Below are positions 1 to 64,000 of a stretch of DNA of 64,000 nt, in pieces; within the stretch, counting starts at the first letter, position 1; each line of letters starts with the position of its first letter. Both the position numbers and the translations under genes were made by a program. The notes under the pieces are model-generated. The model saw nothing but the letters and a program-made list of their open reading frames with translations. It searched no databases and had not been told where the DNA came from. This DNA comes from Anaeromyxobacter oryzae (GTDB taxonomy: Bacteria > Myxococcota > Myxococcia > Myxococcales > Anaeromyxobacteraceae): positions 3,344,481 through 3,408,480 of the forward strand of contig NZ_AP025591.1 in NCBI RefSeq assembly GCF_023169945.1, given 5' to 3'.

Positions 1-13
1 TTACGCAGACGGG

Positions 14-610
14 GTGACGTCCCTGCTCCGTGCCCCGACCGACCCGCGCTGGGTGGGGACCGCGCTCGCGAGCCTCGACGCGACGCTCCAGGACCACGCG
101 CACTGCGAGAAGAAGGCCGCCGCGAGCGCGCTGAAGCTCGTCGCCGATCATCCCGATCGCCCGGAGCTGGTGCGGGCCCTCGCGAAGCTCGCGCAGGAGG
201 AGATGCAGCACTTCCTCGCGGTGCTCGCGGAGCTCGGGCGCCGCGGCGTGCCGCTGCCGCCCGATGGCGGCGATCCCTACGCGCAGGCCCTCGTCGCGCG
301 GGTACGGAGTGGCGACGCGACGGCCCGGCTCGTGGATCGCCTGCTCGTGGCGGCGCTCATCGAGGCGCGGAGCTGCGAGCGGCTGTGGCTGCTCGCGGGG
401 GCGCTGCCGGAGCCGAGGCTGCGCGAGCTGTACGCGAGGCTGGCGCAGAGCGAGGCGGGCCACGAGAGGCTCTTCGTGGAGCTGGCGCGGGGGGTGGTGG
501 GCGGGGCGCGGCGTGGGGAGGCTGCCGAGGTGGACGCGCGGCTTGGGGTGCTGGCGGAGGAGGAGGCGAGGATCGTGGCGGGGTTGCCGATCGTGGCGCG
601 GGTGCACTGA
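14..610 (+). CDS. miaE: tRNA-(ms2io6A)-hydroxylase (MiaE-like)
   Basis: Probable di-iron monooxygenase that hydroxylates the isopentenyl group of ms2i6A at tRNA position 37. The 198-residue product is ferritin-like with carboxylate and histidine ligands in the expected order: E32 in CEKK, QEEMQH at 61-66, IEARSCE at 116-122 and SEAGHE at 146-151. Length is normal for the family. The GTG at 14 gives the usual N-terminus ending in a TDPRW motif, but the frame stays open to the window edge, so a start slightly upstream cannot be excluded. No partner gene follows; a repeat-rich gap lies downstream. Confidence 0.85.
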   Translation: MTSLLRAPTDPRWVGTALASLDATLQDHAHCEKKAAASALKLVADHPDRPELVRALAKLAQEEMQHFLAVLAELGRRGVPLPPDGGDPYAQALVARVRSGDATARLVDRLLVAALIEARSCERLWLLAGALPEPRLRELYARLAQSEAGHERLFVELARGVVGGARRGEAAEVDARLGVLAEEEARIVAGLPIVARVH

Positions 611-999
611 GCGGCCGCCCGCTGGCGATCACGAGCTTGGTCGGGCGCGCGGCCCAGGGACGGCGGGCCTGTGAACGCGAACGCTTCTGGCCTGGGCGGG
701 GGCGTGGAGTGGGCGTGGGGCGTGGGCGTGGGGCGTGGTCTGTGCCTGCAGCCCGCAGCGCCGCGCCTGCTCGGCGCATTCGTCAGAGCCTCTCGGGCGG
801 TTCAGAAACGCGCGGGCGTCGTCAGTACTGGACACCGGTGTGGATACGCAAACCGGTCACATGGGCAATGAAGGGGAGGGTTGGCGGGCGTCGGTGCGGG
901 ATTGAGCGGTGTTGCACGGAGAATTGCCGTGGAAGCGAACGATTCCGTCCTGGTGGGGGGCGGGGGCTCGCGCCCGCCGTGATGAAGGCCTCCCGCGTG

Positions 1000-1070
1000 G
1001 CAGATGTGAGTGCCCGTGACATCCAGCGGTCCTCTCTATCTCCGCGAGGGCCGGGAGAAGGGCGGTCGCG
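1000..1070 (+). repeat. Degenerate direct repeat, copy A
   Basis: Begins GCAGATGTGAGTGCCCG, continues with CATCCAG, then a CTCT..CTCCGCGA segment, a GGGAGA run and GGGCGGTCGC at the end. The same series of blocks occurs in the same order at 1195-1275, with small insertions. No coding role is visible. Confidence 0.55.
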
Positions 1071-1138
1071 TCCGGCGCTGCGCGTTCGTTCGCGTTCGCC
1101 TCCCCGTCGCGTTCGCGTATGCAGCCGCTAGCGCAATC

Positions 1139-1192
1139 GCAGTTCCAGTCGCGGTCGCAGTTCCAATCGCGGTCACAGTTTCAGTCGCGGTC
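1139..1192 (+). repeat. 18-bp tandem repeat, three units
   Basis: Three consecutive 18-bp units at 1139-1156, 1157-1174 and 1175-1192, each close to GCAGTTCCAGTCGCGGTC, with one to three differences between units. They lie between copies A and B of the longer direct repeat. Confidence 0.85.
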
Positions 1193-1194
1193 GC

Positions 1195-1275
1195 GCAGAT
1201 GTGAGCGCCCGCCCATCCAGATTCTCCCTCTCCCTCCGCGAAGCGGGGGGAGAGGGCCGGGGTGAGGGGGGCGGT
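1195..1275 (+). repeat. Degenerate direct repeat, copy B
   Basis: Second copy of the module at 1000-1070. It starts GCAGATGTGAGCGCCCG, has CATCCAG, a CTCCCTCCGCGAA / GGGGGGAGAG inverted segment, GGGGTGAGG and GGGCGGTCGC. The inverted segment is of the kind found as dispersed intergenic repeats in many GC-rich bacteria. Confidence 0.55.
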
Positions 1276-1457
1276 CGCTTTCACGGTCCCGGCCGGTCCA
1301 CAGTCGCCGCTGCCTGACGCGCGCAGATGTGGATCGTCAGGCGTGAGCGAGCGCGGCGCCCGTGCCGAGACGCGACGAACGACCGCACAATCAGAACCAA
1401 ATGACGCCGCTATCAGATTGCGCTCGATGTCAGAGGCGCGTGCTATCCATTTACCCG

Positions 1458-3152
1458 ATGGCCGACCTCTCCACGACCCTGGTCGCCGCGCCTTCCGCCC
1501 CGCCCGCGGCGCTCGCCGCCCAGGCCTGGCTCCTCGAGCCGCCGCCCTCGCACGAGCGACGGGGCCTCCTCCGCGAAGAATCAGCTCGCCTCGTGGACTC
1601 GCTCCTCGTCCGCGTCGCGCGGGGGCGTGGTGCGCTCGACGTCGCCATCGGCGATGGGCTCGGGACCCTGTCCGTCGGCGATCGCGCGCTCCGGCTCGGC
1701 TTCTCGGGAATCGGCGACTACGCCTGCGAGCGGCTCGGGATGGAGCCGGGGACCGCGAAGCGGACGGCGCGGCTCGCGCGGGCGCTGCGGGAGCGGCCCG
1801 CGCTCCGCGAGGCGGTTCGGCGCGGGGACGTGAGCGCGCGGAAGGCGACGGTGGTGCTGCCGGTCGCGTCCGGGGAGGCGGAGGCGGCATGGGTCGAGCG
1901 GGCGCGGACCTCCACGGTTCGGGCGCTCGAGGTCGCGGTCCGCGAGGAGCGGGCAGCGCGCGGCGGCGGTTCGGAGGGCACGGACCGCGACGAGCCCTGG
2001 GAGCGCGTCGACCTCGCGCTCGGACCGGAGGAGCGGGCGCGGGTGGATGCGGCCCTCGAGCTCGCCGGGAAGCTCCTCGGGGCGGCGTCGCCGCGCTGGC
2101 AGCGGCTCGAAGCGATGGCCCAGGAGTTCCTTGGCGCGCATCCGGACCGTTGCGCAGATGTGGGAACGGGCGAAGGCGACGGAGGCGGCGGGCTCGACGC
2201 ATCCGCCGCAGAGTGGCTCGACGCGGCGCGCGCCGCGCTCGAGGAGGAGACCGCGTGCTGGGCCGCGCTCGAGGCGATCGATCCCGTCCTCGCGCCGGAG
2301 CTCGACTGCGACGACGGCGACCTCCACCGGCTCGACGCGGAGCTCCGGTCTCTCGTCGCGATGCAAGCGCGGTGGGACGAGCTGCTCGGGCATCTCGCGA
2401 TGCTGCTCCGCTCGCTCGGCCTGTGGCGAGACGCTGGGTTCGTATCGTTCGCTCATTACTGCGAGGAGCGGCTGGGCATGGCGGCGCGCACCGTCGAGCA
2501 GCGCGCCACGCTGGAGCGGCGGCTTCATGCGCTCCCGGCGCTCCGGGTCGCGCTGCGGGACGGCCGGGTGTCCTACGAGAAGGCGCGGCTCGTCGCATCC
2601 GTCGCGGACGACGCGAGCGTCGACCTGTGGATCGCCCGGGCCGAGTCGTCGACCTGCGCCGCGCTCCGCCGCGAGATCGACTCGGCCGGCGACGCGCAGA
2701 TGTGTGCACGCTCCGAGCTGAGCGTCTGCGTGCCCTCGCGGGTGGCGAGCCTGCTCGACGCGGCGTTCCGCGCTGCGCGCGCCGCCGCCGGGACGTGGCT
2801 CACGCCGGGGGAATGCCTCGTCCAGGTGGCAGATCACTTCATCACGACCTGGGAAGGAGCCGTCAGGGCGCGCCGCTCACGCCACCGCGCCGTGCTCGCG
2901 CGCGACCGGGGCTGCTGCCGGGTGCCGGGGTGCAGCCACGCCGCGGCCCACCTCCACCACGTGCTGTTCCGCTCGCGCGGCGGCGACGACGCCGGGGACA
3001 ACCTCGTGAGCCTGTGCGCGGCCCATCACCTCCACGCCGTCCACCGCGGCTGGGTCCGCGTGTGGGGGCGGGCACCGGACGCGCTCCGGTGGGAGCTCGG
3101 CGTCCGCCCCGGCGGGCCGCCGCTCGTCGTGTACGAGCCGGCGGCCCGCTGA
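1458..3152 (+). CDS. DUF222/HNH endonuclease domain protein with duplicated N-terminal module
   Basis: 564-residue protein of the DUF222-HNH class. The C-terminal HNH domain (about 473-529) is intact: RDRGCCRVPGC, an LHH pair, RSRGG, the N of DNLVSLC, and HHLHAVH. Upstream, two related segments (about 87-163 and 329-406) share ERLGM, ALR, the A.R.G.VS..KA pattern and RA.ST..ALR, indicating internal duplication. The ATG at 1458 is chosen over an upstream ATG at 1362 because the family-like sequence starts there; no SD is present, but TGC-TATCCA lies 8 nt upstream. Two copies of GCGCAGATGTG lie inside the gene (2152, 2694). Such proteins are usually multicopy and of unproven function; an active nuclease is inferred. 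Confidence 0.8.
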   Translation: MADLSTTLVAAPSAPPAALAAQAWLLEPPPSHERRGLLREESARLVDSLLVRVARGRGALDVAIGDGLGTLSVGDRALRLGFSGIGDYACERLGMEPGTAKRTARLARALRERPALREAVRRGDVSARKATVVLPVASGEAEAAWVERARTSTVRALEVAVREERAARGGGSEGTDRDEPWERVDLALGPEERARVDAALELAGKLLGAASPRWQRLEAMAQEFLGAHPDRCADVGTGEGDGGGGLDASAAEWLDAARAALEEETACWAALEAIDPVLAPELDCDDGDLHRLDAELRSLVAMQARWDELLGHLAMLLRSLGLWRDAGFVSFAHYCEERLGMAARTVEQRATLERRLHALPALRVALRDGRVSYEKARLVASVADDASVDLWIARAESSTCAALRREIDSAGDAQMCARSELSVCVPSRVASLLDAAFRAARAAAGTWLTPGECLVQVADHFITTWEGAVRARRSRHRAVLARDRGCCRVPGCSHAAAHLHHVLFRSRGGDDAGDNLVSLCAAHHLHAVHRGWVRVWGRAPDALRWELGVRPGGPPLVVYEPAAR

Positions 3153-3163
3153 CGCGCGGCTCG

Positions 3164-5554
3164 TCACTGCGCGCTGCGGATCACGAAATCGTCGAACCGC
3201 ACGCCCGCCGTGTACGTCCAGAGCCCGGCCTGCCCTGCGGCGCCGATCGCCGCGGCGGACGCGTCCGTCGCCGAGACGAGCGGCACTCCGCTCACGGAGC
3301 CGGTCAGCGTCACCGGGCCGGCGCCCTTCGCGGCGAGCGTCAGCGTCGTGAACGTGCTCCGATCGGAGATCCCGCTCGGCGCCTGCCCGAGCACCGTCGG
3401 GACCGCGTTCACGAGCCTGCGGAGCTGGAGCGTCCCGTCGGCGAGCACGATGAGGTCGTAGCGCGTGGACGTCGCCGCCGAGCCGCGCACGAACACGCCG
3501 GCCTCGAGCGCGGCGCCCGGCATCACCTTCGCCTCCGCGGAGCAGTCGGCGCAGGCGGGTGCGCCCACCGCCGTCGCGCGATCCGGGGTGTCCGGCGCCA
3601 CGGACACCGCGTTCCCGTCCGCCTGGTACGCGCCGCGGATCGCCCAGTCCGGGCCGAGGCCGTCCTGCGTGCGGTCGAACGCGTCCGAGTAGAGGATCGT
3701 GCCGCCCGTGGGCGGGGGAGGTGGCGGCGGCGGCGGCGGAGGGGGCGGCGGAGGGGGCGGCGGAGGGGGCGGGGCCGCGCCGAGCGCGGTCACCACGAAG
3801 TCGTCGAACCGGACCCCGGCCGTGTACGTCCAGAGCCCCGCGAAGCCCGAGACCGTCACCCGCGCCGCGCTCGCGTCGCTCACGCCGAGGACCGCGACCC
3901 CGTTCAGCGCGCCCGAGAGCACCACCGGGTCCGAGCCCACCGCAGAGAGCGAGAACGTGGTGAACGCGCTCCGGCTCGTGATCCCGCTCGGCGCCTGCGC
4001 GAGCACCGTCGGGTTGCCGGCGTTCAGCCGCCGCAGCTGGAGCGTGCCGTCGCCGAGGACGATGAGATCGTAGCGGTCGCTGTTCGTCGGCGAGCCGCGG
4101 AGGAAGACGCCGGCCTCCGCGGCGGCGCCCGGCTGTACCTTCGCATCCACGCGGCAGTCCGCGCACGCTGGCGCGCCCGTCGCGGTCGCCCGGTCCACGG
4201 TCGCGAGGGTGGACACCGCGTTCCCGTCGGCCGAGTAGCCGCCGCGGATCGTCCACGACGCGCCGAGGTCGGTCGCGGTCCGGTCGAACGCGTCGGAGAA
4301 CAGGACCGTCCCGGACGGCGGCGGCGGGGGTGGCGGCGGAGGAGGGGGTGGTGGAGGTGGCGTGGTCCCGATGGGCCAGCCGAGGACCGACGAGACCATG
4401 TTCCCCCACACGCCGTCGGCAGGCTGCGAGGCGTACAGGAACGGCACGCCGGTGATGCTCGACGGGAGCGTCTCCGGGGCGGCCGGGTAGCTCAGGAACG
4501 CGCCGCTGCCGTCGACGGTGATCTCGGCCCCGACGGCGCCGCCGGCGATCACGCGCGCGACGAAGGTGTAGGCGGTGCTCGGGACGTCCGGCCGGTTGTA
4601 GCCGACGATCGACGCGCCGCCGATGCGCGTCACGGCGGGCTGGAGCGCCCAGTCGCCGCCCGCCGGGGTGAGGTTCGTCGCGGGGCCGAACGAGGAACCG
4701 TCGAAGTGACGGTACCGGAGCATCTCGTCCTCGGCCTTGAAGACGACGTCGGCGCCCCCGGCGCCGTCCGCGACCGCCGAGAGCGCCGCGCCGTGGTAGA
4801 TGCCCTCCGGGAACGCGTCCGCGACCGGCGACCACGACGCGAGCGGGGCCGAGTCGTCGCGGATCCGGAACCGCGCCGCCGTGCCGATGTCGTGGCAGTC
4901 GTAGAGCGCGAGGAGCCGCGAGCCGAGCGCGAGGATCCGCCCGCCGCCGCGCACGGGGAGCGTGTCGAGGTCGGGCTGCTGCGTGAACGTGACTCCGCCG
5001 TCCGTCGACACCGAGACGACGACCGTCGACCGGCCGTCGGGCTCCATCCGGAACGCCATCACCCAGAGCCGCCCCGCCGAGTCGCGCGCGAGCACGGCGC
5101 GCGAGTACGCCGTCGACGAGGACGTCGAGTCGAACACCAGCACCGCGGGTGACGGCTGGAGCGTCCCGGCCCCGTCCATCCGCCACCGCTGGAAGTACAC
5201 GTCGTGCAGGGGCGACCCGGTGAGCGTCGCGTCCTCGAACGACCAGACGAGCGCCAGATCGTTGCCGACAGGGACGAGGTCCGCCGTGTCGCGCTCGGTC
5301 CGGTCGGGCTGGATCGGCGCGTCGGGGCGCCAGGTCGTGCCGCCGTCGTCCGAGCGATAGAACAGGAGCCCGATGCCCTCGAGCGCGTCGCGCTGGATCG
5401 CCACGAGGAGGTAGGGCGAGCCGCCGGGCGGCGCGATGCGCACGACGTGGCGCTGCGCCGGGAGCGTGAGCTGGTTGCCCCACTGCATCGGGGCGAAGGG
5501 CGTCGCGGCGGAGACGGCGGCCAGCGCGGCCGCCGCCCAGGCGGAGAGGAACAT
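3164..5554 (-). CDS. Secreted BNR/sialidase-like protein with two repeated C-terminal modules on poly-proline linkers
   Basis: 796 residues. A hydrophobic signal-like N-terminus (1-17) is followed by a beta-propeller-like region to about 380 with two visible Asp-box motifs (SDDGGTTW near 68-75 and STDGGVTF near 182-189). A run of 15 prolines (399-413) leads to a module of about 175 residues, then a longer run of more than 20 prolines and a second copy of that module. Both copies share LFSDAFDRT or LYSDAFDRT, ACADC, RYDLIVL.DGTLQLRRL and AGLWTYTAGVRFDDFV, a pattern like concanavalin/LamG-type jelly rolls. No sialidase arginine triad could be assigned, so catalysis is uncertain. It converges on the HNH gene with an 11-bp gap. 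Confidence 0.75.
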   Translation of the reverse strand: MFLSAWAAAALAAVSAATPFAPMQWGNQLTLPAQRHVVRIAPPGGSPYLLVAIQRDALEGIGLLFYRSDDGGTTWRPDAPIQPDRTERDTADLVPVGNDLALVWSFEDATLTGSPLHDVYFQRWRMDGAGTLQPSPAVLVFDSTSSSTAYSRAVLARDSAGRLWVMAFRMEPDGRSTVVVSVSTDGGVTFTQQPDLDTLPVRGGGRILALGSRLLALYDCHDIGTAARFRIRDDSAPLASWSPVADAFPEGIYHGAALSAVADGAGGADVVFKAEDEMLRYRHFDGSSFGPATNLTPAGGDWALQPAVTRIGGASIVGYNRPDVPSTAYTFVARVIAGGAVGAEITVDGSGAFLSYPAAPETLPSSITGVPFLYASQPADGVWGNMVSSVLGWPIGTTPPPPPPPPPPPPPPPSGTVLFSDAFDRTATDLGASWTIRGGYSADGNAVSTLATVDRATATGAPACADCRVDAKVQPGAAAEAGVFLRGSPTNSDRYDLIVLGDGTLQLRRLNAGNPTVLAQAPSGITSRSAFTTFSLSAVGSDPVVLSGALNGVAVLGVSDASAARVTVSGFAGLWTYTAGVRFDDFVVTALGAAPPPPPPPPPPPPPPPPPPPPPTGGTILYSDAFDRTQDGLGPDWAIRGAYQADGNAVSVAPDTPDRATAVGAPACADCSAEAKVMPGAALEAGVFVRGSAATSTRYDLIVLADGTLQLRRLVNAVPTVLGQAPSGISDRSTFTTLTLAAKGAGPVTLTGSVSGVPLVSATDASAAAIGAAGQAGLWTYTAGVRFDDFVIRSAQ

Positions 5555-5677
5555 GCCCTAAAGCTTCGGGGTGGGGACGCTCGGGCCCAAGGCTTCCCGA
5601 AGGGTAAGCTACACGTCGGGTGAATGCCGGATCGGGAGGCGGGCGCGGCGGCGCGCGCCCGGGCTCCCTCCGCCCGC

Positions 5678-8410
5678 TCAGCGCGCGGCCGCCCGGTCGG
5701 CCGGGATCGGGGCGCCGTCCGCGTCGACGGCGATGGGGGGCGGGAGCCCCGCCTTCGCGAGCTGCGGGAGGATCGCCTTCCGGTCGCCGACGAGGACGAC
5801 GGCGAGGCCGTCGAACCGGTACGGCCCGGACCTCGCGTCGGCGCTTGCGCGCGCGGCGTCGACGGCGCCGAGCGCGGTCGCCTCCTCGCGCAGCGCGTCC
5901 GCCGGGCGACCCTCGAGCACGGCCTCCGCGAGCCGGTCCGCGAGCCCGGCGGTCGTCTGCACGTCGAGGACGAGCTGGTGACGCGCGGTCTCCTGCGCCT
6001 TCCGGGCCTCCGCCGCGTCGATCCCGCCCGCCGCGAGCGCGTCGAGCTCGCGCCGGAGCTCGACGAGCGCCGCGCCCGTGACCTCGGTCTGCACCGCGGC
6101 CATGGCGTAGAAGGTCGACTGGCGGCCCTCCGTCGCGTACGCGCTCCGGGCCCCGTAGGTGTAGCCGTGCTTCTCCCGCAGGTTCTGGTTGAGGCGCGAG
6201 GTGAAGCTCCCGCCGAGCGCCACGTTCACCACCTCGCGCACCGCGCGCGCCGCCTCGTCCGACGACGCCGCCGGGCGCGCGGCGAGGATCATGGTCTGCG
6301 GCGCCCCGGGCCGGTCCACGAGGAGGATCCGGCCGCCGGGGGCGGACGTGACCGGCGGCGGAGGGGGCGGGAGCGCATCGCCGCGCGGACGCCACCCGGC
6401 GAGGAGCGCCTCGAGGCGCGCGCGCAGCGCCGCGACGTCCACGTCGCCCGCGACCACCAGCACGGCCCCGCGCGGATCGAGGAGCCGCGGGGCGAGCGCC
6501 TTCACGTCGGCGAGCGTCAGCGTCTTCACCGTCCGCGCGTACCCGTCCACCGGTCGGCCGCGCGGATCGTCCTGGCCGTAGAGCGCCGCCGCCGCGACGA
6601 GGGGCGCGACGAGGCGCGGCTCGTCGGGCCGGGCCTCGACCCGCGCCAGCGCGAGCGCCGCCTCGCGGTCGAAGTCCGCGGGCGCGAGGTTCGGGCGGAG
6701 CAGCGCGTCGGCGAAGAGGTCGAGCGTCGGCCCGAGCTTCGCGGAGAGGCCCTTCACCTCGACGTCCAGGAAGCTCCGCGTCGCGCGCGCGTCGATGTCG
6801 GCGCCGAGCGTCCGGACCGCGTCGGCGAACTCCGGCGCGGACCTGCCGGCGGCGCCGGACAGGAGGAGCTTCGCGAGGACCGGCGCCAGCCCTGCCTTCT
6901 CGGCGGGCACCGCGCGGGCGCCGCCTGGCACGATCAGGTGCGCAGCGAACAGCCCGGTGCCCGGCTCGCGGACGACCCGGACCTCGACGCCGCTCGAGAG
7001 GCGGAAGATCTCCGGCGCGGGCGGCACCCAGGCACGGGCGGGAAGGTCCTGCGGGCGGGTGTCCGTGATCTCGCCCGCGACGCCGCGCGACGGCAGGATG
7101 CGCAGGTCGAGCCGGCCCTCGCCGAGCCCGCGGGCCGCGTCCCGGACCGCTGCGCCGGTCGCGCGGATGTAGCGGGCGAGGTCGCGGTCGAACGCGTCGG
7201 CCTCGCCGAGGAAGAACCGGTACTCGTTCAGCTTGTCGGCGCGGCGCTGGAGGTGCTCGCGGGTCTCGAGCGCGTGCACCTCCGCCTCCGCCTTCACGCG
7301 GCGGAGCTCGGCGTCGGTCGGACCTTTCGCCGCGAGGTCGGCGAGGACCGCCAGCGTCTCGCGCTTCACCCGCTCCAGGTCGGCGCCGGGGGTGCCGGTG
7401 ACCTCGACCCGGAACACCGAGCCGAGGGCGCGCGCGTCGAGCGATACGTTCACCGACTCGGCGATCCGCAGGTCCAGCACGAGCCGGCGCTCGAGTCGGG
7501 ACGACGGGCCGTCGCCCAGCACCGCCGCGAGGAGGTCCAGCTCGGCGGTCCCCGGCGCGTACGCGGCCGGCGCGTGCCAGGCGAGGACGAGCCGCGGCAG
7601 CTCCACCTCGTCCATCACGATGCGGCGGACCTCGCGGTCGAGGTGCACCGGCGCGGCGACCGGTGGCGCCGGTACGGGCCGCGTCGCGAGCGCGCCGAAG
7701 AGCTTCTCCACCATCGGCCGGACGGCGGCCGGATCGAAGTCGCCCGCCACGACGAGGGTGGCGTTTCCGGGGACGTAGTGGGTCGCGAAGAAGCCCTTCA
7801 CGTCCTCGAGCGTCGCCGCCTCGAGGTCCTGGTGGCTGCCGATCACCGGGTGGTGGTACGGGTGGCTCTCCGGGAAGAGCGCCTCCGGGATCACCAGCTC
7901 CGCGCGGCCGTACGGCGTGTTCTCGTAGCTCTGGCGCCGCTCGTTCCGGACCACGCCTCGCTGGACGTCGAGCTTCTCCTTCGTCATGGCGTCGCCGAGC
8001 GCCTGGAAGCGGTCGGCGTCGAGCCAGAGCAGCGTGGGCAGGAGCGCGGACGGGCCCCAGCTGTAGTAGTTGGTCCGGTCCTCGGAGGTGCTCGCGTTGT
8101 TCGCGCCGCCGCCCGACTCCATGGTCACGTCGAACGCGTTCCCGGGCACCCGCTTCGTCCCCATGAACATGAGGTGCTCGAAGAGGTGCGCGAACCCGGT
8201 CCGCCCCGGCGCCTCGTCCTTCGACCCGACCTGGAACCAGGTGTCGACCACGACCTGCGGGAGCCGGTGGTCGGGCGCGAGCACGACGGTGAGGCCGTTC
8301 GGCAGCGTGAACGTCCGGACGTCGAGGCGGGCCGGCGCCGCCGGCCGCGGCGAGGCGGCCGGCGGGGGGGGCGAGGCGGCGAGGACGAGCGCGAGCGCGG
8401 GAGCGAGCAT
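5678..8410 (-). CDS. Secreted M16 zinc metallopeptidase (two-domain, insulinase-like)
   Basis: 910 residues with a signal-like N-terminus. The first half carries the inverted zinc motif HLFEH at 75-79 and the distal glutamate in the RNERRQSYEN segment, as in active M16 peptidases. The second half has the same fold pattern (GLAPVLAKLLLSGAAG) but lacks HxxEH, as is usual for the inactive half that closes over the substrate. Likely degrades peptides in the periplasm or envelope. The start ATG has a good SD (AAGGA, about 6 nt away). The gene begins only 12 nt after the tctC stop, so it may be the last gene of the transporter operon. Confidence 0.88.
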   Translation of the reverse strand: MLAPALALVLAASPPPPAASPRPAAPARLDVRTFTLPNGLTVVLAPDHRLPQVVVDTWFQVGSKDEAPGRTGFAHLFEHLMFMGTKRVPGNAFDVTMESGGGANNASTSEDRTNYYSWGPSALLPTLLWLDADRFQALGDAMTKEKLDVQRGVVRNERRQSYENTPYGRAELVIPEALFPESHPYHHPVIGSHQDLEAATLEDVKGFFATHYVPGNATLVVAGDFDPAAVRPMVEKLFGALATRPVPAPPVAAPVHLDREVRRIVMDEVELPRLVLAWHAPAAYAPGTAELDLLAAVLGDGPSSRLERRLVLDLRIAESVNVSLDARALGSVFRVEVTGTPGADLERVKRETLAVLADLAAKGPTDAELRRVKAEAEVHALETREHLQRRADKLNEYRFFLGEADAFDRDLARYIRATGAAVRDAARGLGEGRLDLRILPSRGVAGEITDTRPQDLPARAWVPPAPEIFRLSSGVEVRVVREPGTGLFAAHLIVPGGARAVPAEKAGLAPVLAKLLLSGAAGRSAPEFADAVRTLGADIDARATRSFLDVEVKGLSAKLGPTLDLFADALLRPNLAPADFDREAALALARVEARPDEPRLVAPLVAAAALYGQDDPRGRPVDGYARTVKTLTLADVKALAPRLLDPRGAVLVVAGDVDVAALRARLEALLAGWRPRGDALPPPPPPVTSAPGGRILLVDRPGAPQTMILAARPAASSDEAARAVREVVNVALGGSFTSRLNQNLREKHGYTYGARSAYATEGRQSTFYAMAAVQTEVTGAALVELRRELDALAAGGIDAAEARKAQETARHQLVLDVQTTAGLADRLAEAVLEGRPADALREEATALGAVDAARASADARSGPYRFDGLAVVLVGDRKAILPQLAKAGLPPPIAVDADGAPIPADRAAAR

Positions 8411-8422
8411 GGAGGTCCTTTC

Positions 8423-9421
8423 TTAACCCCCCTGCTTCCCGGCGCCGGTGGACCGCAGCACCCGGTTCCAGCGGGCGACCTCGTTCTCGACGAGCTTCTG
8501 CAGCCCCTCCGGCGACCGGGCCGCCTCGTTCGAGAGGTCGCCGCCCAGGTCGAGGATGCGCTTGCGGGTGTTCTCGTCGGCGATCGCCTTCACGAGCGCC
8601 ACGTTGAGCCTCTTCACGATCTCGGGCGGGGTGCCCTTCGGCGCGAAGATCGCGTTCCAGGCGCTCACCTGGAACTCCGGCAGGCCGGCCTCCTTCGTGG
8701 TCGGCACGTCCGGCAGCGCGGGCGACCGCGCCGGGAGCGCGACGGCGTACGCCTTGATCGTCCCGGCCTGGATCTGCGGGACGAGGTTCACGATCTGATC
8801 GCACATGTAATCGACCTGCCCGGCGACGAGGTCGTTCAGCGCCGGCCCGGTGCCGCGGTACGCCACGCGCGTGGGCTTCGCGCCGACGAGCGAGTTGAGG
8901 AGCGCGCAGGTGGTGAAGGAGACCGATCCGGTGCCCGCGTGCGCCTCGTTGAGCTTCTCCGAGTTCGCCTTCAGGTACGCGACGAACTCCTTGAGGTCCT
9001 TCGCGGGGAAGTCCTTCCGCGCGACGATCACGATGGGCGTGCCCGACGCGAGGCCGATCGGCGCGAAGTCCTTCCGCGGGTCGTACTTGAGCTCCGGGTA
9101 CGCGGCCGGCGCGGCGCCGTGGGTGCCCATGTGGCCCATCTCGATCGTGTACCCGTCGGGCGCGGCCTGCGCCGCGCGCAGCGAGCCGGTGGTGCCGCCG
9201 GCGCCGGCGACGTTCTCCACGACGATCTGCTGCCCGAGGGTGCGGGACATGTGGTCGGCCACGATCCGGGCCACCACGTCGGTCGGCCCTCCCGCGGCGA
9301 ACGGGACGATCATCGTGATCGGCCGGTCGGGATACGCGGCGCGGCCGGCGGCGGGGAGCGCGGCGGCGAGCGCCGCCACGGCGAGGAGCAGCGAGCGGGC
9401 GCTTCGAGCGTTCTGGTTCAT
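8423..9421 (-). CDS. tctC: Tripartite tricarboxylate transporter substrate-binding protein (Bug family)
   Basis: 332-residue periplasmic binding protein. An N-terminal signal peptide ending near AAGRAAYPDRP is followed by the hallmark start of Bug receptors (PDRPITMIVPFAAGG.TD) and the VVENVAGAGG segment, then APKGTPPEIVKRL near the C-terminus. The ATG overlaps the tctA stop as ATGA, showing translational coupling. It should bind a carboxylate and deliver it to TctAB; the ligand cannot be told from sequence. Confidence 0.92.
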   Translation of the reverse strand: MNQNARSARSLLLAVAALAAALPAAGRAAYPDRPITMIVPFAAGGPTDVVARIVADHMSRTLGQQIVVENVAGAGGTTGSLRAAQAAPDGYTIEMGHMGTHGAAPAAYPELKYDPRKDFAPIGLASGTPIVIVARKDFPAKDLKEFVAYLKANSEKLNEAHAGTGSVSFTTCALLNSLVGAKPTRVAYRGTGPALNDLVAGQVDYMCDQIVNLVPQIQAGTIKAYAVALPARSPALPDVPTTKEAGLPEFQVSAWNAIFAPKGTPPEIVKRLNVALVKAIADENTRKRILDLGGDLSNEAARSPEGLQKLVENEVARWNRVLRSTGAGKQGG

Positions 9422-10920
9422 TCGGTGAACACCTCCTCGCGGCGCTTGCGAACCGCGGGCAAGATCGCCATCGCGACCACGACGACCGCGAGGGCGAGGA
9501 ACGCGGCGCTGATCGGGCGCCGCACGAACGTCGCGAGATCGCCCCGCCCGATGGCGAGGGCGCGCCGCAGGTTCTCCTCCATGAGGCGCCCGAGGACGAA
9601 CCCGAGCAGGAGCGGCGCCGTCTCGAGGCCGAGTCGCCCGAGCGCCCAGCCGCCGAGGGCGAAGCCCGCGGTGAGCACCACGTCCGAGGGCGAGCTCGAT
9701 ACGGAGTAGATCCCGATGCACGAGAACAGCAGGATCGCCGGGAAGAGCAGCCGGTACGGCACGTTCAGGAACCGGATCCAGATCCCGATGAGCGGCAGGT
9801 TGATGACGAGCAGCATCAGGTTGCCGATCCACATGCTCGCGATGACGCCCCAGAACAGGTTGGCGTTCTTCACCATCACGAGCGGGCCGGGGACGATGCC
9901 GTGGATCGTCATCGCGCCGACCATCAGGGCCATGACCGCGTTCGGCGGGATGCCGAGGGCGAGGAGCGGGATGAAGGAGGTCTGCGCGCCCGCGTTGTTC
10001 GCGGACTCGGGGCCGGCGACGCCCTCGATCGCCCCGCGGCCGAAGCGGCGCGGGTCCCGGGCGAGCCGCTTCTCGAGCGTGTAGGACGCGAAGGGGCCGA
10101 GGACTGCGCCGTTCCCGGGCAGGATCCCGAGCGCCGCGCCGAGGAGCGTCCCGCGCGCGATCGGGCCGGCGGACTGGCGGAGCTCGCCGCCGGTCGGGAG
10201 GACCCGGCCGATGGGCTTCCTCACCACGTCCCGGTGCTCGACGACGTCGAGGTTGCGGAGCACCTCCGCGAACCCGAACACGCCCATCGCCAGCACGGCG
10301 AAGTCGATCCCGTCGGACAGGGCGCTCCACCCGAACGTCATCCGGTCCGCCCCGGTCTCGAGGTCGGTGCCGACCGTGGAGAGGAGGAGCCCGAAGAGCG
10401 TCATCGCGATGGCCTTCGGCACCGAGCCGCGCGCGAGCACCACGGCGAACGCGAGCCCGGCCGCCATGAGCGCGAAGTACTCGGCCGGCCCGAACAGCAG
10501 CGCGACCCGGGTCAGCGGCGCGGCGAGCGCGGCGATGACGAGCGTCGCCACCGTCCCCGCGAAGAAGGAGCCGATGGCCGCGACCCCGAGCGCCGCTCCC
10601 GCGCGCCCCTGCTTCGCCATCTCGTGGCCGTCGAGCGTGGTCACGACGGACGTCACCTCGCCCGGGATGTTCACCAGGATCGCGGTGGTCGAGCCGCCGT
10701 ACTGCGCGCCGTAGTAGATGCCGGCGAGCATGATGAGCGCGCCGGTGGGCTCGATCCCGAAGGTGACCGGCAGGAGCATCGTGATCGTCGCGATTGGGCC
10801 GACGCCGGGCAGGACGCCGATGAGCGTCCCGACCACGCACCCCACGAACGCGAGGAGGACGTTCTGCGCCGAGAGCGCGACCGAGAAGCCGAGCGCGAGG
10901 TGCGAGAGGAGGTCGGACAT
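9418..10920 (-). CDS. tctA: Tripartite tricarboxylate transporter large membrane subunit
   Basis: 500 residues with about a dozen hydrophobic segments. The conserved TctA N-terminal stretch is present (GTLIGVLPGVGP, then YYGAQYGGSTTAILVNIPGE), and the repeat of that motif occurs in the second half (GILPGNGAVLGPF, SANNAGAQTSFIPLLALGIP). It forms the transport channel of a sodium-coupled secondary carboxylate carrier. The gene sits 6 nt downstream of tctB and overlaps tctC by 4 bp. Confidence 0.93.
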   Translation of the reverse strand: MSDLLSHLALGFSVALSAQNVLLAFVGCVVGTLIGVLPGVGPIATITMLLPVTFGIEPTGALIMLAGIYYGAQYGGSTTAILVNIPGEVTSVVTTLDGHEMAKQGRAGAALGVAAIGSFFAGTVATLVIAALAAPLTRVALLFGPAEYFALMAAGLAFAVVLARGSVPKAIAMTLFGLLLSTVGTDLETGADRMTFGWSALSDGIDFAVLAMGVFGFAEVLRNLDVVEHRDVVRKPIGRVLPTGGELRQSAGPIARGTLLGAALGILPGNGAVLGPFASYTLEKRLARDPRRFGRGAIEGVAGPESANNAGAQTSFIPLLALGIPPNAVMALMVGAMTIHGIVPGPLVMVKNANLFWGVIASMWIGNLMLLVINLPLIGIWIRFLNVPYRLLFPAILLFSCIGIYSVSSSPSDVVLTAGFALGGWALGRLGLETAPLLLGFVLGRLMEENLRRALAIGRGDLATFVRRPISAAFLALAVVVVAMAILPAVRKRREEVFTE

Positions 10921-10926
10921 GCGCGC

Positions 10927-11433
10927 CTAGAGCGTCACGATCCCCGGCAGGCGGAGCACGGGGATGGGCAGGCCGAGCGCGTAGCGGAAGAGCCCGACGC
11001 AGAGCGCGGTGAGGAGCACTGCGAAGACGGCCAGCTCCCGCGGCCGCGCGTCGGGCGCCGCCGCGCCGCCGATGACGACGACGAGCGGTCCGGCGACGGC
11101 GAGGCCGGCGGTGCGGATCGTGGCGGCGAACGCGAGGATCGCGATCGTCACGAGGAGCGGACCGCGCAGCCGCCAGCGCCCGATCGGCTCGCCCTCCTTC
11201 ACGAACGCCGAGCCCACCAGGAGCGCGCCGGCGCCGCCGACGAGGAGCGCCAGCGCGCGCGGCAACATCCCGGGGCCCATCGCGCGGAGCCGTCCCGCGT
11301 CGAGGCCCGCGCCCGCCCAGAGCGCGATCGCGGCGACCACGAGCAGGGTGAACCCGGCGGCGAGATTCTGCGGCGCGCCGATCCGGCGCGCCGGGGCTGC
11401 GGGTTGCACCGCGTGCTGCGGCTCGCCAGACAT
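10927..11433 (-). CDS. tctB: Tripartite tricarboxylate transporter small membrane subunit
   Basis: 168 residues with four predicted membrane segments and the short Pro-Gly motif region MGPGMLPRALAL that characterises TctB. It is the first gene of the tctBAC unit and has a clear SD (GGGAGG) 4 nt before the ATG. Low sequence conservation is normal for this subunit; its position directly before tctA makes the assignment firm. Confidence 0.88.
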   Translation of the reverse strand: MSGEPQHAVQPAAPARRIGAPQNLAAGFTLLVVAAIALWAGAGLDAGRLRAMGPGMLPRALALLVGGAGALLVGSAFVKEGEPIGRWRLRGPLLVTIAILAFAATIRTAGLAVAGPLVVVIGGAAAPDARPRELAVFAVLLTALCVGLFRYALGLPIPVLRLPGIVTL

Positions 11434-11544
11434 GGGGCCTCCCGAATGGACGTGAGAGGCGATGATGACCCAGCGTGCGACTCGCCGCCCGGCCCCGAAT
11501 GGGGCGTTCGGGTCAGGTGAGACCCGGGGGAGCGTGCGGCGCAG

Positions 11545-12588
11545 CTACGGGGCGGAAGCCGCCGCCGCGAGCAGGAGATCGTTCTCCTCCCGCGTGCCGA
11601 CGGAGATCCGGATGCACCCCTCGAGCCCGGCGTAGTGGTCCTGCCGCCGCACGAGCAGCCCGTGCGAGAGGAGGTGATCGAACGCCGCCTTCGCGTCGGG
11701 CGTCCGGACGAGGAGGTAGTTCGCGGCGCTCGGGTACGGCTTCCACCGCGGGTGCCGGGAGAGGCCCTCGAGGAGCCGGGCGCGCTCGGCGCGGATCCGC
11801 TCCACGAGCGGCTTCACGTAGCCGGGGGACTCGAGGACGGTGAGGAGGATCGTCGAGGTGTGCGCGGGGATGCAGAACGGCGGGACGCACGCACGGACCA
11901 CCGCCGCGACCTTCGGCGACGCGAGCAGGTACCCGGCGCGGATCCCGCCGAGCGCCCAGGACTTCGAGAAGGTCCGCAGCACGGCGACGTTCTCGTTGGC
12001 GCGCGCCAGCGGGCGCGCGTCGGTGCCGGCGAAGGCGTGGTACGCCTCGTCGACCACGAGGAGCCACCCGCGCGCCCGCGCCTTCTCGGCGAGCTCGGCG
12101 ACGTCGCCCTGCTCGAACAGCTTGCCCGTCGGTGCGTGCGGGTTCGGGAGGAACAGCACGCCGCCCTCGCCGTCCATCGCCGCGAGCAGCTCCGCCTTCG
12201 GCAGCGCGAAGCCCGCGCCGAGCGGGATCCCGCGCCACGGCGTGCCCGCCGCCTGCGCGCCGCCCTTGTAGTAGGGGAACGCCGGCACCGTGTCGACGAC
12301 GGTCCGCGCCGCGCTCGCGAGCGCGAGGACCAGCAGGTTCGAGCCCGGCGCGAGCACGATGCCCGCCTCGGGCCACTCCTCGTGGCGCGCCACCGCCGCG
12401 CGCACGTCCTCGGCGTGCAGCTCCGGGTACCGGTTCCAGGAGACCTTCGCGAGCCGCTCGAGGGCGCGCGCCTTCAGATCGGCGGGCAGGTCCTCGGGGC
12501 TCTCGTTCTGGTCGAGCTTCACGCGCGCGTCGACCTTGGCGTACGGGTAATCGGCGACGTTCGCGAGGTGCGGCTTGAAGGCGTTCAC
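11545..12588 (-). CDS. hisC: Histidinol-phosphate aminotransferase
   Basis: 347-residue class-I/II PLP aminotransferase. Visible landmarks are KLDQNESP near the N-terminus, NPHAPTGK, VDEAYHAF, the PLP-lysine segment TFSKSWALGGIRAGY, and the C-terminal RISVGTREENDLLL. It converts histidinol phosphate to imidazole-acetol phosphate in histidine biosynthesis; a broader specificity for aromatic substrates is possible. It stands alone, away from other his genes, and lies 111 nt upstream of tctB on the same strand. The GTG start has no SD, and TAGGTT lies 6 nt upstream, so a leaderless message is likely. Confidence 0.88.
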   Translation of the reverse strand: MNAFKPHLANVADYPYAKVDARVKLDQNESPEDLPADLKARALERLAKVSWNRYPELHAEDVRAAVARHEEWPEAGIVLAPGSNLLVLALASAARTVVDTVPAFPYYKGGAQAAGTPWRGIPLGAGFALPKAELLAAMDGEGGVLFLPNPHAPTGKLFEQGDVAELAEKARARGWLLVVDEAYHAFAGTDARPLARANENVAVLRTFSKSWALGGIRAGYLLASPKVAAVVRACVPPFCIPAHTSTILLTVLESPGYVKPLVERIRAERARLLEGLSRHPRWKPYPSAANYLLVRTPDAKAAFDHLLSHGLLVRRQDHYAGLEGCIRISVGTREENDLLLAAAASAP

Positions 12589-12594
12589 GCGCGG

Positions 12595-12600
12595 AACCTA
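12595..12600 (-). promoter_or_regulatory. Candidate -10 element for hisC
   Basis: TAGGTT on the minus strand ends 6 nt before the hisC GTG, so transcription would begin at or next to the start codon. No convincing -35 is visible. Confidence 0.4.
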
Positions 12601-12642
12601 GCACAGCTCGCCGCACCTGCCGCGTCGGCGGCGCCCGCCTCG

Positions 12643-12662
12643 CCGTCCGGAATTCCCGACGG
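12643..12662. promoter_or_regulatory. 20-bp near-perfect palindrome, possible operator
   Basis: CCGTCCGGAATTCCCGACGG is self-complementary at 18 of 20 positions. It lies about 55 bp upstream of hisC and 120 bp upstream of the divergent gene at 12782, a suitable place for a regulator site. No regulator can be named. Confidence 0.35.
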
Positions 12663-12781
12663 ACGGCGGGCGTAAACCCGCGACTTCCGGTCGGGCGCCC
12701 GCTGGCAAACCCGATGCAGAAGCGGAGAGGCGGGTGGCCGGACGGACGGCCCCGAACTCGAAACGAAGAAGGAGACAGGTC

Positions 12782-13084
12782 ATGACGAACAAGAAGATCC
12801 CCGCTCTCATCGGTGCCGGCGTCGGTCTCACCCTCTTCCTCGCCCTCGCGCTCCTCCCGGCGCTCCTCTACGGCGGCTACGCGGGCGTGCTCCTCGCGGG
12901 CGGCATCTTCGGGACGCCGGTCACGGCCTCCATCGCGGTGCGCGTCCTCATCGTCTTCGGGATGGTCCTCGGCGTCACCGCGGTCGGCTCGCTCTTCGCG
13001 GTCGGCGGCGCGGCGGCCGGCGCGGCGGTGGGCGCGCTCCTCGGCGTGACCCCTGTCGCGAAGAAGGCGCCGGAGAAGGTGTAG
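12782..13084 (+). CDS. Small membrane protein of unknown function
   Basis: 100-residue product with a short basic N-terminus (MTNKK), a hydrophobic segment around 9-35 containing a Gly/Ala/Leu-rich helix, a second around 45-80, and a lysine-rich tail (KKAPEKV). The start ATG at 12782 has a good SD (AAGGAGA) about 8 nt upstream, which favours it over an upstream in-frame ATG at 12734. I do not recognise the family. It is monocistronic: divergent from hisC and followed by a terminator hairpin. Confidence 0.7.
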   Translation: MTNKKIPALIGAGVGLTLFLALALLPALLYGGYAGVLLAGGIFGTPVTASIAVRVLIVFGMVLGVTAVGSLFAVGGAAAGAAVGALLGVTPVAKKAPEKV

Positions 13085-13119
13085 CGCCCGAACGCGGAGC
13101 GAAGCGTCCGACACCCGAA

Positions 13120-13150
13120 GAGCCCCGGGTCCGAGAGGATCCCGGGGCTC
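13120..13150 (+). terminator. Strong hairpin terminator
   Basis: GAGCCCCGGG and CCCGGGGCTC form a perfect 10-bp stem around an 11-nt loop, 35 nt after the stop of the gene at 12782. An outer CCGAA / TTCGG pair can extend it. The downstream tract is only weakly T-rich (GGTGCTTTC). Confidence 0.75.
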
Positions 13151-13222
13151 GGTGCTTTCGGGGATCGGAGCGGCGTCGGGGTTCGGGTAGAACCGTCGCT
13201 CCCGGATGCGGAGGTGAACGCC

Positions 13223-13663
13223 TTGGAGATCGTCCTCGTCCTCGTCGCGCTCGTGGCCGGCGCCACCGTCCCGGTCCAGGCCGGCGTGAACGCCGCGCTC
13301 GGCCGGTACACCGGCCGCCCCGAGTGGGCGGCGTTCGTGAGCTTCTCGGTGGGGCTCGCCGGGCTCGCGGCGTGGCTCCTCGTCGGCCGGCTGCCGCCGC
13401 CCGCGCGCGCGTCGCTCGCCGGCGCGCCGGGGTGGGCCTGGACGGGCGGCCTCATCGGCGCGTTCTACGTGACGTCGATGGTGTACCTGACGCCGCGTCT
13501 CGGGGTCGCGACGACGCTCGTCCTCACGGTCGCCGGGCAGATGGCGGCCGCGCTGCTGCTCGACCAGTGGGGCGCGTTCGGCCTCGCCGTTCGTCCGATC
13601 AGCGCAACCCGCGTCGCGGGCGCGGCGCTGCTCGTCGTCGCCGTGCTGCTCATCCGCCGCTGA
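13223..13663 (+). CDS. DMT-superfamily inner-membrane protein, YdcZ/DUF606 family
   Basis: 146 residues, about five membrane helices, with the family-typical N-terminal VPVQAGVNAALGR and the later YVTSMVYLTPRLGVATTLVLTVAGQM. The family resembles half-size drug/metabolite transporters that may pair with a second copy; the substrate is unknown. I chose TTG at 13223 because a full SD (GGAGGTGA, 13210-13217) sits 5 nt before it; a GTG at 13214 lies within that SD and has none of its own. It follows the terminator hairpin and so is a separate unit. Confidence 0.85.
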   Translation: MEIVLVLVALVAGATVPVQAGVNAALGRYTGRPEWAAFVSFSVGLAGLAAWLLVGRLPPPARASLAGAPGWAWTGGLIGAFYVTSMVYLTPRLGVATTLVLTVAGQMAAALLLDQWGAFGLAVRPISATRVAGAALLVVAVLLIRR

Positions 13664-13806
13664 TCCGGCGGACGCGCGGAGGCCGGTCCGCTGTCGCGGA
13701 GGAAAGCGCGACCGCGCCCCCGCTCGGGACACGCGGCCTCCGGCGCGCGTCACCATGCTCCGCCCGGATCGAGCCCGCGACCTCCGGAGCGGGCAGGAGA
13801 ACGCCG

Positions 13807-14244
13807 ATGACGCCCATGCCCATGTCCATGCCGATGATGTCCGGGTCCCCCGCGCCGATGCCGATGTCCATGCCCATGGGCATGCCGATGATGGCGCCCA
13901 TGCCGATGGGCATGGGCATGGGCGGCATGCCGATGATGCCGATGCCGATGCCCATGGGCGGGATGATGCCCGGGATGATGCAGGGAATGATGCCCGGCAT
14001 GATGCCGGGGATGGGCATGCCCGGCGGCATGATGATGATGCCGATGCCGATGATGTGCCGGATGTCGATGGAGATGACGAAGGACGGGATGGCCTGCACC
14101 ATCATGCCGATGGACGCCGCCAGCATGGAGATGCTGAAGGAGCGGTGTCAGGCGATGATGGCGATGATGGCGATGGGGATGCCCGCCATGATGTCGTGCG
14201 GCGGCATGCCGATGATGATGATGTCGCCGATGTCGAACGCGTGA
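13807..14244 (+). CDS. Extremely methionine-rich protein with a Cys-containing C-terminal segment
   Basis: 145 residues of which 62 are Met by my count (about 43%). Residues 1-82 are almost only Met, Pro and Gly in MP, MG and MMPG steps. The C-terminal part (about 83-145) is less repetitive, with four cysteines (CRMSME, MACTI, ERCQAM, MSCGG) and an amphipathic MEMLKERCQAMMAMMAMG stretch, and looks like a folded small domain. ATG at 13807 has an SD (AGGAG) 7 nt upstream. No signal peptide is evident. Met/Cys sulfur clusters suggest soft-metal (Cu(I)/Ag(I)) or oxidant sensing or scavenging; this is inference only. No metal transporter gene adjoins it. Confidence 0.75.
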   Translation: MTPMPMSMPMMSGSPAPMPMSMPMGMPMMAPMPMGMGMGGMPMMPMPMPMGGMMPGMMQGMMPGMMPGMGMPGGMMMMPMPMMCRMSMEMTKDGMACTIMPMDAASMEMLKERCQAMMAMMAMGMPAMMSCGGMPMMMMSPMSNA

Positions 14245-14298
14245 GCGTGGAGCCGCTCGTCGTGAGCCGCTCGAGCCACGAACGGGCTCGGCGGCGAG

Positions 14299-14955
14299 CT
14301 ACCCGATGGTCTCCGCGTACGTCATGACGAGGTAGAGCACCGCCTCCGCGTCCGAGACGTTCCGGTACGCATGCGGGACGTCGGCGTGGAAGAGGATGGC
14401 GTCGCCCGCGCCGAGCGGCGCGCGCTCGCCGTCCACGACGATCTCCACCGTCCCCCGGGACACGACCAGGTTCTCGGTCGTGCCGGGCGGGTGCGCCTCC
14501 GCCCGCTCCTCGGTGCCCGGCGCGATCCGCAGCTCGTAGAGCTCGACCCGCCTCGGCGCGTCGAAGGGGAAGAGCGCGCGCGAGCTGAAGGCCCGATCCT
14601 GGCTGGTCAGGATCTTCGCGTCGCTCGCCCGGAGCACCTGCACCTCGCCGCCGGCGGCGCGCCCGGTGATGAGCGCGGAGAACGGCAGGTCGAGCGCGCT
14701 CGAGATCTTCCAGACCACGTTGATGGACGGCGCGCTCTGGCCGAGCTCGATCTGGGAGAGCATCGCCCGGGAGACCCCGGACGCGCGCGAGAGGCGCTCG
14801 AGGGAGAGGCCGCGGCGCATCCGGAGGCGGCGGAGGTTCGCGCCGACCACCGCGGTGAGGTCCCCCTCGCCGCCGGCCGCGGATCCGCCCGGCCGGGCAG
14901 CCGGCGCCCGCGCGGCGCCCTCTTCGGGCCGGTCCGGCTTCAGGCCACGGGCCAT
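14299..14955 (-). CDS. XRE-family regulator with C-terminal cupin domain (PuuR-like architecture)
   Basis: 218 residues from the ATG at 14955. A helix-turn-helix of the XRE type lies at about 30-90 (LRRLRMRRGLSLERLSRASG, then SRAMLSQIELG.SAPSI), and a cupin at about 150-210 (EERAEAHPPGTTENL, GDAILFHADVPHAYRNVSD). The cupin probably senses a small ligand. The family includes PuuR, the putrescine-pathway repressor, which fits the upstream ureohydrolase gene. The start overlaps the end of the 56-residue ORF by 16 nt; a GTG at 14967 is an alternative start. Target genes are not known. Confidence 0.88.
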   Translation of the reverse strand: MARGLKPDRPEEGAARAPAARPGGSAAGGEGDLTAVVGANLRRLRMRRGLSLERLSRASGVSRAMLSQIELGQSAPSINVVWKISSALDLPFSALITGRAAGGEVQVLRASDAKILTSQDRAFSSRALFPFDAPRRVELYELRIAPGTEERAEAHPPGTTENLVVSRGTVEIVVDGERAPLGAGDAILFHADVPHAYRNVSDAEAVLYLVMTYAETIG

Positions 14956-15110
14956 ACCGGCACCCACCAGACGAGCACCGGCACCACGCGCGGCGCCGGC
15001 GCGAGCGCCATCGAGGGGCGCGGCATCGGACGAGGCGCCGGGGCGGCGCTCGCCCGGCGGGCCCGGCGGTAGCTCTCGAGGTCGACGACGACTGCGGCGG
15101 ACGCGCTCAT
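14940..15110 (-). CDS. 56-residue leader ORF co-transcribed with the XRE-cupin gene
   Basis: Small ORF starting ATG at 15110 and ending TGA at 14942-14940. The product begins MSASAAVVVDLESYRRARRA, continues with a Pro/Ala/Arg linker and ends VLVWWVPVWPVA. The VVDLxSYRRARR type of N-terminus occurs in other small proteins of GC-rich bacteria as far as I recall. It has no SD, but a TTGACA / GATATT promoter places the transcript start at the ATG, so it would be read as a leaderless message and could couple translation into the regulator gene. The Trp-rich tail is hydrophobic and might touch the membrane. Function unknown. Confidence 0.5.
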   Translation of the reverse strand: MSASAAVVVDLESYRRARRASAAPAPRPMPRPSMALAPAPRVVPVLVWWVPVWPVA

Positions 15111-15116
15111 GGGAGG

Positions 15117-15145
15117 AATATCCGTTAAAGCGGAGAGTCTGTCAA
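15117..15145 (-). promoter_or_regulatory. Sigma-70-type promoter for the leader ORF and XRE-cupin gene
   Basis: Minus-strand TTGACA (15145-15140, a perfect -35), a 17-nt spacer and GATATT (15122-15117, 4 of 6 at -10). The expected transcription start falls at the A of the ATG at 15110. Confidence 0.7.
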
Positions 15146-15147
15146 CC

Positions 15148-15165
15148 CGTCCGTCGCGACGGACG
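15148..15165. promoter_or_regulatory. Perfect 18-bp palindrome next to the promoter, candidate operator
   Basis: CGTCCGTCGCGACGGACG is fully self-complementary and ends 3 bp upstream of the -35 hexamer. It is also about 30 bp after the stop of the ureohydrolase gene, so a terminator role is possible, but there is no loop and no T tract. Autoregulation by the XRE-cupin protein is the simplest idea. Confidence 0.5.
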
Positions 15166-15194
15166 AAGGGGCGCGGCTCCGGCCCGGACGGTCC

Positions 15195-16298
15195 TCACCC
15201 GAGCGCGGCGTCGATCGTCTCGGCGAGGTACCGCGCGGCGAGCGCGACCGTCCGCTCCCCGCCGCCCGCGCTCCGCACCACGTGCGGCGCGACCTCCATG
15301 ACGTCGCCGCCGGCGAGCCCGACCTCGCCCCCGAGCCGCGCGACCAGCGCCGAGACGAACGCGGGCTCGAGGCCGGCGGGCTCCGGCGTGCCCGTCGCGT
15401 CGGCGAACGCGGCGTCGGTGCCGTCGATGTCGTTCGAGAAGTAGACCTCGGAGACGCCGGTCGCCTTCACGTGGCCGACGATCGCGTCCAGCGCGGCGGC
15501 CGGATCCCGCGCGACGTCGGCGGCCCAGAACTGCCGGACGCCGAGCGTCGACTCCCAGTGCGCGCGGTCCCGCCCCGACGCGCGCGTGCCCACCTGCACG
15601 AGGCGGCCGCCGCGGCCCACGAGGTCGTTCGCATGATACGACCACGTGCCGAAGCAGTAGCGGACGCCGAGCCGCTCCGCGAGCAGGTCGGTGTGCGCGT
15701 CGATCTGCACGATCCCGAGCCCCGGGCGCGCGCCGGCGAGGGCCTTCACGACGGGCCACGCGGTCGAGTGATCGCCGCCCAGCGCGAAGACCTTCACGCG
15801 CGGGTTCTCGGCGAGCACGAGCGCGAGCGCCCGCTCGGCGACCGAGAGCGGCGAGACCGGGAGCGCGGCGCGGACGTCGGGCGGAAGGTCGGGGTGGAGC
15901 GCCGCCCGCGTCGCGGCGAGCTGGGCCTCGGACAGCATCTCGTCGTGCAGCAGCTGCGGCACGACCCGCACGTCGCCGAGGTCCACGAGCCCGGCCGCGC
16001 GCGCCCGGGCGCGCCGGCCCGGGTCGTCGGCGAGGAGCCGCGCGCGGATCGCCGACGGCCCGAGGTTCGCGCCGCGCTCGAAGCCGGCGCCCACGTCGGA
16101 GGGGATGCCGAGGAGGACGCCCCGCGCGCTCCGGATAGCGGCGAGGTCCGCGCGCCAGCGCGCCTGCACCTCCGCCTCGGACGAGGCGCCGTACAGCCGC
16201 CGCTGCAGCGCGAGCTGCTCGGCCTTGCCGGTCGAGACGAGGTGGATGCCGCCGCCGGCCGGGCGGAGGAGGCGCGCGAGCGTGTCGACGGGGTTCAC
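15195..16298 (-). CDS. Arginase/agmatinase-family ureohydrolase
   Basis: 367 residues. The binuclear manganese site is visible as GGDHS, DAHTD and a variant third motif SNDIDGTD in place of the common S.D.D..DP. The last motif is followed by GTPEPAGLEP and GGDVMEVAPH as in a distinct group of the family. The protein should hydrolyse a guanidino or similar C-N bond; arginine, agmatine or another substrate cannot be decided. The XRE-cupin unit lies directly downstream on the same strand, which would fit polyamine control. The start ATG has no strong SD. Confidence 0.85.
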   Translation of the reverse strand: MNPVDTLARLLRPAGGGIHLVSTGKAEQLALQRRLYGASSEAEVQARWRADLAAIRSARGVLLGIPSDVGAGFERGANLGPSAIRARLLADDPGRRARARAAGLVDLGDVRVVPQLLHDEMLSEAQLAATRAALHPDLPPDVRAALPVSPLSVAERALALVLAENPRVKVFALGGDHSTAWPVVKALAGARPGLGIVQIDAHTDLLAERLGVRYCFGTWSYHANDLVGRGGRLVQVGTRASGRDRAHWESTLGVRQFWAADVARDPAAALDAIVGHVKATGVSEVYFSNDIDGTDAAFADATGTPEPAGLEPAFVSALVARLGGEVGLAGGDVMEVAPHVVRSAGGGERTVALAARYLAETIDAALG

Positions 16299-16365
16299 TC
16301 CGTGGAGACTAGCCCGGCGCCGGGGCGGGCGCAGCCTCGCGCTCCGCTCCCGGCGCCGCCCCCCC

Positions 16366-16767
16366 TCAGGCGCTCTGCGCGAGCAGGAACCTCGCGAGCT
16401 TCCTGTCGGTGCCGGACACGTGGTTCTCGAGCCAGCTCCGGATGAAGCCCCCGACGCGCATCGGCTGGAGCCCCGGCCCCTTGCGCCGCTCGTGCTCCGC
16501 GGACATCTCGAGCAGCTCCTCGACGAACCCGTCGTGCTCGGCCTTGTGCGCCTCGTAGTCCGGGTAGCCGGCCTCGCGCATCCACGCCTCCTCCGCGCCG
16601 AAGTGCGTGACGCAGTAGAGCCGGAGGTACGAGAGCACGATGCCGACGTCCTGCCGCGAGGAGGCGTCGAGGCTCGCCACGAACCGGTCGGCGCGACGGA
16701 AGAGCTCCTGGTGCTGCGCGTCGATCTCCTCGATCCCCACGGCGAGCGCGGGCGTCCACGCGATCAT
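16366..16767 (-). CDS. Bacteriohemerythrin
   Basis: 133-residue single-domain hemerythrin. All expected di-iron ligands are visible: the H of DAQHQELF, the H and E of THFGAEEAWM, the HKAEHD pair, and the H and D of NHVSGTD. These proteins bind O2 reversibly and serve in oxygen storage, delivery or sensing. The ATG is preceded by GAGGAG at 5 nt. No chemotaxis or diguanylate cyclase partner adjoins, so a free cytoplasmic oxygen-binding role is likely. Confidence 0.93.
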   Translation of the reverse strand: MIAWTPALAVGIEEIDAQHQELFRRADRFVASLDASSRQDVGIVLSYLRLYCVTHFGAEEAWMREAGYPDYEAHKAEHDGFVEELLEMSAEHERRKGPGLQPMRVGGFIRSWLENHVSGTDRKLARFLLAQSA

Positions 16768-16927
16768 CGATTCTCCTCGCGAGCCCGCGGCCGGGCTCCT
16801 CTCCCCCGAGCGCGCAACGTCCGCAGGCCGCCATGGACGGGCAAGCCCCTTCCGGGGAGAAAGACGCGCCAGGTAGCGGAAAGGACAGGCGGAAACTTGC
16901 GCTGGATCAGGTCCGTCGGCTCCGGCG

Positions 16928-17449
16928 TCACCCCGGCGATGCGTCCACCAGCCGGTCCGCCTCGTCCGGCCCTCCCCAGCCGAGCACCTGCGGGTTCTTC
17001 GGCTCGAAGAAGATCGCCGAGAGGAAGAACTGGGCGATCTCCTCGCGCACGCGCGCCGGGAGATCCTCGGGCCTCTTCACGTCGTCGCCGCGGGGGTGCT
17101 TCACCGGGACCGCGAGGATGCGATCATTCCGCACCCGCCCGTTCGTCTTCGAGTCCTGCTCGAGCCGGACCACGCCGATGGCGCGGCAGGGCACCACCAC
17201 GCCGGGGAAGGTGGGCACGTCCCAGTACACGAGGGCATCGACGGGATCGTTGTCGGGCGCGCGCGTCCCCGGCACGAACCCCCAGTCGTACGGGTACGAG
17301 AGGCCGAGCGGGAGCGGGCGCGACACCGTCATCGTGCCGAGCGCGGTGTCGTACTTGATCTTCACGACCGCGCCGCGCGGCGACTCGATCACCACGCGCA
17401 CGTTTCCCTGCGGGTCGCGCGCGGGCAGGCGGGCGAGATCGGCGGCCAT
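16928..17449 (-). CDS. ppa: Family I inorganic pyrophosphatase, divergent subgroup
   Basis: 173 residues. The core DNDPVD motif keeps the three metal-binding aspartates, and the YP.DWGF.PGTR segment and PPase-like C-terminus (EEIAQFF) are present. Compared with the E. coli enzyme from memory, the usual KYEYD is KIKYD and the second tyrosine of YP.NYGF is Trp. The D.....NDR segment replaces the DE.G.D.K region. These changes match a subgroup still annotated as inorganic diphosphatase, but activity on PPi is less certain than for the main group. Start at ATG 17449; no SD. Divergent from the DUF2007 gene. Confidence 0.8.
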   Translation of the reverse strand: MAADLARLPARDPQGNVRVVIESPRGAVVKIKYDTALGTMTVSRPLPLGLSYPYDWGFVPGTRAPDNDPVDALVYWDVPTFPGVVVPCRAIGVVRLEQDSKTNGRVRNDRILAVPVKHPRGDDVKRPEDLPARVREEIAQFFLSAIFFEPKNPQVLGWGGPDEADRLVDASPG

Positions 17450-17606
17450 TTGGTCGTGTCTTGTCGGACTCACCGCCGCGGGCAAAGCGATCCCGGGCCC
17501 CGGCCCGTCCGGGTCGCCCCGCTGGAACGACGGGGCGGGCGCCCGGCGCGTGGGACGGGCGTGTGAAGATGGGACCCGCCCGTTACGGATCGGGCAGGAG
17601 GCCGCC

Positions 17607-17906
17607 ATGCTCGAGGACCAGGATCTCGTTCCGGTCGCGACGTTCGACACGCTGTCGGAGGCGGAGATCGCGAAGGGCCTGCTCGAGGCGGAGGGAATCG
17701 AGGCGGTGGTGCAGGACCGCCCGCTCGCGTCGCTGCTGCCGCCGGTCGCGTTCGCGAACGGCGGGCTCGCCCTGCTCGTGGCGCAGGACGAGCTCGCGCG
17801 GGCCCAGGAGGTCCTCGCCACGCCCGACCAGACCGGCCCGGGCGAGGGCGAGGCCGAGACGGAGGCGATGGCGGCCCCGCCGGCGCCGGACGACGGCGCC
17901 GTGTAG
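17607..17906 (+). CDS. DUF2007-type small putative signal-transducing protein
   Basis: 99 residues with the DUF2007 pattern: PVATFDTLSEAEIAKGLLEAEGIEA, a middle region, and ALLVAQDELARAQEVL, a ferredoxin-like alpha/beta fold of unknown role. A glutamate/proline-rich tail follows. The ATG at 17607 has an SD (AGGAGG) about 6 nt upstream, so it is preferred over longer upstream extensions that cross low-quality sequence. It converges on pepA with 10 bp between stops. Confidence 0.82.
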   Translation: MLEDQDLVPVATFDTLSEAEIAKGLLEAEGIEAVVQDRPLASLLPPVAFANGGLALLVAQDELARAQEVLATPDQTGPGEGEAETEAMAAPPAPDDGAV

Positions 17907-17916
17907 TGGCCCGGCG

Positions 17917-19467
17917 CTAGGCCTCGAACCGGCGGACCAGCTCGACGAGGGTGCGGATCGCGAACCCGGTCCCGCCCTTCGCGACGTAGCCCTTCTCCTT
18001 CGTCGCGTGCGACGGCCCCGCGATGTCGAGGTGCGCCCAGGGAACGTCCTTCACGAACGCATTCAGGAAGTGGGCGGCGGCGATCGCCCCGCCCCAGCGC
18101 TCGCCCGTGTTCTTGAGGTCGGCGCGATCGCTCTTGAGCTGCTCCTTCAGCGCCTCGGTCATCGGCATCCGCCAGACGTCCTCGCCCGCGGACCGCGCCG
18201 CCGCGAGCACCTGGTCCGCGAACGGACCCTCCGGGCCGAAGAGGCCGGCGGTCGTCATCCCGAGCGCGACCATGCACGCGCCGGTCAGGGTCGCGACGTC
18301 CACCATCGCCGCGGGCGCGAGCGTCTCGGCGGCCCAGGCGAGCACGTCGCCGAGGACCAGCCTGCCCTCCGCGTCGGTGTTGGTGATCTCGACGGTCTTC
18401 CCCGCGTACGACACGAGCACGTCGGAAGGCTTGTACGCGCGGCCGCCCGGCATGTTCTCGCAGGCGCCGAGCACGGCGTGCACCGGGAACGGCGGCTCGA
18501 GCGCGGCGATGACCCGCATCGTCCCGAGCACCGCCGCGCTGCCGGCCATGTCGGTGTTCATCGTCACCATGCTCTCGGTGGGCTTGAGGGAGAGGCCGCC
18601 CGAGTCGAAGGTGATCGCCTTCCCGACGAGGACGAGCGGCGCCTTCTTCGCCGCCGCGCCGCGCGGCGCCCAGCTCACGCGCACGAGCCGCGGCGGCTCC
18701 ACCGAGCCGCGCGTCACGCCGAGGAACATGCCCATCCCGAGCGCCTGGATCTCCTTCGGCCCGCGCACCTCGACCTGCAGCCCTGCCTCCTTCGCGAGCG
18801 CCGTCGCGGCGTCGGCGAGGATCGTCGGCGTGCAGTCCGCCGGGCCGAGGTTCACGAGGTCGCGCGCCCAGGTGACGGCGCCCGCGATCTCCTTCGCGAG
18901 CCCGAGCGCGTCCTTCACCGCGCGCGCGCCCTCGGCCGCGGCGGGCACGCCCACCACGACCGTCGCGAGCGCGCGCTCCTTCTCCTCCGTCTTGTAGCGG
19001 CGGAACGCGTAGGCGCCGAGCAGTGCGCCCTCGACGATGGCGCGCGCCGCGAGCGCGGCGTCGATCCCGTCGAGCTCCGGCGCGGCGACCGCCAGGGTGC
19101 GCGCGCCGGCCTTCACCGCCGCGCGCGCGGCCTGGCCGGCTGCGACGCGGAGCGGCTCGTATCCGCTCGCGGCGAATGCCTGGGACGCCTTCGCCCGCGC
19201 GCCGAGGCCGAGGAGCAGCACCCGCGCGGCGGCCGACTTGCCGAGGGTGTCGAGGCGCAGCTCCTGTCCCGCCTTCCCCTCGAAGCGCTCCGCCCGCGTG
19301 GCCGCGCGGACCGCCCCGTCGAGGACCGCGTCCAGCGCCTTCACCCGTCCGGTGCCGCCCCCGCGGAGCTCGTCCTCGAACACGGGGACCGCGAGCAGGT
19401 CGGCGTCGATCTCCAGCGCGGGGGCGCCCGACGCCCGGACCGCGATCCCGTTCGTGCCCTTCGCCAT
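17917..19467 (-). CDS. pepA: Leucyl aminopeptidase (M17)
   Basis: 516 residues. The catalytic C-terminal domain contains the M17 signature NTDAEGRLVLGD, the metal-binding segment VGKAITFDSGGLSLKP and MNTDMAGSAAVLGTM. The N-terminal macro-like domain shows LLLGLG..AK. It should be a cytoplasmic hexameric di-metal enzyme that removes N-terminal residues; in some bacteria the homologue also binds DNA in site-specific recombination. The ATG has an SD (GGAGG) about 9 nt upstream. Confidence 0.95.
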   Translation of the reverse strand: MAKGTNGIAVRASGAPALEIDADLLAVPVFEDELRGGGTGRVKALDAVLDGAVRAATRAERFEGKAGQELRLDTLGKSAAARVLLLGLGARAKASQAFAASGYEPLRVAAGQAARAAVKAGARTLAVAAPELDGIDAALAARAIVEGALLGAYAFRRYKTEEKERALATVVVGVPAAAEGARAVKDALGLAKEIAGAVTWARDLVNLGPADCTPTILADAATALAKEAGLQVEVRGPKEIQALGMGMFLGVTRGSVEPPRLVRVSWAPRGAAAKKAPLVLVGKAITFDSGGLSLKPTESMVTMNTDMAGSAAVLGTMRVIAALEPPFPVHAVLGACENMPGGRAYKPSDVLVSYAGKTVEITNTDAEGRLVLGDVLAWAAETLAPAAMVDVATLTGACMVALGMTTAGLFGPEGPFADQVLAAARSAGEDVWRMPMTEALKEQLKSDRADLKNTGERWGGAIAAAHFLNAFVKDVPWAHLDIAGPSHATKEKGYVAKGGTGFAIRTLVELVRRFEA

Positions 19468-19605
19468 CGTGAGCGACCTCCAAAAAGCCGTGGGAGAGCG
19501 TCGTCTAGCACGAAACCCGCTGCCGCGCGCGGGTCCTTGCCGGCGCGCGCGCGCACGACGAGGCTTCACCCCGAGCCCTGCCTCGCTCGCTCCCGGAGGA
19601 ACCCC

Positions 19606-20496
19606 ATGCTCACGTCCGAGCCGTTCACCGACGGCGCCGCCCGCGCGGCGCGCTGGCGCGAGGAGGCCGCGTTCTTCGACGCGCACGCGCCGGAGGAGGC
19701 GCGCCCGCTCGACCCGGTGGTGGTCGCGCGGTACCGGTCCTCGGCGCGGCTCTGGTTCCACAAGGAGTACCGGTTCCGGCTCCTCGGCGCCCTGGACGGG
19801 CTCGCGGTCCTCGACGTCGGGTGCGGGCTCGGCGACAACGCGATCCTGCTCGCGCTCCGCGGCGCCCGGGTGACCGGGATCGACGTCTCGCAACGGAGCG
19901 TGGAGCTCGCCGCGCGCCGGGCGGCGGCGACCGGCGTCCCGGTCCAGCCCCGGTTCGTGTGCGCGCCGATCGAGACCGCCGACCTCCCGCTCCGGAGCTT
20001 CGACGTGATCTGGGGCGACGGCGTCCTCCACCACCTCCTCCCGGAGCTGCCGAGGGTCCTCGGCCGCCTCGCGGCCGTCGCCCGGCCCGGGGCGCGCTTC
20101 GTCTTCGCCGAGCCGGTGAACCGCTTCCCGGCGCTGCGCCGGCTCCGCGAGGCGCTGCCCATCGCGATCGACGCGACCCCGGGGGAGCGGCCGCTCCTCG
20201 ACGCGGAGCTCGACCTGATCCGCCGCGTCGTGCCCGACCTCACGGTGCGCGGCTTCGGTCTGCTCGGCCGCCTGAACCGGTTCGTCGTGCCGCGCGGCTA
20301 CGAGGCGGCGCCGCTGGCCCGCCGCGTCCTCGCGAACGCGCTCTGCGCCGCCGATCTCGCGATCCTCTCCGCCGGGCCGGTCGCGCGCGCCGCGGCGACG
20401 GCGGTGCTGCACGGGCACCTCGCGGAGGCGCCGCCGGACCTCGACGCGGGCGCCGCGCCGGAGCCGCCGGAGCCGCCGCGCCCGAGGGCCGGATAG
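19606..20496 (+). CDS. Class I SAM-dependent methyltransferase
   Basis: 296 residues. The Rossmann motif I is VLDVGCGLGDNAILLALRG (about 68-86), followed by GIDVS (motif II), FDVIWGDGVLHHLL (motif IV) and a post-motif VARPGARFVFAEP. The C-terminal third (about 180-270) is variable and hydrophobic. The substrate is not identifiable; the pattern resembles UbiE/Methyltransf_11 enzymes acting on small molecules or lipids. The start has a strong SD (GGAGGA, 5 nt). It converges with the kinase gene, with 4 bp between stops. Confidence 0.88.
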   Translation: MLTSEPFTDGAARAARWREEAAFFDAHAPEEARPLDPVVVARYRSSARLWFHKEYRFRLLGALDGLAVLDVGCGLGDNAILLALRGARVTGIDVSQRSVELAARRAAATGVPVQPRFVCAPIETADLPLRSFDVIWGDGVLHHLLPELPRVLGRLAAVARPGARFVFAEPVNRFPALRRLREALPIAIDATPGERPLLDAELDLIRRVVPDLTVRGFGLLGRLNRFVVPRGYEAAPLARRVLANALCAADLAILSAGPVARAAATAVLHGHLAEAPPDLDAGAAPEPPEPPRPRAG

Positions 20497-20500
20497 ACGC

Positions 20501-22423
<1,923 letters not shown>

Positions 22424-22433
22424 GCGGGGGCGG

Positions 22434-22439
22434 ATTCTA
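22434..22439 (-). promoter_or_regulatory. Candidate -10 element for the kinase gene
   Basis: Minus-strand TAGAAT (5 of 6 to consensus) lies 10 nt before the GTG at 22423, without an SD between. No clear -35 is seen. Confidence 0.45.
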
Positions 22440-22514
22440 ACCTGCCTTCGCTCCGGGCAGGCTGCCCGACACGTGGGACAGCGCCGCCTGCCCACCCGCG
22501 CCTACCCCGTCCGG

Positions 22515-22551
22515 CGCGCACGCACGGTGCGCGCATGCACGGTGCGCATGC
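22515..22551. repeat. Paired GCACGGTGCGC repeats between the GT4 and kinase genes
   Basis: Two direct copies of GCACGGTGCGC (22522-22532 and 22537-22547) with flanking GCGC/GCATGC that allow alternative stems. It lies 20 bp upstream in sequence from the GT4 stop (22571) on the far side, so it could end transcription of the GT4 gene, which reads towards it, or act in kinase control. Confidence 0.4.
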
Positions 22552-22570
22552 GGACCGCGCGTCCGGTCGG

Positions 22571-23728
22571 CTACGCGGCCGCGCCCCGACCGACGGCGCG
22601 CTGGAGGGCGCGCTCGAGCCGGTCCGCGGCGTGGCTCCAGAGGAAGCGGCCGGCGACCCGCGCCCGGCCGCGGGCGCCCATCGCCCTCGCCCGGAGCGGA
22701 TCGTCGAGCAGCCGCTCGAGCGCGCAGGCGAGCGCCACCGCGTCGCCCGGCGGGACGAGGAGCCCGGTCTCGCCGTCCTGGACGATCTCCGGGACCGCCT
22801 CGATCCGCGTTCCGACGCACGGCACCGCGCACGCCATCGCGTCGAGGTACGCGATGCCGAACGGCTCGCGGAGCGTGGGGAGCGCGAACACCGTCGCCTG
22901 CGCCAGGAGGTCGGGGAGCTCGTCGAACGCCACCGGGCCGATGTGGAACGCGCCCTCCGGAAGCGGCGGCAGCACGGCGGGTCCGGCGACGAGCAGCCGC
23001 GCCTTCGGCACGGAGCTGCGGAGCCGCACGAACGCGTCGAGGAGGATCCGCCCGCCCTTCCGCTCGAAGTCCTTCCCGACGAACAGGACGGTCCGTCCGT
23101 CGTCGAGGCGCGGCGCGGCGGCCGGGAAGACGTTCGCCCCCGCGCCGACCACCGCGATGCGCGCGGGGTCCACCCCGTAGTCGGCGACGAGCGAGCGGGC
23201 GACGTTCTCGGAGAACGTCGCGAGGAGCCGCGCGCCCCGGTACACCGCGGCCTCGCGCGCCCGCCAGCGGGCGCCGTAGTCCGGCGGCGGCTCGAGGCCG
23301 GCCCGGGGCCACGGCGGGCTGCGCATGGCGAGGGCGCGGGTGTGATCGAGGAGCAGCGCGTAGGGGAGGCGCGGCGGCAGCCCGGGCGCGAAGAGCGCCC
23401 CGTTCTGCAGGACGAGATCCGGGGTGGGCCGGAGCGTCGCGAGCAGCTCGCCCGCGCGCCTGGCGTGGTGATCCCAGGCATACGTCGTGTTCCAGCGGTG
23501 CCTCAGCGCGAGGCGGCCGAAGCGCGCCGCGGCGAGCGCGAGGTGGAGCGCGACCGCCGGCATCGGCCTCAGGCGGCGCGTCGCCGGGTCCCTGGGCTCG
23601 AGCCCGCCGGTCGGCGTCACGAGCTGGACGTCGTGCCCGCGGCGAGCGAGCGCGTCGGACACGGCCGCCGTCACGCCGCTCTGGGCGCCGTAGTGGACGT
23701 ACGCGATCGAGAGTGGTCGCCCCCGCAT
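22571..23728 (-). CDS. GT4-family glycosyltransferase (paralogue of the gene at 30097)
   Basis: 385 residues, GT-B fold. The N-terminal half starts IAYVHYGAQSGVTAAVS; the C-terminal half has VLFVGKDFERKGG, ALPTLREPFGIAYLDAMACAVP (donor-binding E.x7.E region) and PEIVQDGETGLLV. It should transfer a sugar from a nucleotide donor to a surface glycan or lipid. The sequence shares long identical stretches with the gene at 30097-31248, showing a duplication now 6.4 kb apart. An SD-like GAGGGGG lies upstream of the ATG. No partner on the same transcript is obvious. Confidence 0.88.
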   Translation of the reverse strand: MRGRPLSIAYVHYGAQSGVTAAVSDALARRGHDVQLVTPTGGLEPRDPATRRLRPMPAVALHLALAAARFGRLALRHRWNTTYAWDHHARRAGELLATLRPTPDLVLQNGALFAPGLPPRLPYALLLDHTRALAMRSPPWPRAGLEPPPDYGARWRAREAAVYRGARLLATFSENVARSLVADYGVDPARIAVVGAGANVFPAAAPRLDDGRTVLFVGKDFERKGGRILLDAFVRLRSSVPKARLLVAGPAVLPPLPEGAFHIGPVAFDELPDLLAQATVFALPTLREPFGIAYLDAMACAVPCVGTRIEAVPEIVQDGETGLLVPPGDAVALACALERLLDDPLRARAMGARGRARVAGRFLWSHAADRLERALQRAVGRGAAA

Positions 23729-23885
23729 CCCCGTTCCCCCTCGGGCTCAAGGTGAGGTCCGGGCGGGTGAAGGGGAAGCCGGTCTGGGGCGTCCGAGGGA
23801 CCGGGCGGGTGGCTTGGTCCCTCAGGCGTCGGGCGTGGGATCGGGCGGCGTGGCGAGCGGGTCCGCGCCACGGACGGTCGGTCCG

Positions 23886-24254
23886 TCAGACGTCCGGCGG
23901 GCGCTGGCCGTGACGGGCGGTGACGACGGTGTGGATGCCGCCGCGGACCGCGAAGTCACCCACCACCTCGATCCAGCGCGGCGACAGCGCGGCCACGAGG
24001 TCGTCGCAGATCCGGTTCGTCACCGCCTCGTGGAACGTGCCCTCGTCGCGGAAGCTCCACAGGTAGAGCTTCAAGCTCTTCAGCTCCACGCAGCGCTCGG
24101 CCGGCACGTAGCGGAGGCGGATCGTCGCGAAGTCCGGCTGACCGGTCATCGGGCAGACGCAGGTGAATTCCGGGCACTCCATCGCGATGACGAAGGGGCG
24201 GTCAGGTTTCGGGTTCGGGAACGTCTGCAACTCACGAGAGGGCTTCGTCGGCAT
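23886..24254 (-). CDS. queF: 7-cyano-7-deazaguanine (preQ0) reductase, short form
   Basis: 122 residues of the T-fold. The nucleophilic cysteine is in [14 protein letters not shown] and the substrate glutamate in [20 protein letters not shown], both diagnostic for QueF. It reduces preQ0 to preQ1 with NADPH for queuosine synthesis in tRNA. ATG at 24254 is chosen because longer in-frame extensions upstream lack family sequence. No other queuosine gene is nearby and I could not find a preQ1 riboswitch pattern upstream. Confidence 0.94.
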
Positions 24255-24445
24255 GAATCGGTAGATCTTTCGAGTCGTGGGAGGCGATCGCTCCCTGACC
24301 AGGGCTGTCGGGTTTTCCGGCCTGCGACTGAAAGCTTTACAGGTTCCGGTCGCGGCGCGCGCGCCAAGCCCCTGTAACGCCGGCCATGGCTGGAAGGCAA
24401 GAGTATTGCTACTGCTGGTCGGCAAGACCGCACTTCGGAGGGAGC

Positions 24446-24640
24446 ATGACGACGAGGGCCCACCGCCGTTCGATGAAGAAGGCCTCGAAGCGCATCGTGA
24501 CGACGCTCGGCGATCTGATCTCCGCCGCCTACGAGGCGGTTCCGGGGATGGGCGACAAGAAGCTCGAGCGCGCCCTCACGCTGCTCACCCGCTCGCCGCT
24601 CGCGCGCCACCTGAGCCCGCACGTCGAGTTCGTTCGCTGA
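24446..24640 (+). CDS. Small basic conserved-looking protein, unknown function
   Basis: 64 residues. The N-terminus is strongly basic ([16 protein letters not shown]), followed by a helical segment [15 protein letters not shown] and a second [19 protein letters not shown] at 24446 has an SD (GGAGGGA) just upstream. The composition is protein-like and the frame ends well. It is divergent from queF across a 190-bp region with TA-rich patches. I do not recognise a named family; nucleic-acid binding is possible from charge only. Confidence 0.65.
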
Positions 24641-24674
24641 TCGCCAGCGCTCCTGCGGCGCGCGCGTCCCCCCT

Positions 24675-24977
24675 TCACGCCGCGCCGCAGCGGGCGCACC
24701 CCTTCAGCCTCGCTCCCCCGCCGGCCGCGGCAGGCTCCGCGCCCGGGCGGGGGAGTCGCCTTCCGCACTCCGGGCACCGCGCCACCGCGAGCGTCGACAC
24801 GAACACCGCGAGCAGGACGCCCGCGCCGAGCACGCCCGCGGCACCGCCCCAGGTCGCCCCCGCCACCTTGACGAGCGCGGCGGCGCCGAGCGCGCTCGCG
24901 ACCACCCACGGCAACACCTTGCGCGCCGCGACGGCGCGCGCTCGCTCCCGCGTGATGGGATCTCCGCCGCCGTTCAC
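24675..24977 (-). CDS. Small zinc-ribbon membrane protein coupled to the OPT transporter
   Basis: 100 residues. Two membrane helices (about 22-42 and 45-66) are followed by CPECG and, 22 residues later, CARCG, a likely zinc ribbon. The GTG start overlaps the OPT transporter stop as GTGA, so the two are translated together. The arrangement suggests a regulatory or assembly partner of the transporter, or a metal-responsive subunit. No named family recognised. Confidence 0.68.
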   Translation of the reverse strand: MNGGGDPITRERARAVAARKVLPWVVASALGAAALVKVAGATWGGAAGVLGAGVLLAVFVSTLAVARCPECGRRLPRPGAEPAAAGGGARLKGCARCGAA

Positions 24978-26761
24978 TGGAAGAGCTGCCGCGCCGAGGC
25001 GAGGGCGAGGATGAGGAGCACCAGCGCCTCGCCGGTGATGAACCCGGACGCGAGCGGCGTGTTGTAGACGTCCTCGGTGCGGGGCGAGAGGCGCTTCCAG
25101 AGGTCCTGGACGATGCCGCCGATCACCATGGGGACGATGGCGAACCCGGGGATGAGCATGCCGAGGCCGATCGCGGTCGGCGACGGGACGAACCTCCCGT
25201 AGCGCGGGCTCGCCTCGAGCAACGTCAGGATCACGCCGACGACGAGCGCGATCACGAGCGCCCAGAGCGCGCTCGGCGGCAGCGCGCCGAAGCCCTTCGC
25301 GAGGAGCTCCGCGAACCCCGCCCACTTCACGCTGATGGGCGACGAGAGCCCGCCCTCGCCGCCGACGCCGTACTTGGCCTTGAGCGCCGGGTAGGCGAAG
25401 GCGACGGCGGCTGCGCCGATGGGGACGCCGATGAGCTGCAGGTAGGTGAGGTTCCGGTTCGTCGAGCCCACGATCTTGCCGGCCCGGTAGTCCTGCATGA
25501 GGTGCTCGCCGTTCGCCGCGACGGAGCCGCTCATCCCCGAGCCGATCATGTTGATCGGGACGTGGCCGGGCGCGATCACCGCGAACACCGCCTGCATCAC
25601 GTTCGCCATGGCGCTGATCGGCGCCCAGTTCGTCTCGCCGAGGACCCGGATGCCCACGAGCATCAGGATGATCGACAGGCCGATGGAGACGAGCGTGAGC
25701 CAGATCGGGAACCCGAGCGACACGTGCTGCACGACGGCGAGGACGGTCCCGCAGGCGACGACGCCCCAAACCACCCAGCGCATCGGGAAGTCGCCACCGT
25801 CCTTCGCCTCCTTCCCGGAGAGGCCCTGGAACGTCTTCGCGATGACCTTCCACTTGAGGGCGAGCGCGGCGAGGCCGCCGGCGACCATGAGCCCGGTGGC
25901 GGGCCACATGATCCACCGCTGCAGCACGGCGTTGAACGTGAGCTCGGGGACGAGCCCCGCGCGGAAGAGCGGCCCCGGCGCGACGATCCACGCGAGCACG
26001 AGGCCGATGGCCATCGAGAGGGTGATGCGCAGGCCGACGAGGAGCCCGGCGCCGAGCGAGAGGACGCCGAGCTCGGAGCCGACCCGGAGAGCCTCCGCGT
26101 GCGGCGTGATGAAGGTGAAGGCGATCTCGTCCTTGAGCCACGTCCACCGCGGCATCCACGAGAAGTGCTGCCGGAGGAGCACGAACAGCGCCGACACGGC
26201 GCCCCCGACGCCGAGGGCGGCGACGCGGGGCCCCGCCTGCTTCGGGCCCTGATCGAGGACGAGGAGGGTCTCGCCCGCCGCGGTCCCGTCCGCGAACGGG
26301 AGGTTCTCCTGGTCGATGTAGTGCTTCCGCAGCGGCACCGCGAGGAGCACGCCGAGGAGGCCCGACGGCGCGAGCCAGGCGAAGATCTGCAGCGGGCTGA
26401 GGTGGAGATTCAGGAGGCCGCGGGCGTTCAGCATGTCGATGGCCGCGAGGACGACGGCCATGAAGCCGACGCCCGACCCGGCCGCGGTGCCGGCGGTCTG
26501 GACGAGGTTGTTCTCCCAGCGCGTCGCGCGGACCCGCGTCACGAGGCCGACGAGCGAGATCGCGATGAAGCCGAGGAACGCGGAGACCACGGACATGTTC
26601 GGCCCGTAGCCGATCCGGAGCACGACCGTCGGCTCCGCCGCGCCCATCAGCGCCGCGACGCACATCGCGACGAGGACCGCGCGCAGCGTCAGCTCTCGGT
26701 GCGGGGCCGGCGCGGGGGCGGGGGCCGGGGTCTCGTGGACGGGCTGGGAGAGGTCGCGCAT
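24974..26761 (-). CDS. OPT-family oligopeptide/metal-chelate transporter
   Basis: 595 residues, about 15 hydrophobic segments. Family marks include RATRWENNLVQTAGTAAGSG near residue 80 and NMIGSGMSGSVAANGEHLMQDYRAGKIVGST in the second half. OPT carriers import oligopeptides or metal-ligand complexes by proton coupling; the substrate is undetermined. The ATG has no SD but TACAGT lies 9 nt upstream. The gene is followed by the coupled zinc-ribbon gene and preceded by the glycan block on the same strand (40 bp). Confidence 0.92.
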   Translation of the reverse strand: MRDLSQPVHETPAPAPAPAPHRELTLRAVLVAMCVAALMGAAEPTVVLRIGYGPNMSVVSAFLGFIAISLVGLVTRVRATRWENNLVQTAGTAAGSGVGFMAVVLAAIDMLNARGLLNLHLSPLQIFAWLAPSGLLGVLLAVPLRKHYIDQENLPFADGTAAGETLLVLDQGPKQAGPRVAALGVGGAVSALFVLLRQHFSWMPRWTWLKDEIAFTFITPHAEALRVGSELGVLSLGAGLLVGLRITLSMAIGLVLAWIVAPGPLFRAGLVPELTFNAVLQRWIMWPATGLMVAGGLAALALKWKVIAKTFQGLSGKEAKDGGDFPMRWVVWGVVACGTVLAVVQHVSLGFPIWLTLVSIGLSIILMLVGIRVLGETNWAPISAMANVMQAVFAVIAPGHVPINMIGSGMSGSVAANGEHLMQDYRAGKIVGSTNRNLTYLQLIGVPIGAAAVAFAYPALKAKYGVGGEGGLSSPISVKWAGFAELLAKGFGALPPSALWALVIALVVGVILTLLEASPRYGRFVPSPTAIGLGMLIPGFAIVPMVIGGIVQDLWKRLSPRTEDVYNTPLASGFITGEALVLLILALASARQLFQ

Positions 26762-26770
26762 GCGGGGCGG

Positions 26771-26776
26771 ACTGTA
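26771..26776 (-). promoter_or_regulatory. Candidate -10 element for the OPT gene
   Basis: Minus-strand TACAGT lies 9 nt before the ATG at 26761, within the 40-bp gap after the upstream gene, suggesting an independent start with a very short leader. Confidence 0.4.
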
Positions 26777-26801
26777 ACCCGGGCGCCCCGCGGCGGCCCA
26801 C

Positions 26802-28496
26802 TCAAAGGGCGGGCCGGACCACCACGCGCGTCGTGGTGGCGCGGGGGGTGGCGGGCGAGCGGGCGGGTGGAGCGGCGGGGGCGGGCGGGGTCGCCGGCCG
26901 GCGATCGGGGACCGGGTGTGCGTTCGGCACCGCCATCGCCTTCGCCGCGGAGCGCGCGACCGCCGCGCGCGCCTCCGGGGCGGCCGCGCCCGAGGCCTCC
27001 GCGAGCCGCGGCGCGGCGGGGGCGCGCGCCGGGTCCGCCGGGACGTACACGAAGTACCGCCCGACCCGCCGCGCGAGGCGGTACCCGCGCCGGACCTCGG
27101 CGACCACCGCCGGCCCGAGGTCGCCGCGGGCGTACCAGGCGTCCGCGCCGGGGTCCGCGAGATCGCGGAAGAGGATCACCGCCGCGGGCCGGCGGGCGCG
27201 CAGCGCCTCGAGGAGCGGGCGCGCCATCCCCTCGTCGCGCTCGGAGACGAGCCGGAGCATCCACGGGTCCTGGACGAGCGGCGTGGCGCCGGCGAGGAGC
27301 GGGACGAGGGGATCCTCCGAGACGAGCGGCGCGGGCGCGGACGCGAGCACGCCGCGGATCTCCGCGAGGCGGGAGACCGCCCGGTCCGTCGTCCAGGTCG
27401 AGAGCGCGACGAGGACCCCCGCGAGCGCGGCGACGGGCGCGCCGGCCCGGGCGGCGGCGCCGGCGAGGCCGGGCGTCGTCGCGCACGCGCCGAGGAGGAC
27501 GGCGCTCGCGGCCTCGAGCTCCAGGAGGTGGTTCACGCCGGTGCCCGGCGACGCGAAGATCGCGAGCGCGCCGGCGAGCGCGGCGCCGACCCAGAGCGCG
27601 GGCAGGAGCCGGGGATCGCCCGGGTCGAGCCGGGGCCCGCCCGCCGGGCGGAGCATGCGCCGGGCGGAGAGCACGAGCGCGACGAGCGCCGCCGCGACGA
27701 GGACGGCCCCGCCGCGGTCCTCGACGGCGAAGAGGTGGGCGAGCCGGAGCGGGCTCCGCGCGAGGTCGCCCGCGCCCGCCCCGCCCGCGGCGCACGCGAC
27801 GAGGATCGCGAGGAACCGGCCCGAGGAGAGCGCGTCGGTGGCGAGGACCACCGCCGCCGACCCCGCGGCGACGGCGGCCGCGAGGGCGAGCGCCGCCCGC
27901 CGGCGCCCGAGCACCGCGAGGTAGGTCGCGGCGGCTGCCGCCGCCGTGAGCGCGGTCGGCTTCGCCGCGAACGCGAGCACGAGCGCTCCGGCCGCGCCCG
28001 CGAGCCGCCGCGGGCCCGGCGCGCCGGCGACGAGCGCGAGCCCGGCGGCCTCCAGCGCGACCGCGAGGAGATCGCCGCGCACCGCCGCGAGCGCGTGCTG
28101 GCCGGCGAACCCCGCGGCGGCGAGGACGGCGAACGCCGCGGCGGGGACCCGCGCGAGCCCGAGCCGCCGGAGGAGCGCCCACGCGGCGACGGCGAGGAGC
28201 GCGCCCGCGCCGAGCGAGAGCGCGAGCCCGGCGGGGAGGAGCGGCGCCCCGAGCCGGACGAGCCCGGCGTGCAGCGCGAACGCGAGCGGGAAGAACCGGG
28301 TGCCGCCGAAGCCGAGCGCGGGATCGTGCAGCGGCCGGTACAGCGTGCCCCGGGCGAGGTCGTCCGCGAGGGCCATCCACGCGCCGGAGACGTGGTTCAG
28401 CGCGTTGCCGCTCTCCCACGCCGCCGGGAGCCGCGCGAGCGTCACCGCGGCGAGGGCGCCCGCGAGGGCGGCGAGCAGCCGGTCCGGGCGCCGCAT
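26802..28496 (-). CDS. Multi-TM GT-C-like membrane protein with basic C-terminal tail
   Basis: 564 residues with about ten hydrophobic Ala/Leu/Gly-rich segments up to residue 370, then a soluble part containing LVSEDPLVPLLAG and AAVILFRDLADPG. The last 60 residues are Pro/Ala/Arg/Thr-rich (for example PPAPAAPPARSPATPR). The layout resembles lipid-linked-sugar glycosyltransferases of the GT-C type, but no clear DD/DE catalytic motif could be assigned. It ends the GT4-flippase block (59 bp after the flippase), so a role in glycan assembly is inferred. The start could also be the GTG just before the ATG. Confidence 0.7.
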   Translation of the reverse strand: MRRPDRLLAALAGALAAVTLARLPAAWESGNALNHVSGAWMALADDLARGTLYRPLHDPALGFGGTRFFPLAFALHAGLVRLGAPLLPAGLALSLGAGALLAVAAWALLRRLGLARVPAAAFAVLAAAGFAGQHALAAVRGDLLAVALEAAGLALVAGAPGPRRLAGAAGALVLAFAAKPTALTAAAAAATYLAVLGRRRAALALAAAVAAGSAAVVLATDALSSGRFLAILVACAAGGAGAGDLARSPLRLAHLFAVEDRGGAVLVAAALVALVLSARRMLRPAGGPRLDPGDPRLLPALWVGAALAGALAIFASPGTGVNHLLELEAASAVLLGACATTPGLAGAAARAGAPVAALAGVLVALSTWTTDRAVSRLAEIRGVLASAPAPLVSEDPLVPLLAGATPLVQDPWMLRLVSERDEGMARPLLEALRARRPAAVILFRDLADPGADAWYARGDLGPAVVAEVRRGYRLARRVGRYFVYVPADPARAPAAPRLAEASGAAAPEARAAVARSAAKAMAVPNAHPVPDRRPATPPAPAAPPARSPATPRATTTRVVVRPAL

Positions 28497-28555
28497 CACC
28501 AGCGAAATGGCACCGCCGCCGCGATCGGGCGACTCCGGCGACGGGGAGCGCCCCG

Positions 28556-30028
28556 TCACGTCTCCGTGGCCGCGGGCGCGGGGCGAGCGCGGCGCGCCCG
28601 GAAGAGGCCGACCCATCCCGCCGGCAGCCAGCCCCGCGCCCACGAGAGGCCGAGGTACCCCGCGGCGAACGCGATCCCGCAGGCCGCCAGGCGGAGGAAC
28701 GCCGGGCCGGAGGCCTGGCAGGCGAGCCACGCGACGGGCATGGCGACGGCGGTCGCGATCGCCTGCCGCGCGAGGGCACGGAACGGGAGCACCGCCCGGA
28801 GCCGCGCCTCGAAGAGGCGCGCCGCACGGGCGAGCATCACGACCCGCGAGATCGCCTCCGCGAGGATCCAGCCGCCGAGCGCGCCCGCCGGGCCTCTCAG
28901 CGCGAGCCCGGCGGTCACGAGCGCGACGGTCGCGGCCAGCTTGAACCCGGAGAGCACCAGCATGAACCGGTTCTGCGCGCGCGCCCGCATGACGCCGTCG
29001 AGCGGGAGCGCGGCGAGCGCGACCTGGAGGACGGCCAGCCGGAAGATCGGGACGGCGCCGGCGTAGCGCGGCGAGAACAGGAAGCCGATCAGCGCCGGCG
29101 CGGCGACGAGGAGGAGCCCCATGAGCGGCACGAAGGCGAAGGAGAGCTGGAGCACCGCCTCGTGGAACAGGGCGAGCCCCGCGCGCGGCGGGCGCCCCGC
29201 GCCCTCCTGCTCCGCGAGGCTGATCTGCAGGAGCTCCGACACCGGCGTGTAGAGGATGTCGATGATGGGGAGCTGGAAGGTCCCGACGGAGTACACGGCG
29301 AACGCCGCCGCGCTCACCGCCGCCGCGACGGCGTACTGGTGGTACTGCTGCTGAGGGACGATGAGCAGGAACGCCGCCCCGAACGGCAGCGCGTACGCCG
29401 CCTGGCGCCGGAGCACCGCGAGGTCGAAGGCGAAGCCGTGGCGGCGGCCGAGGACCCACACCGTGACGGCGGCGCGGAGGAACGTCGCGGCGGTGATGCC
29501 GGCGAAGACGCCGACGACGCTTCCGGTGAGGCGCGCGCCGATGACCATGCCGAGGGCGCGCGCCACCTCCGTGCCGACGCGGGCGAGCGCCGCCGAGCCG
29601 ACCCGCCCCTGCGCGTTCCACGCGACGTCGAGGGCGGCGCCCGCGAGGTAGAGCCCCGTGAACGCGGCCACCCACGGCAGGTTCCGCGTGAGCTCGGCGT
29701 TGTCGAACCCGCGCTGCACGAGCGGGCGCGCCGCGAGGACGAGCGCGGCGGCGACGGCGCCGAGCGCGAGGGTGATCCAGAGCGTCTCGGACACGTAGCG
29801 ATCCCGGCGCTCCGGCTCGCGCGGGACGAAGTAGTAGAGGCTCTGCGTGAGGCCCATCGGCAGGACGAGCGCGAGGGTCTGCGACAGCAGCCACCCCTGC
29901 TTGAACGTTCCGTACGAGGCGGGGACGAGCGTGCGCGCGAGCACCATCGGGACGGCGAAGGTGAGCGCGGCTCCGGCGAGGCGGGCCAGCATGAGCGGTC
30001 GTGCGCGGGCGAGGATCGAGTCGGCCAA
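28556..30028 (-). CDS. Polysaccharide flippase (MATE/Wzx-like, oligosaccharide exporter)
   Basis: 490 residues with 12-14 membrane segments and the typical start of the family (LARLAGAALTFAVPMVLARTLVPASYGTFKQGWLL). Such proteins move lipid-linked glycans across the inner membrane. I place the start at a TTG (30028) because an SD (GGAGGG) precedes it by 4-5 nt; an internal ATG 12 codons later lacks one. It lies between a GT4 gene (68 bp upstream) and a multi-TM GT-C-like gene (59 bp downstream), forming a compact glycan-export block. Confidence 0.85.
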   Translation of the reverse strand: MADSILARARPLMLARLAGAALTFAVPMVLARTLVPASYGTFKQGWLLSQTLALVLPMGLTQSLYYFVPREPERRDRYVSETLWITLALGAVAAALVLAARPLVQRGFDNAELTRNLPWVAAFTGLYLAGAALDVAWNAQGRVGSAALARVGTEVARALGMVIGARLTGSVVGVFAGITAATFLRAAVTVWVLGRRHGFAFDLAVLRRQAAYALPFGAAFLLIVPQQQYHQYAVAAAVSAAAFAVYSVGTFQLPIIDILYTPVSELLQISLAEQEGAGRPPRAGLALFHEAVLQLSFAFVPLMGLLLVAAPALIGFLFSPRYAGAVPIFRLAVLQVALAALPLDGVMRARAQNRFMLVLSGFKLAATVALVTAGLALRGPAGALGGWILAEAISRVVMLARAARLFEARLRAVLPFRALARQAIATAVAMPVAWLACQASGPAFLRLAACGIAFAAGYLGLSWARGWLPAGWVGLFRARRARPAPAATET

Positions 30029-30096
30029 CGGTCCCTCCGCGGAAACGATGCGTCCGCGGACGGCCCGCGGCGGGGGAAGAATCTCAACGGGTCCGC

Positions 30097-31248
30097 CTAG
30101 CCGGCCCGGGCGGCGGTCCCCGCGCTCCGGCGGGGGCGCATCACCTCGAGCATCCGCGCGGCGGCGCGGTCCCAGCCGAAGCGCGCGACGACGCGGGCGC
30201 GTCCGGCGGCGCCCATCCGGCGCGCCCGGCCCGGGTCGGCGAGCAGCTCCGAGATCCCGCGCGCCAGGGCGGCGGGGTCCGCGGGCGCCACGAGGTGCCC
30301 GGTCTCGCCGTCCTGGACGATCTCCGGGATCGACTCGATCCGGCTCGCCACGACGGGGAGCGCGAACGCCATCGCCTCGAGGAGCACCAGGCCGAACGCC
30401 TCGCGGAGCGTCGGGAGCGCGAACACCGACGCGGTCGCGTACAGGCGAGCGAGCCCCTCGCGGCCGAGGAGGCCGTGGAAGGTGGCGCCCTCCGGGAGCG
30501 CGGCGGGCGCGGACGAGGACACGAGGTGGAGGCGGGCGGAGGGGTGATCGCGCCGGATGCGCTCGAACGCCTCGAGGAGGGCCGGGCCGCCCTTCGGGAC
30601 GAAGTTCTTGCCGACGAAGAGGATCGCCGGGTCCCGCGCGAGCCCGAGCTCCGAGGGCTCCGGCTCGACGTTCGGCCCCGCGCCCACGACGTGGACCCGC
30701 TCCGGGTCGACGCCGTAGTCGTCGCGGAGCGAGGACCGGACGACCTCGCTCATGGTGAAGATCGCGGCAGCCCCACGGTAGACGGCCTGCTCGCGCGCGC
30801 GCCACGCGGGATCGTACGGCACCGGCGGCGGGAGCCCGGGCGCGGGCAGGTACCGCTCCGCGATCGCCCAGGTGTGGTCCAGGTACAGGTGGTACGGCAC
30901 CTCGGGCCAGCGCCCCGGCGCGAAGAGGACGCCCGCCTGGAGGACCGCGTCCGGGCGCGCCCGGCGGATCGCCTCGCCGGCGCGCTCGGAGAGGTGGTCG
31001 AACGCGAAGAGGGTGTGGAGGTAGTAGGCCTTCCAGCTCCGGCCGTGGGCGCGGACCGCCTCGGCGACCCCGCGGAGCACCGCCGGCCGCGCGTTCGGCA
31101 GCGGGAGCCGGTGGCCGGGCCGGAGCTGGTAGAGGAAGCCCGCGGCGGGGTTCGCGTGCACGACATCGACGCCCGCGGCGGACAGCGCGGCGGAGGTGGA
31201 CGCGGTGACGCCGGACTGCGGGCCGTAGTGCAGGTACAGGAGGCGCAT
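30097..31248 (-). CDS. GT4-family glycosyltransferase (paralogue of the gene at 22571)
   Basis: 383 residues. Shared with its paralogue are LYLHYGPQSGVTAS at the N-terminus, REQAVYRGAA, DDYGVDPERVHVVGAGPNV, ILFVGKNFVPKGG, ALPTLREAFGLVLLEAMAFALPVV and PEIVQDGETGHLV. The E.x7.E donor site is intact. It heads the unit containing the flippase and the GT-C-like protein, so it most likely adds a sugar to the exported glycan. TACCTT lies 7 nt before the ATG and there is no SD. Confidence 0.88.
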   Translation of the reverse strand: MRLLYLHYGPQSGVTASTSAALSAAGVDVVHANPAAGFLYQLRPGHRLPLPNARPAVLRGVAEAVRAHGRSWKAYYLHTLFAFDHLSERAGEAIRRARPDAVLQAGVLFAPGRWPEVPYHLYLDHTWAIAERYLPAPGLPPPVPYDPAWRAREQAVYRGAAAIFTMSEVVRSSLRDDYGVDPERVHVVGAGPNVEPEPSELGLARDPAILFVGKNFVPKGGPALLEAFERIRRDHPSARLHLVSSSAPAALPEGATFHGLLGREGLARLYATASVFALPTLREAFGLVLLEAMAFALPVVASRIESIPEIVQDGETGHLVAPADPAALARGISELLADPGRARRMGAAGRARVVARFGWDRAAARMLEVMRPRRSAGTAARAG

Positions 31249-31298
31249 CGGCGCGAAGGTAGGGTTCGTCCGGTGGGGCGGCGACTCGCCCGCGCGGG

Positions 31299-32357
31299 CT
31301 ACGGCCCCTCGGCCGCCCAGGCCGGGTCGTCCTCGACCTGGCGCCGGAGCCACTCGACGAGCGGTACGCCACCCGCCGTGAAGTCCACCGGATGGCCGAC
31401 CATCGTGTGGGTGTCTCCGGGCACGAGGAAGGTCCGCGCCGTCGGGAGGGGATTCACGACGTCCGTCGCGAGCCGCAGGATCGCGCTCTCGAACTCCGAC
31501 GGGCCGAGCAGCGTGAAGGCGCGGATCACGCTGTCCTGCGTCGACGAGAGGAGCGCGAGCCGCTCGCCCGGGTACTTCCGCGACAGGGTCGGGAACAGCT
31601 GGGAGAGGTCCGTCGCGCACTCCGGGCAGAGCGGCAGCAGCGTCCGATCGAGCCGCCAGGCCGCGAACCAGGCGGCGCGGATCGCGGGCGAGATGTCGTC
31701 CTTCACGAACGGCGGGCCGGAGTCGTCCACCAGGTATCCCCGCGCCGACGGCCACCGCTGCTTGGCGTCGTCGAAGGCGAGGAGCGACCCGAACCCGCCG
31801 CCGCTCGCGCCCGAGACGACCACCTTCGCCGGCGCGGGGAGGCTCGCCTCGAGCAGGTCGAGGTCCGCGGCGAGGTTCGTTCGCCCGGCGTGGTGGTACG
31901 CGGCGGGGGAGCCGGGGTAGCGCTGGACGGCGTCTCCCCAGTGCACGTCGCCGGTGCAGTAAGGGACGAACACGAACGTGGCGTCGCGGTACGGGTTCCC
32001 GGGGAGCGCGCGATCCAGGATGGTTCCGGGCGCCTTCGCGATGCGCGCCTCGAACTGGGGTCGCGCGAACGGGCCGGGGTTCGCGGTCTTGAAGGTGAAG
32101 CACGTGAGCAGGTCCCAGCAGGCGCCGCCCCCGTCGAGGAAGACGACGACCTCGGCGTCGTCCGTCCCGCGGTTCACCGCGATCCCGGTGCCGGACCCGT
32201 CGCTGCAGACGGCGCCGGGGACGTCCACCCAGGTCCAGACGTTTCGGGGGAGGTCCGGGCCGGGGCCACCCGCGTGCCCGCCCCCGCCCCCGCCTCCGCA
32301 GGCGAGCAGCGCGGCGAGGGCGAGGACGGCGGCGGCGACGACGACGCGGCGGGCCAT
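31299..32357 (-). CDS. Pectinacetylesterase-like lipoprotein
   Basis: 352 residues. A lipobox (LALAALLAC) with a glycine run after the cysteine indicates an outer-membrane or periplasmic lipoprotein. The body fits the pectinacetylesterase/NOTUM group: DGGGACWDLLTC (oxyanion region), the nucleophile serine in SGASGGGFGS, an aspartate in LVDDSGPP and a histidine in VPGDTHTMVG. It probably removes acyl groups from a polysaccharide or lipid. It reads in the same direction as the glycan block, 50 bp upstream of the GT4 gene. Confidence 0.8.
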   Translation of the reverse strand: MARRVVVAAAVLALAALLACGGGGGGGHAGGPGPDLPRNVWTWVDVPGAVCSDGSGTGIAVNRGTDDAEVVVFLDGGGACWDLLTCFTFKTANPGPFARPQFEARIAKAPGTILDRALPGNPYRDATFVFVPYCTGDVHWGDAVQRYPGSPAAYHHAGRTNLAADLDLLEASLPAPAKVVVSGASGGGFGSLLAFDDAKQRWPSARGYLVDDSGPPFVKDDISPAIRAAWFAAWRLDRTLLPLCPECATDLSQLFPTLSRKYPGERLALLSSTQDSVIRAFTLLGPSEFESAILRLATDVVNPLPTARTFLVPGDTHTMVGHPVDFTAGGVPLVEWLRRQVEDDPAWAAEGP

Positions 32358-32440
32358 GGCGGAGACGTTGGGGACGCCCTGCCGTCGCCGCAGCAGGCAG
32401 GCCGTCCCGTCATGGCGGAGACGGTGACGGGGGGCGCCCG

Positions 32441-33427
32441 CTAGAACGTCAGGACCAGCTTCCCGAAGCTCTCGTTCTTCTCCATCCGCTCGTGCGCCTC
32501 GCGGGCGCGGTCCGCGGGCAGCACTGCGTCCACGACCGGCTTCACCTTCCCCGCCGCGACGAGGGGGAGGACGTCGCGGGCGAACGACTGCGTCGCGGCG
32601 ATCTTCTCCTCGAGGGGCCGCGGGCGGAGCACGGTCCCGACGATGCTGCCCCGGGCCCTCATCAGGAGCGAGAGGTCGACGGTCGGCTTCGCGCCGCCCA
32701 TCGTCCCGATGACGACGATGCGCCCGCCCGGCGCGAGCGCGGCGAGGTTCTCCGCCGCGTACGGCCCGCCCACGAAGTCCAGGATGACCGGGCAGCCGCG
32801 CTTGCCGGTGAGCCGCTTCACCTCGTCGGCGAACCGCGGCTCCTCCTTGCCCACGAGGATCCCGTGGTCGAGCCCGAGCGCCTTCGCGCGCTCGAGCTTC
32901 TCGGCGGTCCGGGAGGTCCCGATGACGGTCGCGCCGGCGGCCTTCGCGATCTGAACCGCCGCGGTGGACACGCCGGAGCCGACCGCGTGCACGAGCACCG
33001 GCCAGCCCGGGCGGAGGGCACCGAGGGTGAAGAGGGCGTCGTGCGAGGTGATGCCGGCCTCCGGGATCGCGCCCGCGTCCTGGAACGAGAGGCCGTCGGG
33101 GATGCGCATGAGCATCCGCTCGTGGACGAGGCAGAGCTCCGCCTGCGCCTCGCCGGCGGTGATGCACATCACCCGGTCGCCGGGCTTCCACGCCGTGACG
33201 CCCTCGCCGACGCCCTGCACCTCGCCCGCGAGCTCGAGGCCGGGGACGTCCTCGCGCGTGCCGGGGGGCGGCGGGTAGAGCCCGCGGCGCTGCAGCAGAT
33301 CGGCCCGGTTCAGCGCCGCCGCGCGGACGCGGACCAGCACCTCGCCGCGCGCCGGGACGGGATCCGGCAGCTCGCGGATCGCGATGATCTCGGGACCGCC
33401 CTTGCCGCCGAACACGACCGCCTTCAT
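32441..33427 (-). CDS. NAD(P)H:quinone oxidoreductase, zinc-independent MDR family
   Basis: 328 residues of the medium-chain dehydrogenase fold. Landmarks: ALNRADLLQRRGLYPPPPG, PGLELAGEV, the Rossmann segment VHAVGSGVSTAAVQIAKAAGA and DFVGGPYAAENL. The cysteine ligands of a structural zinc are absent, as in quinone oxidoreductases of the PIG3/QOR type. It probably reduces quinones or enones with NADPH. The ATG overlaps the upstream stop as ATGA, making it the last gene of a three-gene coupled unit. Confidence 0.9.
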   Translation of the reverse strand: MKAVVFGGKGGPEIIAIRELPDPVPARGEVLVRVRAAALNRADLLQRRGLYPPPPGTREDVPGLELAGEVQGVGEGVTAWKPGDRVMCITAGEAQAELCLVHERMLMRIPDGLSFQDAGAIPEAGITSHDALFTLGALRPGWPVLVHAVGSGVSTAAVQIAKAAGATVIGTSRTAEKLERAKALGLDHGILVGKEEPRFADEVKRLTGKRGCPVILDFVGGPYAAENLAALAPGGRIVVIGTMGGAKPTVDLSLLMRARGSIVGTVLRPRPLEEKIAATQSFARDVLPLVAAGKVKPVVDAVLPADRAREAHERMEKNESFGKLVLTF

Positions 33428-33855
33428 GGGATCCTCCGCATGCCCGGCGCCCCGAAGTGGCCGGTGCTCGCGCCGAAGGGCGCCTCGTAGGTCGCGCCGT
33501 CCGCGTCGCGCGCCACCACGGCGCGCCCCGGCTCGACGAGGGCGAGAGGATACCGGTCCGCGCGCGGGGGCGCGACCCTCTCGGCGTCCGCCGGACAGAC
33601 CGGCGCCGGGTCGAGGGCGGCGAGCGCGGCGGCGGGCTCGGCGGCGACCGCGAGGAAGTAGCCGTTGTACGTCCCCTCCCACCACATGGAGACCTCGGCC
33701 GGCGCGCTCGCCGCGTGCGCGGCACGATCGAGGAGCGCGGCGCGGAAGGCGCGGAAAGGGCCGGTGTCGTGGCGCGGGTCCGCACCCGGCGTGACGGCCG
33801 CGCCGAAGCGGGCCCGCAGGTCCTCGAGGGCGAAGAGGAGGATCCGGGCGGTCAC
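33424..33855 (-). CDS. Unrecognised 143-residue protein
   Basis: Starts at GTG 33855, which overlaps the upstream stop (GTGA), and ends overlapping the quinone oxidoreductase start. The product opens MTARILLFALEDLRARFG, has MWWEGTYNGYFLAVAAEP in the middle and a proline-rich C-terminal half ending ASTGHFGAPGMRRIP. No signal peptide or TM helix. I do not recognise it. Its position between a membrane protein and an oxidoreductase, with overlaps on both sides, supports real translation. Confidence 0.65.
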   Translation of the reverse strand: MTARILLFALEDLRARFGAAVTPGADPRHDTGPFRAFRAALLDRAAHAASAPAEVSMWWEGTYNGYFLAVAAEPAAALAALDPAPVCPADAERVAPPRADRYPLALVEPGRAVVARDADGATYEAPFGASTGHFGAPGMRRIP

Positions 33856-34292
33856 GACCAGGCGTTCGGGGGCGAGACCGGCGCCGGCGCGGCGCCCTGG
33901 AACAGCGCCTTCACCTCCGGTCGCGTGAGCGTGACGATCGTGAAGACGCCGAGGACCGTGCCGAACGGCATGAAGGCACAGGAGAGCGCGGCGACGACCA
34001 GGACGAAGATCCAGTGCCGCTGGGCGCGGAGGAAGCGGGCCGCGAGGAAGAGCATCACCGCGAACCCGAGACCGCCGACGATCACCGCGGCTCCGATGAC
34101 GATGAACATCCACCCGATGATCGGCGGGGGCGCGTTCCCCCGGCCGCCCCCCGGGCCATCGAGCGCGCCCGCGAGCATCGCGATCCCGATCCCCACGTGG
34201 AGGAGCGGGAACAGCGAGAAGAGCGCCGTGAGCCCGGAGAGGATGTAGTGGAAGATCGAGAGCAGCCTGAGATCGTCGCGCGGTGCGCCCAT
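33852..34292 (-). CDS. Four-helix membrane protein, unknown function
   Basis: 146 residues with four hydrophobic segments. The N-terminus DLRLLSIFHYILSGLTALFS resembles a widespread small membrane-protein group of unknown role. The ATG at 34292 is preferred over one at 34316 because AGGGGG lies about 7 nt before it. First gene of the coupled unit with the 143-residue protein and the oxidoreductase. Confidence 0.72.
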   Translation of the reverse strand: MGAPRDDLRLLSIFHYILSGLTALFSLFPLLHVGIGIAMLAGALDGPGGGRGNAPPPIIGWMFIVIGAAVIVGGLGFAVMLFLAARFLRAQRHWIFVLVVAALSCAFMPFGTVLGVFTIVTLTRPEVKALFQGAAPAPVSPPNAWS

Positions 34293-34353
34293 GGTGCGGC
34301 CCCCTGGGCGGATCATGGCCCGCCCAGGGCGCGCCGTCCACGTCGCGCGACGC

Positions 34354-35157
34354 CTACCCTCGCCGCGCGCCGTCGACGCCGATCACCACGTCGTCGAGCG
34401 GGATCGCCTTGCCGGAGGCGGCGATCCCCTGCCGAGCCGCCATGGAGATGCCGCCGCAGCACGGCACCTCCATCCGCACGACCGTGACGCTCCGCACGTC
34501 GGAGCGGGAGAGGATCGCGCCGAGCTTCTGGGCGTAGAAGGCGTTGTCATCGAGCTTCGGGCAGCCGATGACGATCGCGCGGCCGGCGAGGAAGTCCTCG
34601 TGGAAGCGCGCGTACGCGAACGGCACGCAGTCCGCAGCGACGAGCAGGTCGGCGCCCTCGAAGTACGGCGCGGTGACCGGCACGAGGTGCAGCTGGACCG
34701 GCCACTGGCCGAGCCGGCTCTCCGCGCCGGCCGGCGGGAGGCCGGGGCCCGGGCCGGGGCCGCCGACGACCGACAGGCCGCGGCGCGGGAGGACCTGGGA
34801 CCGCGAGCCGGGGCAGCCGCCGCCCGCGGGCGCGCCGCCGCCGCCGAGCACCGAGAGGCGGGGGCGAGCCGGCGCCGCGGGCGCTGCGACCGGCGCGTGA
34901 GGCGCGGCGCCGGGGCGGTCCTTCGCGAGGTGGGCCGCGACCGCCGCCTCGTCGAAGGCGGGGGCGTCCCGCTCGATCACGGCGATGGCGCCCTGCGGGC
35001 ACTCGCCGAGGCACGCGCCGAGGCCGTCGCAGAGGACGTCGGAGGAGAGGCGGGCCTTCCCGTTCACGAGGGCGATCGCCCCCTCGGCGCAGGACGGGAT
35101 GCACTGGCCGCAGCCGTCGCACTTCGACTCGTCGATCTGGACGATCTTCCGGATCAT
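34354..35157 (-). CDS. 2x[4Fe-4S] ferredoxin-type protein with a C-terminal domain
   Basis: 267 residues. Two cluster motifs occur at the N-terminus: CDGCGQCIPSC and CDGLGACLGEC, each followed by the usual G.I segment. After a Pro/Gly linker holding CPGSR comes a conserved domain with QWPVQLHLVP, ADCVPFAYARFHEDFL, GCPKLDD and MEVPCCGGI, whose cysteines may bind a further cofactor. The layout matches a family of anaerobic/redox iron-sulfur proteins without a firm biochemical role. GATAAC lies 9 nt before the ATG; no SD. Confidence 0.85.
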   Translation of the reverse strand: MIRKIVQIDESKCDGCGQCIPSCAEGAIALVNGKARLSSDVLCDGLGACLGECPQGAIAVIERDAPAFDEAAVAAHLAKDRPGAAPHAPVAAPAAPARPRLSVLGGGGAPAGGGCPGSRSQVLPRRGLSVVGGPGPGPGLPPAGAESRLGQWPVQLHLVPVTAPYFEGADLLVAADCVPFAYARFHEDFLAGRAIVIGCPKLDDNAFYAQKLGAILSRSDVRSVTVVRMEVPCCGGISMAARQGIAASGKAIPLDDVVIGVDGARRG

Positions 35158-35166
35158 GGGCGCGCG

Positions 35167-35172
35167 GTTATC
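35167..35172 (-). promoter_or_regulatory. Candidate -10 element for the ferredoxin-type gene
   Basis: Minus-strand GATAAC, 4 of 6 to consensus, 9 nt upstream of the ATG at 35157 in a divergent intergenic region of 109 bp. Confidence 0.4.
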
Positions 35173-35266
35173 GCACGTTCGCGGCACCGGGGAGAAGTCA
35201 GCGGACGTTTCCCGGGAGGGGGTAGGGGGCGGTGGATCCATGCTAGACCGTCGGTCGGTACGTCCC

Positions 35267-36826
35267 ATGCGCGCTCGCCCCCTCGCCCTCCTGCTCGCCC
35301 TCTCCGCCGGCTGCGCCGGCGCCACCGCCGCCGGCCCCGGGCCCCACGGCGCGGCGCCCGCTGCTGACGCGGCAGCGCTCGACGCCCGCTGCGCCCGCGG
35401 GTTCGCCGCGGACTGCCGCGCGCTCGCGCGGGTCCGGCTCCTCGGCGACGGGGCCCCGCGCGACGACCGGCTCGGCGCCGCCCTCGCCACCCGGGCCTGC
35501 GAGATGGGCGATCCGGCGGCGTGCGGCGACCTCGGAGTCCTCTATGCGCTCGGCCGCGCGCTGCCGCAGAGCGACGCCCGGGCCGCGGCGCTCTCCCGCC
35601 GCGCCTGCGAGGCGGGCGCCGCCCTCGCCTGCTCCAACCAGGGGGCGCTGCTCGTCGAGGGCGCCGGCGTGGACCCCGGCGTCCCCGGCCGCGCCGACGA
35701 GCCGCCGGGGCTCCGCGCCGTCCGGCTGTTCCGGACCGCCTGCGAGGCGGGCGTGCCGGAGGGGTGCCTGAACCTCGCGACGGCGATGGAGGCGGGCCGC
35801 CTCGCGACCCGCGACCTCCCCGGCGCCGGGCGCGCGTACCGCAGCGCGTGCGCGTCGGGCCTCGCCCTCGGCTGTCACCGCCTCGCGCTGCTCGTCGCCG
35901 AGCGGCCCGAGGTCGCGCCGGACCTGTCGGCCGCCGCCCTCGAAGCCCGCGCCTGCGGCGCCGGCGTGGTCCCGGCGTGCCTCGCGTCGAACGAGAAGCC
36001 GCCGCCGCCGGAACCCCGCACGCCGGGCTCCCGGCTCGTCGAGGACCGGGGCAGCTTCGCGCTCGGCATCACGGGCGCGGGCGGCTTCCACCCGGGCGAC
36101 CTCGCGGCCGTCGCGGGGGGCCCGAAGCGGACGCTCGAGGAGGCGCGCCGGCCGCCCGCGTCGCTGCAGGCGGCGGTGCCGCCCGCGCTCCGCGTGCGCC
36201 TCGGCGTGAACGGCGCTGCGCGGCCCGACGGCCCCGCCGATCCCGCGGTCGAGCTCCTCGTCGAGACGCGCCGCGCCCTCCTCGGGCAGTGCTACGCGTC
36301 GCCGCGCGCCGTACCGGGGCCGGTCGAGGTCGATGCGGTGTTCCTCGTGGACGGGGACGGGCACGTCGCCGACGCGAAGGCGGCCGCGCTCCCCGCGGAC
36401 GCGGAGCTCGAGGCGTGCCTGCTCGAGCAGATCGCGGCGTGGGAGTTCCCGGTGGCCGCGGACGGGCTCTCCGGGCCGTACCTCGTCCGCTACGCGTTCG
36501 AGCCCGCGCCCCCGGGGCCGGCGCCGGCGCTCGCCGGGCCCGGCTGGCTCCGTCCCGCGCTCCGCGACCCGGAGTGCGTCGAGCGCGCGCTCGAGGTCCC
36601 ACCAGAGTACCGGACGGCGAACGTGAGCGCCACGGTGCGGGTCGCGGTGGACGGGGCCGGAGCGCCTCGCCTCGTGCACCCGCTCGCGCCGCTCCCGGAG
36701 CCGGTGCTGGCGGCGGTCGTCGCCGCGGTGGGCCGGTGCGAGTGGGCGCCGGGCGCGGACGCGTCCGGGCGGCCCGCGCCGATCTGGACGACGCTCACGG
36801 TTCGGCTCGGTCAGACGAGCCGGTAG
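35267..36826 (+). CDS. Sel1-repeat lipoprotein with AgmX/TonB-like C-terminal modules
   Basis: 519 residues. Lipobox LSAGC near residue 17. Residues about 45-245 contain Sel1-like helical repeats marked by regularly spaced ACEMGDPAACGDLG, ACEAGAALACSNQG, ACEAGVPEGCLNLA and ACASGLALGCHRLA. The C-terminal half has VDAVFLVDGDGHVADAKAAAL...LEACLLEQIAAWEFP and a second such stretch (VRVAVDGAGAPRLVHPL), the pattern of AgmX/PglI or TonB C-terminal domains common in myxobacteria. It is probably an outer-membrane scaffold. The last 16 bp overlap the convergent GT2 gene. Confidence 0.82.
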   Translation: MRARPLALLLALSAGCAGATAAGPGPHGAAPAADAAALDARCARGFAADCRALARVRLLGDGAPRDDRLGAALATRACEMGDPAACGDLGVLYALGRALPQSDARAAALSRRACEAGAALACSNQGALLVEGAGVDPGVPGRADEPPGLRAVRLFRTACEAGVPEGCLNLATAMEAGRLATRDLPGAGRAYRSACASGLALGCHRLALLVAERPEVAPDLSAAALEARACGAGVVPACLASNEKPPPPEPRTPGSRLVEDRGSFALGITGAGGFHPGDLAAVAGGPKRTLEEARRPPASLQAAVPPALRVRLGVNGAARPDGPADPAVELLVETRRALLGQCYASPRAVPGPVEVDAVFLVDGDGHVADAKAAALPADAELEACLLEQIAAWEFPVAADGLSGPYLVRYAFEPAPPGPAPALAGPGWLRPALRDPECVERALEVPPEYRTANVSATVRVAVDGAGAPRLVHPLAPLPEPVLAAVVAAVGRCEWAPGADASGRPAPIWTTLTVRLGQTSR

Positions 36827-37683
36827 TTCTTGTACTCGCCGGGGCGCCACCCCGTGAGCCGCTCGACGGCGAGCTTCAGGCGATCCTTCCCCGACCAGCG
36901 GTTCCTCGAGAGATCGCGGTCGAACGTCCAGTTCATCGCGGCGATGCGGCGGCGCATGACCTCCGGGTGCGTGCCTTCGAACCGCCTCACCGCATCGACC
37001 TGCCCGTAGTCGAACGCGTCGGCGGAGGAGACGTTCCGCTCGAGCCATGAATCGTCGTGCCAGAGCCGGTTGAAGGAGCGGACCTTGTCCTGCATCGCCT
37101 TCGGGGGGCGCACGTAGCCGTAGTGATGGATCGTCCCGCCGGACGGCTTCACGCGGAGCTTCTCGTTCGGCCGCCGCCGGAAGCCCTGCGCGTCGCGGTA
37201 CGAGAAGATCGCCGGGTCGCGGCGGATCACCCGCACCTCGCGGCGGTACCACCGGGTCGCCTCCGCGACGTAGTCGTACGATCCGTAGAAGTGGAGCCAG
37301 TCGAACAGCAGCCCGTCCACGCGCCGGTCGTCGAGGTGGCGCCGCATCGCGGCCTCGACCGCGGGGAGGCCGGCCTCGTGCAGGACCTCGTCGCCCTGGA
37401 TGTACAGCGCCCAGTCGACGTCGGGCGAGAGCGCGGCGAACGCCTTGTCCGTCTCGACCGCGAGGACCCGGCCGCCCTCGCGGAGCGAGTCGTCCCACAC
37501 CGTCTCGACGACGCGGAGCTTCGGCGACGCGATCCCCCGGATGAGCCCGAGCGTGTCGTCCTCGGACTTGCCGACGGCGACCACCAGCTCGTCGCACAGC
37601 GGGAGGATCGACTGGATCGCCTCGACGATCGGGTAGTCGAAGCGGATCGCGTTGCGCACGAAGGTGAAGCCGCCGACCTTCAT
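36811..37683 (-). CDS. GT2-family glycosyltransferase
   Basis: 290 residues, GT-A fold: VGGFTFVRNAIRFDYPIVEAI at the start, LVVAVGKSEDDTL, a DVDWALYIQGDEVLHE segment carrying the acidic donor/metal motif, then a C-terminal part with HYGYVRPPKAM. Similar proteins are annotated as glycosyltransferases of unknown acceptor. It ends inside the 3' end of the Sel1 gene (16-bp convergent overlap). TGC-TACTCC lies 8 nt upstream of the ATG with no SD. Confidence 0.82.
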   Translation of the reverse strand: MKVGGFTFVRNAIRFDYPIVEAIQSILPLCDELVVAVGKSEDDTLGLIRGIASPKLRVVETVWDDSLREGGRVLAVETDKAFAALSPDVDWALYIQGDEVLHEAGLPAVEAAMRRHLDDRRVDGLLFDWLHFYGSYDYVAEATRWYRREVRVIRRDPAIFSYRDAQGFRRRPNEKLRVKPSGGTIHHYGYVRPPKAMQDKVRSFNRLWHDDSWLERNVSSADAFDYGQVDAVRRFEGTHPEVMRRRIAAMNWTFDRDLSRNRWSGKDRLKLAVERLTGWRPGEYKNYRLV

Positions 37684-37826
37684 GCCGGAGAGGAGTAGCA
37701 GAGTCGCGCCGCGCCGGCCACGCGGGGCGGGTCCGCCGGGACCGCGCCCGAAAAGTGGCGGGGCCGCGCAGCCCGCGCGAAGCTGGGCGGTACCGGGCGC
37801 TATCGGCCCCCCGGCGAAGAGGATCC

Positions 37827-38717
37827 GTGGCGAAGACCGAGGAGCTGACCCTCGAGGACGTGATCGCCGCGGGCCGGGTGCTGTTCGGCCCGCGGTTCGC
37901 GCCCGACGGCCAGGGCTGGCGCGCCGAGCTCAAGACGACCTACCGGCGGAGGGCGCTCGAGACGCACCCGGACCGCGCCCGCGCCGTCGGCCGGACCGAG
38001 TCCGATCTCTCGCGCGAGTTCCGGAGGGTCGCCGAGGCGTACCGCGTGCTCTCCGCGCTGCGCGCCGGGCCGCTGCCCGCGCCGGTCGCGCCGCGCGAGC
38101 GCGCCGCCCCGCCCCCGCCGGCCGCCCCGCCGCGGAGGCCCGCCCCTGCGCCCCGCGCCGCTCGCGCGGGACCCGCGGGGCCCGTCCGCCCCCACCCTCC
38201 GACGGGTCCGGGGGAAGGGCGGCCCGCTGCAGCCGCTCGCGGCTGGACGGGCTCACCACGAGCGGAGCAGGTGCGGGCCGCGCCACGCGCCGCCGCAGCA
38301 CCGTCGCCCCGCGTCCCCGCGCCCGAGCTCCCCCGGCGCCGGCTCCGGTTCGCCGAGTACCTCTACTACTCCGGCCGCGTGCCCTGGACGGCGCTCGTCG
38401 AGGCGCTCTCCTGGCAGCGCTGCCAGCGCCCCGCGATCGGGCGCATCGCCGTGGACTGGGGCTTCCTCGCGCCCGAGGACGTCGCCGCGATCCTCGAGCG
38501 CCGGCGCGCCGCCGCCGCCCAGCGGATCCCGTTCGGCGAGTTCGCGGTGCGGCTCGGGTACCTGACCTCGTTCCAGCTCCTCGCGCTCCTGGGGCGGCAG
38601 CTCCGGCAGCAGCAGCGCATCGGGGCCTGGTTCGTGGAGCGGGGCCTCCTCGACGCCGAGGAGATCGACGCGATCCGCGTACGCATCGCGCGGCACAACG
38701 CGCGCTGGCGGGAGTAG
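37827..38717 (+). CDS. J-domain protein with a C-terminal helical domain
   Basis: 296 residues. A J-domain covers about 8-75, with helix II ELKTTYRRRALETHPDR and the essential HPD at 47-49, so it should stimulate a DnaK ATPase. A long Pro/Ala/Arg linker (about 80-170) leads to a conserved helical domain (FAEYLYYSGRVPWTALVEAL, GRIAVDWGFLAPEDV, FGEFAVRLGYLTSFQLLALLG) whose two-fold pattern resembles the MshEN/GspE N-terminal module. The GTG at 37827 has AGAGG about 6 nt upstream and is preferred over an ATG at 37755. Confidence 0.82.
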   Translation: MAKTEELTLEDVIAAGRVLFGPRFAPDGQGWRAELKTTYRRRALETHPDRARAVGRTESDLSREFRRVAEAYRVLSALRAGPLPAPVAPRERAAPPPPAAPPRRPAPAPRAARAGPAGPVRPHPPTGPGEGRPAAAARGWTGSPRAEQVRAAPRAAAAPSPRVPAPELPRRRLRFAEYLYYSGRVPWTALVEALSWQRCQRPAIGRIAVDWGFLAPEDVAAILERRRAAAAQRIPFGEFAVRLGYLTSFQLLALLGRQLRQQQRIGAWFVERGLLDAEEIDAIRVRIARHNARWRE

Positions 38718-38780
38718 CAGGTCGCCCGACGCAGCCCTCCGTCGGCCCCCGCATTCTCCCTGCGTCAACCCGTCGCTTCC

Positions 38781-38799
38781 GGACGGCGGCCCGCCGTCC
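38781..38799. terminator. Hairpin downstream of the J-domain gene
   Basis: GGACGGCGG and CCGCCGTCC pair as a 9-bp stem around a single base, 64 nt after the stop. There is no T tract, so factor-dependent or weak termination is likely. Confidence 0.4.
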
Positions 38800-38867
38800 C
38801 GCCCGATCCGCTTGGCACCGCAACTTTCGTGCACATCTGAGCCTCACGGTTCCTGCCGGAGGCAGTC

Positions 38868-41800
38868 ATGCGCGTCGCGCGAGCGAGCCTTCTCGCTGTG
38901 CTGGCGGTCGGGGTTGCGTGTGGCGGGTCGGGCGGCGGAGGCGGCGGGGGCGGCGGAGGAGGCAACGGCGGCGGGAACGAGGTCGCCACGCTGCAGCTCT
39001 CCACGGACGGTGCGGGGGAGATCGAGGTCAGCGGCGGCGCGGCGGCGCACTGCCGGGGCAGCTGCGCGGTGACCGCCGCCCCGGGCACGAGCGTGACGCT
39101 CGTCGCGCACCCGGACGTGGGGCAGGTGTTCGAGGGCTGGAGCGGCGCGTGCGGCGGCACGGGCGATTGCTCCCTCGCGCTCACCGGGACCCTCGCCGTG
39201 AGCGCTCGCTTCGTCGCGGCGCAGCCGCCCCCTCCGGGCAGGCACGCGCTGTCGGTGCAGCACGCGGGTGAGGGCGACGGCCGCGTGACGAGCCAGCCCG
39301 GCGGCATCGACTGCGGGTCGGCGTGTCGCGCGGACTACGACGACGGCACCGTCGTGACGCTCACGGCGACGGCCGGCGCGGACTCCCGGTTCGAGAGCTG
39401 GGGCGGGGCGTGCAGCGGGAGCGGCAGCTGCGTGGTGACGGTCACGGGCGACGCCGTCGTCACGGCGACGTTCGCGCGGACGACGCCACCGCCGCCGGCC
39501 CAGCACGTCGTCGCGGTCCAGAGGGCGGGCGACGGCACCGGCAAGGTGACGAGCGCGCCCGCCGGGATCGACTGCGGAGGAGCCTGCAGCGCGAGCTTCG
39601 ACGACGGTGCGACGGTGACGCTCACCGCCACGCCCGACGCCGGCTCCACCTTCGGCGGCTGGAGCGGCGCGTGCTCGGGCACCGTGGCGTGCGTGCTGAA
39701 GGCGGACCGGGATCTGACGGTCACGGCCACGTTCGGGAAGATCCCGCCGCCACCCCCCGGGAAGCACGCGATCGCGGTGCAGAAGGCGGGCGACGGTGGC
39801 GGCAAGGTGACGAGCAAACCGGCCGGCATCGACTGCGGCGCGGCGTGCGGCGCCAGCTTCGAGGACGGGACGTCGGTGACCCTCACCGCGACCCCGGACG
39901 CGGGCTCGACGTTCGGCGGCTGGGGCGGCGCGTGCTCGGGCACGGGCTCGTGCGTCGTCAAGCTCGACAAGGACGTGACGGTCACCGCGACGTTCACGAA
40001 GACGCCGCCTCCACCTCCCGCGAAGCACACCGTCGCGGTCCAGAAGGCGGGGAATGGCAGCGGGAGAGTGATGAGCGCGCCGGTCGGGATCGACTGCGGG
40101 ACGACGTGCAGCGCCGCGTTCGAGGCGAACGCGTTCATGACGCTCTCGGCGACCGCTGACGCGGGCTCGACGTTCCAGGGCTGGAGTGGCGCATGCGGCG
40201 GGACCGGCGCATGCGTCGTGAAGGTCGAGAAGGACGTCACGGTGACGGCGACGTTCACGAAGACGGCGCCGACGCCCCCAGGGAAGCACACCGTCGCGGT
40301 GCAGAAGGCGGGTGATGGCAGCGGCAAGGTGACGAGCGCGCCCGCCGGGATCGAGTGCGGCGAGCTCTGCAGCGCGCCGTTCGACGAGAAGACGTCGGTG
40401 ACGCTCACCGCGAAGCCGGACGAAGGCTCGACGTTCCAGGGCTGGGGCGGCGCGTGCACCGGGACCAGCGCATGCGTGGTGACGGTCGACAAGGACCTCA
40501 TGGTCATGGCGACCTTCGCGAAGGTGCCGCCCCCGCCTCCCGCGAAGCGCACGGTGACGGTTGAGATACGAGGCGCCGAGGGCGGCGCCGGCAAGGTGAC
40601 CAGCGCGCCTGCCGGGATCGACTGCAGTTCCAGCTGCAGCGCGCCGTTCGACGAGAACACGTCGGTGACGCTCACCGCGATGCCGGACGCAGTATCGACG
40701 TTCCAGGGCTGGGGCGGCGCGTGCACTGGCACGAGCACCTGCGTCGTCAAGGTCGACAAGGACCTGACCGTCACTGCGACGTTCATGAAGACGACGCCAC
40801 CGCCTCCCGCGAAGCACAAGCTGACGGTCGAGATCCAAGGCGTGGGGGGCGGCACCGGCAAGGTGACGAGCGCGCCGGGGGGGATCAAGTGCGATGCCAG
40901 CTGCAGCGCGGAGTTCGACGAGAAGACGTCGGTGACGCTCACCGCGATGCAGGGCGAAGGCTCGACGTTCCAGGGCTGGGGCGGCGCGTGCACCGGGACC
41001 AGCGCATGCGTGGTGACGGTCGACAAGGACCTCATGGTCATGGCGACCTTCGCGAAGGTGCCACCCCCTCCTCCGGCGAAGCACGAGCTCGAGGTCCAGA
41101 AGAGCGGCGACGGCAGCGGCACGGTGACGAGCGCGCCCTCCGGGATCGACTGCGGGAAGACGTGCAGCGCGGAGTTCGACACCGGCACGTCGGTGACGCT
41201 CGCCGCGAAGCCGGACGAAGGCTCGACGTTCCAGGGCTGGGGCGGCGCGTGCACCGGGACCGGCGCGTGCGTGGTGACGGTCGACAAGGACCTCATGGTC
41301 ATGGCGACCTTCGCGAAGGTGCCGCCCCCGCCTCCCGGGAAGCACGCCGTCGCGGTACTGAAGACGGGCGACGGCGGCGGCACGGTGACGAGCGCGCCTT
41401 CCGGGATCGACTGCGGGAAGACCTGCACCGCGAGCTTCGACGACGGCGCGACGGTGACGCTCGCCGCCACGCCCGACGCCGGCTCCACGTTTAGCGGCTG
41501 GAGCGGCGCGTGCTCCGGCACGGGCGCGTGCGTCGTGAAGGTCGACGAGGACGTCACGGTGACGGTGGCGTTCGCGAAGCCGTACACGGCGTTCGAGCTC
41601 ATCATCCCGGGCGGGACGGTCATGGGAGGCGGCATCAACCGGAGCGGCGACGTCGCTGGCACGCTGCAGGAGGACTCCGGCGGCTTCACGCGCGCGTTCC
41701 TGTACGTCGCGGCCACGAAGACCGTGACGTTCCTCTCCCCGATCGATCGGAACTTCTCGGCGGTCGCGGTGAACGACACCGGGACGGTGGTCGTGAACGA

Positions 41801-42488
41801 CGACGTGAGCGGACGCGTGTACCGGTGGTCCGACGGGAAGCTCGAGGAGATCGACAAGCCCGCGGCGGGGAAGGGCACCGCGATCAACGCCCTCGGCTGG
41901 GTCGTCGGATGGATGTTCCCCGACGACGGCAGCGCCCGCGGGTTCGTGAACGACGGGAAGGAGACCCGCACGCTCGTGCCGCTGCCGGGGACCGAGTTCG
42001 CGGTCGCGAACGCGGTGAACCGCGACGGGGTGGTGGTGGGCACGAGCGGGACCAAGGCGGTCCGGTTCGACGGCTCGAACCCCGTCGAGCTCCCGGTCGG
42101 CGCCGTCGCGATGGCGCTCGGTGTGAACGACGCAGGGTTCGTCGTCGGCTCCGCTGACCAGCAGGGCAAGACGATCCACGGCTTCCTGCTGGACCTCCGC
42201 ACGGATCCGCCGACGGTCACGATCGTCCCGGGCCTCGAGAAGGACTTCGGCGTGGCGTTCCACGACGTGAACGCGACCGGGACGGTGGTCGGGAGCGGCG
42301 CCCGCCTGGACGGCTCGGGGCGCGCGGTCGTCTACCGCGACGGGCAGCTCCAGTCGCTCGAGGACCTCGTCTCGCCGCAGGCATTCCAGCTCGAGAACGC
42401 GGTCGACGTGAACGATGCCGGCCAGATCCTGGTGTGGGGACGGGACGACGACGGGCGTTCACATACGGTCATCCTCACGCCGAGGTGA
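38868..42488 (+). CDS. Large lipoprotein with ten tandem Cys-containing repeats and a HAF-repeat C-terminus
   Basis: 1206 residues. A signal peptide with a lipobox-like GVAC near residue 18 and a glycine run precede ten repeats of about 85 residues (about 39-905). Each has GK/GTVTSAPAGIDC.xxC, a VTLTA.PD.GSTF.GW segment, GAC.GT..C and an acidic VTATF strand, joined by PPPPPxKH linkers. These resemble bacterial Ig/mucin-like surface repeats. Residues about 906-1206 switch to HAF-type repeats (NRSGDVAGTL, NDTGTVVVND, NDAGFVVGSAD). SD GGAGG lies 5 nt before the ATG. Probably a long cell-surface stalk carrying a HAF propeller; adhesion or extracellular function is inferred. Confidence 0.85.
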   Translation: MRVARASLLAVLAVGVACGGSGGGGGGGGGGGNGGGNEVATLQLSTDGAGEIEVSGGAAAHCRGSCAVTAAPGTSVTLVAHPDVGQVFEGWSGACGGTGDCSLALTGTLAVSARFVAAQPPPPGRHALSVQHAGEGDGRVTSQPGGIDCGSACRADYDDGTVVTLTATAGADSRFESWGGACSGSGSCVVTVTGDAVVTATFARTTPPPPAQHVVAVQRAGDGTGKVTSAPAGIDCGGACSASFDDGATVTLTATPDAGSTFGGWSGACSGTVACVLKADRDLTVTATFGKIPPPPPGKHAIAVQKAGDGGGKVTSKPAGIDCGAACGASFEDGTSVTLTATPDAGSTFGGWGGACSGTGSCVVKLDKDVTVTATFTKTPPPPPAKHTVAVQKAGNGSGRVMSAPVGIDCGTTCSAAFEANAFMTLSATADAGSTFQGWSGACGGTGACVVKVEKDVTVTATFTKTAPTPPGKHTVAVQKAGDGSGKVTSAPAGIECGELCSAPFDEKTSVTLTAKPDEGSTFQGWGGACTGTSACVVTVDKDLMVMATFAKVPPPPPAKRTVTVEIRGAEGGAGKVTSAPAGIDCSSSCSAPFDENTSVTLTAMPDAVSTFQGWGGACTGTSTCVVKVDKDLTVTATFMKTTPPPPAKHKLTVEIQGVGGGTGKVTSAPGGIKCDASCSAEFDEKTSVTLTAMQGEGSTFQGWGGACTGTSACVVTVDKDLMVMATFAKVPPPPPAKHELEVQKSGDGSGTVTSAPSGIDCGKTCSAEFDTGTSVTLAAKPDEGSTFQGWGGACTGTGACVVTVDKDLMVMATFAKVPPPPPGKHAVAVLKTGDGGGTVTSAPSGIDCGKTCTASFDDGATVTLAATPDAGSTFSGWSGACSGTGACVVKVDEDVTVTVAFAKPYTAFELIIPGGTVMGGGINRSGDVAGTLQEDSGGFTRAFLYVAATKTVTFLSPIDRNFSAVAVNDTGTVVVNDDVSGRVYRWSDGKLEEIDKPAAGKGTAINALGWVVGWMFPDDGSARGFVNDGKETRTLVPLPGTEFAVANAVNRDGVVVGTSGTKAVRFDGSNPVELPVGAVAMALGVNDAGFVVGSADQQGKTIHGFLLDLRTDPPTVTIVPGLEKDFGVAFHDVNATGTVVGSGARLDGSGRAVVYRDGQLQSLEDLVSPQAFQLENAVDVNDAGQILVWGRDDDGRSHTVILTPR
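38982..41580 (+). repeat. Ten roughly 255-bp tandem repeats inside the lipoprotein gene
   Basis: Units 6, 8 and 9 are almost identical at DNA level over more than 100 bp (matching tracts start near 40425, 40959 and 41219), while the outer units 1-3 and 10 differ more. This points to recent duplication or gene conversion in the middle of the array and makes copy-number change likely. Confidence 0.85.
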
Positions 42489-42505
42489 CCGCGAACCGCG
42501 GGGAC

Positions 42506-42748
42506 TCAGCGCCAGCGCCGCACGAGGGCCCGCACCCCGGTCCAGAGCGCGGCCGCCGCGAACGCGAGCGCCACCGCGACTGCCACGGGCAGCGCGACGA
42601 GAACCGCGAGCACGACGCCGGCGAGGCACCGGAGCGCCGTCCCGAGCGACATGTGGCGCGGCCGCGCCGGAGGCGGCGCAGGCGCGAGCGCCCACTCGGG
42701 CTCGGGCGGCGCCGCGTCCTCGCGCCGCTCGACGCCGGGGGCGCTCAC
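42506..42748 (-). CDS. Small single-TM protein coupled to the redoxin/TPR gene
   Basis: 80 residues starting at GTG 42748, which overlaps the stop of the upstream gene as GTGA. The N-terminal half is Pro/Glu-rich (VERREDAAPPEPEWALAPAPPPARPRH) and cytoplasmic-like; the C-terminal half has a long hydrophobic stretch (CLAGVVLAVLVALPVAVAVALAFAAA) and a basic end VRALVRRWR. Function unknown. It converges on the lipoprotein gene with 17 bp between stops. Confidence 0.6.
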   Translation of the reverse strand: MSAPGVERREDAAPPEPEWALAPAPPPARPRHMSLGTALRCLAGVVLAVLVALPVAVAVALAFAAAALWTGVRALVRRWR

Positions 42749-43536
42749 GGGCACCTCCCGCGCCCGGCGGCCGCTCGCGCGTGCCGGGGGTCGAGCGCGA
42801 GCGCGGCCTCGAACGCGCGCCGCGCGTCCGGGCACTTCCCCTCCGCCGCGAAGATCTCGCCCTCGAGCGCCCACGCGTCCGCGATCGGCGCGACCGCGAG
42901 CGCCCGGCGCGCCTGGTCGTGCGCCTTCGCGTAGCTCCGCGCCGCGAGGAGCTTCTCGCCGAGGTGCAGGTTGCGGCGCGCGACCAGCGTCTGGTCTCCA
43001 TCGCCCGGCAGCGCCGAGCGCTCCGGCGCCGCGGCGTGGGCCACGTCCGCGTCGGTCGCCTCGCCGAGCGCGCGGCGGATCCGGACGGTCACGAGGTCGC
43101 AGGCGTCCACGGCGTGGAACGGCTCCACTCCCGCGACGGTGCGCCCTCGCCCCAGCACGACGACCACGGGGTGCATCCGGAGACCGAGCGCACCGTACAC
43201 CGCGTCGCCCCGGTCCACCGCGAGCACGAGGCGGGCCCCGGCGCGGTCGACGTCGGCGCGGGCGCTCGCGGGGGCGGCGCCGTCGGGGACGACGCCGACC
43301 CAGCGCACCGGCTTCCCGGCGAGGCGCTGCTGGCAGCGCGCGACGTCGGCGAGCATCGCCTGGGAGCGCTCATGGTCCGGGCGGAAGAACACGAGCACGC
43401 TCGCCCGGGCGTCGCGGGGCTGGAGCTCCTCCGGGCCGCCGCCGTCGAGGGCCGGCAGCGCGGTGGCGGCGACCGCCGCGTCCGCCGCGGGCGCGGCGGT
43501 CGCGAGGAGGGCGGCGAGCATCGTCAGGGGGATCAT
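42745..43536 (-). CDS. Exported redoxin-like protein lacking the CXXC site, with C-terminal TPRs
   Basis: 263 residues with a signal peptide (AALLATAAPAADA). The next 130 residues follow a thioredoxin/AhpC-like pattern (ARASVLVFFRPDHERSQAMLADVARC, GLRMHPVVVVLGRGRTVAG), but the redox pair is replaced by FFRPDHERS, so disulfide chemistry is unlikely. The C-terminal 80 residues form TPR-like helices (ALEGEIFAAEGKCPDARRAFEAALALDP). It may be a periplasmic binding or scaffold protein. SD GGAGG is about 9 nt before the ATG. Coupled to the small TM gene downstream. Confidence 0.68.
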   Translation of the reverse strand: MIPLTMLAALLATAAPAADAAVAATALPALDGGGPEELQPRDARASVLVFFRPDHERSQAMLADVARCQQRLAGKPVRWVGVVPDGAAPASARADVDRAGARLVLAVDRGDAVYGALGLRMHPVVVVLGRGRTVAGVEPFHAVDACDLVTVRIRRALGEATDADVAHAAAPERSALPGDGDQTLVARRNLHLGEKLLAARSYAKAHDQARRALAVAPIADAWALEGEIFAAEGKCPDARRAFEAALALDPRHARAAAGRGRCP

Positions 43537-43628
43537 CCGTGCGGGCCTCCGCGGCGCGGGAGTTCCGCTGATGGTCGCAGGTCGCCGCGACGCGACGCGC
43601 GCGGCAAGGTGTCCGGGGAGAGATGGGC

Positions 43629-44240
43629 CTACACCGAGAGCGAGGGAGCCCGCCGGAAGACGAGGAGCCGGTCGCCTTCCTCCGGCATCGGCCGGTCCGC
43701 CGCGAGGGCGAGGCCATGGCGCAGCGCGTCGCCGACGAGGGTGTCGAGGGCGCGGACGCCGAGGGCGGGGTCGTGCGCGCGGAGCTTCGCGTCGAGCCGC
43801 GCGAGCCGGCCCGCGAGCGGCACCCCGCGCGCGAGCAGCGGCGCGTACACGAACAGCGATCCGCCGGCGGGGAGCACGTCGGCGCTCCCGGCGAGGAGCG
43901 CTTCCGCGGCGTCCGGCGGTGCGACGTGAAGCACGTTCACGCAGAGCACCGCGTCGGCGCGGAACAGCCGCCAGGTGCGGGCGCGGACGTCGTACTCGAG
44001 CGGCGGGAGGAGGTTCGGGCGGTGCGCCTCGGCCGCCCAGGCCGCGATGCTCGCCCGCGCCTCCGGGTCCGGATCCGACGGCTGCCATCGGAGCGCCGGG
44101 AACCGTGCCGCGAGGAGGAGCACGTGCTCGCCGGTGCCGCTCCCGAGCTCGAGCACCGTCCCGTCCGCGGGCAGGAAGTCGGCGAGCGCGGCGGCGACGG
44201 CGTCGCGGTTCCGGAGCGCCGCCCGCGCGGTCCGCTTCAC
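43629..44240 (-). CDS. DUF938 SAM-dependent methyltransferase
   Basis: 203 residues. The DUF938 pattern is clear: NRDAVAAALADFLP, motif I VLELGSGTGEHVLLLAARFP, W.PSDPDPEARASI, LCVNVLHVAP and LFVYAPLLARGVP. Substrate unknown for the family. The GTG start overlaps the stop of the upstream methyltransferase (GTGA), so the two are translated together. Confidence 0.87.
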   Translation of the reverse strand: MKRTARAALRNRDAVAAALADFLPADGTVLELGSGTGEHVLLLAARFPALRWQPSDPDPEARASIAAWAAEAHRPNLLPPLEYDVRARTWRLFRADAVLCVNVLHVAPPDAAEALLAGSADVLPAGGSLFVYAPLLARGVPLAGRLARLDAKLRAHDPALGVRALDTLVGDALRHGLALAADRPMPEEGDRLLVFRRAPSLSV

Positions 44241-45019
44241 GGGACCTCCGGCGCGCGCTCCCGCAGCCGCGCCCGGCGCCCGGGCTCGAGCACGAGGCGC
44301 CGCGCCCGGTCCGCCCGCTTCGGAGAGCGCTCGACGCCGATCGCGTCGAGCCCCGCGGCGTTGGAGGCCGCGAGCATCGTCCCGAGCCCGCAGAACGGGT
44401 CGACCACCGTCCGGCAGCGCGTGTGCGCGACGAGGAACGTGGTCACCGCCTCGCAGGCGGCGCGGCCCATCGCGCGCGGCCAGGTCATCTCGCCGAGCGC
44501 GGGCAGGACGTCGGCCGCGGACGCGGCGGGCGGAAGCCGGAGCGACCGCGAGAAGCAGAGGAGGTGCGCGTACGCGGGGCGGCCGTAGGTCACGATGCCG
44601 GCGGGCACGCGGCAGACGATCCGGTGCCACAGGAGGTGGCTCCCCGCCCGGTCCGCCCCGCGCTCCACGAGGTGCGCCTTGTCGATCCAGCGGCCGTCGT
44701 GCTTCACGTCGGTCTGGTAGAAGACCGCGACCGCGTCGTCCGCGACCGCCCCGCAGATCGACGCCGCGACGTCCTCGAAGAAGGCCCGCCACCCGTCGAG
44801 CCCGAGCTCCGGCAGCTCCGAGTGATCCGGGAGCGAGGTGACGATCGCGTGATCCTCCGGCAGCGGCGCCGCCGCCGCGAGCCACGCCACGCCGTCCCCC
44901 TGGTGCACGACCCGTCGCGCCGCCGGAGCGCTGCCCGCGTCCTCGTCGACCACGCTCACCTCGCGCGGGGCGGTCACGCTCCGCGACGCGACTCTGGGGC
45001 GCACCCGCTCGGCGGTCAA
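44237..45019 (-). CDS. Methyltransferase with DNA-methylase-like motif order and a TSLPD site
   Basis: 260 residues. A TSLPDHSEL segment occupies the place of a TSPPY catalytic motif, followed by AVAVFYQTDVKHDGRWIDKAHL, LLWHRIVCRVPAG, YGRPAYAHLLCFS and, near the C-terminus, motif I VVDPFCGLGTMLAASNAAGLDAIGVE. The order (catalytic motif before motif I) is that of beta-class amino-methyltransferases, but PPY is absent. I recall such proteins in other Proteobacteria without a known substrate; RNA or a small molecule is possible. The start is a TTG at 45019 with no SD; an in-frame stop lies just upstream, so a later start is possible. Confidence 0.7.
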   Translation of the reverse strand: MTAERVRPRVASRSVTAPREVSVVDEDAGSAPAARRVVHQGDGVAWLAAAAPLPEDHAIVTSLPDHSELPELGLDGWRAFFEDVAASICGAVADDAVAVFYQTDVKHDGRWIDKAHLVERGADRAGSHLLWHRIVCRVPAGIVTYGRPAYAHLLCFSRSLRLPPAASAADVLPALGEMTWPRAMGRAACEAVTTFLVAHTRCRTVVDPFCGLGTMLAASNAAGLDAIGVERSPKRADRARRLVLEPGRRARLRERAPEVP

Positions 45020-45115
45020 GGCGGCGCGGCGCGGCGACCGCCTCCGTCACGCTCCGAACCGGGCGTCGCTTCCCCGGCAAAGAGCGGATAGACCCCCGAT
45101 CGGAGGTCAGCGTTC

Positions 45116-46321
45116 ATGTGTGCTCGAGCCGCCGCGCTCGCCGTCGCCGCGGCCGTCTCGCTCGCCTGCGCCGGCGCGCGGACCGGGACCGCCGCTGCTC
45201 CGGACCATGGCGCGACGCTGCGGACCTTCGACGTGCCGGGCGAGGGCGCTCTCGCGCTCGAGATCCCCGCGGGCTGGGAGGCGCGGGAGGGCGACGGCGA
45301 CGCCACGTCACCGCGAACGATCGAGCTCGCGCCCCCGGGGAGGGCGTTCCTCGTGCTCCTGTCACCCATCGTCAATCCGGAGGCGAGCCCGGGGCGCGAG
45401 GGGGCCGACACCGCCCAGTTCCTCGTCGAGCTGTCCCGGCGCAAGGCGGCGGAGACCGCGGTCGAGCCGGAGATCCCGCTCATGGAGCTCGTGGGCGAGG
45501 GCGGCGTCCACGGGTACTGGTTCTCCGTCACCGACCGGGCGCTGGAGGGGAAGGCGACGAAGGCGGGCGAGTACCGCCACCTCCTGCAGGGCGCGGCGGC
45601 GGTGGGGCCGCTGCTCCTGGCGTTCACGCTGCTCGACAACGGCGCCGGACCGCACCGTGCGCAGCTCCTCGACGTCGTGCGCACGGCACGGTTCACCGGC
45701 GGCGCGGCTCCCGGCGGGCACGGGGCGGACGGCGGGAGCGGCACCGGCGGGAGCGGCTCCGGCGGATCGCCGCCCGGCGCGCCCGGGGAAGGCGGCACGC
45801 CGCCCGGCGCCGCAGGCAACGGCGCGCCGGACGCGAGCGGGTTCGAGGCGGATCCGGGCGCCGACACGACACCGCTCGTCGTCGAGGATCCCGCGCGGCG
45901 GGTGTGCGTCCTCGTCGACCTGCCCGGCTTCAAGATGTTCAAGCCGCGCATCACGGACGACGGCAAGGGCGTCGCGGTGCTCGGGCAGCACCTCGAGACG
46001 GGCATCGTCGCCTCGGTGATCGTGAAAGACGCACCCGGGTTCGACGCGCGCCGCTGCCGCGACGACGCGCTCGCCCGGATCCGGCAGGCCACGCCGGACA
46101 TCTCGGACGTGAAGACGAGCGAGGCCCGCGGCACCGCGCGGGTCACGTACGCGCTCTCCGTGCTGCGCGGCCAGCCCATCCGCCAGCGCCACGCGCACGC
46201 GTTCCTGGCACGGGACGGCGTCTGCGTGAACCTGCACCTCTCGAAGGCGGAGCCGTCCGCCGAGGACGCGGCGCGCCTCGAGCAGATCCTCGCGTCGCTC
46301 CGGTTCGGGGAGGCGCTGTAG
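45116..46321 (+). CDS. Unrecognised lipoprotein with two related-looking halves
   Basis: 401 residues. The N-terminus has a lipobox-like SLAC near residue 18. Residues 35-195 contain FDVPGEGALALEIPAGWEAR, a pattern seen in PsbP-like or lipoprotein domains; a Gly/Ser/Pro-rich linker (about 200-245) leads to a second domain with VCVLVDLPGFKMFKP and LHLSKAEPSAEDAARLEQIL. SD GGAGGT lies about 8 nt before the ATG. I do not recognise the family. Divergent from the methyltransferase pair. Confidence 0.7.
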   Translation: MCARAAALAVAAAVSLACAGARTGTAAAPDHGATLRTFDVPGEGALALEIPAGWEAREGDGDATSPRTIELAPPGRAFLVLLSPIVNPEASPGREGADTAQFLVELSRRKAAETAVEPEIPLMELVGEGGVHGYWFSVTDRALEGKATKAGEYRHLLQGAAAVGPLLLAFTLLDNGAGPHRAQLLDVVRTARFTGGAAPGGHGADGGSGTGGSGSGGSPPGAPGEGGTPPGAAGNGAPDASGFEADPGADTTPLVVEDPARRVCVLVDLPGFKMFKPRITDDGKGVAVLGQHLETGIVASVIVKDAPGFDARRCRDDALARIRQATPDISDVKTSEARGTARVTYALSVLRGQPIRQRHAHAFLARDGVCVNLHLSKAEPSAEDAARLEQILASLRFGEAL

Positions 46322-46369
46322 CGGAGCCGCCGTTCCCGCGGGCGCCGAACCGGTGTAGACACGCCCGCC

Positions 46370-47134
46370 ATGACCCCGTTCCACGAGACCTTCGCCGTCC
46401 ACTCCTACGAGGTGGACGCGTTCGCCGGCCTCGCCGTCCCGGCGCTGTCCGGGTTCCTCGTCGAGGCCGCGGGCCTGCACGCGGCCGAGCTCGGCGTCGG
46501 CCTCGACACGCTGATGGCGAAGGGGCTCACGTGGGTGCTCGTGCGGCAGCGCATCGAGCAGCGCGCGCCCATCGTCCTCGGCGACGTGCTCGACGTGGAG
46601 ACCTGGCCCGCGGGCATGGACCGGCTCGCCGCGCTCCGCGACTTCGTGGTGCGGCGCGACGGCGAGGAGGTCGCGCGCGGGAACACGCAGTGGTTCGTGC
46701 TCGACCTCGCGACCCGCAAGCCCGTCCGGCCGGACGCGGTGCTCGACCCGCGCTTCCCGCGCGAGCGGACGCCGCCGGCGCTCGACGTGCCGCACGGGAG
46801 GCTGCCCGAGCTCGCGACCTGGGACTTCCAGAAGCGCTTCCACATCCGTTACGCCGACATCGACGTGAACCTGCACGTGAACAACGGCAGCTACGTCGCG
46901 TGGGCGCTCGAGGCGATCCCGCGGGACGTGTGGCAGTCGTCGCGCCTCGCGACGCTCGACGTGCAGTACCTCGCCGAGTGCCACTACGGCAGCGCGATCC
47001 TCTCGCGCCTGGTGAGCGCCGGGCCCGGCGCGTTCCACCACGCCATCGTCCGCGAGGAGGACCAGAAGGAGCTCGCCCGCGTCACGACGGCCTGGACCCC
47101 GCGGTCGGGCGGGGCGGGCGCCGCGGCCCGCTAG
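46370..47134 (+). CDS. Acyl-ACP thioesterase (FatA-like, double hot-dog)
   Basis: 254 residues. The catalytic region in the second hot-dog domain is YADIDVNLHVNNGSYVAWALE, with Asp, Asn and His in the family arrangement. The first domain shows RIEQRAPIVLGDVLDVETWPAG. It hydrolyses acyl-ACP to release fatty acids. TAGACA lies 8 nt upstream of the ATG and no SD is present. Its stop overlaps the convergent spmB stop by 4 bp. Confidence 0.87.
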   Translation: MTPFHETFAVHSYEVDAFAGLAVPALSGFLVEAAGLHAAELGVGLDTLMAKGLTWVLVRQRIEQRAPIVLGDVLDVETWPAGMDRLAALRDFVVRRDGEEVARGNTQWFVLDLATRKPVRPDAVLDPRFPRERTPPALDVPHGRLPELATWDFQKRFHIRYADIDVNLHVNNGSYVAWALEAIPRDVWQSSRLATLDVQYLAECHYGSAILSRLVSAGPGAFHHAIVREEDQKELARVTTAWTPRSGGAGAAAR

Positions 47135-47664
47135 AACATCATCCGGACGACGATCACCGCCGCGGTGAAGCCGGCGAGATCGGCGAGGAGCGCGGCCGGG
47201 AGCGCCTGGCGGTAGCGGGTGATCCCCACCGCGCCCATGTAGACCGCGAGCACGTAGAAGGTGGTCTCGGTGGAGCCGGCCATCACCGAGACGAGCCGCC
47301 CCGCGTAGCCGTCCGGCCCCTCGGTGCGGAGCACGTCGCCGACGACGCCGAGCGCGCCGCCGCCGGAGAGCGGCCGGACGAGGACCATGGGGAGCACGCT
47401 CGCGGGGATGCCGAGGGGATCGAGCACGGGCGCGAGTCCGCTCGCCGCCGCGTCGAGCGCCCCCGAGGCCCGGAGCATCGCGAGCGCGACGAAGATCGCG
47501 ACGAGGGGCGGGAGGATCCGGACCGCGGTCTCGAATCCCTGCTTCGCGCCGTCGAGGAACGCCGGGTACACCTTCACGCGCCGGAGGAGCGCGAGGAGCG
47601 GCACGCCGGCGAGGAGCGCCGGCACGGCGACGACCGAGATCGCGTCGAGGACGGCCCGCAGCAT
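47131..47664 (-). CDS. spmB: Spore maturation protein B family nucleoside-recognition membrane protein
   Basis: 177 residues with about five membrane helices and the SpmB pattern GAKQGFETAVRILPPLVAIFVALAMLRASGAL, VLVRPLSGGGALGV and GSTETTFYVLAVYMGAVG. It is translated from an ATG that overlaps the spmA stop (TGATG). SpmA/SpmB are linked to spore-core dehydration in Bacillus, but the pair is widespread in bacteria without endospores, so another membrane role is likely. Confidence 0.9.
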   Translation of the reverse strand: MLRAVLDAISVVAVPALLAGVPLLALLRRVKVYPAFLDGAKQGFETAVRILPPLVAIFVALAMLRASGALDAAASGLAPVLDPLGIPASVLPMVLVRPLSGGGALGVVGDVLRTEGPDGYAGRLVSVMAGSTETTFYVLAVYMGAVGITRYRQALPAALLADLAGFTAAVIVVRMMF

Positions 47665-48275
47665 CAGCGCGCCTCCCCCGGCGCGGAGGGCGCGGGCGGC
47701 AGCGGGTGGAGGCGCGCGAGGAGCTTCGCGGCGACGACCGCCGCGACGGCGCCGCACACGGACGCGACGATCGTCGGCCCGATGATCTCGCCCGGCGCCC
47801 GCGATCCCGCCGCCGTGCGGAGCGCGAGGACCGTCGCGGGCACGAGCTGGATCGAGGCGGTGTTGAGCGCGCAGAAGAGGGCCTGCGCGTCGGTGGCGGT
47901 CCCGGGGCGCGGGTTCAGCGTCTCGAGCTCCTGCATCGCCTTCACCCCGAACGGCGTCGCGGCGTTCCCGAGCCCGAGCACGTTCGCCGCGATGTTCATG
48001 AGCATCGCGGCCATGGCCGGGTGCTCGGGCGGGACGTCCGGGAAGAGGCGGCGCATGACCGGCCGGGCGGCGCGGGCGAGCGCCCGGACGAGCCCCGCCT
48101 CCTCCGCCACGCGCATGAGCCCGAGCCAGAGCGTCATCACCCCGGCGAGGCCGAGGGAGAGGGTCACCGCCGCCTTGGCCGCGTCGAACGCGGCCGGGGT
48201 GAGGGCGGGGAGCCTGCCGTTCACCGCGGCGAAGCCGATCGCGAGCGCGAGGAGGCCGGTCCAGAGGACGCCCAT
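47664..48275 (-). CDS. spmA: Spore maturation protein A family membrane protein
   Basis: 203 residues, several membrane helices. Diagnostic segments: AKAAVTLSLGLAGVMTLWLGLMRVAEEAGL, MAAMLMNIAANVLGLGNAATPFGVKAMQEL and TASIQLVPATVLALR. First gene of the spmAB pair, divergent from the transglutaminase gene across 82 bp. Function outside endospore formers is unknown. Confidence 0.92.
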   Translation of the reverse strand: MGVLWTGLLALAIGFAAVNGRLPALTPAAFDAAKAAVTLSLGLAGVMTLWLGLMRVAEEAGLVRALARAARPVMRRLFPDVPPEHPAMAAMLMNIAANVLGLGNAATPFGVKAMQELETLNPRPGTATDAQALFCALNTASIQLVPATVLALRTAAGSRAPGEIIGPTIVASVCGAVAAVVAAKLLARLHPLPPAPSAPGEAR

Positions 48276-48357
48276 GACGGCCTACGATTCTGGACCGCCG
48301 CACCTCGAAGGCGAGTTTTTGGTATGAGCGGGCGTTAACACGGAAGGACCTCTCGAC

Positions 48358-49893
48358 ATGCCAGCCCGCCTCGTCGCCCTCCTGCCGCCCCTCGCCCTCG
48401 TCGCCCTCGTCGGCTGCCCCGAGGAGCGCCCCGACGCCGTCCGCCCGCCGCCGCGACCGCCCCAGGCGATGCTGTCCGCCGGCGCCCAGAACCAGCCGGA
48501 CGTGCTGACGCTCGCCCGTCCGACCGGGCCGGAGTGGTTCGGCATCTACCTCGGCGGCCGCAAGGCCGGCTGGACGAAGGTGCAGCTCGCCACGGAGCTG
48601 CGCGACGGCCGGAACGTCCTCGTCGGCCGGAGCGAGATGCTCATGCGCGTGAACGTGGGCGGCAAGACCGTCGAGCGCTCCCAGACCGAGGAGCGCGTCT
48701 ACGAGGCGCGGCCCGGCGGCAGGCTCCTCTCGTTCCGCGCCGTCTTCGGCGGGGACGGCGGCGACCGGACGGTGACGGGGACGTGCAACACCCGCGAGCG
48801 CTGCACCGCGACCATCGAGTCGCCGGGCGGCGCCCACGAGGAGCGGACCCTCGACGGCGTGACCGAGACCGCCGACCTCGCCGACGGCGTGCGGCTCGCG
48901 GCGGCGCGCCGGACGACGGTGCGCGGCCGGCAGATCGAGTTCATGAAGCTCCGGGTCCGCGACCAGCAGGACGCCTTCGTGCGGCGCGAGCGCGTGGCGG
49001 GGGCCGGCGTCCAGGAGGAGGTGTCCGTCGTCGAGGAGATCGAGATCGGCGACCGCATGCCCGTCGTGTACCAGGTCGCGGACGACGGGCGGGTGGTCGA
49101 GATCCGCTACGGCGACGCCATCGTCAGCCGCCCCGAGACGGAGGACCGCGCCCGGACGCTCGACACCGTCGATCTGTTCGCCCTCGGGCGCGTGGCGCTG
49201 CCGCGGGCGCTCCCCCGGACCGTCCCGGCCGCGATCACCTACCGGATCGAGGGGCTGCCGCCCGCCTTCGACGCGGCGAGCCCGCGCCAGAAGGTGGCGC
49301 GCGACGGCAAGGCCGCGCTCCTCACCGTGACGGCGAGGATCCCCGCGGCCGCGGATCCCGCGAAGGACACGCCGCTCGCGAAGGCGAAGGACGGCGCGCG
49401 CCCGGACGACCTCGCCGCCACGGCGGAGGTGGACTCCGACGCGCCCACCATCCAGCGACTCGCGCGCGAGACGGCGGGGAGCGCGCCGGGCGCGTACGCC
49501 GCGGCGAAGCTGCTCGCGACGAAGGTGTACGGCACCCTCGAGAAGGCGTACGGCGCGAGCCACGACCGCGCGAGCGACGTGCTGGTCGCGGGGAAGGGCG
49601 ACTGCACCGAGCACGCCGTGCTGATGGTCGCGCTCGCCCGCGCGCTCGGGATCCCGGCGCGCCAGGTGTACGGCCTCGTCTACGCGCGCTACTCCGACGG
49701 GCAGGACGCGCTCTACTGGCACGCCTGGGCCCAGGTCCGCAGCGCCGCCGAATGGATCGACGTGGACCCGATCTTCGACCAGCCCGTCGCGGACGCGACC
49801 CACGTCGCGCTCGGCACCGGGACGCAGGTCGACGTCGTGGGGCTCCTCGGCTCGCTCAAGGTCACGGGCGTCGAGGTGAAGGAAGGCAAGTAG
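48358..49893 (+). CDS. Transglutaminase-like lipoprotein
   Basis: 511 residues with a lipobox LVALVGC at the N-terminus. The C-terminal third is a transglutaminase-fold (papain-like) domain with all three catalytic residues visible: Cys in GKGDCTEHAVLMVALARALGIPAR, His in YWHAWAQV and Asp in WIDVDPIFD. The N-terminal two thirds (beta-rich) have no named motif. It may act as a protease or cross-linker in the periplasm or outer membrane. SD GGAAGGA lies upstream of the ATG. Confidence 0.85.
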   Translation: MPARLVALLPPLALVALVGCPEERPDAVRPPPRPPQAMLSAGAQNQPDVLTLARPTGPEWFGIYLGGRKAGWTKVQLATELRDGRNVLVGRSEMLMRVNVGGKTVERSQTEERVYEARPGGRLLSFRAVFGGDGGDRTVTGTCNTRERCTATIESPGGAHEERTLDGVTETADLADGVRLAAARRTTVRGRQIEFMKLRVRDQQDAFVRRERVAGAGVQEEVSVVEEIEIGDRMPVVYQVADDGRVVEIRYGDAIVSRPETEDRARTLDTVDLFALGRVALPRALPRTVPAAITYRIEGLPPAFDAASPRQKVARDGKAALLTVTARIPAAADPAKDTPLAKAKDGARPDDLAATAEVDSDAPTIQRLARETAGSAPGAYAAAKLLATKVYGTLEKAYGASHDRASDVLVAGKGDCTEHAVLMVALARALGIPARQVYGLVYARYSDGQDALYWHAWAQVRSAAEWIDVDPIFDQPVADATHVALGTGTQVDVVGLLGSLKVTGVEVKEGK

Positions 49894-49909
49894 CGGCGCC
49901 GCTGGCCGG

Positions 49910-49939
49910 TTGCGGGCCCCGCCCCGGCTTTGCTTTACT
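49910..49939 (+). promoter_or_regulatory. Promoter candidate for the methylmalonyl-CoA epimerase gene
   Basis: TTGCGG (49910-49915), an 18-nt spacer and TTTACT (49934-49939), about 38 nt before the ATG, which also has an SD. Confidence 0.5.
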
Positions 49940-49977
49940 CGAAGCTCCCACCTCCCCCACGCTCGAAGGAGCGCCGC

Positions 49978-50382
49978 ATGACCGGCCTCGACCACGTCGC
50001 CATCCTCGTCTCGGACCTCGACGCCGCCGTGAAGCTGTACCGCGACGTCTACGGCCTGCCCGCGCCCGAGATCGAGGAGGTCCCGACCGAGAAGGTGCGC
50101 GTCGCGATCTTCGGCCACGGCGCCGGCCGGATCGAGCTGGTCTCTCCGGCGACGCCGGACAGCCCGATGGCGAAGACCATCGAGAAGCGCGGCGAGGGGC
50201 TGCACCACATCTGCCTCGAGGTGCCCGACATCGAGAAGGCGATGGCCGGCCTGAAGGCGCAGGGCGCGCCGCTCCTGGACGAGAAGCCGCGCCCCGGCGC
50301 GGGCGGCTCCAGGGTCGCCTTCGTCCATCCGAAGGGCAGCCGCGGCGTGCTCGTGGAGCTGAAGCAGGGCGGCGGCCACTGA
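49978..50382 (+). CDS. mce: Methylmalonyl-CoA epimerase
   Basis: 134 residues of the vicinal-oxygen-chelate fold. Metal ligands and typical segments: GLDHVAILVSDLDAAVKLYRD (His), VRVAIFGHGAGRIELVSP (Glu), EGLHHICLEVPDIE (His) and KGSRGVLVELKQ (Glu). It interconverts the R and S forms of methylmalonyl-CoA in propionate metabolism. SD AAGGAG lies 6 nt before the ATG. No mutase gene is in this window. Confidence 0.93.
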   Translation: MTGLDHVAILVSDLDAAVKLYRDVYGLPAPEIEEVPTEKVRVAIFGHGAGRIELVSPATPDSPMAKTIEKRGEGLHHICLEVPDIEKAMAGLKAQGAPLLDEKPRPGAGGSRVAFVHPKGSRGVLVELKQGGGH

Positions 50383-50424
50383 CGGACGGTCGCGCCTCTC
50401 GCAAGCGGCGCGCCAGGTAGACGG

Positions 50425-50453
50425 TTGACCGCCCGACGGGCGCGTGTTTTATC
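50425..50453 (+). promoter_or_regulatory. Promoter candidate for the outer-membrane protein gene
   Basis: TTGACC (50425-50430), a 17-nt spacer and TTTATC (50448-50453), about 35 nt before the ATG. Good match for a housekeeping promoter in such GC-rich DNA. Confidence 0.6.
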
Positions 50454-50488
50454 CGGAGACTCCGCTCCCGTCCGAAGGGGTCGCCACC

Positions 50489-52417
50489 ATGTCCCGCCTC
50501 CACGCCGCCTTCCTCGCGGCGCTCCTCAGCACTCCCGCCGCCGCGCTCGCCCAGGCCGCCGCGCCGGCGGGCGCCGCCCCCGCGCAGCAGCCGCCCAAGG
50601 ACGACTCCGCGCAGCCCGCGGACGTCGATCCGAAGACCAAGGCCGCCATCCAGCGCGCGGTGGAGAAGGCGAAGGACGACCTCCGCGACGAGATCAAGGC
50701 GGAGATGCAGGTCGCGCAGTCGTCGGCCGAGTTCATGGGCACCGTCGCGGAAGGTCCCAAGCTCCAGTTCCTCGAGCTCAACGGCTACTTCCGCGTGCGC
50801 GGGCAGCTCATGGACAACTGGGACCTGCGCGCCGGCAGCGACGCCGCGGGCTTCCACTACTTCCCGGTCCCGCTGCAGCGCGGCGACGGCGGGACGCTCG
50901 CGTCGTCCAACATGCGGCTCCGCATCGAGCCGACGATGAACGTCTCCGAGCACGTCCGCGTGCGCGCGCAGATCGACGTGCTCGACAACTACGTCCTCGG
51001 CTCGTCGACGAGCGAGCTGTTCGACTCCGCGCACAGCCCGTACCCGGTGCCGTTCTACGGCTCCACGCGGCGCTTGCTCCAGAACGATCCGACCGCCGAT
51101 CGCCCCGCCATCTCGCCGAAGCGCGCCTGGGCCGAGATCCAGACGCCGGTGGGCCTGCTCTCCTTCGGCCGGATGCCGAACTCGTGGGGCATGGGCATCC
51201 TCGCGAACGCCGGCGCCGGCCTCGACGACGACTACGGCGACACGGTCGACCGGCTCCAGTTCGCGCTCCCTCCGCTCGAGACGCCCATCGGCAAGCTCAC
51301 GCTCGTCCCGATCCTCGACTTCGACGCCGAGGGCGTGCTGAACAAGGATCCCCACTTCGGCCTCGGCGTCGGCCAGCCGTTCGACGCGGAGCCGGGCGAC
51401 GACGCCCGGACCTACGCGATCAAGATCGCCCGGCTCGACACCGACGACGAGATCCGCCGCAAGGTCGACGCCGGCGAGAAGTCCGTGAACTACGGCGCGT
51501 ACTACAACTACCGGACGCAGCGGTGGACGTACCCCGCCTGGGAGAAGGTCGGGTACGCCGGCTCCTACACCGACACCGCCAACGACGCGGTGAAGCGCTC
51601 GTCGTACGCGCACGTGCTCGACCTGTGGACGCGCGTCGTCACCGGCCGCTGGAAGGTGGAGGCGGAGGCGGTCGGCATCTACGGCAACATCGGCGAGACG
51701 TTCCTGTTCGTGCCGTCCACGACGGACTCGACCATCCTGACGCGCCAGAGCCTCGGCAAGGTCATCCTCCGCCAGTGGGGCGGCGTCCTCTCGACGCACT
51801 TCCAGGCGCTGCCGAACAAGGTCACCCTCGGCGGCCAGCTCGGCATCGCCAGCGGCGACTCCGCCCCCGGGTTCGGCAACATCCCCGACCGGATGACCGG
51901 CACCGGGACCGCCGACGATCCGTTCCAGCTGCCGCCGTACGGCTCCATCGAGGGACCGCAGTACGGGCAGCCGGGCGACGGCGCCATCCGGAACTACCGC
52001 TTCAACCCGGCGTACCGCGTCGACCTCGTGCTCTGGAAGGGGATCCTCGGCCAGGTGACGGACGCGTGGTACCTCCGGCCGGACATCAAGTGGGACATCC
52101 TCCCCGGCCTCGTCTTCGACGGCGCGCTCATCTACTCGCAGGCGATCTACTCGCAGTCGACGCCGAGCGCGATCGCGACGAGCCTCGTGGCGCCCGCGCC
52201 CGGCGAGACCGATGGCCGCTACACGTACACGAGCCGCGGGAAGAAGCCGCTCGGCTTCGAGGCCGATGGGCGCCTCACGCTGAACACCGGCGACGGCTTC
52301 GCCGCCTGGGGCGAGGTCGGCGTGTTCCAGCCGCTCGCCGGGATGGACAACGGTGGCACCGGCGCCTCGCTGTCGCGCGGCTGGGCCCTGAACTTCGGGC
52401 TCGCGGCGAAGTTCTAG
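50489..52417 (+). CDS. Outer-membrane beta-barrel protein, TIGR04551-like
   Basis: 642 residues. A signal peptide (AALLSTPAAALAQA) is followed by a Pro/Gln/Asp-rich and coiled-coil-prone segment (IQRAVEKAKDDLRDEIKAEM), then a long alternating beta pattern with strand-like pieces (LNGYFRVRGQLMDNWDL, AWAEIQTPVGLLSFGRMPNSWGMG, NFGLAAKF). The C-terminal Phe is typical for BamA-dependent barrels. From memory it matches the deltaproteobacterial TIGR04551 family, of unknown function. A porin or structural role in the outer membrane is inferred. SD GAAGGGG upstream. Confidence 0.8.
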   Translation: MSRLHAAFLAALLSTPAAALAQAAAPAGAAPAQQPPKDDSAQPADVDPKTKAAIQRAVEKAKDDLRDEIKAEMQVAQSSAEFMGTVAEGPKLQFLELNGYFRVRGQLMDNWDLRAGSDAAGFHYFPVPLQRGDGGTLASSNMRLRIEPTMNVSEHVRVRAQIDVLDNYVLGSSTSELFDSAHSPYPVPFYGSTRRLLQNDPTADRPAISPKRAWAEIQTPVGLLSFGRMPNSWGMGILANAGAGLDDDYGDTVDRLQFALPPLETPIGKLTLVPILDFDAEGVLNKDPHFGLGVGQPFDAEPGDDARTYAIKIARLDTDDEIRRKVDAGEKSVNYGAYYNYRTQRWTYPAWEKVGYAGSYTDTANDAVKRSSYAHVLDLWTRVVTGRWKVEAEAVGIYGNIGETFLFVPSTTDSTILTRQSLGKVILRQWGGVLSTHFQALPNKVTLGGQLGIASGDSAPGFGNIPDRMTGTGTADDPFQLPPYGSIEGPQYGQPGDGAIRNYRFNPAYRVDLVLWKGILGQVTDAWYLRPDIKWDILPGLVFDGALIYSQAIYSQSTPSAIATSLVAPAPGETDGRYTYTSRGKKPLGFEADGRLTLNTGDGFAAWGEVGVFQPLAGMDNGGTGASLSRGWALNFGLAAKF

Positions 52418-52490
52418 AAGACCTGAGACGGCGGCGGCCCGGGGGAGCTCGAGCTCCTCCGGGCCGTCTTGCGTACGCGGCGCGCCGGGC

Positions 52491-52898
52491 TCACGCGCCC
52501 GCGACCACGGTCTTCACCTCGAACACCGGCTGCGCCTGGATCGCCTTCTTCACGGCGCACTGGTCGGCGACGCGGACGAGCGCCTCGCGGTACTTCTCCG
52601 GGAACGAGGGCGGGACGAGGATGTCGAGCTCGACCCGGGCGAGGACGCCGGTCTCGGGGTCGACGTGGTTCCGCTGCCGGATCGAGATCCCATCGGTCGG
52701 GAGCTCGCGCTTCTGGCAGAAGCCGGCGACGTAGATGCCGGCGCAGGTGCCGATCGCCGCGAGGAAGAGGTTGAACGGGGAGGGGGCCGAGTCCTCGCCG
52801 CCGTTCGAGACCGGCTGGTCCGTCCGGATGACGTGGTTGCCGATCCGGGTATCGACCTTCTTGCCGCCGGGGAACGTGACCGTCATCTCCATAGCCAT
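52491..52898 (-). CDS. OsmC/YhfA-family peroxide-handling protein
   Basis: 135 residues. Family layout is visible: MTVTFPGGKKVDTRIGNHVIRTDQP, the redox cysteine in SPFNLFLAAIGTCAGIYV, and the second cysteine in VADQCAVKKAI. OsmC-type proteins reduce organic peroxides; the YhfA branch has less clear activity. Starts at ATG 52898. Faces argH across 118 bp, divergent. Confidence 0.85.
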   Translation of the reverse strand: MAMEMTVTFPGGKKVDTRIGNHVIRTDQPVSNGGEDSAPSPFNLFLAAIGTCAGIYVAGFCQKRELPTDGISIRQRNHVDPETGVLARVELDILVPPSFPEKYREALVRVADQCAVKKAIQAQPVFEVKTVVAGA

Positions 52899-52998
52899 CG
52901 TGCTCGCCTCTCTCGTCGGTGCAGGGGCGCATCCTCGTGCCGTCCGACCGTGGGAGCCAGCTCGAGACGCGGCGATTCCGGCGCCGGGCGGGGTGTGG

Positions 52999-53004
52999 TA
53001 GCGT
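52999..53004 (+). promoter_or_regulatory. Candidate -10 element for argH
   Basis: TAGCGT, 12 nt before the ATG, preceded by TGTGG; no SD between. This would give a leader of only about 5 nt. Confidence 0.35.
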
Positions 53005-53016
53005 CCTCGGCCCCGC

Positions 53017-54420
53017 ATGAGAGCGAAAGAAAAGGCGAAACCCGTCTCCCGGGCGGCGCTCGCCGGGGAGGCCGATCCCCGGCTCGTCGCGCTGTCCGTC
53101 TCCATCCAGGACGACGGCGCCCTGTACGCGGAGGACATCCGCGGCAGCCAGGCGCACGTCACGATGCTGGCGGCGCAGGGCATCGTCCCGAAGGCCGTCG
53201 CCAGGCGGATCGTCGCCGCCCTCGACCAGGTGCGCGCGGAGTTCGCGGCCGGGAAGGTCCGGTTCGACCCCGCGCTCGAGGACGTGCACACGCACGTCGA
53301 GCGTCGCCTCGGCGAGCTCGTCGGCAAGGACGCCGGGTACCTGCACGCGGGCCGGAGCCGGAACGACCAGGTGGCGCTCGACGAGCGGCTCTTCATCGTC
53401 GCCGCCTGCGACCGGTGCGACGCCGCGCTCGAGCGGCTCCAGCGCGCGTTCCTCTCCCAGGCGCGCGCCCACGAGGCGACGATCCTCCCCGGCTACACGC
53501 ACCTGCAGCGCGCGCAGCCGGTCTCGCTCGCGCACCACCTTCTCGCCTACGTCGAGATGTTCGGTCGCGACCGCGAGCGGTTCGCCGAGGTCCGCCGCCG
53601 CGCGGCGATCTCGCCGCTCGGCTCGGGCGCGCTCGCAGGGACGACCCTGAAGCTCGACCGCGAGGCGGTCGCGGCGCGCCTCGGCCTGGCCGGCGTGACG
53701 CGGAACTCCCTCGACGCGGTGTCCGACCGGGACAGCGCCATCGAGCTCTCGTTCGCGTGCGCGCTCGCGGCGGTGCACCTGTCCCGCATCGGCGAGGAGC
53801 TCGTCCTCTGGACCACGAAGGAGTTCGGGTTCATGACGCTCGACGACGCCTTCGCCACCGGGTCGTCGCTCATGCCGCAGAAGAAGAACCCGGACGTGGG
53901 CGAGCTCGCGCGCGGCCGCGCCGGGCGCGCGCTCGGCGACCTCGTGGCGCTCCTCTCGATCGTGAAGAACCTGCCGCTCTCGTACAACCGCGATCTCCAG
54001 GAGGACAAGCGGCCGCTGCTCGGCGGCCCCGACGCGCTCGTCCTCACCGCCGACGCGGTGGCCGGGGCGGTCGAGACCGCGACGTTCCACGCCGACCGGA
54101 TGGAGGAGGCGCTCGGCTCCGGCGAGGCGCTCGCGACCGACGCGGCCGAGTACCTCGTCGAGCGCGGCGTCCCGTTCCGCGAGGCGCACGAGGCGGTCGG
54201 GAAGGCGGCCGCGTTCGCGACCGCGCAGGGCCGCCCCATGGCGAAGCTCACTGCCCCGGAGTGGAAGGGCTTCCACCCGAGGTTCGAGAAGGACGTGCTC
54301 CGCGTCTTCGACGCCCGGAAGAGCCTCGCCCGCCGCGACCTGCCCGGCGCGCCCGGGCCGCGCCAGGTCCGTCGCGAGCTCGCGCGCTGGGAGAAGGCGC
54401 TCGGCAAGAGGCGGTCGTGA
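53017..54420 (+). CDS. argH: Argininosuccinate lyase
   Basis: 467 residues of the fumarase/aspartase superfamily. The signature [12 protein letters not shown] is present, with [27 protein letters not shown] and [16 protein letters not shown] in order. It splits argininosuccinate to arginine and fumarate, the last step of arginine synthesis. It heads a run argH-lptM-lysA-dapA-dapB-FAH-folK with overlapping or close starts. Confidence 0.96.
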
Positions 54421-54623
54421 GCGCGCCCGCGTCCCGCGCCCGGCGCGCCGCGGCGCTCGCGGCGCTCCTCGCCGCCTGCGGCGTGAAGGGCCCGCCCCGC
54501 CCGCCCGGAGCGAAGGATCCCGCCGCGGACGCGCCCGCGGCCCGCGCGCCGGCCTGCGAGTCCGGCTGCGCTCCTGCCCCCGAGGCGCCGCCCCAGGGCG
54601 GCGCCGGGCCGAGGAACCCATGA
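54417..54623 (+). CDS. lptM: LptM/YifL-like short lipoprotein
   Basis: 68 residues with a lipobox LLAAC followed at once by [10 protein letters not shown], the hallmark start of LptM (YifL), then a Pro/Ala-rich low-complexity tail with [10 protein letters not shown]. LptM assists maturation of the LPS translocon LptDE in E. coli. The GTG overlaps the argH stop (GTGA) and the stop overlaps the lysA ATG (ATGA). Small lptM-like genes directly before lysA are common in Proteobacteria, which supports the call. Confidence 0.8.
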
Positions 54624-55909
54624 ACCACTTCCAGCGGAAGAAGGGCGTGCTCCACGCGGAGCGCATCTCGCTCGAGGCGCTCGCCGAGGCCCACGGCACG
54701 CCGCTGTACGTCTACTCGACGGCGACGCTCACGCGGCACTGGAAGGTCCTGCACCGCTCGCTCGCCGGGATCGACCACGTCGTCTGCTACGCGGTGAAGG
54801 CGAACTCGAACCTCGCCGTCCTCTCGCTGTTCGCGCGGCTCGGGTCGGGGTTCGACATCGTGTCCGGCGGCGAGCTCTACCGGGTCCTCAAGGCCGGCGG
54901 CGACCCCGGGAAGGTGGTCTTCAGCGGCGTCGGCAAGCGGGATGACGAGATCGCGTTCGCGCTCGAGTCGGGCGTTCGGGTCCTGAACGTCGAGAGCGCG
55001 CCGGAGCTGGCGCGGGTCTCCATCGTCGCGCGGCGGATGGGCGTCCGGGCCCCCATCGCGCTCCGCGTGAACCCCGACGTGGACCCGAAGACGCACCCGT
55101 ACATCTCGACCGGGCTCCGCGAGAACAAGTTCGGCGTGTCGATCGCCGAGGCGCGGCGGCTCTACGCGCTCGCCGCCACCGACCCCGCCCTCGAGATCCG
55201 CGGGATCGCCTGCCACATCGGCTCGCAGATCACCGACCTCCGCCCGTTCCTCGACGCCATCGCCCGCGTCCGCGCGCTCGCGAAGGACCTCGCGACCCAG
55301 GGGATCCGGCTCGGTCACCTCGACGTCGGGGGCGGCCTCGGCATCACCTACCGCGACGAGGAGCCGCCGCACCCGGACGCGTACGGCGCCGCCATCAAGA
55401 AGGCGCTCACGGGCTGGGACGGAGAGGTCTTCCTCGAGCCCGGGCGCGTGCTCGTCGGGAACGCCGGCGTCCTCGTCACCCGCGTGCTCTACGTGAAGAA
55501 GAGCGGCCGGAAGACCTTCGTGGTGGTGGACGCCGCGATGAACGACCTCGTGCGGCCGAGCTACTACGGCGCGTACCATGGCATCGAGCTCGCCGGCGCA
55601 CCCCGGAAGGACGCGCGCGAGCTCGTCTGCGACGTGGTCGGGCCGATCTGCGAGTCCTCCGACTTCCTCGCGCAGAAGCGCCGGCTCCCCGAGCCCCGCC
55701 CGGGCGATCTGCTCGTCGTGCGGTCGGCGGGCGCTTACGGCTTCGCGATGTCGTCCAACTACAACGCGCGCCCCCGCGCCGCCGAGGTCCTCGTCGACGG
55801 CGACCGGGCGCTCGTCGCGCGGAAGCGGGAGACGTACGCCGACCTCGTCCGGGGAGAGCAGCCGCTCCCGGAGCCCGGAGCGGTTCACCGCGTCCGGCGA
55901 ATGAGCTAG
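54620..55909 (+). CDS. lysA: Diaminopimelate decarboxylase
   Basis: 429 residues, PLP fold type III. The PLP lysine is in [23 protein letters not shown], with HIGSQITDL, the EPGR motif [11 protein letters not shown] and a C-terminal catalytic cysteine in PICESSDF. It removes CO2 from meso-diaminopimelate to give lysine. ATG overlaps the lptM stop. Confidence 0.96.
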
Positions 55910-55912
55910 AGT
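55884..55912 (+). promoter_or_regulatory. Internal promoter candidate for dapA
   Basis: TTCACC (55884-55889), a 17-nt spacer and TAGAGT (55907-55912), at the 3' end of lysA and 33 nt before dapA. This could give dapAB transcription independent of argH. Confidence 0.5.
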
Positions 55913-55944
55913 TTCGACCACCCTTCCCCACACGGAGACCGTCC

Positions 55945-56835
55945 ATGCCGCGACTCGAAGGATCGATGGTGGCCATCGTCACGCCGCTCAAGAACGGCGC
56001 GGTGGACCTCAAATCGCTCCGGGAGCTCGTCGAGTGGCAGCTCGCCGAGGGAACCGACGGCATCGTCCCCTGCGGCACGACCGGGGAGGGCGCGACCCTC
56101 ACCGCGGCCGAGCGCGCGGAGGTGATCCGCACCACCGTCGAGGCGGTCCGCGGCCGCGCGGCGGTGATCGCCGGCGCCGGCTCGAACGCCACGCACGAGG
56201 CGATCGAGTCGGTGAAGATGGCGAAGGAGCTCAAGGCCGACGCCGCCCTCGTCGTCACCCCCTACTACAACAAGCCCACGCAGGAGGGGCTCTACCGGCA
56301 CTACACGGCGATCCACGAGGCGGTCCGCTTCCCGGTCGTCGCGTACAACGTGCCGAGCCGCACCGCGGTGGACCTCCTCCCGGAGACGGTCGCGCGGCTC
56401 GCGAAGGCGGGCGCGATCGTGGGCCTGAAGGAGGCGACCGCGAACATGGACCGCCAGGTCCAGCTCGTGGAGAAGGTCGGGAAGGACGGCCTGGCCTGGC
56501 TCTCCGGCGACGACTTCACCGTGCTGCCGTACATCGCGTGCGGCGGCCACGGCGTCATCTCGGTGGTCGGGAACATCGCGCCGCGCGCGATGAAGGAGCT
56601 CGTCGTCGCGGCCCGCGGCGGGCGGTTCTCGGTGGCGCTCGAGAAGCAGGTCGCGCTCGGCGAGCTGAACCGGATGATGTTCGTGGAGACGAACCCGGGC
56701 CCGGTGAAGGCCGGCGTCGCGCTCCTCGGCAAGGCCGCTCCGGAGCTGCGCCTCCCGCTCGCGCCGGTCTCCGACGCGAACCTCGCGAAGATCCGCGACG
56801 CGATGGTCCGGTTCGGGCTCATGAAGCTCGCCTGA
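55945..56835 (+). CDS. dapA: 4-hydroxy-tetrahydrodipicolinate synthase
   Basis: 296 residues, TIM barrel. Key parts: [10 protein letters not shown] (pyruvate-binding Thr), [17 protein letters not shown] with catalytic Tyr, [13 protein letters not shown], and Schiff-base Lys in [13 protein letters not shown]. It condenses pyruvate with aspartate semialdehyde, the first step of the DAP branch. SD GGAGA lies 6 nt before the ATG. An internal promoter candidate lies just upstream. Confidence 0.97.
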
Positions 56836-56852
56836 CCACACCGAGGACGGAC

Positions 56853-57674
56853 ATGACGACGAAGGTGGTGGTGACCGGCGCGGCCGGTCGGATGGGGACG
56901 CAGATCGTCCGGATGGTGACGCACGGGCCGGGGCTCGCGCTCCACGGAGCGGTCGACCGGCCCGGGAGCCCCGCGCTCGGCCAGGACGCGGCGGTGCTCG
57001 CGGCGCTGCCGCCCGCGGGCGTCGTGGTCGGCGACGACCTCGCGAAGGCGCTCGCAGGCGCCGACGTGGTGATCGACTTCACGAGCCACGACGCGTCGGC
57101 GCGCCACGCGGAGCTCTGCGCGGAGAAGGGCGTCGCCCTCGTCATCGGCTCGACCGGTCTCGGCGCCGAGGAGAAGGCGCGCGTCGCCGCGGCGGCGCGG
57201 AAGATCCCGGTCGTGTTCTCTCCGAACATGAGCGTCGGGGTGAACGTCGTGTTCGAGCTGGTGCGCCAGGCCGCGAAGGTGCTCGGCGAGGACTACGACG
57301 TCGAGATCGTCGAGATGCACCACAAGAAGAAGCGCGACGCGCCGTCCGGCACCGCGGTCCGGCTCGGCGAGGTCGCGGCGGAGGCGCTCGGCCGCGATCC
57401 CGCCGAGGCGCTCTGCTACTCGCGCCAGGGCATCCTCGGCGAGCGGCCGCCCTGGCAGATCGGAGTGCAGACCCTCCGGGGCGGCGACGTCGTCGGCGAG
57501 CACACCGTGTTCTTCTGCGGAGAGGGCGAGCGGGTCGAGATCACGCACCGCGCGACGTCCCGCGAGCAGTTCGCCCGCGGCGCGATCCGCGCGGCGCAGT
57601 GGCTCGCGGGGAAGCCGGCCGGCCTCTACGACATGGCCGACGTGCTCGGGCTCCGCGGCGGGGGCCGCCCTTGA
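56853..57674 (+). CDS. dapB: 4-hydroxy-tetrahydrodipicolinate reductase
   Basis: 273 residues. NAD(P)H-binding [18 protein letters not shown] at the N-terminus, [14 protein letters not shown], and the catalytic [15 protein letters not shown] motif. It follows dapA by 17 bp with its own SD (GAGGA). The reaction product feeds the DAP pathway completed by lysA. Confidence 0.97.
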
Positions 57675-58423
57675 GGATCTGCCGCTTCCGCCGGAGCGGC
57701 GTCGAACGCTACGGCGCGATCGAGGGCACCTCGGTCCGCCCGCTGTCCGCCGCGCCCTGGGCGGGGGGCCTCGCCGACGGCGCGCCCGTCCCCCTCGCGG
57801 AGGTCACGCTGCTCGCGCCGGTCGAGCCCACGAAGGTCGTCTGCGTCGGCCGGAACTACGTCGCGCACGCGAAGGAGCTCGGGAACGAGGTCCCGAAGAT
57901 CCCGCTCATCTTCCTCAAGCCCTCGACCTCGGTGGTCGGCCCGCAGGACGCGATCCGCTGCCCCGAGCAGTCGCGGGAGGTTCACCACGAGGGCGAGCTC
58001 GGCGTCGTGCTCGGGCGGACGCTCACCCGCGCCACCGCCGCCGAGGCCCGCGAGGCCGTGTTCGGCTACACCTGCCTGAACGACGTCACCGCCCGCGACA
58101 TCCAGCGCGAGGAGAAGCAGTTCACGCGCGCGAAGGGCTTCGACACGTTCTGCCCGGTCGGGCCGGTGGTGGAGACCGCGTTCGATCCGCTCGACGCCTC
58201 GGTGGTCTGCCGGGTGAACGGCGACGAGCGCCAGCGTGGGTACACGCGCGACATGGCCTTCGACGTCTACGCGCTGCTCGCCTTCATCTCCGGCGTGATG
58301 ACGCTCCTCCCGGGCGACGTCGTCGCGACGGGCACGCCCGAGGGCGTCGGGCCCATCCGCCGCGGCGACTGGGTCGAGGTCGAGGTGCCGGGGATCGGCG
58401 TCCTCCGTAACCCCGTCACGTGA
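57671..58423 (+). CDS. Fumarylacetoacetate hydrolase (FAH) family protein
   Basis: 250 residues from a TTG that overlaps the dapB stop (TTGA). FAH marks: [14 protein letters not shown], the metal ligands E.E in [12 protein letters not shown] and D in [14 protein letters not shown], and PEGVGP. Members hydrolyse or decarboxylate beta-diketo or hydroxypentadienedioate acids; the substrate is unknown here. The place after dapB may be only transcriptional convenience. Family call firm, function not. Confidence 0.9.
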
Positions 58424-58481
58424 CCCCCGTGGCGGAGCGCTGGGCTCGACCGCCTCGCCTGGCGCGCCGCGGCGATCCGCG

Positions 58482-58487
58482 TTAACT
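58482..58487 (+). promoter_or_regulatory. Candidate -10 element for folK
   Basis: TTAACT, 10 nt before the ATG, no SD between. The 74-bp gap after the FAH gene makes a separate start plausible. Confidence 0.35.
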
Positions 58488-58497
58488 CGGGACCGGC

Positions 58498-58992
58498 ATG
58501 CTCGCGTACGTCGGCGTCGGCACGAACCTCGGGGATCGGTGGGGAAACCTCACGCTCGCGGCGCGCACCCTCAAGGCGGAGCCGCGCGTCGCCCTGGTCC
58601 GCGCCTCGCGGGTCTACGACACCGCGCCGGTGGGCCCGCCGCAGCCCAGGTACCTGAACGCGGTGCTCGAGGTCGAGACCGCGCTGCCGGCGCAGGCGTT
58701 CTTCGCGGTGCTCCAGATGGCGGAGAACGCCGCGGGGCGGAAGCGGACCGGCGTCAAGTGGGCGGCGAGGACGCTCGACCTCGACCTGCTCCTCTTCGGG
58801 GACGAGGTCATCCGCCGGCCGCCGGCGCTGATCGTGCCGCACCCGGAGATCCCGAACCGCCGCTTCGTCCTCGCGCCGCTCGCGGAGCTCTGCCCCGAGC
58901 GCGTCGTGCCCGGCACCGGGCAGACGGTGGCGCAGCTCCTCTCCCGCGCGCCGCCCGGCGACGTCGCGTGCGCCGGGCTGTATACGATCTAG
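58498..58992 (+). CDS. folK: 6-hydroxymethyl-7,8-dihydropterin pyrophosphokinase (HPPK)
   Basis: 164 residues. HPPK landmarks: AYVGVGTNLGDR at the start, GPPQPRYLNAVLEVET, the RTLDLDLLLFGD loop with metal-binding aspartates and PHPEIPNRRFVLAPLAEL. It transfers pyrophosphate from ATP in folate synthesis. Last gene of the biosynthetic run; a hairpin cluster follows. Confidence 0.96.
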   Translation: MLAYVGVGTNLGDRWGNLTLAARTLKAEPRVALVRASRVYDTAPVGPPQPRYLNAVLEVETALPAQAFFAVLQMAENAAGRKRTGVKWAARTLDLDLLLFGDEVIRRPPALIVPHPEIPNRRFVLAPLAELCPERVVPGTGQTVAQLLSRAPPGDVACAGLYTI

Positions 58993-59140
58993 CGGGGGCT
59001 GCGCCCCCGCCCCGCCGGCGGAGCCGTCGGGGCCCCACCCCTGCTGCGCGGGGCCCGTGACCTCGCGCGCCTCGCTTCGCGAGGATCGCGCGAGGTCCCC
59101 GCGCGGAGGGGCTCCGCCCCTCCCCCCGCCTGCGGCGGGG
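58992..59140. terminator. Cluster of four strong hairpins after folK
   Basis: Four inverted repeats within 150 bp: 58992-59010 (GCGGGGGC/GCCCCCGC), a nested one at 59061-59095 with outer arms CCTCGCGCG/CGCGCGAGG and inner CCTCGC/GCGAGG, 59105-59123 (GGAGGGGC around a CTC-type loop) and 59124-59140 (CCCCGCC). There is no T tract. They may end transcription from both sides or be a dispersed repeat element. The rest of the gap to 59226 shows nothing else. Confidence 0.6.
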
Positions 59141-59226
59141 TCCCTCCACCCCGGTCGGATCGCGGGAGTTCCTTCACCCCGTCTAGTAGGCGCGGGGGTT
59201 CCTCGACCGCATCGCGTCCGGAATGC

Positions 59227-59619
59227 TCAATGCCTCGCGCGCGAGGCGTTCTCGTGCACGCAGAGGATGTTGCCGTCGGGATCCTTGAACCACGCCGCCT
59301 TCTCGGCGCCCAGCACCGCGATGTGCCCGACGGTCTTCAGCTCGGGCGTGTCGTAGTCCTCGAACGCGACTCCGCGCCGCTCGAGATCCTTCACCTCGCG
59401 GGCGACGTCCTCGACCTCGAACCCCATCGCCGTGTACGGATTGTGGGCGGGCTCGGGGCGCGGCGACAGCGCGAACTCGCCCTCGGTCCCGCGGAACACG
59501 ACCGAGCCGTCGGCCTGGGTCTCCCCGGCCTCGAGCCCGAGCTTCTCCTCGTAGAACTTCCGCGCCCGCTCGAGATCCACGACGGGCAGGATCGTGACCA
59601 TCCGGCTCTGGGTCAGCAT
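59227..59619 (-). CDS. VOC-family (glyoxalase/bleomycin-resistance-like) protein
   Basis: 130 residues, one VOC domain: MVTILPVVDLERARKFYEEKLGLE, FALSPR, MGFEVEDVAREVKDLERRGV and AAWFKDPDGNILCVHE. The usual first metal ligand is not obvious (ILPV at that place), so it may be a binding protein rather than an enzyme. SD AAGGAG precedes the ATG by about 7 nt. Isolated between the hairpin cluster and the next operon. Confidence 0.85.
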   Translation of the reverse strand: MLTQSRMVTILPVVDLERARKFYEEKLGLEAGETQADGSVVFRGTEGEFALSPRPEPAHNPYTAMGFEVEDVAREVKDLERRGVAFEDYDTPELKTVGHIAVLGAEKAAWFKDPDGNILCVHENASRARH

Positions 59620-59702
59620 GACGTCGCTCCTTTCACCGGCGCCGTGTGCCGGCGCAGCGCCCGGGACGCTCGTCTCGTGCGGGGGTCGACGGGAGTGGGG
59701 CG

Positions 59703-60212
59703 TCAGTCGAGCAGCGCGTCGCCCGGCTCGAGCGGGAACCAGGTCCAGTCCGTCGCCGCGAGGAGCGCCTGCTCGTCCGCGTCGTGCGCGGGCGCCACGG
59801 GACGCGGCGCGGGCTCCGCCGGCGTGCCCTCGACGAGGCCGCAGGTGCGGAGGACCGGCACGGCGCGCTCCACCGGCCCGTGCACCTCGACGACGCCGCG
59901 GCGGTCGAGCGTGACCGCCGCGGCCTCCACCATCGAGAGCACGGCGAGCCCGTGCCGGCCGTCGCCCGAGAGGAACGGGCCGAAGCGCGCGAGGAGCGCC
60001 TCCACGGCGGCGCGGGCGAGCGGGCGCGACGTCTGGTACCTCCCCTCCGGGCGGAACGTGCCGGAGCGGAGGAGCACGTACACGAGCGCGAGCGGCTCCG
60101 CGAGGACGCCGGCGAGCGCGCCCAGGACGCCGGCCGGATCCGGGGCGACGACGACGAGCCGCTCGGACTCGCCCGGCGGCCGGAGGTACAGCCCGGCGCC
60201 GGTGCCGCTCAC
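59703..60212 (-). CDS. Unrecognised protein coupled to a class II aldolase
   Basis: 169 residues from a GTG overlapping the aldolase stop (GTGA). The sequence shows LVVVAPDPAGVLGALAGVLAEPLALVYVLL, then RYQTSRPLARAAVEALLARFGPFLSGDGRHGLAVL and VEVHGPVERAVPVLRTCGL. It is soluble, alpha/beta in appearance, with no named domain that I can identify. Third gene of the kdsD-aldolase unit, so a role in the same sugar-phosphate context is possible. Confidence 0.7.
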   Translation of the reverse strand: MSGTGAGLYLRPPGESERLVVVAPDPAGVLGALAGVLAEPLALVYVLLRSGTFRPEGRYQTSRPLARAAVEALLARFGPFLSGDGRHGLAVLSMVEAAAVTLDRRGVVEVHGPVERAVPVLRTCGLVEGTPAEPAPRPVAPAHDADEQALLAATDWTWFPLEPGDALLD

Positions 60213-60889
60213 CTCGGCCTCCGCGGCGGGCGGCCCGCCGCCGCGAGCACCCGGTCCACCGCGGCGGCGGGGAGCGGCTCGCACGAGCCGGCGAGGCGCG
60301 CCGCCAGCGCGATGCGGGCGACGCGCTCGAGCGTCTCCATCCGATCGAACGCCTCGGCGAGCGTGCGCCCGAGGGCGAGCGCGCCGTGACGCGCGAGGAG
60401 GAGCACGTCGTGGTGGGGCAGGAGCGGCGCGAGCGCGGCGGGGAGCTCGTCCGTGCCGGGCGTCGCGAACGGCGCGAGCCCGATGGGGCCGAGCGTCACC
60501 GCGGCCTCGGGGACGAGGTCGTCGGGCGGGGGCACGCCGGCCACGGTGAGCGCGACGGCGGTGAGCGGGTGCGCGTGCACGATGGCGAGGACGTCCGGGC
60601 GCGCCGCGTAGGCGGCGAGGTGCATCCGGAGCTCGGTCGAGGCGCGGCCCTCGCCCGCGACGACCGCGCCCGTCCGGTCGACGACGACGAGCGCTCCCGG
60701 CGCGAGGTAGCCCTTGTTCACGCCCGACGGCGTGACGAGGAAGCGATCCGGCCCGAGCCGGACGGAGACGTTGCCCTCGCCCGCACCGATGAGGTCACGG
60801 GCGTGGAGGCGACGGCAGGTCTCGACGAGCTCGGCGCGCGCGCCGCGGTCGGAACGGGCGGTGCTCTTCCGCGTCACCGCCCGCCTCAC
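60209..60889 (-). CDS. Class II aldolase/adducin-family protein
   Basis: 226 residues. The zinc-binding HAHP pair, the later RHGALALG histidine and the glutamate in ASTELRMH are in place, with GEGNVSVRLGPDRFLVTPSGVNKG at the N-terminus. Members include fuculose-1-phosphate and ribulose-5-phosphate-type aldolases/epimerases; the substrate is not decidable. The GTG overlaps the kdsD stop (GTGA), suggesting a sugar-phosphate substrate. Confidence 0.87.
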   Translation of the reverse strand: MRRAVTRKSTARSDRGARAELVETCRRLHARDLIGAGEGNVSVRLGPDRFLVTPSGVNKGYLAPGALVVVDRTGAVVAGEGRASTELRMHLAAYAARPDVLAIVHAHPLTAVALTVAGVPPPDDLVPEAAVTLGPIGLAPFATPGTDELPAALAPLLPHHDVLLLARHGALALGRTLAEAFDRMETLERVARIALAARLAGSCEPLPAAAVDRVLAAAGRPPRRPR

Positions 60890-61920
60890 AGGATCTTCGC
60901 GGCGAGGAGGTCCTGCACGTCGAGGAGCCCCACCGGCCGGCCCTCGGCGTCGACCACGGGCACCTGGTCGATGCGGGCCTGCCGGAGCACGCGGGCGGCG
61001 TCGCCGACGAGCGCGTCGGGGCGGACCGTCCGCGGGTTCCGGCCCATCGCGGACGAGACCGGGCGCGCGAAGTCGGTCTCACCGTGCTCCACGAGGCGGC
61101 GGAGGTCGCCGTCGGTGAAGATCCCGACGAGCTTCCCGGCCGCGTCGACGACCGCGGTGGCGCCCGGCCGCCCCGGCGTCTCGGTCATCACCGCGACGGC
61201 GGCGGAGAGCGGCTGGTCCTCCCGCACCACGGGGTTCGACTCGGCGCCGCGCATGAGCTCGTGCACCTTCATGAGCCCGCGGCCGAGCTTCCCGCCCGGG
61301 TGGAAGAGCGCGTACTCCTCGCGATCGAAGGGGCGGCTCGCGAGCACGGTCATCGCGATCGCGTCGCCGATCGCGAGCAGGACCGCGGTCGACGCGGTCG
61401 GCGCGAGCTTGAGGGGGCACGCCTCCTCGACGTTGCCGATCGCGAGCACGAGGTCCGCGCCGCGCGCGAGCGGGTTCACGCGGTCCCGGGTCACCGCCAC
61501 GATCCGCGCGCCGATCTTCTTGAGCGCGGGGAGGAGCCGCAGGATCTCCTCCGTCTCGCCCGAGTTCGAGAGAGCGATGACGACGTCGTCCTTCGCGATC
61601 CTCCCGAGGTCGCCGTGGGCGGCCTCGGCCGGGTGGACGTAGAGCGAGGGCGTGCCGGTCGAGGCGAGGGTCGCGGAGATCTTCTGGGCGACGAAGCCGG
61701 GCTTGCCCATGCCCGTCACCACCACGCGGCCCTTGCAGTCGAGGATCCAGCGGACCGCCTCGGCGAAGCTCTCGTCGAGGCGCACCGCGGCGATGGCACG
61801 CGCCTCGGCGGCGACGACGGTGCGGCCGTGCTCGACGAGGTCGCGGACCCGCGGGCGGGTCGGGGTCTTGGCGCGGCTGCGGGAGAGGCGGACCACGCGA
61901 GCTTTCGTGCGGCTGGCCAT
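60886..61920 (-). CDS. kdsD: KpsF/GutQ-type arabinose-5-phosphate isomerase
   Basis: 344 residues: an N-terminal SIS domain ([46 protein letters not shown]) with the lysine and histidine residues of the isomerase site, [10 protein letters not shown], then two CBS domains (about 210-340). It interconverts ribulose-5-P and arabinose-5-P, the entry to Kdo for lipopolysaccharide. TGC-TATATC lies 9 nt before the ATG and there is no SD. First gene of a three-gene coupled unit, divergent from the transaldolase gene. Confidence 0.94.
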
Positions 61921-61929
61921 GTTCGCGCG

Positions 61930-61938
61930 GATATAGCA
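61930..61938 (-). promoter_or_regulatory. Extended -10 candidate for kdsD
   Basis: Minus strand TGC-TATATC, ending 9 nt before the ATG at 61920. The TGn extension can compensate for the lack of a visible -35. Confidence 0.45.
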
Positions 61939-62027
61939 CTTTCGCCAGGCTTGCGGCAGGGCGCGCGGGTAGGCTATGCAACCCGCCGCCCAGGACCCTT
62001 TCGCGCGCCAGGGCCATCGGAGGTCAC

Positions 62028-62681
62028 ATGAAGTTCTTCATCGATACGGCGGACGTCGGCGAGATCAAGAAGGCCCTGGCGCTCGGGCTGTGCGACGGCG
62101 TGACGACCAATCCTTCGCTGGTCGCGAAGACCGGCCGCGCCTTCGAGGACGTGCTGAAGGAGATCGTCGGGCTCGTCCCCGGGCCGATCTCGGCCGAGGT
62201 CACCGCCACCGACGCCGAGGGCATGCTCGCGGAGGGGCGGCACTACGCCAAGTTCGGCAAGCAGGTCGTCATCAAGGTGCCGCTCATCGTCGAGGGGCTC
62301 CGCGCGGCGAAGACGTTCGCGGACGAGGGGATCAAGACGAACGTCACCCTCTGCTTCTCGCCGGTCCAGGCGCTCCTCGCCGCCAAGGCAGGCGCGACCT
62401 ACATCTCGCCGTTCGTGGGGCGGCTCGACGACGTGTCCGAGGACGGCATGTCGATGGTCGCCGACATCATCCAGATCTACCGGAACTACGGCTTCAAGAC
62501 GCAGGTGCTCGTCGCGAGCGTCCGCCACCCGATCCACGTGCTCCAGGCGGCCAAGCTCGGCGCCGACGTCGCGACCATCCCGTACTCCGTCATCGAGCAG
62601 CTCGCGAAGCACCCCCTCACCGACGTCGGCCTGAAGAAGTTCCTCGCCGACTGGGAGAAGGTGCCGAAGGCGCCGAAGTAG
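62028..62681 (+). CDS. tal: Transaldolase (MipB/TalC-type short form)
   Basis: 217-residue TIM barrel of the transaldolase/fructose-6-phosphate aldolase family. The Schiff-base lysine is in VVIKVPL. Two residues that separate the activities favour transaldolase: Glu in ISAEVTA where FSA has Gln, and Phe in [10 protein letters not shown] where FSA has Tyr. The sequence also closely follows the B. subtilis YwjH pattern ([26 protein letters not shown]). It would link pentose-phosphate sugars and fructose-6-P. SD GGAGG lies 5 nt before the ATG. Confidence 0.92.
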
Positions 62682-62787
62682 CGATCGCCGGGCCGTCCGG
62701 ACCACCAGCGAGCGTCCGAGCGTGCGCGGTGTCCGCCTCCTCGGGGCCCCGCTTCCCCGCGCCCTCGCCCCGGCGCACCTTTGAGGA

Positions 62788-62808
62788 GCGCCCCGGGTCC
62801 CGGGGCGC
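62788..62808. promoter_or_regulatory. 10-bp-arm hairpin just upstream of the small membrane gene
   Basis: GCGCCCCGGG and CCCGGGGCGC pair around a single T and end 15 nt before the ATG at 62824, next to its SD (GGGGGAGG). It could terminate transaldolase transcription or sequester the following start. Confidence 0.4.
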
Positions 62809-62823
62809 GGGGGAGGCGTCTCC

Positions 62824-63048
62824 ATGAGGTGGCTCGCTCGGCTCGCCGTGCCGTGGACGTGTGCGGCCGGTGCCCTGGCCCTGCTCCCGGCCGCCGCGCT
62901 CGCGCAGTCCGCCGGGGGCTCGGACCCCGAGTCCGGCAGCCGGAACTTCGCATGGCTGTGGATCGTCGCGGCGGTGCTCGTCATCGCGGCTCTGTTCAGG
63001 ATGTTCTTCGGGCGGCCCGACCGGCCCGCGCCACCCAAGGCCCCATGA
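62824..63048 (+). CDS. Small exported membrane-anchored protein
   Basis: 74 residues. A signal peptide-like N-terminus (LARLAVPWTCAAGALALLPAAALAQS) is followed by a short Ser/Gly/Glu stretch and one membrane helix (AWLWIVAAVLVIAALFRMFF), then a short basic/proline end. The stop overlaps the ATG of the next gene as ATGA. Function unknown; the two together look like subunits or accessory parts of a membrane complex. Confidence 0.65.
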   Translation: MRWLARLAVPWTCAAGALALLPAAALAQSAGGSDPESGSRNFAWLWIVAAVLVIAALFRMFFGRPDRPAPPKAP

Positions 63049-63293
63049 CCCCGCTCGCCCGCACCGCCGGACTCGCCCTCGCCGTCACGGCGCTCGTGCT
63101 CGCGTTCGCGGCGGCGGCGCAGACGAGCGCCTACGATCCGACTCCGGGGACGACCGGCATCCTGCCCTGGGTGTTCGCGCTCTTCGTCGGCGTGGCGATC
63201 GTGGGGATCTTCCTCTTCGTCCTCTGGATCGTCCGCGGCCCGGCCCCGCGCTCGCCGGATCGTCCGCCCGGGGCCGCCCGCCACCGGACCTAG
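63045..63293 (+). CDS. Second small exported membrane-anchored protein
   Basis: 82 residues built like its neighbour: signal-like N-terminus (LALAVTALVLAFAAAAQTSA), a short polar segment and one membrane helix (ILPWVFALFVGVAIVGIFLFVLWIV), then a Pro/Arg-rich tail. The two proteins may derive from a duplication, but identity is low. ATGA overlap with the upstream gene shows coupling. Unknown function. Confidence 0.63.
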   Translation: MTPLARTAGLALAVTALVLAFAAAAQTSAYDPTPGTTGILPWVFALFVGVAIVGIFLFVLWIVRGPAPRSPDRPPGAARHRT

Positions 63294-63303
63294 CCGCCCC
63301 GGC

Positions 63304-63750
63304 TCACGCGAGCGTCACGCGGAACAGCCGGCGCTCGACCCACCCGAGCATCTCCACCAGGTCCTCGCGCCGGATCCGCGCCCCCTCGGCGTACTCCTTG
63401 AGGCCCAGACACTTCTCGGTGACGAGCCGCACGAGGAGGTGAAGGGCCGCCGCCTCGGCCGGCGTCTGCAGCCGGTGCGCTTCCGAGGCGAGGCGCCGGT
63501 CGATCTCCTCGAAGTCGCGGAGCAGGTCGAGCCGCGCGACCTCGAGCGCGAACCGGAGCACGTCCTCGCGCGGCCGCTCGGCGGCCCCCGCCGCCCAGCG
63601 CGCGCGGAGCTCCTCGGTCACCCAGTCGACGAACGGGGGCGGCCACGCCGCGAGCTCCGCCGCGAGCTCCTCGGCGAACCGCTCGAGGACGTAGCTCTTC
63701 ACCGGCTGCTTCTGCCGGTCGTAGAGGTGGTCGAACCGTCGGTCCCGCAC
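63304..63750 (-). CDS. Unrecognised mainly helical 148-residue protein
   Basis: 148 residues, rich in Ala/Arg/Glu/Leu helices: VKSYVLERFAEELAAELAAWPPPFVDWVTEEL, FALEVARLDLLRDFEEIDRRLASEAHRLQ and EDLVEMLGWVERRLFRVTLA. No membrane segment. I do not recognise a family. The start is a GTG at 63750 with TACAAT 6 nt before and no SD, so it may be leaderless. Converges with the small membrane gene (10 bp). Confidence 0.7.
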   Translation of the reverse strand: MRDRRFDHLYDRQKQPVKSYVLERFAEELAAELAAWPPPFVDWVTEELRARWAAGAAERPREDVLRFALEVARLDLLRDFEEIDRRLASEAHRLQTPAEAAALHLLVRLVTEKCLGLKEYAEGARIRREDLVEMLGWVERRLFRVTLA

Positions 63751-63756
63751 CGGCCG

Positions 63757-63762
63757 ATTGTA
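63757..63762 (-). promoter_or_regulatory. Near-consensus -10 element for the 148-residue gene
   Basis: Minus-strand TACAAT (5 of 6) ends 6 nt before the GTG start at 63750, so the predicted transcript begins at or beside the start codon. Confidence 0.5.
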
Positions 63763-63772
63763 CCCGGCCGCG

Positions 63773-64000
63773 CTACGCCGCGTCGGTGCCGGCCGCCGCG
63801 CGAGCGCCCGCCGGCGCCGCGGCGGGCGCCGTCCGGCTCCGCCCGCCCCGCATCGCGGTGAGGACTCCGCGGCGCACGGGCGCGTCCGTCTCCGCGGCGC
63901 GGATCTCGCGGAGGATCACGTCGTAGATCCGCTTGCGGGAGAGGAAGCCGTGGTGCGTCGAGTCCACCTCGACGTTCGAGAGGTGCGGAAGCCCGTGCGT
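63773..64000 (-). CDS. C-terminal end of a probable alpha/beta hydrolase, cut by the window edge
   Basis: The frame is open to the window end; about 75 residues are visible. They include LPHLSNVEVDSTHHGFLSRK followed by RIYDVILREI, where the His pair could supply the catalytic histidine of an alpha/beta hydrolase or lipase; the last 30 residues are Ala/Arg/Gly/Pro-rich. The nucleophile region lies outside. The family call is tentative. A GTG at 63967 is only an internal start, not the gene start. Confidence 0.5.
   Translation of the reverse strand, partial: THGLPHLSNVEVDSTHHGFLSRKRIYDVILREIRAAETDAPVRRGVLTAMRGGRSRTAPAAAPAGARAAAGTDAA

Follow-up and report, generated by a model that had tools for sequence, protein, structure and literature searches.

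A methionine-rich protein encoded beside a SutR-like regulator in Anaeromyxobacter oryzae: a probable sulfur-regulon member and a possible methionine reserve

Bacterial reserves of carbon, nitrogen and phosphorus are well known, and some bacteria store elemental sulfur; to our knowledge, no methionine protein reserve has been described in bacteria. Proteins with much methionine are familiar from other contexts. MrpX is a periplasmic, HOCl-scavenging Met-rich peptide that is exported and belongs with msrP and an ECF sigma system, and copper proteins of the CopC, PcoE and CusF type contain clustered Met and some Cys. In plants, the Met-rich seed storage proteins, such as the 2S albumins and the maize zeins, serve as a protein-bound sulfur reserve (PMC3420316, PMC7419676), and a Met-rich low-complexity region is described in yeast Pbp1/ataxin-2 (PMC8394241). 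SutR (YdcN) is the sulfur-utilisation regulator of E. coli (Yamamoto et al. 2015, as cited in PMC8464067 and PMC6094552), and a palindromic binding motif of YdcN is reported in the former (PMC8464067). The open-access literature on Met-rich proteins in myxobacteria and on copper in Myxococcus contained no bacterial storage example, and our search of that literature for a bacterial Met/sulfur storage protein returned plant and other storage proteins and none of the bacterial kind, which is weak evidence.

The window analysed here is a stretch of 64,000 nucleotides of the A. oryzae genome (contig NZ_AP025591.1, positions 3,344,481 to 3,408,480), and on its + strand, at 13807..14244, it carries a gene for a 145-residue protein with a Met/Pro/Gly arm and a conserved C-terminal domain. 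Translation of 13807-14244 reproduced the counts of the preliminary description, namely 62 Met in 145 residues (42.8%) and four Cys, and gave a mass of 15.56 kDa and a pI of 4.9; sulfur makes up 13.6% of the protein mass, with 66 S atoms per 15.6 kDa chain. The other 59 of the 60 genes called in the window all stay below 5% Met (runner-up 4.7%, median 1.6%). The N-terminal arm covers about residues 1-81 and the conserved domain is encoded at 14050-14241 (+). In one detail the protein differs from that description: Met is also frequent C-terminally (24 of 64 residues) and thus not confined to the arm. Like MrpX, the protein has a very high Met content; unlike MrpX, it lacks an export signal, since its N-terminus (MTPMPMSMPMMSG), read by eye, shows neither a basic region nor a long hydrophobic core, and a sulfur regulator adjoins its gene instead of an msr/ECF sigma system. 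With the CopC, PcoE and CusF type it shares the clustered Met and some Cys, whereas it has no visible signal peptide, no copper operon and no Pfam, NCBIfam or PDB match. With Pbp1/ataxin-2 it shares a Met-rich low-complexity stretch, whereas its Met fraction is far higher and a sequence relation is not expected. The likeness to the plant 2S albumins and zeins would lie in a sulfur reserve function, and the protein differs from them in being bacterial and cytoplasmic and in having no visible sequence relation to them.

Genome search found homologues, one copy each, in 30 of 195 Myxococcota genomes: the window genome, A. oryzisoli (so that the gene is present in two of nine Anaeromyxobacter genomes) and 28 genomes of another family in the same order. 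A Sorangium genome also carries a homologue, found by a peptide-pattern scan of about 85,000 species genomes; this was the one search to cover the phyla beyond Myxococcota, where more distant relatives may exist. At the sensitivity used, no relatives were found on plasmids, phages or viral contigs, and scans of the protein against Pfam and NCBIfam gave no match. None of the 31 loci examined has a broken reading frame, the third positions of non-Met codons are 93% GC, and the C-terminal domain, pooled over 11 pairs, has a pN of about 0.044 and a pS of about 0.185 (hand-summed ratio of about 0.24), while the window/A. oryzisoli pair by itself gives a pN/pS of 0.60 on few sites. The pooled ratio indicates purifying selection on the protein, and because of this ratio, the intact frames and the codon composition, 13807-14244 is, as judged from sequence evolution, a real gene under selection and not a chance ORF. 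The Shine-Dalgarno AGGAG (13795..13799, +) lies 7 nt 5' of the ATG at 13807, and the earlier remark that the gene has a proper ribosome-binding site and start and is probably translated is supported. Frameshifts in sister genomes and loss of the conserved start or C-terminal segment had been named beforehand as signs against the gene; the 31 loci contain no frameshift, and the homologues keep both the start region and the C-terminal segment. A Cys segment free of the Met-rich arm, which had been suggested as something to look for, did not occur in the homologue set found, where arm and domain were never apart.

Across the family the arm consists of Met (50%), Pro, Gly and Asn in varying length and order, and despite these variable arms the 31 members retain 38-50% Met each, so that the high Met/Cys content expected of the storage class is kept under drift. 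In the Sorangium homologue (L005:4455-5252) the arm is made of some twenty near-identical MMGMMPQ repeats, which suggests a recent tandem expansion. The C-terminal part is conserved over about 61 residues with 15 invariant columns, one of them Cys. The Cys at columns 7, 16 and 50 of the domain is replaced mostly by Met, and in two members Cys and Met are swapped between columns (M16/C18, against C16/M18 in the others), as if total sulfur outweighed a fixed ligand site. Such an interchange, like an arm that drifts freely, is what selection on content would allow. The conserved C-terminal domain with its invariant Cys suggests something more than passive storage, and it may drive assembly of the protein, mark it for degradation or have a chemistry of its own. 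An AlphaFold2 model of the domain, of moderate confidence (pLDDT 77, pTM 0.46), has a beta-beta-alpha-beta-beta order, and Foldseek found nothing for it at E <= 0.001, the best results being partial matches with E about 1. A PDB profile match of the Met-rich protein to an antitoxin covered 27 residues with an E of 0.31 and was taken as chance.

Convergent with the Met-rich gene lies a gene for an XRE-HTH plus cupin regulator (14299..14955, -), which we call SutR-like from its Pfam domains (HTH_3, 1.3e-14, then Cupin_2, 1.6e-15), its synteny and its identity to E. coli SutR (33% identity and 55% positives over 182 aa); its top NCBIfam match, PuuR, stays far below the cut-off (48 against 211 bits). 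It resembles E. coli SutR in that the HTH and cupin halves both align and in its link, here, to sulfur genes, and differs from it in a longer N-terminal tail, the convergent Met-rich gene, the predicted operator TCCG-N6-CGGA and the presence of two paralogues in the window genome. An XRE-cupin regulator is the next downstream gene, convergent and within about 150 bp, in 27 of the 31 Met-gene loci; at a 28th locus it lies about 5 kb from the Met gene, in A. oryzisoli it is gone from the locus and a paralogue is found elsewhere in the genome, and two further Met-gene genomes have it elsewhere. All 30 genomes with the Met gene possess the regulator, which was found at E <= 1e-40 in 78 of 193 genomes. 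Within genus g26, the Met gene and the regulator occur in the same seven genomes and in no others, and because the genes adjoin, this indicates gain and loss of the locus as a unit and not independent events. The second SutR-like paralogue of the window genome (genome positions 4,090,451-4,091,095; L098 4952-5599) has the same dyad in front of it, and paralogues of this type occur in nearly all Anaeromyxobacteraceae searched. Upstream of the regulator gene and overlapping its start with its end lies a small Trp-rich ORF of 56 aa (14940..15110, -; DLESYRRARR...VVPVLVWWVPVWPVA), recognised by gene calling and from relatives; it precedes the regulator in several relatives and is kept in A. oryzisoli despite the loss of the regulator there.

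The regulator and the Met-rich gene also share an operator-like element, which is the context that the preliminary description had missed. The dyad TCCGCTGTCGCGGA, followed by GGAAA, lies before the Met-rich gene at 13687..13700 (+), and 30 of the 31 loci have a dyad (exact or as a TCYG / YRGA variant) in the corresponding position, where it ends 93-154 bp before the Met-gene start and is followed by GGAAA in most cases. At the regulator, the dyad TCCGCTTTAACGGA (15121..15134, -) sits inside the operon promoter, between TTGACA and GATATT, and a second one, TCCGTCGCGACGGA (15150..15163, -), just upstream of the -35; a perfect TCCG-N6-CGGA precedes the regulator in 27 of 27 adjacent loci. Further TCYG half-sites recur upstream of the Met-gene dyad across the 31 loci at offsets of -20/-21 (n=29), -41/-42 (n=17) and -61/-62 (n=16), against a chance level of about 1 per offset on average; the array of the window is poorer, with the closest upstream half-site at about -23. 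At two loci that have no adjacent regulator (L035, L042), both arms of the Met-gene dyad have changed in concert, giving TCTG-N6-CAGA, and these are also the loci whose protein has Cys and Met exchanged. Readings of the GGAGGAAAA element as an RNA hairpin or an ECF -35 were dropped, since sulfur genes and the promoter of the regulator have the same dyad. Matches to the Met-operator pattern at L118, L121, L122 and L124 lie inside genes and were treated as chance, and the pattern was also matched intergenically at L119, L120 and L123.

A regulon scan, which is pattern matching only, found 17 distinct TCCGYTNNNRCGGA sites in the A. oryzae genome versus 9 for the reversed pattern. Seven of the 17 lie inside genes and were treated as chance, and eight of the ten intergenic sites stand in front of a sulfur gene, one of the two regulator genes or the Met-rich gene, namely cysG with sulfite/nitrite reductase, sbp, metK (two sites), cysK, the Met-rich gene, the regulator and its paralogue; the remaining two (L147, L152) stand before genes with no evident sulfur link and were scored as misses. 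Related genomes have the pattern in front of cysK, a second cysteine-synthase-like gene, sbp, cysG, metK, metH and cysE, and it is also found before an ATP-sulfurylase-like gene (sat) and a sulfonate-transport region. One Anaeromyxobacteraceae genome (G018, L116) has a regulator paralogue within a sulfur cluster of metY-thrC-cysH type, with genes for O-acetylhomoserine sulfhydrylase, threonine synthase, sulfur carriers and CysH, and with dyads before the regulator paralogue and before cysH. Ten to twenty target proteins were identified with Pfam and NCBIfam, and names were given by eye to the sulfur-carrier genes, a second sat and a second cysteine synthase. Because the dyad stands before sulfur genes in the A. 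oryzae genome and in related genomes, it is best read as the operator of a sulfur regulon, to which the Met-rich gene very probably belongs. The role of the protein, which had been left open at first, is thereby narrowed. We infer that the neighbouring regulator binds the dyad, on account of the autoregulation geometry at its own promoter, its co-occurrence with the Met-rich gene and its kinship to SutR, and the two paralogues of the window genome may share the operator.

The position of the dyad relative to the promoters suggests a sign of regulation, which at each promoter is a prediction. A predicted -10 of the Met-rich gene, CATGCT (13754..13759, +), follows the operator by 53 bp, and A. 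oryzisoli has the same hexamer at the same distance. Over the family, the distance from the end of the operator to the predicted -10 is 41-42 bp in 10 loci and 52-53 bp in 18, the window among them, with three of 31 loci (L027, L028, L035) outside both classes; for the Met gene, both the -10 and the -35 are themselves weak predictions. The gap of 11 bp between the classes is about one helical turn, and the operator centre would fall near -60 or -71, as in a class I activator layout. The -35 regions of the 52-53 bp type look weak, which fits activated promoters, where this is expected. In the promoters of several sulfur genes, the -35 (TCCGCTTGAC) falls within a TCCG site, and such sites also sit in the spacer and recur near +1, as in a repressor layout. 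The exceptions are cysG, the cysK of one relative and the sbp of another, where the strict dyad lies further upstream; at cysG, weaker sites still cover the promoter.

On these grounds we propose the following as the best reading. The SutR-like regulator would bind TCYG half-sites with a spacing of about 21 bp, frequently in pairs of the form TCCG-N6-CGGA. With sulfur in good supply, it would cover and repress the promoter of its own operon and those of the genes for sulfate uptake, sulfite reduction and cysteine and methionine synthesis, whereas from the array upstream of the -35 it would activate the Met-rich gene, and the surplus sulfur would be stored as protein-bound methionine. When sulfur runs short, the regulator would release the DNA, synthesis of the Met-rich protein would stop, and proteolysis would return the Met. 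For a protein that is nearly half methionine, holding sulfur in bound form would be the natural function, and to spend 66 S atoms on each chain while sulfur is scarce would defeat the purpose. Whether the gene encodes such a cytoplasmic methionine/sulfur reserve protein is, in our estimate, evenly balanced, and the fuller proposal, a dedicated bacterial protein sulfur reserve made of methionine and induced by the same regulator that shuts off sulfur assimilation, is put forward more tentatively.

Other functions have to be weighed against a reserve. It is possible, and in our view unlikely, that the protein is a sink for oxidants or reactive sulfur, whose Met would be oxidised and then restored by methionine sulfoxide reductases, a cycle that has been proposed for MrpX; the very high Met content would suit such a role, many bacteria couple redox control to that of sulfur, and the sulfur regulator would then ensure synthesis when Met is affordable. 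However, no msr gene or ECF sigma factor adjoins the gene, as seen from the called genes of the window and, partly by eye, in relatives; the protein shows no signal for export, and at the sites examined the operator is common to assimilation genes and not to known stress genes. We doubt even more that it is a sulfur-state signalling or condensate protein, in which the Met-rich arm would self-associate and change upon Met oxidation, as in Pbp1/ataxin-2, and the folded C-terminal domain would have a partner, perhaps the regulator. The combination of a low-complexity arm with a conserved domain of moderate-confidence fold and the linkage to one regulator speak for this, whereas the arm drifts freely, no partner domain was recognised and four loci have no adjacent regulator.

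Binding of copper or silver, the function suggested in the preliminary description, gains no support from the locus. Clusters of Met and Cys are possible ligands of soft metals, and the A. oryzae genome has four Cu-type P-ATPase genes above the cut-off, but all four are far from the Met-rich locus, and, as already stated in that description, the neighbouring genes include no copper genes. The operator in front is of the sulfur type, the Cys columns interchange with Met and the spacing within the arm is not conserved; nothing but composition speaks for the copper reading, and a cytoplasmic buffer for Cu(I)/Ag(I) or other soft metals is improbable. Finally, that the true gene lies on the other strand as a His-rich ORF, or that the Met ORF is not expressed, is very improbable, since the in-register antisense frame that is open in 31 of 31 loci, with a His-rich ORF in A. 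oryzisoli, is the mirror expected where ATG reads CAT and antisense stops are few, and the sense strand has a Shine-Dalgarno in most members, the low pN/pS, the high GC3 and a conserved operator and promoter upstream. A long His-rich antisense mirror of the Met gene is seen at L004:4227-5210 (-), where misannotation as a histidine-rich protein is possible.

The sulfur reserve, if true, would be the sulfur counterpart of cyanophycin for nitrogen and of polyphosphate for phosphorus. Against it, most Anaeromyxobacter lack the Met-rich gene, so that such a store would be dispensable. If the reserve is real, the protein level should track the sulfur supply in the direction opposite to that of the assimilation genes, which makes for a simple test case, and the SutR-type regulator in Myxococcota gains a clear predicted operator and regulon.
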